Shown here piece by piece: positions 1 through 34,751 of a stretch of 34,751 nucleotides of DNA. A program made the translations under genes and the position numbers. Within the stretch, counting starts at the first letter, position 1. Every line of letters begins with the position of its first letter. The notes under the pieces were generated by a model, which saw only the letters and a list, made by a program, of their open reading frames with translations, did no database searches and was not told the DNA's origin. This stretch comes from Bacillota bacterium (lineage in GTDB: Bacteria; Bacillota; Sulfobacillia; JAJZYS01): positions 1 to 34,751 of the forward strand of contig JAJZYS010000004.1 of NCBI GenBank assembly GCA_021797925.1, in the 5' to 3' direction.

Positions 1-113
1 GAGGCCCAGCTTCCAGACCTTTTGCATCCCGATCCCCCGGGCCCGCGACTGCGCCGCAGGGCGGTCCGGGGTCGCCTCCCTTCGTGGATTCATCGCCGGG
101 GCGTGGCGTTGGC

Positions 114-2105
114 TCACGGCCCGCGCCGCGCCGCCTGCTCCGGAAGAGCGGCCGCCACGAGTTCGGCGACGTCCTGCACCGCCACGCCGGATCCCGCGTC
201 CGCGAGCCCGTCGCGCAGCATGACGAGACAGAACGGGCAGGCGGTGGCGATGACCTCGGCGCCCGTCTCGAGGGCCTCCTTCACCCGGATGGCGTTGACG
301 CGCTGGGTCGGCGCCTCCTCCAGCCACATTCGGCCCCCGCCCGCGCCGCAGCACAGGCCTTTCTCCCGGCACCTGGGCATCTCCACGCACCGGCCGCCCA
401 CCGCCCGGATCAGCTGCCGGGGCGGTTCGTACACGTCGTTGTAGCGGCCGAGGTAGCAGGGGTCGTGGTAGGTGACCGAGCGCTCCCCGGTGCCCGCGAC
501 GGCGAGGGCGCCGCCCTCCACGAGCCCGGCGAGGAAGACCGCGTGGTGGACCACCTCCACGTCGCCCAGGTCGTATTCGTGGCGGAAGGTGTTGAAGCAG
601 TGGGGGCAGGTGACGAGGATCCGGCGGGCGCCGGCGGCGAGGATCCGCTCGCGGTTGGCCTCGCGCAGGGTCTGGAAGAGGAACTCGTTTCCGAGCCGCC
701 GTGCCGCCTCCCCGTTGCACGCCTCCCCCGGCCCGAGGACGGCGAAGGAGATGTGCGCCGCTTGGAGCAGGCGCACCACCGCCCGCGTCACCTGCCGGAC
801 GCGCTCGTCATAGCCGCCGGCGCAGCCGATCCAGTACAGGGTGTCCACCGGGCCCGCCACCTCGTCGAGCGACGGCACGCCCAGCTCCGCGAGCCACGCC
901 GAGCGGTCCGCGGGATCCTTGCGCCAGGGGTTGCGGGCGCGCTCAAGGTTCGAGAAGAACACCTGCGCCTGCGCGGGCGCCCGGGCCTCGGTGAGCACCA
1001 GGTACCTTCGCATCTCCACGATGTCCGGGACGTGCTCGTTCATCACGGGACACGCCTGCTCGCAGGCGCGGCAGGTGGTGCACGCCCAGAGGACCTCCTC
1101 GGAGACGATCCCGCCGGGCAGGGGCGCGGGCGGGGCGTCTGCGGCCAGGAGCGCACCGCGCAAGTCGACCATGAGCGCCTTGGGGGAGAGCGGCTTGCCG
1201 CTGAGCCACGCGGGGCAGGCGTCCTGGCAGCGGCCGCACTCGGTGCAGGTGAGGGTGTCCAGCCCCTGCTTCCACGTGAGATCCTCCACGGTCATGGCCC
1301 CGTAGTGGTCGAGCGCCGGGTCCTCGAAATCGACGGGCGCGATCCGGCCGCCCTTGGGCCGGCCGTCCCGGAAGAACACGTTGAACGGCGCCAGCAGGAT
1401 GTGAAAGTGCTTGGACCGCGGGATCTCCACGAGGATGGCGAGGAACGAAAGGTCGTGGAGCGCGAACAGGGCCAGGTAGAGATCACGGGCGGCGGCGGGT
1501 CTCAGCGCGCCCAGGCTGCTGCGCACGAGCTCGCCCAGCGCCCCGCCGGCAGGGGAGGCCGCCTGGGCGAAGCGCATGGCGCTCATGAGAAGGTCGGTGG
1601 CCATGAGCAGGAAGATCAGCAGCACAATCGCGCCGGCGCCGAAGCTGCGCGTGAGCCGGGGCAGCCGGAGCACGTAGCGGCGCCAGGCGGCCACGCCCAC
1701 GGCGACGATCACCAGCGCCTCGGCCACATCCTGGCTCCAGACAAAAGCCGGGCCGAGGGCGCCGCGGAACACGGGCAGGGTGACCTGGCCCAGGAGCGGC
1801 GCCACGATGTTGTTGAGGTTGCCGGCCAGCAGGACGATGAATCCCCAGAAGATGACCGCGTGCATGGACCCGGCCACGGGGTCTTGAAGCAGCCGCCGCT
1901 GCCCGAACACGTTGACCAGGACCGACCCGACACGGCGCAGCGGCCGGTCGAGGCGCCGGTCCGCTCGCAGCCGGGCAAGGCGCACAAGCCGCCAGAGCGC
2001 CTCGCGGGTGAAGACGACGAGGCCCGCGAGGCCCACGGCCACGAACAGCACCGGCCCCGGGATCCCCAACACCACGAGCCGGACCAGCACCCACCTGGGA
2101 TCCAC
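114..2105 (-). CDS. Membrane Fe-S oxidoreductase (NarI-like TM domain + 4Fe-4S dicluster + CCG/HdrB-like domains), ETF:quinone oxidoreductase (EMO/DUF224) type
   Basis: Minus ORF; likely GTG start [14 protein letters not shown] at 2105. N-terminal TM segments, [12 protein letters not shown] and [12 protein letters not shown] motifs, C-terminal [12 protein letters not shown] and [12 protein letters not shown] motifs. Lies next to etfBA. Confidence 0.85.
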
Positions 2106-2142
2106 CCGCTGACGTCCCCCTTTTCGGGCCCGTGCCTTGGAG

Positions 2143-3093
2143 CTAGCGCTTGACCCCGTGTTCCGCGAGGCCCCCGATGAGGCCCGCGACCACCTCGCGC
2201 CAGTCGCCCACCACGCCCAGCTCGGCGCGCTGGAAGACGGGCGCGTCCGGGTCGCGGTTGATGGCGACGACGTGGCGGGCCCGGGTGATGCCCGCCAGGT
2301 GCTGGCTGGCCCCGGAGATGCCCACCGCGATGTACAGGTCCGGTGCCACCTGGACCCCGGTCTGCCCCACCTGGCGGGCCGGGGCCGCCCAACCCGCGTC
2401 CACCGCCGCCCGGGATGCGCCCACCGCCGCCCCGATGAGCTCGGCCAGCTCCGCGAGGCGCCCGAACCCCTCGGGACCGCCCAGCCCCCGGCCCCCGCTG
2501 ACGATGCGGCGAGCGCCCGCAAGGTCGGCCCCGTCGCTCGCGGCCGCTTCGCGCCGCTCGACGCGCACCGCGGCGTCCCTGGGCCGGCGGCCGCGCACTG
2601 CGGCGGGCGCGGGCGGCCCGGCCTCGGGGTCCTCGGGGTCCACCGCGCCCGCCAAGAGCTGCACCATGGGCACGGGGCCCAGGGGTCTGAGGGTGGCCAC
2701 CGCCTTGCCACCGTGGATGCCCTTGCGGACCGCGACTCCCTGCGCGTCGACCATCAGAGCCTGACCCGCGGCGACAAAGCCCGTGCCCAGGCGCACGGCC
2801 ACCCGCGTGCCCGTCTCGAGGCCCCAGCGGCCGGCGGGCCACACCACGAGGCCGGGCGCCGCCTCCGCGACCGCCTCGGCGAGGTCCGCGACGGCGTCGT
2901 CCTCGATCTCGGCCGGAGGATCGAAGCCGAGGCGGCGGGTGGCGCCGTAGGCCCCGTAGTCCGCGGGGGCGGGACCCGGGTCGATCACCAGGAGATCCGA
3001 AAGCGGCCCGGCGCCCCGGGCCGCGGCGATCGCCTCGAGGGTCGCGCGGGTCGGTCCCTCGGGCGACGGTTCGGCCACGACGCATGCGCGCAT
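2143..3093 (-). CDS. etfA: Electron transfer flavoprotein subunit alpha
   Basis: Start [14 protein letters not shown]-terminal ETF-alpha FAD region: [13 protein letters not shown]...[49 protein letters not shown]. Confidence 0.93.
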
Positions 3094-3110
3094 TCCCGAC
3101 CCTCCCGCGT

Positions 3111-3905
3111 TCACAGGATCCGCTCCGACACGAGGCGCTGGGCCAGCGCCCGGCCCCTGGCCTCGCCCGTGGGCCCCTCGAGCAGGACGCAGGTTCCCGC
3201 CGACTTCGGCGCGAGGGCGACCCCCTCGGTGCGCACCGCCGCCGGGACGTCCGCGCGGCTTCCCCCGCTCAGGGTGACGATGGGCCTGCGCCGCGAGGCC
3301 AGGACGTCGCGCACCCGGGCCATGCGCAGCGCGTTGGTCCCGTCGTTGGTCACCGCGACCGCCACCGGCCGCGGGGCCGCCACCCACTGGGTCTCGGCCT
3401 CGAGCATGCGCCGCAGGCGAAAGCCGCCCGGCGGCGAGGCCTCGACGGCGGCCACCGGGGAGACGAGCGGCCAGCCCAGGACCTCGGCCAGCGCCGGCGG
3501 CGTCTGGCGGGTGTCCCACTCGCCCCCTTCCAGGCCCATGAGCACCGCGTCCACCTCGCCCAGTTCCCCGATGGCCGCCGCGAGGACCCTGGCGACCGCG
3601 AACGCGTCCCGTTCGCCGGCGGGTCCCGGGACGAGGGCCGCGTCGGTGGCTCCCACCGCGAGCGCTCGGCGCAGGATCTCCTCGGTGCCCTCCTCCCCGT
3701 GGGACAGCGCCGTCACGAGGGTGTCGGGCTGGGCGTCGCGCACCTTCAGGGCGCACTCGAGCGCGTTTTCGTCATAGGGACCCATCACCATCGGTCCGTC
3801 GCCGGCGCGGGCCCTGCCGGTCACGGGATCGACGTCGAAGCGGCTCGCGGGGATCTCGGGATCGACGATGGCATGCACGCACACCACCAGGTGCACGGCG
3901 CGCAC
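3111..3905 (-). CDS. etfB: Electron transfer flavoprotein subunit beta
   Basis: 264 aa; [17 protein letters not shown]...[19 protein letters not shown]-beta pattern, immediately upstream of etfA. Confidence 0.9.
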
Positions 3906-3926
3906 CTCCCTCTGCGGAATGCCGGG

Positions 3927-5426
3927 TCACGCGCGGCGGGGGGCGTCCGCGGACTCGGCGAGCCGGGCCGCGCCCTGACCGGCGCGCCGGCCGAAGACGG
4001 TTCCCGACATGAGGCCGGTGCCCCCGGGATAGTTGTGGTAGAAGAGGCCCCCCACGAGCTCGCCGCAGGCGAAAAGGCCCGGGATGACCCGGTGCTCGGT
4101 GTCGAGCACCTTCGCGTCGGGCGTCACCCTGAGCCCCCCGAAGGTGAACGTGATGCCGCAGGTGACCCCGTAGCCCACGAACGGCGGCTCGTCGAGCCGC
4201 AGCGCCCAGTTGCTCTTGGGGGGAGTGATCCCCCGCGCGGCCTTGCCGTCCTTCACCGTGGGGTCGAAGTCTCCTTCCTGCACCGCGGCGTTGAACTCGG
4301 CGACGGTGCGCTCCAGCGCGTCCGCGTCGATCTCAAGCCGCCTCGCCAGCTCCCGGATCGTGTCCGCCTCCGCCCGGGTCACCTCCGGGATGCGGTACTC
4401 GTCGCGCAGGAGGTGCATCACCTTGCGGTCGAACAGCTGGAACGCCACGTGGTCGCTTTGGCGCAGGATCTCCCGGCCGTACTTCGCGTACGTGTAGTTG
4501 CGAAAGTCCGCGCCCTCGTCGACGAAGCGCCGGCCCTCGCGGTTGACCATGATCCCGAACGGGTACGAATGCTTTTGGAAGCCGTCGGCGATCTTGCGGT
4601 CCCCGTGCGCAGGAGCGTTCTGGTCCCACGCGACCGCGTGGCAGCCCGACCAGTGCCCGTACGGCTCCGCCCCGGCCTCCAGGCCCATGACGATCCCGTC
4701 CCCGGTGTTGTACGGCGTGCCCCGCACCTTGGCCAGATCCCAGTCCGGACCCAGGTACGCGGCCCGCAGTTGCGCGCTGGCCTCGAAGCCGCCCGACGCC
4801 AGCACCACCGCGGGGGTCCGGACGGTCTCCTCGCCCTGGGGCGTCTGCACCTTCACCCCGCGCACGCGGCCCCCCTCCAGGAGCAGGCGGCGGGCCCGCG
4901 CGTCGTAGCGCAGCGTCACCCCGCGGGCCTCGGCGGCGTCGGCGAGCATGCGCACAAGGTCCGCCCCTCCGCCCACCGACTCCACGATCAGCCCGCCCCA
5001 GAAGCGGTGGCGGCCCCTCACCTGGAACGCCTGCCGGCCGTACATGAGCTCGAACCGGACTCCCTGGCTGCGCATCCAGCACATGGCGGGGAACGAGTCC
5101 GAGACCAGCCGGTCCGCGAGCTCGGGATCGCAGCGGTACTGGGTCACCCGGCACAGATCGTCGTAGTACTGCTCCTCGGAGTACGAACCCACCTCCACGG
5201 CGGTGCGCTCGTGCTCATCCAAGGGTCCCACGACCTGCTCCACGTCCTCAAGGCCCCGGTACGCGAAGCGGAAGGCGCCGGCGGTGAAGTGGGAGTTCCC
5301 GCCCCGCCACTCCCGGGGGGCCCGCTCCAGCACCAGGGTGCGGGCGCCGCCCTCGGCGGCGGCGAGGGCGGCGCAAAGCCCCGCATTCCCGCTGCCCACG
5401 ACCACCACGTCGAACGCCTGCCCCAT
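3927..5426 (-). CDS. FAD-dependent oxidoreductase, fumarate reductase/tricarballylate dehydrogenase (TcuA)-like
   Basis: MGQAFDVVVVGSGNAGLCAALAAAEGGARTLVLERAP (Rossmann FAD motif), RGGNSHFTAGAFRFAY, C-terminal GGLRVTPDAKVLDTEHRVIPGLFACGELVGGLFYHNYPGGTGLMSGTVFGRRAG. GGAGGG RBS upstream of the ATG at 5426. Confidence 0.85.
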   Translation of the reverse strand: MGQAFDVVVVGSGNAGLCAALAAAEGGARTLVLERAPREWRGGNSHFTAGAFRFAYRGLEDVEQVVGPLDEHERTAVEVGSYSEEQYYDDLCRVTQYRCDPELADRLVSDSFPAMCWMRSQGVRFELMYGRQAFQVRGRHRFWGGLIVESVGGGADLVRMLADAAEARGVTLRYDARARRLLLEGGRVRGVKVQTPQGEETVRTPAVVLASGGFEASAQLRAAYLGPDWDLAKVRGTPYNTGDGIVMGLEAGAEPYGHWSGCHAVAWDQNAPAHGDRKIADGFQKHSYPFGIMVNREGRRFVDEGADFRNYTYAKYGREILRQSDHVAFQLFDRKVMHLLRDEYRIPEVTRAEADTIRELARRLEIDADALERTVAEFNAAVQEGDFDPTVKDGKAARGITPPKSNWALRLDEPPFVGYGVTCGITFTFGGLRVTPDAKVLDTEHRVIPGLFACGELVGGLFYHNYPGGTGLMSGTVFGRRAGQGAARLAESADAPRRA

Positions 5427-5443
5427 GTCGCTTCCCTCCATCG

Positions 5444-6919
<1,476 letters not shown>

Positions 6920-6920
6920 C

Positions 6921-7733
6921 TCATGCCCCCCATCCCAGGGGCGCCAGCGCCGCCACCGATCGCGCCAGCGATCCCGCGGGGTCCGCGCCGTCGACCACCT
7001 CCAGCACGCTGGGACCGGCGTACCCCGTGAGGGCGATGGCCTCGGCGAGGGCCGGGAAGGGGACGTCCCCCGTTCCTACCGCCCCGTGGGTCCATCGCGA
7101 CCGCGTCGTGTCCGACAGGTGCACGAGCCCCGCGTGGGCGCTCGCGAGCCGCCAGGCCGGGAGGGGATCCTCGGCCGTGAAGACGTTGGCCGAGTCGAAG
7201 ACCAGGCGCAGGCCCGGATCGGCCATCTCCTCGATGACCGCGACGACGTCCTGGGTTCGCTCGAGAAAGAGCGAGGGGGCGGCCTCGAGGCCCAGTCGCA
7301 CGCCCAGGGCGGACGCCCGCCTCAGCAGCCGCTCGAGGCCCCGCTTGAGGACCCCGGTGGCGTCCTCGAGCGGGGAAGGCAGCAGGCCGTGCCGCCGGCC
7401 GCCGATGACGACCACCAGCTGGCCCTCGAGGTCGTGACACAGCTCGATGCACGATTCCAGTTCACCCAGCGTCGCCTTGCGGATGGCGGGGTTCAGGCTC
7501 ACCAGGTTCAGGTCCAGGTAGGTCGGGTTCACCGACACCACCGTGAGTCCCAGCCGGCGCAGCCGGCGCGCGAGTCGAAGGCGCTCGTACGCCCCCGCGC
7601 CGGCCGGCCACAGGTGCGGCGGACTGGCCGTGAGCTCCACCTCGCGCATGCCCAGCTCCGCCAGGGCCGTCAGCGCCTCCTCCAGCGTCGAGCGGTAGAG
7701 AAACCCGTACGTGGCGGCGCCCAGCGGCCTCAC
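6921..7733 (-). CDS. Sugar phosphate isomerase/epimerase-like TIM-barrel protein (xylose isomerase-like)
   Basis: GTG start VRPLGAATYGFLYRSTLEEALTALAELGMREVELTASPPHLWP; LGLEAAPSLFLERTQDVVAVIEEMADPGLRLVFDSANVF. GTGA overlap with the upstream ThDP enzyme stop. Confidence 0.82.
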   Translation of the reverse strand: MRPLGAATYGFLYRSTLEEALTALAELGMREVELTASPPHLWPAGAGAYERLRLARRLRRLGLTVVSVNPTYLDLNLVSLNPAIRKATLGELESCIELCHDLEGQLVVVIGGRRHGLLPSPLEDATGVLKRGLERLLRRASALGVRLGLEAAPSLFLERTQDVVAVIEEMADPGLRLVFDSANVFTAEDPLPAWRLASAHAGLVHLSDTTRSRWTHGAVGTGDVPFPALAEAIALTGYAGPSVLEVVDGADPAGSLARSVAALAPLGWGA

Positions 7734-9529
7734 TGGGCCCCGGCTCCCGGAACGTACGACGGGGCGAACGGCGCCAGAGGCGGCAGCTGCCACCCGCCGG
7801 TCCCCGCGGGACGCACGTCGCCGCGCACCGGCACGTCGATCACCGACGGCCGGCGGGAGCGCACGGCGCTGTCGATGGCGTCGCCCAGGTCCCCGACGCG
7901 CTCGACGCGGTACCCGTCCGCTCCCATGGCGCGGGCGATGGCCGCGAAGTCGTAGCGCACCGGTTCGCCGCTCTCCCCGTCCAGGAAGCGGGTCCCGAGC
8001 TCCCTGGGCCCGAACGCGGCCACCTGCAGGTCCAGGATGGAGAGGTATCCGCCGTTGTTCCACACCACCCAGATGGCGGGGATGTGATACTCCACGGCGG
8101 TGGCCACGGCGTGGGGGGTCATGAGCATCCCGCCGTCGCCGCACACGGCCACGCACGTCCGGTCGGGCACCGCCAGGTGGGCCCCCAGGACGCCGCACAC
8201 GCCGAACCCCATGGAGCCGAATCCCCACGACTGCAGCAGGGAGCGGTGCCGGCGCACGGGCCAGCTCTGCACCAGCCAGTTGTGGTGCACGCCCACGTCG
8301 GAGAGGACCACCGCGTCCTCGGGCAGCGCGGCGGCCAGGGTGGTGATCAGCCGCTCCGGATGGAAGGGAACCCCGTCGGCCTCGCGCAGCGGGGCCCGAT
8401 CCGCCTGCCAGACGCGCCGGGCCTCCTCGAGCCGACCGACCCAGGCCGCCTCCGACCCCGGGCGGATCCCGCCGGGACCGAGCTCGGCCTGCATCTGGCC
8501 CACCACCGTCTTGACGTCTCCCAGGAGGCCGATGGCCACGGGGTAGTTGCGTCCGATCTCGTCGGGATCCACGTCCACCTGGATGAGGCGGGTGGGGGGG
8601 ATGCTGAAGGTGTAGCCGTGGATCCAGCCGCTCGAGACCCGGTCGTCGAAGCGCACGCCCAGGGCCACGAGCACGTCGGCGCCCCGGGTGGCCTCGTTGG
8701 CCGCGTACGTGCCGTTGCGGCCGACCCGACCGAAGTGCAGGGGATGATCCTCCGTCAGCACGCCCGCGCCCAGGGGGGTGCTCACCACCGGCAGGCCCAG
8801 GCGTTCGGCCAGCGCCTGGACTTGCGCCTCGGCCTCGGACAGCACGACCCCGCCGCCCACCAAGAGGACCGGGCGCCGCGCCTCGAGCAGCATCCCCACC
8901 GCCGCGCGGACCCGCTCGGGATCGGCGCCGCCCCGGAACACGGGCGGACCGGGGACGGGGGCGTCGCCGTCGTCGCATTCCACCTTCTCCACGAACAGGT
9001 CCAGGGGCACGTCCACGTGCACCGGTCCGGGTCGGCCGTCGCACATGATGCGGAAGGCCTGGCGCATCACCCCCGGGAGCTGCTCGGGCCGGGTGGGCTG
9101 GAAGCTGCGCTTGACGTAGGGACGCAGCACCGAAGGAAAGTCGGCCTGGAAGTAGCGGTAGGTTTCCTGGAAGGCGCCGCGGTTGAAGTGGGAGCTGGGG
9201 ACGTTGCCGGTGATGGCCAAGAGCGCCGAGGAGTCCATCATCGCCGACGCGAGGGCGACGGGCAGGTTGGTGGAGCCGGGACCGGAGGAGGCGAAGATGG
9301 CGCAGGGCTCGTGGGTGAGCCGGAAATACGCGTCGGCCATATGGCCGGCGGCCTGCTCGTGGTGGACGGATATGGTGCGTACGTTCGCGCGTGCGTCGTA
9401 GAGGGCGTCGAGCAGCCCGATGTTGGCGTGGCCGCACAGCCCGAAGGCGTACGGGACGCCTTGGCGCACCAGCTGGTCGACGATGACGGCACCCCCGGTC
9501 CGGAGCGTCACTCCGCTTCTCAGGGACAC
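7730..9529 (-). CDS. Thiamine-diphosphate-dependent enzyme, acetolactate synthase large subunit-like; substrate unknown
   Basis: 599 aa; VPYAFGLCGHANIGLLDAL, HHEQAAGHMADAYFR, SSGPGSTNL, ThDP motif GDGGMLMTPHAVATAVEYHIPAIWVVWNN. Confidence 0.9.
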   Translation of the reverse strand: MSLRSGVTLRTGGAVIVDQLVRQGVPYAFGLCGHANIGLLDALYDARANVRTISVHHEQAAGHMADAYFRLTHEPCAIFASSGPGSTNLPVALASAMMDSSALLAITGNVPSSHFNRGAFQETYRYFQADFPSVLRPYVKRSFQPTRPEQLPGVMRQAFRIMCDGRPGPVHVDVPLDLFVEKVECDDGDAPVPGPPVFRGGADPERVRAAVGMLLEARRPVLLVGGGVVLSEAEAQVQALAERLGLPVVSTPLGAGVLTEDHPLHFGRVGRNGTYAANEATRGADVLVALGVRFDDRVSSGWIHGYTFSIPPTRLIQVDVDPDEIGRNYPVAIGLLGDVKTVVGQMQAELGPGGIRPGSEAAWVGRLEEARRVWQADRAPLREADGVPFHPERLITTLAAALPEDAVVLSDVGVHHNWLVQSWPVRRHRSLLQSWGFGSMGFGVCGVLGAHLAVPDRTCVAVCGDGGMLMTPHAVATAVEYHIPAIWVVWNNGGYLSILDLQVAAFGPRELGTRFLDGESGEPVRYDFAAIARAMGADGYRVERVGDLGDAIDSAVRSRRPSVIDVPVRGDVRPAGTGGWQLPPLAPFAPSYVPGAGAQ

Positions 9530-9575
9530 TTCGTTCCCATCCTCCCTCGACGCGCCCCCTCAGGTCGCCGCGGGG

Positions 9576-11120
9576 TCACGGGTTGGCGGGTCGCGCCGAC
9601 CCCTCCCCCGGTCCTGCGAGCGAGATCCAGACGCTCTTCACATGGGTGTAGGCTTCCAGGGCGTGCGCCCCGAGCTCCCGACCGTAGCCGCTCTGCCGGT
9701 AACCACCGAAGGGGACGGCGGGATCGAACTCGTTGTCGCAGTTGACCCACACGGTGCCTGACCTCAGGTTCGCCGCCAGGCGATGTGCGGCCGCCAGGTC
9801 GTGGGTCCACACCCCGGCCGCCAGTCCGTACGGGGTGGCGTTGGCCAGCGCCACCGCCTCGTCCAGGGTGTCGAAGGGCACGACGCCGAGGACCGGGCCG
9901 AAGATCTCCTCCTGGGCGATGCGCATGCCTGGGTCCACCTGCCCGAACACGGTGGGTGCGACGAAGTATCCGTTCCCCAGCGGTCCACCCGGGCGGGTGC
10001 CGCCGCACAGGACGTGGGCCCCTTCCCGCCGGCCCGCGTCGATGTACCCGAGGACGCGGTGCAGCTGGGTCTCGGAGACCAGGGGCCCCATCTGGGTGTC
10101 CGGGTCGAGCCCGGGACCCACGCGGATCCGGCTCGCAAGCTCGGCCACTCTCTCGGTGAACGGCCGGTAGCGCCGCCGCTGCACCAGCACCCGCGAGAGC
10201 GCCGAGCAGACCTGGCCCGCGTTGTGGAAGACCCCGTGGAGTACCGACGGGGCCACCTCCTCGACGGCCACGTCGTCGAGGAGGATCACCGCGGACTTGC
10301 CGCCGAGTTCCAGGGTGACACGCTTGAGGTTGCCCGCGGAGGCCGCGACGATCTTGCGGCCGGTCTCGGTGGAGCCGGTGAAGGCGATCTTGTCCACGCG
10401 GGGATGCTCGCTCAGGGCGGCCCCTGCCTCCTCGCCGAGCCCGGTGATCACGTTGAGGACCCCGGGCGGGAAGCCCGCCTCGCGGCTCAGCTGGGCGAGG
10501 TAGAGGGCACTGAGCGGCGTCTCCTCGGCCGGCTTGAGGATGACGCAGTCACCCGCCGCCAGGGGCGCTCCCAGCTTCCACGTCGCGTTGTCCAGGGGGA
10601 AATTCCAGGCGGTGATGGCGGCGACGACGCCCACCGGCTCGCGCCGCGTGTACACGAAGAAGCGGCCGGCTTCGCGGACGGGGATCGTCTCCCCGTGGAT
10701 CTTGGTCGCCCAGCCGGCGTAGTACCTGAGGTGCGCCGCCGAGGAGCGCACCTCGCCCCGGCTCTGGGCGAGCGGCATGCCGTTGTCGAGGGTGTCGAGC
10801 ACCGCCAGGGTGTCTTCGTGCTCCTCGAGAAGGTCCGCGAGCCGTTCGAGGCACCGGGAGCGCTCGGCGGGTGGAACGCGGGTCCAGGTCCCTTCGTCGA
10901 ACGCCCGGCGCGAGGACGCGACCGCCCGGTCCACGTCCGCGGCCTCGGCGAGGGCGACGTGAGCCAGCGTGGAACCGTCGGCGGGATTGAGGACGGGGAG
11001 GGTTCGGGCGGCGGCGGGGGTCTCCCACCGCCCGTCGATCCACAGGCCGTGACCGCGGGCGAGAAAGCGCTCCACGGGCTCGGGCAGCCGGGTGGGAGCG
11101 CCGGCGGCGGGGCCCGTCAT
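9576..11120 (-). CDS. Aldehyde dehydrogenase (betaine/phenylacetaldehyde dehydrogenase-like)
   Basis: MTGPAAGAPTRLPEPVERF; EPVGVVAAITAWNFPL, FTGSTETGRKI, LELGGKSAVI, NAGQVCSALSR, EEIFGPVLGV. Confidence 0.92.
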   Translation of the reverse strand: MTGPAAGAPTRLPEPVERFLARGHGLWIDGRWETPAAARTLPVLNPADGSTLAHVALAEAADVDRAVASSRRAFDEGTWTRVPPAERSRCLERLADLLEEHEDTLAVLDTLDNGMPLAQSRGEVRSSAAHLRYYAGWATKIHGETIPVREAGRFFVYTRREPVGVVAAITAWNFPLDNATWKLGAPLAAGDCVILKPAEETPLSALYLAQLSREAGFPPGVLNVITGLGEEAGAALSEHPRVDKIAFTGSTETGRKIVAASAGNLKRVTLELGGKSAVILLDDVAVEEVAPSVLHGVFHNAGQVCSALSRVLVQRRRYRPFTERVAELASRIRVGPGLDPDTQMGPLVSETQLHRVLGYIDAGRREGAHVLCGGTRPGGPLGNGYFVAPTVFGQVDPGMRIAQEEIFGPVLGVVPFDTLDEAVALANATPYGLAAGVWTHDLAAAHRLAANLRSGTVWVNCDNEFDPAVPFGGYRQSGYGRELGAHALEAYTHVKSVWISLAGPGEGSARPANP

Positions 11121-11536
11121 GACCGAGGCGCCTCGTGGTCCGCTTCGGGAGCCGCGAAGTACTCCCGGTAGTGGGCGTGAAACGCCTCTTCGGGCGGGGA
11201 GGCGGTCACCACGAACACCAGGTGGGTGAACCCCGTGTTGAAGATGCCGTGGCGGGAACCGGGCGGGACGAAGATCACCGTGCCCGGCTCCACGACGTGC
11301 CGCTCGCCGTCGAGCAGGAAGAGCCCCTCCCCGGCGAGGAAGTAGAAGACCTCCTCGGAGCGCTCGTGAGCGTGGACCTCGGCGTGGGCCTTGGGAGCGT
11401 ACGAGGAGATGAAGAAGTCCAGGTTCCTCGCGCCGCAGGTCTCGCGGGTGACCAAGAGCTTGGTCAGGGCCGCGTCCTTGTGACCCATGAGGTCCACCCA
11501 TTCCACTTCCACCGCGCGCCGCACCATGCCGCTCAT
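11117..11536 (-). CDS. Cupin-domain protein
   Basis: 140 codons; HAEVHAHERSEEVFYFLAGEGLFLLDGERHVVEPGTVIFVPPGSRHGIFN is a clear cupin double motif. Overlaps neighbours by 4 nt. Confidence 0.9.
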   Translation of the reverse strand: MSGMVRRAVEVEWVDLMGHKDAALTKLLVTRETCGARNLDFFISSYAPKAHAEVHAHERSEEVFYFLAGEGLFLLDGERHVVEPGTVIFVPPGSRHGIFNTGFTHLVFVVTASPPEEAFHAHYREYFAAPEADHEAPRS

Positions 11537-12531
11537 CGTCCGCTCCCTCCCATGGCCTGCGCCAGGCTTGCGTCCATGGCGCGGGCGGTCTGGATGAGGT
11601 CGACGTTGTCCACGCACACCGGGCCCTCGGCCCCCTGGGAAGCAAGCCCCGCGACGGCGGCGCAGAAGTCGTCCACCTCGGTGACGAAGGGGTCGTGGGG
11701 CTCGGCGGCCATGGGTGCCAGGCCGGTCCCCTCCAGGGTGCCCCCGCCGCCGAGGGTGTCGTCGGCGCGCAGCCAGCCGCGGTCTCCGTACACCTCGATG
11801 CGGCTCGACGGGCTGGGAAGGGCCGTCGACGTCTCCATCACCCCCACCGCGCAGTCGCCCAGCGCGAAGAGGACCGTCGCCGTGTCGTCGGTGGGCAGGC
11901 CGAAGCGCTGCGAGCGGAGCCCTGCGCCCACGACCCGCGCGGGCAGGCCGCTGATCCACAGCATGAGATCGATGAGGTGGGTGCCCACGTCGTTGATGGC
12001 CCAGCCTCCGCTGGTGGCGGGATCCTGGCGCCAGGCGGGCGGGGGGGCGTCGTAGGGCGCGAAGAAGTGAACGCGCACCTCCCCCACCCGCCCCACGGCG
12101 CCGGCGGCCACCCGCTCCCGCATCGCCTGGTGCAGGGGCCGGAAACGGTGGTGATAGCCCACCTTGAGGCGAACGCCCTCCCGGCGAGAGGTCTCCAGCA
12201 TGGCCCGGGCGTCCTCGACGCGGATGGCCATGGGTTTTTCGACCAGGACGTGCTTTCCGGCCCGCATCAGTTCCATGGCCATGGGCGCGTGGAGATGGTT
12301 GGGCGTGGCCACCCACACCGCCTGCACGCCCGGATCCCTGGCCAGCGCCTCGAGGGACGCGAAGGCGCTCGGTGCGCCGTGGCGGGTGGCGAACGCCTGG
12401 GATCGCTCGAGACTCGACCCGACCGCGCCCACCAGCCGGGCCCGGGTCGAGCGCCGGATCGCGGGGGCGAAGGTGGACTCGGCGAAGCCCGACGTGCCCA
12501 CCAGCGCCCAGCCCAAGGGTTCCATGTGCAT
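11533..12531 (-). CDS. Gfo/Idh/MocA family oxidoreductase
   Basis: MHMEPLGWALVGTSGFAESTFAPAIRRS; VWVATPNHLHAPMAMELMRAGKHVLVEKPMAI; GWAINDVGTHLIDLMLW. Confidence 0.93.
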   Translation of the reverse strand: MHMEPLGWALVGTSGFAESTFAPAIRRSTRARLVGAVGSSLERSQAFATRHGAPSAFASLEALARDPGVQAVWVATPNHLHAPMAMELMRAGKHVLVEKPMAIRVEDARAMLETSRREGVRLKVGYHHRFRPLHQAMRERVAAGAVGRVGEVRVHFFAPYDAPPPAWRQDPATSGGWAINDVGTHLIDLMLWISGLPARVVGAGLRSQRFGLPTDDTATVLFALGDCAVGVMETSTALPSPSSRIEVYGDRGWLRADDTLGGGGTLEGTGLAPMAAEPHDPFVTEVDDFCAAVAGLASQGAEGPVCVDNVDLIQTARAMDASLAQAMGGSGR

Positions 12532-12566
12532 CGCTCCTTGTCTCTGGCGGCGGCCTCGGGGCCCCG

Positions 12567-15089
12567 TCAGGCCAGTCTCGACTCCCGGTGGATCCGGTCG
12601 GTGTAGGCCCACACGGCCACCACGGCGAGCATGATGAGTCCCCGGAGGATTCCGATGTAGAAGGGGTTCACGGCCAGGAGGGTGAGGCCGTTGGAGATGA
12701 CCGTGAGGACGATGACCCCGGCGATGGTTCCGAGCACCGTGATCCGGCCGCCGAACAGGCTGGCTCCGCCCAGCATCACGGCGGCGATGGCGTCCAGCTC
12801 CAGGCCCGAGGCGGACTTGGGCAGCCCGCTGCCGATGCGGGCGGTGAGAAAGACCCCCACCAGCGCGGCCATGAGCGCGGAGGTGACGTACGCGAAGAGC
12901 ACCATGCGCACGGGACGCACGCCGCTCACCCGGGCAGCCTCGGGATCGCGGCCGAACGCGAAGAGGTGGCGGCCCATGGCGGTGCGCAGGAGAAGAAAGC
13001 CCGCGAGCGCGAACAGCCCGAACACCACCAGGGTGGCCGCGGGGAAGGGACCCAGCCGGACGCCCGACAGTCCCCAGAAGTAGCGCGGCACGGTGGCCGT
13101 TCCGTTCTCGTACCAGCCCAGGCCCAGGCCGTTGACGATGAGGGCCATCGCGTACGTGGCCAGGAAGGGGGGAATCTTGAAGTTGACCAGAAACGCGTTC
13201 ACCACCCCTGCGGCCACGCCGATCAGCAGCGTCAGGGGCACCGCGAGCCCGGCGAGGGGCCCCAGGAGCAGCGAGGCGCTCACCAGGTTGGCGAGGGTCG
13301 CCACGGCTCCGATGCTCAGGTCGATGCCTCCGGTGAGGATGACCAGCATCTGACCCACGCTCGCAAGGCCCAGCACCACCATCTGGCGGGCCAGGTTGCC
13401 CAGGTTCTGCCCGCCCAGAAAGTACGGGGTCAGGAAGCTGAACACGACGCTGAGGAGCACAAGGGCCGCGAAGGGGACCAGGGCCGGCCGCACCGCCCTT
13501 CGCCGCGTGGCGGACGGCGCCGTCGGCCCCGGAAGGGCGCCCGGCCGCGGGTCCCCGTCGCGCGCCACCGACGCGCTGGCCATGACGGATTCGCGGGTGA
13601 GCTCGGGCCCCTCGAGCTCGCGGACCACCTGTCCCCGGGCCATCACCACCACCCGGTCGCACAGCTGCACCACCTCGCGCGTGTCCGAGGAGACGACCAG
13701 GATGGCCATGCCCCCCTCGGCCAGGTGGCGGACGATCTCGTAGATTTCCGCCCGGGCGCCCACGTCCACCCCGCGGGTGGGTTCGGCGAGGACCAGCACC
13801 TTGGGACGGGCCGCCAGGCAGCGGGCCAGCAGCACTTTCTGCTGCTGGCCGCCGCTCAGGTACCGGCACTCGCGGTCGAGGAGCGCCGGGGAGAGGGCCA
13901 CCTCCCGCACGCCGCGCTGGAGCACGCTCGCCTCGTCGGCCCGCGAGAGCAGGCCCCGGCGGCGCAGCGCGGGAAGGATCCCCATGGTGATGTTCTCGCG
14001 GACGGTCCGGCCCATGGCGAGGCCGTCGCGCTTTCGGTCCTCCGGGGCGAACACGATTCCGGCGGCGGCCGCGGCGGCGGGGGACGAGAGGTCCACCGCC
14101 CGCCCGTCGCGGCGCACCGAGCCCCGAAAGCCGACGGCCACGCCCCCCAGCACCTGGGCCACCTCCACCGCACCCGAGCCCACCGGACCGCACAGGGCCA
14201 GGATCTCCCCCTGGCGCAGGGTGAAGCTCACCCCGGAAAAGCCGTGACCGCAAAGCCCCTCCACCGCGAGGGCCGCCGGGGCCGCCCTGTGTGGAGCCCT
14301 GGGCAGCGCGGCGTCGGCGACCTCGCGGCCCACCATGGCGCGGATGAGCTGGGTCTCGTCGATCTCGCCGCGCTCCGCCCTCAGCACCACCGCGCCGTCC
14401 TTGAGGACGGTGACCCGATCGGCGATCCTGAGGACCTCGTCGAGCCGGTGGGAGATGTACACGATGCCGAGCCCCTCCGCCTTGAGCCGGGCCACGAGGC
14501 GGTAGAGGTCCTCGCTCTCCCCGGGTCCCAGGGCGGAGGTCGGCTCGTCGAGGATGAGCACGCGCAGGGGATGGGCCAGGGCCTTGCTCAGCTCCAGCAG
14601 CTGCTGCTGGGCGACCGACAGCGCCTGCACAGGGTCGTCGGGGCGCTGGGGCAGGGAGACCCGCCGGAGGAGCCCTTCGCTGATGCGCCTGAGGTCCGCG
14701 AGCCGGAGGATCCCGCCCAGCCGGGTGGGCTCCTGACCCAGCAGCACGTTCTCGCCGACGGTGAGGTTGTCCACCAGGGTCAGCTCCTGGTACACGGTTC
14801 CCACGCCGTGGCGGAACGCGTCCAGAGGGCTGCCGAAGTGAACGGGCTCGCCCATGAGGCGCACCACGCCCGTGTCCGGGGCGATCGCCCCGGAGAGGAT
14901 CTTCACGAGGGTGCTCTTGCCCGCCCCGTTCTCGCCCACCAGGGCGTGGACCTCACCGGCGCGCAGGGTGAGGGAGACGTCCCTGAGGACGGTGACCCCC
15001 GAGTACGTCTTCCCGGCGCCCTCGACCGACAGGACCACCTCGCCCCGCCGCTCCACGGGATCCAGGGGCATCAGCCGCTCCACTGCCAT
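12567..15089 (-). CDS. Fused sugar ABC transporter: duplicated RbsA-type ATPase + RbsC-type permease in one polypeptide
   Basis: 840 aa. GENGAGKSTLVKILSGAI, LSVAQQQLLELSKAL, LSGGQQQKVLLARCL, then without interruption a multi-TM permease: LTPYFLGGQNLGNLARQMVVLGLASVGQMLVILTGGIDLSIGAVATLANLV...AVMLGGASLFGGRITVLGTIAGV. Confidence 0.92.
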   Translation of the reverse strand: MAVERLMPLDPVERRGEVVLSVEGAGKTYSGVTVLRDVSLTLRAGEVHALVGENGAGKSTLVKILSGAIAPDTGVVRLMGEPVHFGSPLDAFRHGVGTVYQELTLVDNLTVGENVLLGQEPTRLGGILRLADLRRISEGLLRRVSLPQRPDDPVQALSVAQQQLLELSKALAHPLRVLILDEPTSALGPGESEDLYRLVARLKAEGLGIVYISHRLDEVLRIADRVTVLKDGAVVLRAERGEIDETQLIRAMVGREVADAALPRAPHRAAPAALAVEGLCGHGFSGVSFTLRQGEILALCGPVGSGAVEVAQVLGGVAVGFRGSVRRDGRAVDLSSPAAAAAAGIVFAPEDRKRDGLAMGRTVRENITMGILPALRRRGLLSRADEASVLQRGVREVALSPALLDRECRYLSGGQQQKVLLARCLAARPKVLVLAEPTRGVDVGARAEIYEIVRHLAEGGMAILVVSSDTREVVQLCDRVVVMARGQVVRELEGPELTRESVMASASVARDGDPRPGALPGPTAPSATRRRAVRPALVPFAALVLLSVVFSFLTPYFLGGQNLGNLARQMVVLGLASVGQMLVILTGGIDLSIGAVATLANLVSASLLLGPLAGLAVPLTLLIGVAAGVVNAFLVNFKIPPFLATYAMALIVNGLGLGWYENGTATVPRYFWGLSGVRLGPFPAATLVVFGLFALAGFLLLRTAMGRHLFAFGRDPEAARVSGVRPVRMVLFAYVTSALMAALVGVFLTARIGSGLPKSASGLELDAIAAVMLGGASLFGGRITVLGTIAGVIVLTVISNGLTLLAVNPFYIGILRGLIMLAVVAVWAYTDRIHRESRLA

Positions 15090-15127
15090 CGCGCCACCTC
15101 GGCCTGCCAGGATGGGTTACCGTCGGG

Positions 15128-16300
15128 TCACTTGTGCGGGCAGTACGGGTCGAACTTGCACGGCAGCCCGCCGGACCACCACCACTCGTCAGGCCGGTTG
15201 AACTTGACGTAGTGCGCGATGTTCTCGGGGGTGATGTTGGGCTTGGGCACGATGAAGTCCTCCGGGACGGGTTTTCCCTCGAGGATCTTCACCGCCTGGA
15301 GCACCGCGTACTTGCCCGCGTCCACGGGGATGGGCGTCATGATGGAGGGGATGTGGGTGCGGGCGACGATCTTCATCCAGCCGTTGGCGTCGTCGCCGGT
15401 CCAGGCCTTGATCTGGGAGACGCGGCCCGCGGCCTTCACCGCGTCGTAGCAGCCCACGCCCTGGTTGCCGCTGATGGACTCCACCGCGTCGATCTTGGGA
15501 TAGCGGGCCAGCAGCGCCTGCATGATCTCCTTGCACTTGCCGGGTTCGTAGTCGGCGTACTGGGTCGTCAGCACATGGATGCCGGGGTAGCGGTGGAGGA
15601 TCTTCAGGGCGTTGTCCACCTCGTCGATGGTGGCGCCGTTGCCCTGCTGGCCACCGATGATGACGACGTTGCCGTGGCCGTGGAGGCGCTGGGCCACCCA
15701 CGCGCCCTGGAGGTAGCCGTTGTCGTTGTCACGGTCGTTGATGAACTCGGTGTAGCTGCGGCAGCTGACCGCGCGCTCCAGGATCAGGACCGGCACGTGC
15801 TGCGCCACGGCCTTGGCGATGGAGGGGCACAGCGCGCTCGTGTTGGTCGCCGCCAGGATGATCGCGTCCACGTGCCGCGCCAGGAGGTCCTCGACGTCGG
15901 CGATCTGCTGGGACGTGCTGTTGTTGGCGTTGGTGTAGACGAGCTTCGCCAGGCCGTGGGTCAGGGAGATGCCCCATTCCACCTCGGCCTTGGCCATGAT
16001 CCGCCAGGAGTTGGAGAGGGAGGCGTCCGCGTAGCCGATGATGAACGGCGGCTTGCGCTGATACGGCTTGGTGTTCACCATGATGTGCACGCCATACTGC
16101 GGCGGGACCTTGGGCGGATAGAAGACGAAGCGGTGACTTGCCGAGCCGGTGGATGAACCGGCGGCGACCGGGACGCCGCCGGTGGTCAGGATGGTCGCCA
16201 CGGCCACGGCCGTGACACCCAGGAGGCCCCGGATTCCGAGGCCGCGAGGCCGGCGGGTGGGGGAGCGAAGGACACGGGAGCGGGACCACACCTTGATCAT
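15128..16300 (-). CDS. Periplasmic-binding-protein-like sugar ABC transporter substrate-binding protein
   Basis: ATG at 16300 with GGAGAG RBS; N-terminal hydrophobic segment; FIIGYADASLSNSWRIMAKAEVEWG, DVEDLLARHVDAIILAATNTSALCPSIAKA (RbsB/XylF-like fold). Confidence 0.88.
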   Translation of the reverse strand: MIKVWSRSRVLRSPTRRPRGLGIRGLLGVTAVAVATILTTGGVPVAAGSSTGSASHRFVFYPPKVPPQYGVHIMVNTKPYQRKPPFIIGYADASLSNSWRIMAKAEVEWGISLTHGLAKLVYTNANNSTSQQIADVEDLLARHVDAIILAATNTSALCPSIAKAVAQHVPVLILERAVSCRSYTEFINDRDNDNGYLQGAWVAQRLHGHGNVVIIGGQQGNGATIDEVDNALKILHRYPGIHVLTTQYADYEPGKCKEIMQALLARYPKIDAVESISGNQGVGCYDAVKAAGRVSQIKAWTGDDANGWMKIVARTHIPSIMTPIPVDAGKYAVLQAVKILEGKPVPEDFIVPKPNITPENIAHYVKFNRPDEWWWSGGLPCKFDPYCPHK

Positions 16301-16409
16301 CGCTGCTCTCCTTTCGCGCACCTGGATCCGACCCCTCGACGGGACCTGGCCGTCGTCCTTCAGTGCACCGGCTGGCCCAGCGCGGCCCCGGGCCGGGGCG
16401 CACCCGCCA

Positions 16410-17489
16410 TCACCTCCCTTCCGGTCTCGTGCCGCCCGCGCGCGCCAGGTGGCGCACCAGGGCGCGCAGTCCGTGGTGTTCCGGCGACTGGTACAGCGCC
16501 ACGCCCAGGAGGAGGATCAGCCCGGTGGCCACGGGCTCGAACGCCGCCGGCACGCCGGAGATGACGAGGAGGTTGAAGATGACGGCGAGCAGGAGCGCTC
16601 CGCCCAGGGCGCCGGCCGCGCTGCCGCGCCCTCCGAAGAGCGAGGTGCCGCCGATGACCGTCGCCGCGATGGCGGTGAGTTCCATTCCCGATCCCAGCCA
16701 GCTCTGGCCGGAACCCACGTACGAGGTCTCGAACATGCCGGCCAGCGCGGCGAACAGTCCGCAGAGCATGAACGCCAGGGTGCGCATGCGGGCCACGGGG
16801 ATCCCGGCGATGAAGGCGGCCCGGGGATTGCCGCCCACGATGTACAGGGCTCGCCCGGCGACGGTGCGGTTCAGCACCGTCCAGATCGCGGCGGTGCCCG
16901 CGGCCAGGACGAGCGCTCCCACGGGCAAGGGTCCCAGGGTCAGGGCGCTGAAGTGCCCGAAGGCCGGAGCCAGGGTGCTCGAGGGACCGCCCGACGTCCA
17001 CACGAGGTTGACGCCCTGCAGGATGAGCAGCATGGCCAGGGTCACGATGAAGGAGGGGATTCCGAGGCGGGTGGTGAGCAGGCCGTTCACCAGGCCCACG
17101 GCGACCCCCGTGGCGGCGGCCGCGAGGAGCACGGGCGCGATGAGCGCGTCCCTGGCCTGCATGCCGTTGGCCGAGATCACCGAGACGATGGAGATGACCG
17201 AGCCCACCGAGAGGTCGATCTCCCCGGTGACGAGGACCAGGGTCATGCCCAGGGCGGTCAGCCCCAGGGGCACGGCCTGCGTGACGACATTGGCCAGGTT
17301 GACCGGAGTCAGCACCCCGGGATAGAGGATCGCGCCCACGAGGACGATGAAGGCCAGGATGGCGTAGACCCCGCCGAAACGCAGTCGGCGCAGGAGAGCC
17401 CCCCCACCAGCCCCCGCAGGATCGAAACCGCCGGTCGCCGCCACGCCCGAACGATTGCGCACCGTGTTCCCTCGCTCGTGATTCCGCAT
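16410..17489 (-). CDS. Ribose-type ABC transporter permease (RbsC-like)
   Basis: PGVLTPVNLANVVTQAVPLGLTALGMTLVLVTGEIDLSVGSVISIVSV...AIAATVIGGTSLFGGRGSAAGALGGALLLAVIFN. Alternative GTG start at 17462 is preceded by GAGCGAGGG. Confidence 0.9.
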   Translation of the reverse strand: MRNHERGNTVRNRSGVAATGGFDPAGAGGGALLRRLRFGGVYAILAFIVLVGAILYPGVLTPVNLANVVTQAVPLGLTALGMTLVLVTGEIDLSVGSVISIVSVISANGMQARDALIAPVLLAAAATGVAVGLVNGLLTTRLGIPSFIVTLAMLLILQGVNLVWTSGGPSSTLAPAFGHFSALTLGPLPVGALVLAAGTAAIWTVLNRTVAGRALYIVGGNPRAAFIAGIPVARMRTLAFMLCGLFAALAGMFETSYVGSGQSWLGSGMELTAIAATVIGGTSLFGGRGSAAGALGGALLLAVIFNLLVISGVPAAFEPVATGLILLLGVALYQSPEHHGLRALVRHLARAGGTRPEGR

Positions 17490-17516
17490 GGATGAGGGAC
17501 GGAAGGACCGTGACGG

Positions 17517-17560
17517 TGTCTCATAGAATAAGACATATGTATCAAAAATCGCGACGATGG
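17517..17560. promoter_or_regulatory. AT-rich control region upstream of the catabolic operon
   Basis: Locally AT-rich block tcatagaataagacatatgtatcaaaaatcg in a GC-rich window, containing the perfect palindrome ACATATGT (17533-17540) between divergent iclR and the operon. Confidence 0.35.
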
Positions 17561-17652
17561 TGCGATCATTCGCCGGGGCGGTGAGGAATCCTGCCGCGGC
17601 CCGGGGCAATCTGTGCGGATCTCGCGCCGCGAGGCGCAGGCGGGAGGCTTCG

Positions 17653-17681
17653 TTGAAGATCCCGGCGAGGAAGGCTATAGT
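17653..17681 (+). promoter_or_regulatory. Candidate sigma70/sigmaA-type promoter for the IclR gene
   Basis: TTGAAG (17653-17658), 17-nt spacer, TATAGT (17676-17681). Confidence 0.5.
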
Positions 17682-17812
17682 GGCAGCGCAGGATCCGTTT
17701 GCTTCACGTTTCGACCCTCGCCGCCAGCGAGCGGCACGCCGCGGCCGGCGGTCCGCCCAGCGCGGATGCGGGCCCGGCGGCTCGGGCGGCCAACCAGGGA
17801 GGCCTCGGGGTG

Positions 17813-18667
17813 ATGGCGCTGGAAGGGAAGTCTCGGGAGGCCGGTGCGCCCTCGCTGTCGCCGGTGGGGCCGAGGACCGTGGACCGCATCCTGGCCCTGC
17901 TCGACTGCTTCACGCCCGCCCGGCATCATCTCTCCCTGCGCGAGCTCAGCCAGGCCATGGGCCTGCACCGCAGCACCGTGCACCGGCTGGCGACGCGGCT
18001 GTGCGCGGCGGGATACCTGGAACACGACCGCGAGCGCGCAACCTACCGCCTGGGCCTGCGGCTGTTCGAACTGGGCGCGATCGTGCTCACGGACATGGAG
18101 CTGGTGACCCAGGCTCGTCCCCACCTCGAGGCGCTGCGCGACGAGACCGGCGAGACCACGCACCTGGGGGTCCTCGACCACGGCGAGGTGGTCTACGTGG
18201 AGAAGTTCGAGGGCGAGCACCTGCTCAACCTGACCAGTCCCGTGGGCTCGCGCCGGCCGCCCCACTGCACCTCGCTGGGCAAGGTGCTGCTCGCGCACCT
18301 TGACGAGCGCGACGTGGTCCGCATCGCCGAGGTGACCGGGCTGCCGCGCTACACCGAGCACACCATCGGCGACGTGGCGACCCTGCTCGACGAACTGCGC
18401 CGGGTGCGGGCCTCAGGTTACGCCGTCGACAACGAGGAGACGGACATCGGCCTGCGCTGCGTGGCCGTGCCCATCCGGGACTTCACCGGCCAGGTGGTCG
18501 CGTCGGTGGGCATCTCCGGCTCCACCTCCCGGCTTAGGCTGGAGGCCCTGCCCGCGCTCGTGGAGCTCCTCGCCGCCCACGCCGAGCGCATCTCCGTGGC
18601 CATGGGCTGGGGCGGTACCGGGGGTGCCTGGAACCGGACCGAGACCCAGCCTCACCGCCTGCCCTGA
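17813..18667 (+). CDS. IclR family transcriptional regulator
   Basis: PRTVDRILALLDCFTPARHHLSLRELSQAMGLHRSTVHRLATRLCAAGYLEHD (wHTH); C-terminal effector domain HCTSLGKVLLAHL...GYAVDNEETDIGLRCVAVPIRDFTGQVVASVGISGS. Confidence 0.93.
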   Translation: MALEGKSREAGAPSLSPVGPRTVDRILALLDCFTPARHHLSLRELSQAMGLHRSTVHRLATRLCAAGYLEHDRERATYRLGLRLFELGAIVLTDMELVTQARPHLEALRDETGETTHLGVLDHGEVVYVEKFEGEHLLNLTSPVGSRRPPHCTSLGKVLLAHLDERDVVRIAEVTGLPRYTEHTIGDVATLLDELRRVRASGYAVDNEETDIGLRCVAVPIRDFTGQVVASVGISGSTSRLRLEALPALVELLAAHAERISVAMGWGGTGGAWNRTETQPHRLP

Positions 18668-18678
18668 CCCGGCGCGCT

Positions 18679-18700
18679 TGGCCCGGGTGCGCCCGGGCCA
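18679..18700 (+). terminator. Strong hairpin just after the iclR stop (possible terminator without U-tract)
   Basis: TGGCCCGGG-TGCG-CCCGGGCCA, perfect 9-bp stem, 12 nt after the stop codon. Confidence 0.45.
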
Positions 18701-18728
18701 CCGCGGCAACCCTGGTATCCCGGCGGAT

Positions 18729-18749
18729 CTGGCCGCTTGAGGCGGCCAG
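18729..18749. terminator. Second hairpin downstream of iclR
   Basis: CTGGCCGC-TTGAG-GCGGCCAG, perfect 8-bp stem; no T-run. Confidence 0.35.
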
Positions 18750-18827
18750 CTTGGCTCCGGTGTTCCGTGTCGCCCCGACGCGCATTCCGAAGGGCTCCCG
18801 CACGGCGGGATGGCGCCGGCGGCGGAC

Positions 18828-18856
18828 TTGTCCCGCACGTGGTGCTGCGGTAGGCT
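18828..18856 (+). promoter_or_regulatory. Candidate promoter for the first LCP gene
   Basis: TTGTCC (18828-18833), 17-nt spacer, TAGGCT (18851-18856). Confidence 0.45.
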
Positions 18857-18919
18857 CGGGAAGGGGAGTTCGATCTGGTTCGACGCAGCGCAAGACACCG
18901 GCGGCGGCGGCTGCGCCCG

Positions 18920-20134
18920 GTGCCCGTCATCATCCTGGGCCTGGCGGTGCTCCTGGCCCTGGGGATCGTGCTCCAGCGCCTCAGCGACCCCGCCGCGCCG
19001 GTGTGGGAGCCGGTCACGGCGACGCTGGGCCGCCTCATCTCGGGAGTCTCGGGAAGCGAGAACATCCTGCTCATCGGCAACAACGCCCGCAGCGCCACCT
19101 CGCCGCTGAGCCCCGGCCAGGCGGACATCCTGATGGTGGTGCACGTGGATCCGGCGGCCCGCACCGTCACCCTGATCTCCATCCCGCGCAACGTGCTGTT
19201 CGCCTACCCGGGCTGGCGTGATCCCATCCCCAAGATCAAGGGCGCGTTCTTCCTGGGCGCGAACGAGACGCCCAACCGCGGGCCGCAGATGGCGGTGCAG
19301 GCGGTCTCCAAGCTCACGGGCCTGCCCATCAACGGGTATGTGGTCACGGACTTCCAGGGGTTCGTGGACGCCATCAACGCCGTGGGGGGCATCACGGTGG
19401 ACGTGCCGGCCCGCCTGTACGACCCCAAGAACAGCGGCGCCAACCTCTATCCCGGGGTGCAGCGGCTCGACGGCGCCCAGGCGCTGGCCTACGTGCGCAT
19501 CCGTCAGAACGAGGCCGGGAACGGCGTGCGGGTCAACGACTTCCAGCGCATGGACGCGGAGGCCCAGGTCCTCGCCGGCCTGAAGCGGGCGCTGCTCAAC
19601 CCAGCCACCGCCCCCACCACGGTGCCGAGGCTGGTGGCCGTGTGGCAGCGCGACGTGGTCACCAACCTCAACCGTTCCCAGCTCGTGGGGTTGCTCATCG
19701 GCGCGGCCGGCGACCACTTCCACCATCTCACGCTGGGCGCGCTGCGCGACTCCATGATCCTCGCCAGCGCCCCGCTGCCGGGGGTCAACGCGGAGGGAGC
19801 CATCGAGGGGGCCTACTACGACATCCTCGACCCCGCGCACATCGAGGCCGAGCTGGCGCCGCTGGGCGGCGGCCCCGCCAGCACGGGGCTGCCGCCGTTG
19901 CCCGCGCCGGCCTCGGTGCCCGTGGAGGTGTCGGGCTCCGCCTCGCTGATCAGCAGGCTCAAGGCGGCCGGTTTTCCCCTCACCGCCCAGGTGACCGCAG
20001 GCGGAGGCCACATCACGGTCTACTATCCCCCCGGCGAGCCCGCCGCGGGCTGGGCGGTGGCGCGAGCGGTCGCCGCGAGCAACGAGTACGTGGTTCCCGG
20101 GAGCAGCGCCCGGGTCGTGGTCGTCGACAACTGA
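18920..20134 (+). CDS. LytR-CpsA-Psr (LCP) family protein, paralog 1
   Basis: N-terminal TM (VIILGLAVLLALGIVL), NILLIGNNAR, SIPRNVLFAYPGWRDPIPKIKGAFFLG, YVVTDFQGFVDAINAVGGITVDVPARLYDP, LDGAQALAYVRIRQ. True start uncertain: the frame stays open upstream with an Arg-rich stretch. Confidence 0.88.
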   Translation: MPVIILGLAVLLALGIVLQRLSDPAAPVWEPVTATLGRLISGVSGSENILLIGNNARSATSPLSPGQADILMVVHVDPAARTVTLISIPRNVLFAYPGWRDPIPKIKGAFFLGANETPNRGPQMAVQAVSKLTGLPINGYVVTDFQGFVDAINAVGGITVDVPARLYDPKNSGANLYPGVQRLDGAQALAYVRIRQNEAGNGVRVNDFQRMDAEAQVLAGLKRALLNPATAPTTVPRLVAVWQRDVVTNLNRSQLVGLLIGAAGDHFHHLTLGALRDSMILASAPLPGVNAEGAIEGAYYDILDPAHIEAELAPLGGGPASTGLPPLPAPASVPVEVSGSASLISRLKAAGFPLTAQVTAGGGHITVYYPPGEPAAGWAVARAVAASNEYVVPGSSARVVVVDN

Positions 20135-20203
20135 GGGCCCCGTGTATTTCATCGGCCTCGATGACGACGATCGTCGAGGGGTCGATGAGCGTGCAGAAAA
20201 TGA

Positions 20204-20209
20204 TATAAT
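20204..20209 (+). promoter_or_regulatory. Extended -10 element (TGATATAAT) upstream of the second LCP gene
   Basis: Perfect TATAAT preceded by TGA (TGn extended -10); no good -35. Confidence 0.5.
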
Positions 20210-20469
20210 GGAGCGGCTGGGCGAATCCGCGGTCGGAACCGGCGGTATCGCCGCGAAAACGATGACGGTGACCCTGCGGCGGCGGGACGAAGGCGCCGAG
20301 CGCCGGCGGCGGGGGTAACGGTTCAAGAGGATGGGGAGGGGAGGGCGGCCGCAGTGCCCGCAACGCGCGTCGCAGCGGATAGGGCGGCTCAAGCCCCGCA
20401 AGGACCCGGCGGGTCGCGGGCGGTCAGGGGGACACGGTGCCCGGGCCGGCCCCGGGGGGCCGCTCTCCG

Positions 20470-21696
20470 ATGAGGGGGCGCCGCCTGCTCTGGATCGCCG
20501 CGGGCGCGCTGGTGGTCGCGGGCGCCGCCGCCGCCACCGGCGCCCAGCGCCCGGGCTCGACGCCGCTGTGGAAGCCCGTGGCCCGGTCCATCGGCAAGGC
20601 GCTGGCCACCGGTTCGCGCAGCACCAACGTCCTTCTGATCGGCAACAACGCGCGCAACGCCGCCTCGCCGCTGGCGCCGGGACAGGCCGACATTCTCATG
20701 GTGGCGCACGTGGATCCGGCCAAGAACGTGGTCACCCTCGTCTCGATCCCGCGCAACGTGCTCTTCGCGTACCCGCGATGGCGGGACCCCATTCCCAAGA
20801 TCAAGAGCGCCTTCTTCCTCGGGGCGCAGGTGGCGCCGGCCCAGGGCCCCCGCATGGCCATGGCGGCGGTGTCCAGGCTCACGGGCCTGAAGATCCGCCA
20901 CTACATCGTCACGGACTTCCAGGGATTCGTGGACGCGGTGAACGCCGTGGGCGGGGTGAAGATCGACGTGCCCGCGCGGCTTTACGACCCCGCCAACAGC
21001 GGCGCCAACTTCCAGCCGGGCGTTCAGCGGCTCGACGGCCAGCAGGCGCTCGCGTACGTGCGGATCCGCCAGAACCAGGCGGCGGACGGCGCGCGGGTGA
21101 ACGACTTCCAGCGCATGAACGCCGAGGCCCAGGTGCTCTCGGCCATCAAGGCCGAGGTGCTGGAACCGGCACGGGCCGCGGCGTCGCTGCCCAGGCTGCT
21201 CTCGGTGTGGAGCCGCGACGTGCGCACCAACCTGAGCACCCACGCGCTGGTGGGCCTGGCCCTCGAGGTGGCGTCGATGCACGTGAAGCATCTGACCCTG
21301 GGGAGCATCGCCGACTCCATGCAGCTGGGACCCGAAAGCATCCCCGGCGTCAACGCCGAGGGCGCCATCGAGGGCGCCTATTACGACGTCCTCAGTCCCG
21401 CGCACATCGCCCGGGAGCTCGCGCCCCTCGGATCCCGGGGTGCGGCCACGGGACTGCCGCCCCTGCCCTCGCCCGCGTCGGTGGAGGTCATCGCGCAGTG
21501 CGCTGCCACCTGGACCCAGCGGCTCGTCGCGGCGGGGTTCCAGGTGCACCCGGGCGCGGTGCGCGGCGGGGCGCTCACCGTCTGGGCGCCGGCCGGCGCC
21601 CTGCCCCAGGCGTGGGCGGTGGCCAGGGCGCTGGGCGCGGGAAACGAGGCGGTGCTGGTCGCCCCGGTGCCCGAGGTCACCGTCACCGGCGGCTGA
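20470..21696 (+). CDS. LytR-CpsA-Psr (LCP) family protein, paralog 2
   Basis: MRGRRLLWIAAGALVVAG...NVLLIGNNAR...SIPRNVLFAYPRWRDPIPKIKSAFFLG...DFQGFVDAVNAVGGVKIDVPARLYDPANSGANFQPGVQRLDGQQALAYVRIRQN. Collinear with paralog 1. Confidence 0.88.
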   Translation: MRGRRLLWIAAGALVVAGAAAATGAQRPGSTPLWKPVARSIGKALATGSRSTNVLLIGNNARNAASPLAPGQADILMVAHVDPAKNVVTLVSIPRNVLFAYPRWRDPIPKIKSAFFLGAQVAPAQGPRMAMAAVSRLTGLKIRHYIVTDFQGFVDAVNAVGGVKIDVPARLYDPANSGANFQPGVQRLDGQQALAYVRIRQNQAADGARVNDFQRMNAEAQVLSAIKAEVLEPARAAASLPRLLSVWSRDVRTNLSTHALVGLALEVASMHVKHLTLGSIADSMQLGPESIPGVNAEGAIEGAYYDVLSPAHIARELAPLGSRGAATGLPPLPSPASVEVIAQCAATWTQRLVAAGFQVHPGAVRGGALTVWAPAGALPQAWAVARALGAGNEAVLVAPVPEVTVTGG

Positions 21697-22437
21697 TCAC
21701 GGGTGGCCGCCGTCGATGCCGATGATCTGGCCGGTGATGAACCCCGATCCCGGATCCACGAGAAAGCGCACCAGGCGGGCCACCTCCTCGGGCGATCCCG
21801 CGCGGCCCACTGGGGTTTCGGCCCGGAACGCCTCGAGGGTGGCCTCGCCGCCCGGCGGCGGCGGGCCCGAATTGATGAGGCCGGGAGCGGCCACGTTCAC
21901 CGTGATGCCGCTGGGGCCGAGCTCCTGGGCGAGCGAGCGGGCCAGGGCGTGAAGACCGCCCTTGGCGGCGGCGTAGGCGCTCTCGCCGGCCGCCCCGCGG
22001 CTGCCCCACAGGGAGCCGATGAAGGCGATGCGGCCGTAGCGGCGGCGGATCATGCCCGGCGCGCCCGCGCGCACGAGCTCGAACGCCCCGCCCACGTGGG
22101 TGCGCCACAGCTCATGGAACGCGTCCGCTCCCGTGTCCTGCACGAGGCCGTAGAACGGGGCGCCCGCGGCGTGGACCAGAATGCTCAGCTTTCCGCCGCC
22201 CTCCGCGGCGGCGACGGGCGGGCGCGCGCTCGCCGGATCGCCGGCGTCCGCCGGCATCACGAGCACACGCAAGCCCGACGCCTCCGCCTCGGCGCGGAGC
22301 CGTTGCGCGGCACAGGCGTCGCGGTGAAAGGTGGCGACCACGAAGGCGCCGTCGGCGGCCAGCGACCAAGCCACGGCCCGGCCGATGCCCCCGGTGGCGC
22401 CGGTGACCACCGCCGACTGGCCCGCCAGTGGGCCCAC
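21697..22437 (-). CDS. Short-chain dehydrogenase/reductase
   Basis: GTG start VGPLAGQSAVVTGATGGIGRAVAWSLAADGAFVV; RRYGRIAFIGSLWGSRGAAGESAYAAAKGGLHALARSLAQELGPSGITVNVAAPG (catalytic YxxxK). Confidence 0.93.
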   Translation of the reverse strand: MGPLAGQSAVVTGATGGIGRAVAWSLAADGAFVVATFHRDACAAQRLRAEAEASGLRVLVMPADAGDPASARPPVAAAEGGGKLSILVHAAGAPFYGLVQDTGADAFHELWRTHVGGAFELVRAGAPGMIRRRYGRIAFIGSLWGSRGAAGESAYAAAKGGLHALARSLAQELGPSGITVNVAAPGLINSGPPPPGGEATLEAFRAETPVGRAGSPEEVARLVRFLVDPGSGFITGQIIGIDGGHP

Positions 22438-22442
22438 GGCTC

Positions 22443-22838
22443 TCAGCCGGTGCGGGCGCCGGTGCGCGTCACGAGCAGCGGATGGGTCACGGGGTGCTCC
22501 AGGGTCTCGATGAACGCCTCCACCGGCAGGTTGCCCCGGCGGCCGTTGCACTCGGCACACGCCGCCACGCAGTTCTGCATGGTGGTGCGCCCGCCCTGGG
22601 ACCAGGGAAGCAGGTGGTCGATCGTACCCGCCTTGCCCCGGCAGTACGCGCACGTGAAATCGTCGCGTTCGAGGATCTTCTTGCGGACCTTGCGGTCGTG
22701 GAACGGGTTGAACCTGAGCCGTATCGCCCGGGGTCCCACCCAGCGCGCCCGCCCCAGCGCCACCTCTCGCCTGGCGACCTCCAGGGAGCACGGCGTCAGC
22801 GGCCAGCCGTTCTTGTTCTTGACTTCGATCTGAACCAA
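22443..22838 (-). CDS. Small HNH endonuclease with N-terminal PLMP-like segment (IshB-like candidate)
   Basis: TTG start with GAGGTGAT RBS; VKNKNGWPLTPCSLEVARREVALGRARWV then RKKILERDDFTCAYCRGKAGTIDHLLPWSQGGRTTMQNCVAACAECNGRRGN (HNH with CxxC...CxxC). Confidence 0.85.
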   Translation of the reverse strand: MVQIEVKNKNGWPLTPCSLEVARREVALGRARWVGPRAIRLRFNPFHDRKVRKKILERDDFTCAYCRGKAGTIDHLLPWSQGGRTTMQNCVAACAECNGRRGNLPVEAFIETLEHPVTHPLLVTRTGARTG

Positions 22839-22868
22839 CGGATCACCTCGGTGAGAACTTCAGCATTC

Positions 22869-22874
22869 ATTCTA
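22869..22874 (-). promoter_or_regulatory. Extended -10 (TGATAGAAT) for the HNH gene
   Basis: Minus-strand TGA-TAGAAT about 30 nt upstream of the TTG start. Confidence 0.4.
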
Positions 22875-23050
22875 TCACGGATGGAACCCATATGCCAGCT
22901 CAAATCCGCTCCGGGGCGGCTTCTCGCCCCGGGCGCCCGGGGGAGGGGTCCGGGCGGCGGGCGGCAAGATAGGGCGCCCGCCCGATGCGCCGTGGCGCCG
23001 CAGCGCCCATGATGGTGGGGGGAGCATGGTCGGGAAGGGGACTGGGGCAC

Positions 23051-23908
23051 GTGATTCGCATCAAGCCGGATATCTCTGACCGCAAGCTTCTGCGCCTCTT
23101 TCACCTGGGTGCCCGGATCTCCTGGACCAGCGAGGACTATCCCGAGTTCCTCCCTTCGGGCGTCGAGCCCCGGGCGGCGTTGGCGCTCGCCCATCTCATG
23201 ACGCCGGTCTACCTGGGAGAGCAGTCGGCCATGCTGGGCGCCAACCGGGCCATTGCGTACTTCTCGGAGCACCGGGACATGTCGTATGTGGTGTACCTCT
23301 CGACCTTCATGGTCGACGAGGCCCGGCACCTGGAGGCGATCACGCGGCTGTACGACGGGCTGCAGACCGATCCGCTGGCGATCCGGGATCTGCCGGACAT
23401 GCTGCGCTACCACCACCGGATGCGGGCGGGGCAGGAGATCGCCACCTGGGTCTTCGGGATCATGGTGTCGGACCTGTTCGCCAAGCACTTTTACCGGGCC
23501 CTGGCGGTCCTGTACAAGGACGCGCCGCTGGGCCACATGGCCGTCAGGGTCATCCAGGACGAGTCCCGCCACCAGGCGTTCGCGGAGCATTACCTGCGCG
23601 CGAACCTCCCCACGCTCAGCGACGACCGCTACACCGAGTTGTGGGACCTCAAAGAGGACCTCCTGCGGATCATCGGCAACATGGCCCGCAGCCTGGGGGA
23701 TGACGCCCGGGCCCTGGGCATCTCGGCGCCGGAACTGTTCGATCGGTTCGCGACCGACGTGTCGGAGCACTCCCGGCGCATGGGACTGAAGGCCCGCTGC
23801 CGTCGCTGCCCGCTCGAAGGCGGTCCGCCTCCCGACTGGTCGCAGCTTGCAGGAGAGGGTGGCTGCGCTTGCGAAGCCTTCAGTCGGACGGTGGCCAGGG
23901 AGGGGTAG
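23051..23908 (+). CDS. Ferritin-like/R2-like diiron-domain protein with C-terminal Cys-rich tail
   Basis: GTG start VIRIKPDISDRKLLRLFHLGARISW; two carboxylate-His motifs, VDEARHLEA and DESRHQAFAEHYL; all-helical; C-terminal CRRCPLEGG...GGCACE. Confidence 0.75.
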   Translation: MIRIKPDISDRKLLRLFHLGARISWTSEDYPEFLPSGVEPRAALALAHLMTPVYLGEQSAMLGANRAIAYFSEHRDMSYVVYLSTFMVDEARHLEAITRLYDGLQTDPLAIRDLPDMLRYHHRMRAGQEIATWVFGIMVSDLFAKHFYRALAVLYKDAPLGHMAVRVIQDESRHQAFAEHYLRANLPTLSDDRYTELWDLKEDLLRIIGNMARSLGDDARALGISAPELFDRFATDVSEHSRRMGLKARCRRCPLEGGPPPDWSQLAGEGGCACEAFSRTVAREG

Positions 23909-23910
23909 GG

Positions 23911-24939
23911 GTGGAGCGGACGGGCTGGCTGCGCCATGCCCACGAAGCGGTGCACTCGCGGCTGACGGTGTTTCACAAGGCCATCCTGGCGGTGTTTGCC
24001 GTCAGCCTGGCCTCGTTTGCGGCCCAGCGGGCGGTGGGGCTTCTTCCGGTCACGGCCGGCCTGCGGGCGGAAGAGGTGACGCTGGTCCTGGTGGGCGTGC
24101 TCGGGCTCAGCTGGTTTCTCACCTACGGTCTCCTGCGCCTGGCGTTTCGCCCGGTGTGGGCGGTGCGGCGCACGATGGAGCGCATCGCCCAGGGCGACTA
24201 CCGCGCCCGCATGCCCGTGGACCGGCTGGATCCCGACTTCGCCGCGCTGGCGGAGAGTTTCAACCGGACCCTGGACGAGCTGGACCGCTATCGCCGGGCC
24301 ACGCTGTTCGAGGTCCAGGTGGAGGAGGAGGTGCGGGGCCGGGGGATGGCGCGCACCCTGCACGATCAGGCCGGGCAGGCGATCACCGCGGTGATCATGC
24401 ATCTGGACCAGGTGGCGCCCCAGCTCACCGACCCCGCCCTCATCGACCGGACGCGGGAGTTGAGGGCGCTGCTGGCCGAGGGGCTCGAGGCGATCCGCGG
24501 TCTCATCTCGGACCTGTACCCCCAGATCCTCGAGGACCTGGGGCTGCTCGGGGCGCTCGAGGCGTACGCGCGCCACCAGCTGTCCGACGGCGGCTTCGAC
24601 GTGGACGTGAAGGTGGCGGGAGCCCTGAGCCAGGTCTCGCCCAAGGTGGAGGTGGGACTGTACCGCGTGGCCCAGGAGGCCATGGCGGCGGCGATCCACG
24701 AGGGCGGCGCTCGCCACGTGTCCGTGCGGGTGGAGTCGTCCGAGGGCGGCATCCGGATGGAGGTCCTGAGCGACAGCCGGCCTGCCCGCCGGGGCGACGC
24801 GGAGATCCAGGCGCACCTTGTCAGCATCGGCGACCGGGTCAAGGCCCTGAGCGGGACCCTGCTGGCGCCGCCCACCCCCCAGCACCTGGTGCTGCAGGTG
24901 CCCTGCGGTCTCGAGGCGGGATTCGACCGCCCCGCGTGA
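23911..24939 (+). CDS. NarL-class membrane sensor histidine kinase (HisKA_3) with HAMP-like segment and degenerate ATP-binding domain
   Basis: GTG start VERTGWLRHAHEAV; two TM segments with a short loop, RPVWAVRRTMERIAQGDYRARMP (HAMP-like), RTLHDQAGQAITAVIMHLDQV (H-box). N and G boxes do not match consensus. Confidence 0.82.
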   Translation: MERTGWLRHAHEAVHSRLTVFHKAILAVFAVSLASFAAQRAVGLLPVTAGLRAEEVTLVLVGVLGLSWFLTYGLLRLAFRPVWAVRRTMERIAQGDYRARMPVDRLDPDFAALAESFNRTLDELDRYRRATLFEVQVEEEVRGRGMARTLHDQAGQAITAVIMHLDQVAPQLTDPALIDRTRELRALLAEGLEAIRGLISDLYPQILEDLGLLGALEAYARHQLSDGGFDVDVKVAGALSQVSPKVEVGLYRVAQEAMAAAIHEGGARHVSVRVESSEGGIRMEVLSDSRPARRGDAEIQAHLVSIGDRVKALSGTLLAPPTPQHLVLQVPCGLEAGFDRPA

Positions 24940-24956
24940 CGGAAGGAGGGACGCAG

Positions 24957-25610
24957 TTGCCAGCCGGCAGTGAGCCCGGCGCCGTGGCGCCCATTCGGAT
25001 CCTCCTGGTCGACGACCACACGATCGTGCGCCAGGGGGTCCGCATGCTCCTGGAGAGCGAACCGGACCTCACGGTGTGCGGAGAGGCCTCGGGGGGTGAG
25101 GAGGCCATCAAGCTCACCGAGGCGCTGGATCCGGACGTGGTGGTGATGGACATCAGCATGCCCGGCATGAGCGGGATCGTGGCGACCCACCGCATCCGCC
25201 AGCGCGACCCCACGGCCCGGGTGCTGATCCTCACCATGCACGATCGCCGGGAATACGTGCTGGACATGCTGGACGCCGGCGCGTGCGGCTACATCCTCAA
25301 GGAGACCGCCGCCGAGCAGCTGGCCCAGGCCGTGCGCTCGGTGGTGCGGGGCGAGTCGGTGTTCTACCCGACGATCGCGCCCTCGGCGGACGCCCCCCGT
25401 CCCGAGGGGCGGCTGCCGCTGACGGTCCGCGAGCGGGAGGTGGTGACCCTCATCGCCCGGGGCCTGACCAACCAGCGCATCGCCGAGGCCCTGAACGTCA
25501 GCCTGAAGACGGTGCAGGCGCATCGCAGCCACATCATGGAGAAGCTGGACCTGCACGACCGGGTGGAGATCGCCAAGTACGCGCTGCGCCACGGGCTGTG
25601 CGAACTGTGA
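24957..25610 (+). CDS. NarL/FixJ (LuxR-type) response regulator
   Basis: TTG start with GGAGGG RBS; IRILLVDDHTIVRQGVRMLLESEPDL, DVVVMDISMPGMSG, LTVREREVVTLIARGLTNQRIAEALNVSLKTVQAHRSHIMEKLDL. Confidence 0.95.
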   Translation: MPAGSEPGAVAPIRILLVDDHTIVRQGVRMLLESEPDLTVCGEASGGEEAIKLTEALDPDVVVMDISMPGMSGIVATHRIRQRDPTARVLILTMHDRREYVLDMLDAGACGYILKETAAEQLAQAVRSVVRGESVFYPTIAPSADAPRPEGRLPLTVREREVVTLIARGLTNQRIAEALNVSLKTVQAHRSHIMEKLDLHDRVEIAKYALRHGLCEL

Positions 25611-26512
25611 ATGCGGGCGAAAAGCTCCGGTCCGCGCCGGGGGCCGGCGAGTCCTTCGAGGACTGGCCCGAACCCCTCGTGCTGGTGGCCGTGGACGGCC
25701 GGACCCTGTGTACGAACCGCGCCGCCCGGGCGCTCCTGGGCGCCGAGCCTGGAACCCTGGCCTGGACGGTGACGGGGAGCCAGGTGCGGGTGCGGACCGA
25801 GGCGGGGGTGCTGGTGGGACACGTGCTGCCGGTGCCGTCGGCCGGCGGGGACACGAACCTGCTCCTGCGGATCCGGCCCGAGGCCGCCGATGCGCAGCCG
25901 CGCGGCGCGGAGCGGGCCCGGCTGGCCCGCGATCTCCACGACGGTCTGAGCCAGACCCTCGCGGCCCTTGGCATCACCGCCCGGCTCATCGAGCAGCGCG
26001 CCGCCGGCGACGAGGACCTCCGGCGCCACGCCCGCCAGGTGGCGCGGCTGGCCGAGGAAGCCCGGGAGGAGATGCGCCGGGTTCTGGACGACGTCGCGTC
26101 CCGTCCCGAGGGCGACCTGGCCTCGGCCATCGCCGCGGTCGTGGAGTCGGTGCGGCTGGCGGGGGGCCCGGTCGTCGTGTGGGAGCCGCCGGGGCCGGGA
26201 GGGCCCGGGGACCCCGAGGTGGTGCGCGAGGTCGTGCTGGTCGTGCGCGAGGCCATCGCCAACGCGCTGCGGCATGCGCAGGCCCGCACCATCCGGGTGG
26301 CCCTGGGCTGGGGTGAGGGGACCGGCGAGGTGACGGTCCGTGACGACGGACGGGGCATCGCCGGCTCTCCCTGGAGTGCGCCGGGGCACAGTGGCCTGGC
26401 GTTCATGCGCGAGCGTGTGGACCGGCTCGGCGGACAGCTCGTCATCGACGAGGCCGCGGGAGGCGGAACCGTGGTGCGGCTGACCTTCCCCGCGGCCCCG
26501 CCGCCGCGGTGA
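25607..26512 (+). CDS. Soluble HisKA_3 sensor histidine kinase (PAS-like N-terminus, intact ATPase domain)
   Basis: GTG start VNAGEKLRSAPG overlapping the RR stop (GTGA). LARDLHDGLSQTLAALG, EAIANALRHAQA, VRDDGRGI, GLAFMRERVDRLGGQLVID. No TM segment. Confidence 0.92.
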   Translation: MNAGEKLRSAPGAGESFEDWPEPLVLVAVDGRTLCTNRAARALLGAEPGTLAWTVTGSQVRVRTEAGVLVGHVLPVPSAGGDTNLLLRIRPEAADAQPRGAERARLARDLHDGLSQTLAALGITARLIEQRAAGDEDLRRHARQVARLAEEAREEMRRVLDDVASRPEGDLASAIAAVVESVRLAGGPVVVWEPPGPGGPGDPEVVREVVLVVREAIANALRHAQARTIRVALGWGEGTGEVTVRDDGRGIAGSPWSAPGHSGLAFMRERVDRLGGQLVIDEAAGGGTVVRLTFPAAPPPR

Positions 26513-26527
26513 CGGGGCCGGGTGGCG

Positions 26528-27481
26528 TCACTCGCGACTGCGCAGCCAGCCCTTGCTCTTCACCCAGTAGAGCAGAGCGGCGGTGGTGGAGGCCATCAGC
26601 GCCAGGGAGTAATAATACCCGAACGACCAGTGCAGTTCCGGGATCTTGAAGTTCATGCCGTAGATGCTGGCGATGGTGGTGGCTGGAAGGAACAGGATGG
26701 ACACCAGGGTGAGCACCTTCATCACGTCGTTGGTCTGGTTGGCCTGCACCGACGCCAGGGCTTCCACCGACCCCGACATGCCCTCGCGCACCCCGTCGAC
26801 CTCGCCCAGATGATCCTGGAGCCGGTCCCGCAGGTCCTCGAAGTAGCTGCGGGCGGTCTCGTCCACGACCCTTAGGTCGGGACGCGAGCAGAAGGAAAGC
26901 GTGTCCAGGACCGGCGTCAGGGAACGCCGCAGATCTAGCGCCTGGCGGCGGGTGCGGAAGATCTCGTGAAAGATCTCGCCCCGGGGATGGCGGATCACCT
27001 GGTTGTTCACCGACTCCGTGTGGTCCACAAGCTGCAGCGTGAACTGGCCCAGCCGGTGCACCACGCGCTCCATGAGATGCGCCAGGAGGATGTCCGGCCC
27101 CTGGGCCAGTTCCTCGCCCACGCCCTGGCTGTCGTAGACCTCGTCCACCAGGTCGATCGGGGCCCGGTGCACGGTGACGAGAACCCCGTGAAGGAGCAGG
27201 ACCGAGAGCCACGGGGTGTCGCGCCCGTCGCCCGTGGGGATGGCCAGGTGGAGGAAGGCGTACCGGTCGTGCACGGCGAAGCGGCTCCCCTGGGGCGGGT
27301 GCTCCAGGAGGCGGGCGGTCTGGGGCCGGACTCCGAAGGGCGCGACGACGATCCGATCCAGTTCGTCGTGCCAGGGCCCCTGGACGTCGATCCAGAGGAT
27401 CTGGCCCGGACCCGGAGGCCGGGGCGCGACACCCCGCTGCTCCTGCCCCGATCGCCGCTGCGCCCCCATGGTTCGCACCAT
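26528..27481 (-). CDS. corA: CorA-family divalent cation transporter
   Basis: Diagnostic YGMNF in ATTIASIYGMNFKIPELHWSFGYYYSLALM; two C-terminal TMs. Start MVRTMGAQ at 27481 with GGAGG RBS; longer in-frame start at 27538. Confidence 0.93.
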   Translation of the reverse strand: MVRTMGAQRRSGQEQRGVAPRPPGPGQILWIDVQGPWHDELDRIVVAPFGVRPQTARLLEHPPQGSRFAVHDRYAFLHLAIPTGDGRDTPWLSVLLLHGVLVTVHRAPIDLVDEVYDSQGVGEELAQGPDILLAHLMERVVHRLGQFTLQLVDHTESVNNQVIRHPRGEIFHEIFRTRRQALDLRRSLTPVLDTLSFCSRPDLRVVDETARSYFEDLRDRLQDHLGEVDGVREGMSGSVEALASVQANQTNDVMKVLTLVSILFLPATTIASIYGMNFKIPELHWSFGYYYSLALMASTTAALLYWVKSKGWLRSRE

Positions 27482-27579
27482 CGCGTCACCGCCTCCGCCG
27501 GCCGTGCCCTGCCCGGGCGCGCGGGCCGGGGGCCTCATGGCCGAAGGATTCCCCGCGGGGCGACACTGATGCGGGAGGC

Positions 27580-28416
27580 GTGGCGGTGGGTGAGGTGCGC
27601 GTGGGAACCTGTGCCTGGTCCGACCATGAGGGGCTGTATCCCCCGGGACTGGCGCCGGGGCTGCGCCTGTTCCACTACGCGCAGCAGTTCGACCTGGTGG
27701 AGGCCGATGTCTCCTTCTACCGGCCCATCACGGCGGCCATGACCGCGCGCTGGGTCAGGAGCACCCCGTCGGGGTTCATATTTGACCTCAAGGCGCCGGG
27801 GCCTGTGACGGGGCACAGACCCGCCGACCAGGAGCAGCGCGCCGGGGCCCTGGAGGCGTTCGTCGCCGCCCTGGAGCCGATCCTGGCCGCCGGCCGGCTG
27901 GGGGCCGTCCTGCTCCAGTTTCCTCCCTGGACCACCGACACGGCCGCGACGCGCGACGCCATCGAGACGCTGGTGCGGGGCTTCCGCGGGCTGCGCCTGG
28001 CGGTCGAATTCCGCCACGCGAGCTGGTTTTCCGGGTCGCCCCGGCGCACGCTGGACTGGCTCGAGGGGCAGGGACTCGTCCACGTGGTGGCCGACGAGCC
28101 CCAGGTGGGACAGGGCTGCGTGCCGCGCGTCGAGGCGGTCACGTGCCGGGAGCTTTCCATCATGCGGCTGCACGGACGCAACGCCGCCACCTGGTACGGC
28201 CGTCACGCGACCTCGGGCGAGCGCTTCCGGTACCGCTACAGCCGGGAGGAGATCGGGGAACTCGTGGAGGTCGCCCGGCGGCTTGCGCGCCAGGCGACTG
28301 AGGTGCACCTGCTCTTCAACAACAACTACGGCAACTACGCCGTGGAAGGAGCGCGGGCGGCCCTCCTCGCCCTGGGCCGCCCCCCCGGCGGGACGCTGTT
28401 CCCCGACGAGCGCTGA
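27580..28416 (+). CDS. DUF72 domain protein
   Basis: VRVGTCAWSDHEGLYPPG...FHYAQQFDLVEADVSFYRPITAAMTARWVRSTPSGFIFDLKAPGPVTGH; LAVEFRHASWF; LHGRNAATWYG. Confidence 0.9.
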   Translation: MAVGEVRVGTCAWSDHEGLYPPGLAPGLRLFHYAQQFDLVEADVSFYRPITAAMTARWVRSTPSGFIFDLKAPGPVTGHRPADQEQRAGALEAFVAALEPILAAGRLGAVLLQFPPWTTDTAATRDAIETLVRGFRGLRLAVEFRHASWFSGSPRRTLDWLEGQGLVHVVADEPQVGQGCVPRVEAVTCRELSIMRLHGRNAATWYGRHATSGERFRYRYSREEIGELVEVARRLARQATEVHLLFNNNYGNYAVEGARAALLALGRPPGGTLFPDER

Positions 28417-28417
28417 C

Positions 28418-30694
28418 TCACGGGGGCGAAGTCGGCATCGAAACCGGGGCGCGCTCCGGCAGCTCCGGGGCCGCCAGGCTGAGGCGCAGCAGGGCGGAGA
28501 TGGGATAGATGACCGCCGTGGAGGCGGCGACGACCCCGGTGTCGTTGAAGAAGTACCCCACGACCACGCCGACCCCGGCTCCCACCAGCCCCATGGAGAG
28601 CATGGGATAGCGGCGGGCGATCTCCCGGGTGATCCCCGTGGAGCGGGTGAGCGCCAGCACGGCGGCGATGATCGACGCCACGAGCAAGAGGGTCCAGTAG
28701 CTCGCCTGGGTGAGGATCAGGTTGGTCTGCAGCTTGCGCAGGATGATGAGGATCCCCTGGTACGGTCCGCCGTCGACGATGAGGGCGCCTGCCCGGCCGA
28801 TGTCTGTCCTGTGGCCGGGGGCGTGCACCAGGAGGTCGTATCCCACCAGCATCAACAGCAGGGCGATGATGACCCCGGCGATGCCCAGCACCTCCCGCCC
28901 GCGGATCTTGCGTCCCGACAGCAGGAGCAGCGTCACGCCGTAGGCGGCCGTGGCGGTGATGGCGCCGCCGGCCTTGGTGCCAAGTCCCGGCAGGACGAGC
29001 ACCACCACCACGAAGACGTAGATGGCCGCCGCCACCGGCAGGAAGGAGCGGAGCCGGAAGCGGTCCATGAAGGCGGGCAGCCCGATGGCCCCCGCCCCCA
29101 CCAGCACGCCCATGTACTCGTTGCCGATGCCGTAGTAGCGGGCGCCGATCTGGGGGTCGTAACCCAGCGGCGAGCCCTTGATGAGGTGCGCGCCGGTGAG
29201 CACGTCCCCCATGAGCAGGGCGATCATGATGAGCGAGGGGATCCAGATGGGGTCCAGCGGGTGCCGGGATATGAGCAGGGTCAGCGCGGTGAGCGCCGCC
29301 GTGACCCCGACGAGGAAGAGGAACGACTCGCTGAGGTAGAGCGAGTGGATGGCCGAGAGCAAGAGGAGGGTCACGGGGAGGTACAAGACCGAGGCGATCA
29401 GGGCGGAGAGCGCTCGGGCGAACCAGAGCTTGCGTCGCCGCAGGCCGAGATAGAGCACGGCCAGCACGAACAGCAGCGCGATGTAGTACACGGTGGGGCG
29501 GAGGATGGGAACCCGCTGCGTGGAGGTGGCCGCGATGCGGGGGCCGATGATCGACAGGTAGTGCAGGGGGTGGGCGTACGCGATGGTGCGGCAGTACTGG
29601 CCGAACATGTCCATGGGGGGCGTGCGCATGCCCAGGAGGAACCTGAGGATGGTGGGGGCGATGTCGATGTCGGAGACGATGCCCCGGCGATGCGTCGTGC
29701 CCGAGGTCAGCAGCCCGTGCCGAAACGGACCGCCGGCGATGGCCAGGGGAGTCAGGGTGGCCCCCTCGTGCAGGCTCTGGCGCGAGGGCGTGGGCGAGAC
29801 CATGATGATCTCCGTGGTCCGCAGGTTGATGTGGGGGAGGATGAGACGCAGGTAGGTGTTGAAGCGGTCGATCGCGTGGGTCATGTAGCCGTGGGCGATG
29901 GCGGGTGGGGTGCCGTAGTACTGGTAGGCGTCGGCCCGGTCGGTGTCCCCGTAGTCCACCTCGACGACCGCGGCGCGCCTGAGGTACGCCAGCGTCTTTT
30001 TGGCCAGCAGGTGGTTGCGAAGCTCCACGCCGTACGGCTCCATGGGGGCGCGGCGCAACAGGTCGGACGAGACGTCCCCCATGGGGACAATCCCCTGGCT
30101 GTTCATCACCATCGCGGCGGCGCCGTGGTTGAGCACGTAGGTCGGGGGCCGGGTCGTGTAGTCGACGATGTCGCTGTTGCCCAGCGCCGCGGTCTTCAGC
30201 CCGTGGTCCTGGAGCACCTGGCCGAGGTAGCCGATGTGGATGACGTACTCCAGACCCAGGTTCTCCCGCTGAATGCCCGCGAGGTTCAGGGCCACGACCG
30301 ATCCCGGCGGCGGCCGCACCCCGGTGTTGCGCTGGTAGATGTCGGCCGCCGGCACGCCGCCCAGCCTGGTGCCGGCGTTGAACATCTCCGCGGCGGTCAG
30401 GCCCCGGAGGTGTTCGCTGGAGGCGATGGTCATGGCCGCGGCGTCGAGACCCGGCGCGCCGGCGGTGTTGGAATTCATCAGGCCGACGCTGCTCATGTGC
30501 AAAAGACGCGCCAGGGGCTCGAGGTGCGGGCGGTCCAGATTGTTCAGGGTGGTGCGGTCGACCACGAGGACCAAGACATGGCGGCCGGTTCGCGTCGAGG
30601 CGGCGAGCGCGGGATGGAGCCACACCGCGACCAGGGCCGTGACCACGAGAGCCAGCGGCCAGCTCTTTCGCAAGGCGCAAGGACCTGCCTTCAT
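28418..30694 (-). CDS. Membrane protein: extracytoplasmic alkaline-phosphatase-fold domain + C-terminal polytopic TM domain
   Basis: 758 aa; signal/anchor, VLVLVVDRTTLNNL, MNSNTAGAPGLDAAAMTIASSEHLRG, GIVSDIDIAPTILRFLLGM (AlkP-type metal motifs), then many TM helices. Confidence 0.7.
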   Translation of the reverse strand: MKAGPCALRKSWPLALVVTALVAVWLHPALAASTRTGRHVLVLVVDRTTLNNLDRPHLEPLARLLHMSSVGLMNSNTAGAPGLDAAAMTIASSEHLRGLTAAEMFNAGTRLGGVPAADIYQRNTGVRPPPGSVVALNLAGIQRENLGLEYVIHIGYLGQVLQDHGLKTAALGNSDIVDYTTRPPTYVLNHGAAAMVMNSQGIVPMGDVSSDLLRRAPMEPYGVELRNHLLAKKTLAYLRRAAVVEVDYGDTDRADAYQYYGTPPAIAHGYMTHAIDRFNTYLRLILPHINLRTTEIIMVSPTPSRQSLHEGATLTPLAIAGGPFRHGLLTSGTTHRRGIVSDIDIAPTILRFLLGMRTPPMDMFGQYCRTIAYAHPLHYLSIIGPRIAATSTQRVPILRPTVYYIALLFVLAVLYLGLRRRKLWFARALSALIASVLYLPVTLLLLSAIHSLYLSESFLFLVGVTAALTALTLLISRHPLDPIWIPSLIMIALLMGDVLTGAHLIKGSPLGYDPQIGARYYGIGNEYMGVLVGAGAIGLPAFMDRFRLRSFLPVAAAIYVFVVVVLVLPGLGTKAGGAITATAAYGVTLLLLSGRKIRGREVLGIAGVIIALLLMLVGYDLLVHAPGHRTDIGRAGALIVDGGPYQGILIILRKLQTNLILTQASYWTLLLVASIIAAVLALTRSTGITREIARRYPMLSMGLVGAGVGVVVGYFFNDTGVVAASTAVIYPISALLRLSLAAPELPERAPVSMPTSPP

Positions 30695-30718
30695 GGGCCG
30701 AGTGCCGGGGACCGTCCC

Positions 30719-30724
30719 ATTATA
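30719..30724 (-). promoter_or_regulatory. -10 element (TATAAT) for the AlkP-fold membrane protein
   Basis: Minus strand TATAAT 25 nt upstream of the ATG; spacing-compatible TTCCCC is a weak -35. Confidence 0.5.
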
Positions 30725-30893
30725 GCGGTTCGACCCGGCGGGGGGAACCTTGGAGGCCGACCCCGGGCGCGCGTGGCCATCGGCCCCGGCGGATCCTGCG
30801 CCGGCTTGACCGCCTCCCGCGCCGCCGCGGTCGCCCTCACCCCCTCAACGCCGGCGGGGCGACCGAAGACCGCTGCCGGGAGGGTGATGCCCG

Positions 30894-32528
30894 ATGAAGC
30901 GCTGGCCCCGGAGCCTGAGGTCCCTTCTCGCGGCGCCCCTCGTGCTCGGCGCGCTTGTGGCCGCTGGCCCCTGGGCGTTCGCGGGATCCTTCGCCGCGGG
31001 AGCGAGCCCGTCCGCGGTGTCCCGGCAGGCTCCGGCGCCTTCCCCGGCGGCGAGCCGGCCGACCGCCTGGATCCTCGCGTACGCGCACTTCGACCAGGTC
31101 GTCGGGGCGGCCGGCGTCGCGGCCAAGCTGAAGCACGCGACCGTGTACGAGGTCGTGAACCTGCGGCAGAAGCCTTCCACGCTGCTGCCGGTGGTGGCGA
31201 CCCTCGACTTCCACTCGTACGCCCGGATGCGCGCGGTGCTCAGTGGGCCGCTGCCGGGCTACATCCGCGCGGTCATCTACGACAACGAGCGTTACGCGAA
31301 CACCCCCGCCGACGAGCAGGCCCACCCGGCCGCGTACACCCGCCTGGCGGTGGCCCTCGCCCATGCCCACCACCTCAAGATCATCTGCGACGACATCCTG
31401 CCCGACCGGGTGCCCGGTGGCGTGGTTGCGGACTGCGACGTCGTGGGGCTGAACACCGTCCAGCAGTCGGAACGCCGCGTGGCCGTCTACCGGGCGAAGG
31501 TGAGCCGGCTCGTCGCCGTCATTCACGCCGCCCGGCCCGGCGTGCCCATCACCGCCGGGCTCAGCAGCAACCCGGTCGGCCCGCCGGTCCACGCCTCGGT
31601 GCTGGCGCAGGACATGGACGCGGTCGAGGGACTGGTCAACGGCTTCTGGCTCAACGTCCCCGCTCCGGGTGTGGGCTGCCCGCGCTGCGGCCTGCCCAGA
31701 CCCCAGGTGATGGCGCGGGCCCTCTCCGAGTGGGAACCGTCCGCCGCGGGCGTGGCGGGCCCTGGCGCGCGGCTTGGCGCCATCGCCTGGATCATGGCGG
31801 CGTCGGGCCTCTCGAAGCTCGACGCCGCCGACCAGGCGTGGTTCGAGCGCCGGGCGCGCGTCGCCGTGCTGGAGCCGGGGAGCGCCCCCCGCGGCCCGGA
31901 GGGAGCCTTCCGCCCGTGGGCGGACGCGACGAGCCTCGCAGCGGTGAAGCGGATCGTCGGGCGAAGCCGTGCCGGGGGCGGCTTCGCCGCGATCCTGCTG
32001 GACATCGAGCGCTGGCGGTTCACGCCGTCCGGCGAGGCGGCGCACCCTGTCCAGACGGCTCTGCAGGCCGCCTCGGCCGCCCATCGCGCGGGGCTTGGGC
32101 TGGTGGTGGCGCCCGCGCTCGACCTCGCCCACGGGACGCGCTCGCCGGTGCAAACGCTCCTCGGAGCGGACCTCTACGGCCGGCTGGCGCGCGTCGCCGA
32201 CGGCGTCGAGGTCCAGGCCCAGGGTCTGGAGCGCGATCCGTCGGCCTACCGGTCGTTCGTGCTCGCCGCGGTGGCCCAGATGCGCTCGGCCCACCCGGGG
32301 ATCCCCGTCTGGGCCGGCCTGAGCACGAATCCGACCTCGGGCGTGCCCACGCTGGCGATGCTGCTGGCGGACATCCGGGCCGTCGACGGGGTGGTGCAGG
32401 GATTCTGGCTGAACGTCCCGGCGCCGGGGCCTTTCTGCCCCCGCTGCCACGCATCCGATCCAGCGTTGGCGGACGCGCTCCTTCACGTCTTCGGGGCGCC
32501 GGCCCCGGGCTCGAGCGGCGCCGGGTGA
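30894..32528 (+). CDS. Secreted/anchored protein of unknown function with internal tandem duplication
   Basis: Signal-peptide-like N-terminus; two halves each with AVIYDNERYANTPADEQAHP / AILLDIERWRFTPSGEAAHP and GFWLNVPAPGVGCPRC / GFWLNVPAPGPFCPRC. Confidence 0.8.
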   Translation: MKRWPRSLRSLLAAPLVLGALVAAGPWAFAGSFAAGASPSAVSRQAPAPSPAASRPTAWILAYAHFDQVVGAAGVAAKLKHATVYEVVNLRQKPSTLLPVVATLDFHSYARMRAVLSGPLPGYIRAVIYDNERYANTPADEQAHPAAYTRLAVALAHAHHLKIICDDILPDRVPGGVVADCDVVGLNTVQQSERRVAVYRAKVSRLVAVIHAARPGVPITAGLSSNPVGPPVHASVLAQDMDAVEGLVNGFWLNVPAPGVGCPRCGLPRPQVMARALSEWEPSAAGVAGPGARLGAIAWIMAASGLSKLDAADQAWFERRARVAVLEPGSAPRGPEGAFRPWADATSLAAVKRIVGRSRAGGGFAAILLDIERWRFTPSGEAAHPVQTALQAASAAHRAGLGLVVAPALDLAHGTRSPVQTLLGADLYGRLARVADGVEVQAQGLERDPSAYRSFVLAAVAQMRSAHPGIPVWAGLSTNPTSGVPTLAMLLADIRAVDGVVQGFWLNVPAPGPFCPRCHASDPALADALLHVFGAPAPGSSGAG

Positions 32529-32638
32529 GCGGGCCGCGAAGGCGCCGTGGGAAGCGTGCTCCGGGGTGGGTGGCGGCTTGGTGCGCGTGTTGGAGTCCAG
32601 CGCACCGTCCAAGCTAACGGGGCCGGGATCCGCAAAGC

Positions 32639-32655
32639 CCCGGCGCTGCGCCGGG
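32639..32655 (+). other. Hairpin in the leader of the glycosyltransferase gene
   Basis: CCCGGCG-CTG-CGCCGGG, perfect 7-bp stem, directly after CCGCAAAG. Confidence 0.5.
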
Positions 32656-32776
32656 CCCGCGACTGGAGGCGAACCTGCGCGCGTGTGATTCGGCGACAGG
32701 AATGGCTGCGCCGAGGAAGAACATAGTAATGGTTTGAGGGCTTCAGTATGTTGGAGGAAGGGGTTCCCACCCAGCG

Positions 32777-33940
32777 TTGGCATCGAGCGAGACCCGGCCG
32801 GACCGGCCTCACATCCTGATCCTGACCGCGACGTTCGGAGAGGGCCACCGCCGGGCGGCCATGGCTGTGCAGCAGGCGCTCGCCCTGGAGAGCCCGCAGA
32901 CGCCGGTGGAAACTCGCGACTTCTTCGAGTTCGTGAGCGGGGCGCTCAACGTGGCCATCCGGCAGGCGTACATCCAGAGTGTGCGTCACGTTCCCGGCGC
33001 CTACGGCTGGTTTTACCACCGCACGGACGTCGCCAACCCCGACGCGCGGGTGCAGCACCTGCTCAACCACCTGGGGAAGGGGCCGTTGCTGCGCTTCCTG
33101 CAGGAGACCCGACCGCCGGTGGTGATCTCCACCTATCCGACCCCGGCCGGGGTCATCTCCGACCTCAAGCGCGAACACCGGTTCAGCGGCGCCAACCTGG
33201 CGGTGGTCACCGACTACACCGTGCACGGCCAGTGGGTGCACCCGAAGGTGGACACCTACTTCGTGGGGGCGCCCGAGGTGCGCGACGGGATCGTGCGCCG
33301 CTGGCGCATCCCCCCCGAGCGGATCCTCGTCACGGGCATCCCCGTGGACCTGAGCTTCGGGCAGCCGGTGGACCGAGAGGCCCTCCGGCGCCGCTGGGGG
33401 TTCGACGAGCGGCCGGTGGTGGTGTTCATGGCCGGCGGCTACGGCATGATCGGGGATTTCGGCCGGGTGGTGAGCGCCCTGGCGGACCTGCCTCAGGATC
33501 TCATCCTGGCGGTGGTGGGCGGAAAGCAGCCCGCCCGCCAGGCGGAGGCGCAGGCGGCGGGGCAGGGCCGGCGCAACCCCGTCTATGCGCTGGGATACGT
33601 GGATCCCATCCTCGATCTCCTGGGCGCGGCGGACATCCTGGTCTCCAAGGCCGGGGGCCTGACCGTCTCCGAAGCGCTGTGCCAGGCGGTGCCGCTGGTG
33701 ATCTACCGCCCCATCATCGGGCAGGAGACGCGCAACACCACCTATCTCGTGCACCGGGGTGCGGCCCGCTGGGCCCGCAACCGCAAGGAGCTCGTGGCCA
33801 CGGTAGCCGAGCTCATCGAGCATCCCGACCTGCGTGCCAAGCTCAGCGCCGCCGCCCGGGCGGCCGCGCATCCGGACGCGGCCAGGGAGGTGGCGCGGTT
33901 CGCGGTGAACTGCTTGAAGGAGCAGGTCGCGGTCCCGTGA
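32777..33940 (+). CDS. GT28-type glycosyltransferase, MGDG synthase/UgtP (processive diacylglycerol glucosyltransferase)-like
   Basis: TTG start; ILILTATFGEGHRRAAMAVQQAL, STYPTPAGVISDLKREH, VTDYTVHGQWVHPKVDTYFVGAPEVRDG, LGYVDPILDLLGAADILVSKAGGLTVSEAL. Confidence 0.88.
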   Translation: MASSETRPDRPHILILTATFGEGHRRAAMAVQQALALESPQTPVETRDFFEFVSGALNVAIRQAYIQSVRHVPGAYGWFYHRTDVANPDARVQHLLNHLGKGPLLRFLQETRPPVVISTYPTPAGVISDLKREHRFSGANLAVVTDYTVHGQWVHPKVDTYFVGAPEVRDGIVRRWRIPPERILVTGIPVDLSFGQPVDREALRRRWGFDERPVVVFMAGGYGMIGDFGRVVSALADLPQDLILAVVGGKQPARQAEAQAAGQGRRNPVYALGYVDPILDLLGAADILVSKAGGLTVSEALCQAVPLVIYRPIIGQETRNTTYLVHRGAARWARNRKELVATVAELIEHPDLRAKLSAAARAAAHPDAAREVARFAVNCLKEQVAVP

Positions 33941-34751
33941 GATCGCCCGCGCGCGAGCGGATGGGCGGGGTACGGACGCGCTCGTTGTACCTGGGCATGC
34001 TGGGGCTGGCGGAATTCGCCCGCACGGCGATGTTCTTCATCCTGCTGCCCATCTACGCGACGCAGGACCTGGGCCTGTCCCTGGCGCTGGCGGGGCTCGC
34101 CATCTCCAGCCACTATCTCGCCGACACGCTCTTCCGCGGCCCCATGGGCTGGCTCGTGGACCGGGTCGGCACCCGCCCGCTCATGCTGCTGAGCTTTCTC
34201 CTGGGCAGCCTGGCCATCTTCCTCATCTGGCACGCCCGCTCGGCGCTCTCGCTCGTGGTGGCCTGCGCCTTCTTCGGCTTCACCATCTCCCCGGCGTGGC
34301 CCAGCGTCGTCACCGGCACCACCGCCCGCGCCACCCCGGAGAACCGCGCCACCATCATGGGCATGGTCTTCTCCGCGTGGCTCCTGGGCGGAGGCTCGGG
34401 CCTGATGCTCCTCGAGCTCCTGATCGGCAACAGCGTCCGGCTGTCCTTTCTCATGCTCATCCTCGCCCAGGTCGTCGGTCTCATCCTGGCCCTGCTGCTT
34501 CGAGACGGCCGCCCCGGAGCCCGGGTGGAAGGGATCAGCTGGATGGAGGGGCTCTCCCACGTGGGGCGCGACATCCGGACGGTGCGGCTTCTGTTTCCGG
34601 GGATGATCGTGCAGAACATGGCCCTGGGACTGCTCGTTCCCGTGGCGCGCATCTTCGCCGCCCAGGATCTCAAGGTCTCCAGCCAGCAGTTCGCCCTGCT
34701 CATCGTCGGCGGGGGGGCCCTGACGGTGCTGCTGCTGATCCCCATGGGCCG
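33937..34751 (+). CDS. Major facilitator superfamily transporter (truncated at window end)
   Basis: GTG start overlapping the GT stop (GTGA); LGLAEFARTAMFFILLPIYATQDLGLSLALAGLAISSHYLADTLFRGPMGWLVDRVGTRPLML (MFS signature), continues open to 34751. Confidence 0.85.
   Translation, partial: MRSPARERMGGVRTRSLYLGMLGLAEFARTAMFFILLPIYATQDLGLSLALAGLAISSHYLADTLFRGPMGWLVDRVGTRPLMLLSFLLGSLAIFLIWHARSALSLVVACAFFGFTISPAWPSVVTGTTARATPENRATIMGMVFSAWLLGGGSGLMLLELLIGNSVRLSFLMLILAQVVGLILALLLRDGRPGARVEGISWMEGLSHVGRDIRTVRLLFPGMIVQNMALGLLVPVARIFAAQDLKVSSQQFALLIVGGGALTVLLLIPMG

Follow-up and report, generated by a model that had tools for sequence, protein, structure and literature searches.

Organization of the locus

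The window, by which we mean the whole stretch of DNA analyzed (34,751 nucleotides), carries a signaling locus of three genes that had been described, in a sequence-only reading, as two kinases sharing one NarL-type regulator; the coordinates were confirmed exactly. The first gene (23911..24939, plus strand; GTG start, 342 aa) encodes a membrane HisKA_3 sensor pseudokinase, designated K1, as judged from Pfam searches, alignments, a structural model and a fold match to DesK. K1 is composed of two transmembrane (TM) helices, a HAMP domain, a DHp domain with H151, D152 and Q156, and a CA domain from which the ATP-site residues are missing. The second gene (24957..25610, plus strand; 217 aa), whose TTG start is preceded by GGAAGGAGG, encodes a response regulator of the NarL/LuxR type (RR), recognized by its Pfam domains (Response_reg and GerE), its position in a phylogenetic tree and its residues, with the phosphoacceptor D65, as well as D19, T93 and K115, all intact. 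The third gene (25607..26512, plus strand; GTG start, 301 codons) encodes K2, a HisKA_3 kinase that is soluble and has a PAS-like region at its N terminus. The GTG start of K2 overlaps the RR stop by a few nucleotides, which suggests translational coupling. The assembly is a fragmented draft MAG of 298 contigs, in which the locus is present in a single copy.

Upstream of K1, and ending 2 nt before it, lies a gene for a diiron protein of the AurF / aldehyde decarbonylase / R2-like type (22985..23908, plus strand), which is probably part of the same operon. The ligand motifs for the diiron site are conserved across all homologues compared. The Cys-rich tail of the protein (23780-23905), with the pattern C-x2-C ... 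C-x-C, is a possible metal or redox site; the tails of the order-mates' homologues contain Cys, those of the others less. In five other genomes of two families (loci L136, L137, L138, L139 and L140), diiron homologues are encoded directly after a TM-GAF-HisKA_3 kinase and a NarL-type RR, and no such kinase was found near the other homologous diiron loci that were checked. The diiron protein is possibly a sensor or output partner of NarL-type signaling systems, and its relation to K1-RR-K2, suggested by gene position, is offered as a lead. Elsewhere in the window, a short ORF on the minus strand (22443-22838), adjoining an SDR gene, appears by eye to be HNH endonuclease-like (CAYC...TIDHLLPWSQGG...NCVAACAECN), and a minus-strand gene at 28418-30694 encodes a probable membrane protein of 758 aa for which Pfam gave no match at E <= 1.

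K1 retains a sensor kinase architecture but not its ATP site

The membrane part of K1 had been read as two TM segments with almost no extracytoplasmic loop, followed by HAMP. The AlphaFold2 model (mean pLDDT 82.7) agrees, with TM helices at residues 20-44 and 53-78 separated by ∼8 residues. In Pfam searches, both HAMP (35.2 bits, cut-off 25) and HisKA_3 (32.1 bits, cut-off 24) passed, while HATPase_c remained below its cut-off (13.9 against 26.4 bits). K2 passed for both HisKA_3 (48.8 bits) and HATPase_c (53.5 bits), so that this profile comparison of the two kinases bore out the proposed difference between them. Among solved folds, DesK was the best match to the cytoplasmic part of K1, with VraS and DosS also close, and the DesK-like overall fold, CA domain included, is predicted by the model to persist; the LiaS model scored 42.7 bits against K1, under the cut-off. 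HisKA_3 kinases of the LiaS/VraS and DesK types, which work with NarL-type regulators, resemble K1 in having two TM helices, a short extracytoplasmic loop, HAMP and HisKA_3. They differ from it in binding ATP and in functioning as kinases on their own. Of the features expected of a competent kinase, K1 has the HisKA_3 DHp domain with H-D-x-x-x-Q and lacks the N-box, DxGxG and GLGL of HATPase_c.

The alignments locate the H-box HDQAGQ at 24361..24378 (plus strand), with H151, D152 and Q156 and thus the HDxxxQ motif kept. At the N-box position, the invariant Asn is replaced by Ala260 (24688..24690, plus strand), and the G1 box is degenerate, with SDSR in place of D-x-G-x-G (24769..24780, plus strand). 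Altogether, K1 carries the replacements N260A, D287S and G289S, the last Gly of DxGxG is deleted, GLGL has become AHLV, the GT box is gone, and IGDRVKALSG stands where an MRER...GG box is expected. The substitutions noted earlier by eye (N-box Asn to Ala, DDGRG to SDSRP, MRERVDRLGG to IGDRVKALSG, with the H-box kept) were all found again in these alignments. The Asn, Asp and Gly residues of the ATP site are present in 33/33 K1 homologues of the class, and K1 alone lacks them. Likewise, no other row lacking both Asn and Asp was found among the ∼98 HisKA_3 kinases from many phyla in the tree set, in which row L004 is a fragment of K1 itself. On this evidence the ATP site, as had been proposed, is degraded, and K1 has very probably lost ATP binding.

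The pattern of loss was scored on an alignment of 25 orthologues, by leave-one-out analysis of near-invariant columns. In the CA domain, K1 keeps 11/27 of these columns, compared to 24-28 of 27-28 in the 24 other orthologues; 7/8 are kept in HAMP and 17/29 in DHp, where 12/29 are lost, as are 3/4 in the linker. Nearly all of these columns are retained by the other orthologues. Eight CA columns were classed by us as nucleotide-site columns (N260, D287, G289, the next G, G302, the two G of the GT box and T324), and all eight are lost (8/8), versus 8/19 of the other conserved CA columns (hypergeometric p ∼0.006, post hoc). The joint retention of H, D and Q was not significant (p ∼0.19).

The reading frame of K1 is intact and of full length, with GC3 of 0.93-0.96 through the CA domain. 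A frameshift or sequencing error hiding intact K1 boxes was rejected, as the motifs are restored in no other frame. The broader proposal that the state of K1 is an artefact of assembly or sequencing draws on the draft status of the assembly and on the single copy of the locus, but the changes comprise multiple in-frame substitutions, and composition and codon bias are uniform over K1, RR and K2; we find it scarcely credible. It is also very improbable that K1 uses ATP via a non-canonical site, with K2 serving another regulator. Such a site would be in line with the predicted persistence of the CA fold. However, K1 lacks at once the Asn that coordinates Mg, the Asp that binds adenine, the DxGxG/GLGL glycines, the GT box and part of the ATP lid, and the K2 gene, which overlaps that of RR, has no regulator of its own at its side.

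Ancestry of the K1-RR pair

A K1-type kinase is directly followed by a NarL-type RR at all homologous loci in the class (33/33), and the K1-RR pair is widespread there. In the RR tree, the regulator from the window lies in the class clade (91/92), where it groups with those of the order-mates (87/84); its branch is 0.65. The TM-HAMP-DHp tree also places K1 inside the class clade (92/93), on a branch of 2.38, the longest of its family clade. The order-mates' kinases, probably the nearest K1 orthologues according to the RR tree, have intact boxes. A core-domain tree put K1 among long proteobacterial branches; because the TM-HAMP-DHp and RR trees place K1-RR in the class clade, this proteobacterial placement was regarded as a long-branch attraction effect of the degenerate CA domain. 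Since K1 and RR are both members of the K1-RR pair conserved in the class, RR is the ancestral partner of K1, and K1 should therefore still dock it.

No closer relatives of K1 were found in 154 class genomes, 399 phylum genomes or, by pattern scan, the GTDB 220 contigs. None of the 33 homologous loci, all of which are intact, has a second HisKA_3 kinase beside K1-RR, so that both the loss of the K1 ATP site and the extra K2 are, as far as the sequences compared indicate, private to one genome, the sole family member examined. The conservation of the gene triplet in related genomes, which the sequence-only reading had proposed to check, was thus not observed: K2 occurs at no other K1-RR locus. 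An ancient conserved triplet was rejected, as no second HisKA_3 kinase was found at the 33 K1-RR loci or, in the Sulfobacillus-type family, at the K2-like loci, these being ordinary two-TM kinase-RR pairs. As for the split histidine kinase suggested earlier, its ancient form is refuted by the intact boxes of all other K1 homologues, and a lineage-specific pseudokinase with a recruited kinase is not refuted by them. Such a lineage-specific switch is mildly favored by the coincidence of ATP-site loss with the presence of K2.

The same coincidence would also fit a relic, in which RR has been taken over by K2, and K1, once a kinase, is decaying, an open frame without a role. Within its family clade K1 evolves fastest, and the losses at conserved DHp and linker positions point in this direction as well. 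Nevertheless, K1 has acquired no stop or frameshift despite its large divergence, its codon bias is strong, HAMP is largely conserved, and the loss is centered on the ATP site instead of being uniform; moreover, among the signaling genes of the operon K1 still comes first, with its 3' end running into the ribosome site of RR. We consider the relic doubtful, but a rival to be taken seriously. The intact frame, the strong codon bias and the preferential loss of ATP-site positions favor, short of proof, a pseudokinase over plain decay.

K2 is a complete kinase and not a recent duplicate of K1

K2 had been described as having all boxes and no TM segment, with a GTG start overlapping the RR stop, and this description was confirmed (H111, N219, D246 and GxG are intact). 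In the model of K2, the first 90 residues are beta-rich and, with modest confidence, PAS-like, and there is no TM helix; the top match in the fold search was a chimeric LOV (PAS-type) histidine kinase. No sequence closely related to K2 emerged: the best matches reach 31-38% identity over the kinase core only. In the tree, the grouping of K2 with kinases of its own genome and GAF-HisKA_3 kinases of relatives is weak (93/62). A BLASTP comparison of K1 with K2 gave 27% over 148 residues (E = 0.10), and with the separate tree positions the origin of K2 as a tandem duplicate of K1 was rejected. As the two are not recent duplicates, a K1-K2 heterodimer is less expected than it would be for paralogues. 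One order-mate (locus L138, 1186-11179, genome G006) has, within a 10-kb stretch, both a kinase-RR system linked to a diiron gene and a K1-like kinase-RR pair, and an arrangement of this kind could plausibly explain how K2-like genes came to lie beside K1-like ones.

K2 is the only complete kinase of the operon, and both K1 and K2 adjoin the one NarL-type regulator, whose control they probably share; this supports the earlier view of K2 as the kinase with the intact ATP site. In a split of the CheA3/CheA4 type, each protein is missing one half and neither can autophosphorylate by itself; K2 has an H-box together with a complete ATP site and, judged from its sequence, should autophosphorylate alone. 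These features bear on the possibility, raised in the sequence-only reading, that the CA domain of K2 phosphorylates H151 of K1 in trans and that phosphorylated K1, as an obligate phosphoacceptor, passes the phosphoryl group to RR. The geometry would be either a K1-K2 heterodimer or a K2 homodimer acting on K1. H151 and D152 are kept in K1 while ATP-site residues are preferentially lost, RR is the ancestral partner of K1, and a bipartite precedent exists in CheA3/CheA4 (PMC3591291). On the other hand, K1 and K2 are distant, K2 with its own intact His and DHp domain needs no acceptor, and the His was dispensable in the ChrS pseudokinase (PMC9491836). We regard this relay through H151 as unlikely, about as much so as the relic, and these two readings rank next after the favored one.

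Proposed roles of K1 and K2

The best explanation, which we hold tentatively, is that a K1-RR pair became ATP-dead at K1 in one lineage and that its operon partner K2 is the ATP-dependent phosphoryl donor for RR. K2 would autophosphorylate on a cytoplasmic cue and then phosphorylate RR. K1 would detect a membrane signal via its two TM helices and HAMP, and its DHp domain would gate RR, by dephosphorylating phosphorylated RR with the glutamine of HDxxxQ, by docking RR or K2, or by both; a K1-K2 heterodimer might take part in this gating. The ancestry of RR, the Gln chemistry at H+5 and the ChrS-HrrS case favor this combination of K2 as donor and K1 as modulator. Dephosphorylation by HisKA_3 kinases relies on the Gln at H+5, which places the water, and does not require the His (PMC5231405); the corresponding residue in K1 is Q156. 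By any known chemistry K2 could act as a kinase and K1 could not.

The individual parts differ in strength. From its operon position, K2 probably acts on RR, and it is likely, to almost the same degree, that K1 is still functional. If K1 works, the role of a phosphatase or docking modulator is somewhat preferred to that of a phosphoacceptor. Several observations count against the explanation as a whole: the triplet is carried by one genome only; K1, at 2.38 versus 0.65 for RR, has the longest branch in its family clade; the joint retention of H, D and Q lacks significance; and CA-truncated ChrS appeared to have lost phosphatase activity. More tentative still is a naturally fixed, operon-encoded division of labor, in which K1, devoid of ATP chemistry, would be no more than a signal-gated phosphatase or phosphoacceptor and the recruited K2 the donor, the two forming a two-input AND/NOT gate that is possibly coupled to the diiron protein.

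Comparison with known systems

The nearest precedent for K1-K2 is the ATP-dead ChrS variant with HrrS in Corynebacterium. In Corynebacterium glutamicum, ATP-dead ChrS enhanced the output of its cognate RR, strictly via HrrS, and the ChrS His was dispensable; heterodimers of native ChrS and HrrS were detected by two-hybrid analysis, and CA-truncated ChrS appeared to have lost phosphatase activity (PMC9491836). By analogy, an ATP-dead kinase such as K1 may be without phosphatase activity too. Like K1, ChrS_CA-fs is an ATP-dead membrane sensor accompanied by a second, intact kinase, the likeness to K2 being one of sequence anatomy and operon position. However, ChrS_CA-fs arose by a laboratory frameshift, while the state of K1 is natural, and HrrS is a ChrS paralogue with its own regulator, while K2 is soluble and encoded in the K1-RR operon. 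The regulator of HrrS is encoded elsewhere.

Other systems share single features with the locus. In CheA3-CheA4 of Rhodobacter sphaeroides, kinase functions are likewise split over two proteins serving one regulator, but the architecture is that of CheA, CheA4 being without the His domain and CheA3 without the catalytic domain, whereas K2 is complete by itself (PMC3591291). Hik36-Hik43-Rre6 of Synechocystis comprises two genes for kinases that have been described as forming a single split kinase, acting on one regulator (PMC7656254). It comes from a different bacterial group, and is likened to K1-K2 by this description. The Rv0600c/Rv0601c kinase of Mycobacterium tuberculosis is divided into an ATP-binding protein and a His protein, each of them partial, while K1 is a degenerate membrane protein and K2 is complete and soluble. 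These two mycobacterial kinases are mentioned as cooperating with one regulator, TcrA (PMC9274095). DivL and RetS, both of which turn up in the K1 fold search, are kinase-like modulators of another kinase and do not phosphorylate a regulator, but they belong to another kinase subfamily and to other pathways than K1. DivL acts on CckA, and RetS on GacS, both of them hybrid kinases.

Implications

Sensor kinases usually hold kinase and phosphatase functions in one protein. If the proposed roles are correct, the locus, with a sensor that would have lost only its ATP site, known intact relatives and a clear ancestry of RR, would offer a clean system for asking which of its functions a sensor histidine kinase retains once another protein has taken over the kinase activity. 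The K1 case also cautions against naming kinase genes from domain matches alone. K1 would be a natural pseudokinase sensor, earlier examples being mainly laboratory-evolved or unrelated, and the state reached by ChrS in the laboratory would then also be an evolutionary end-point.
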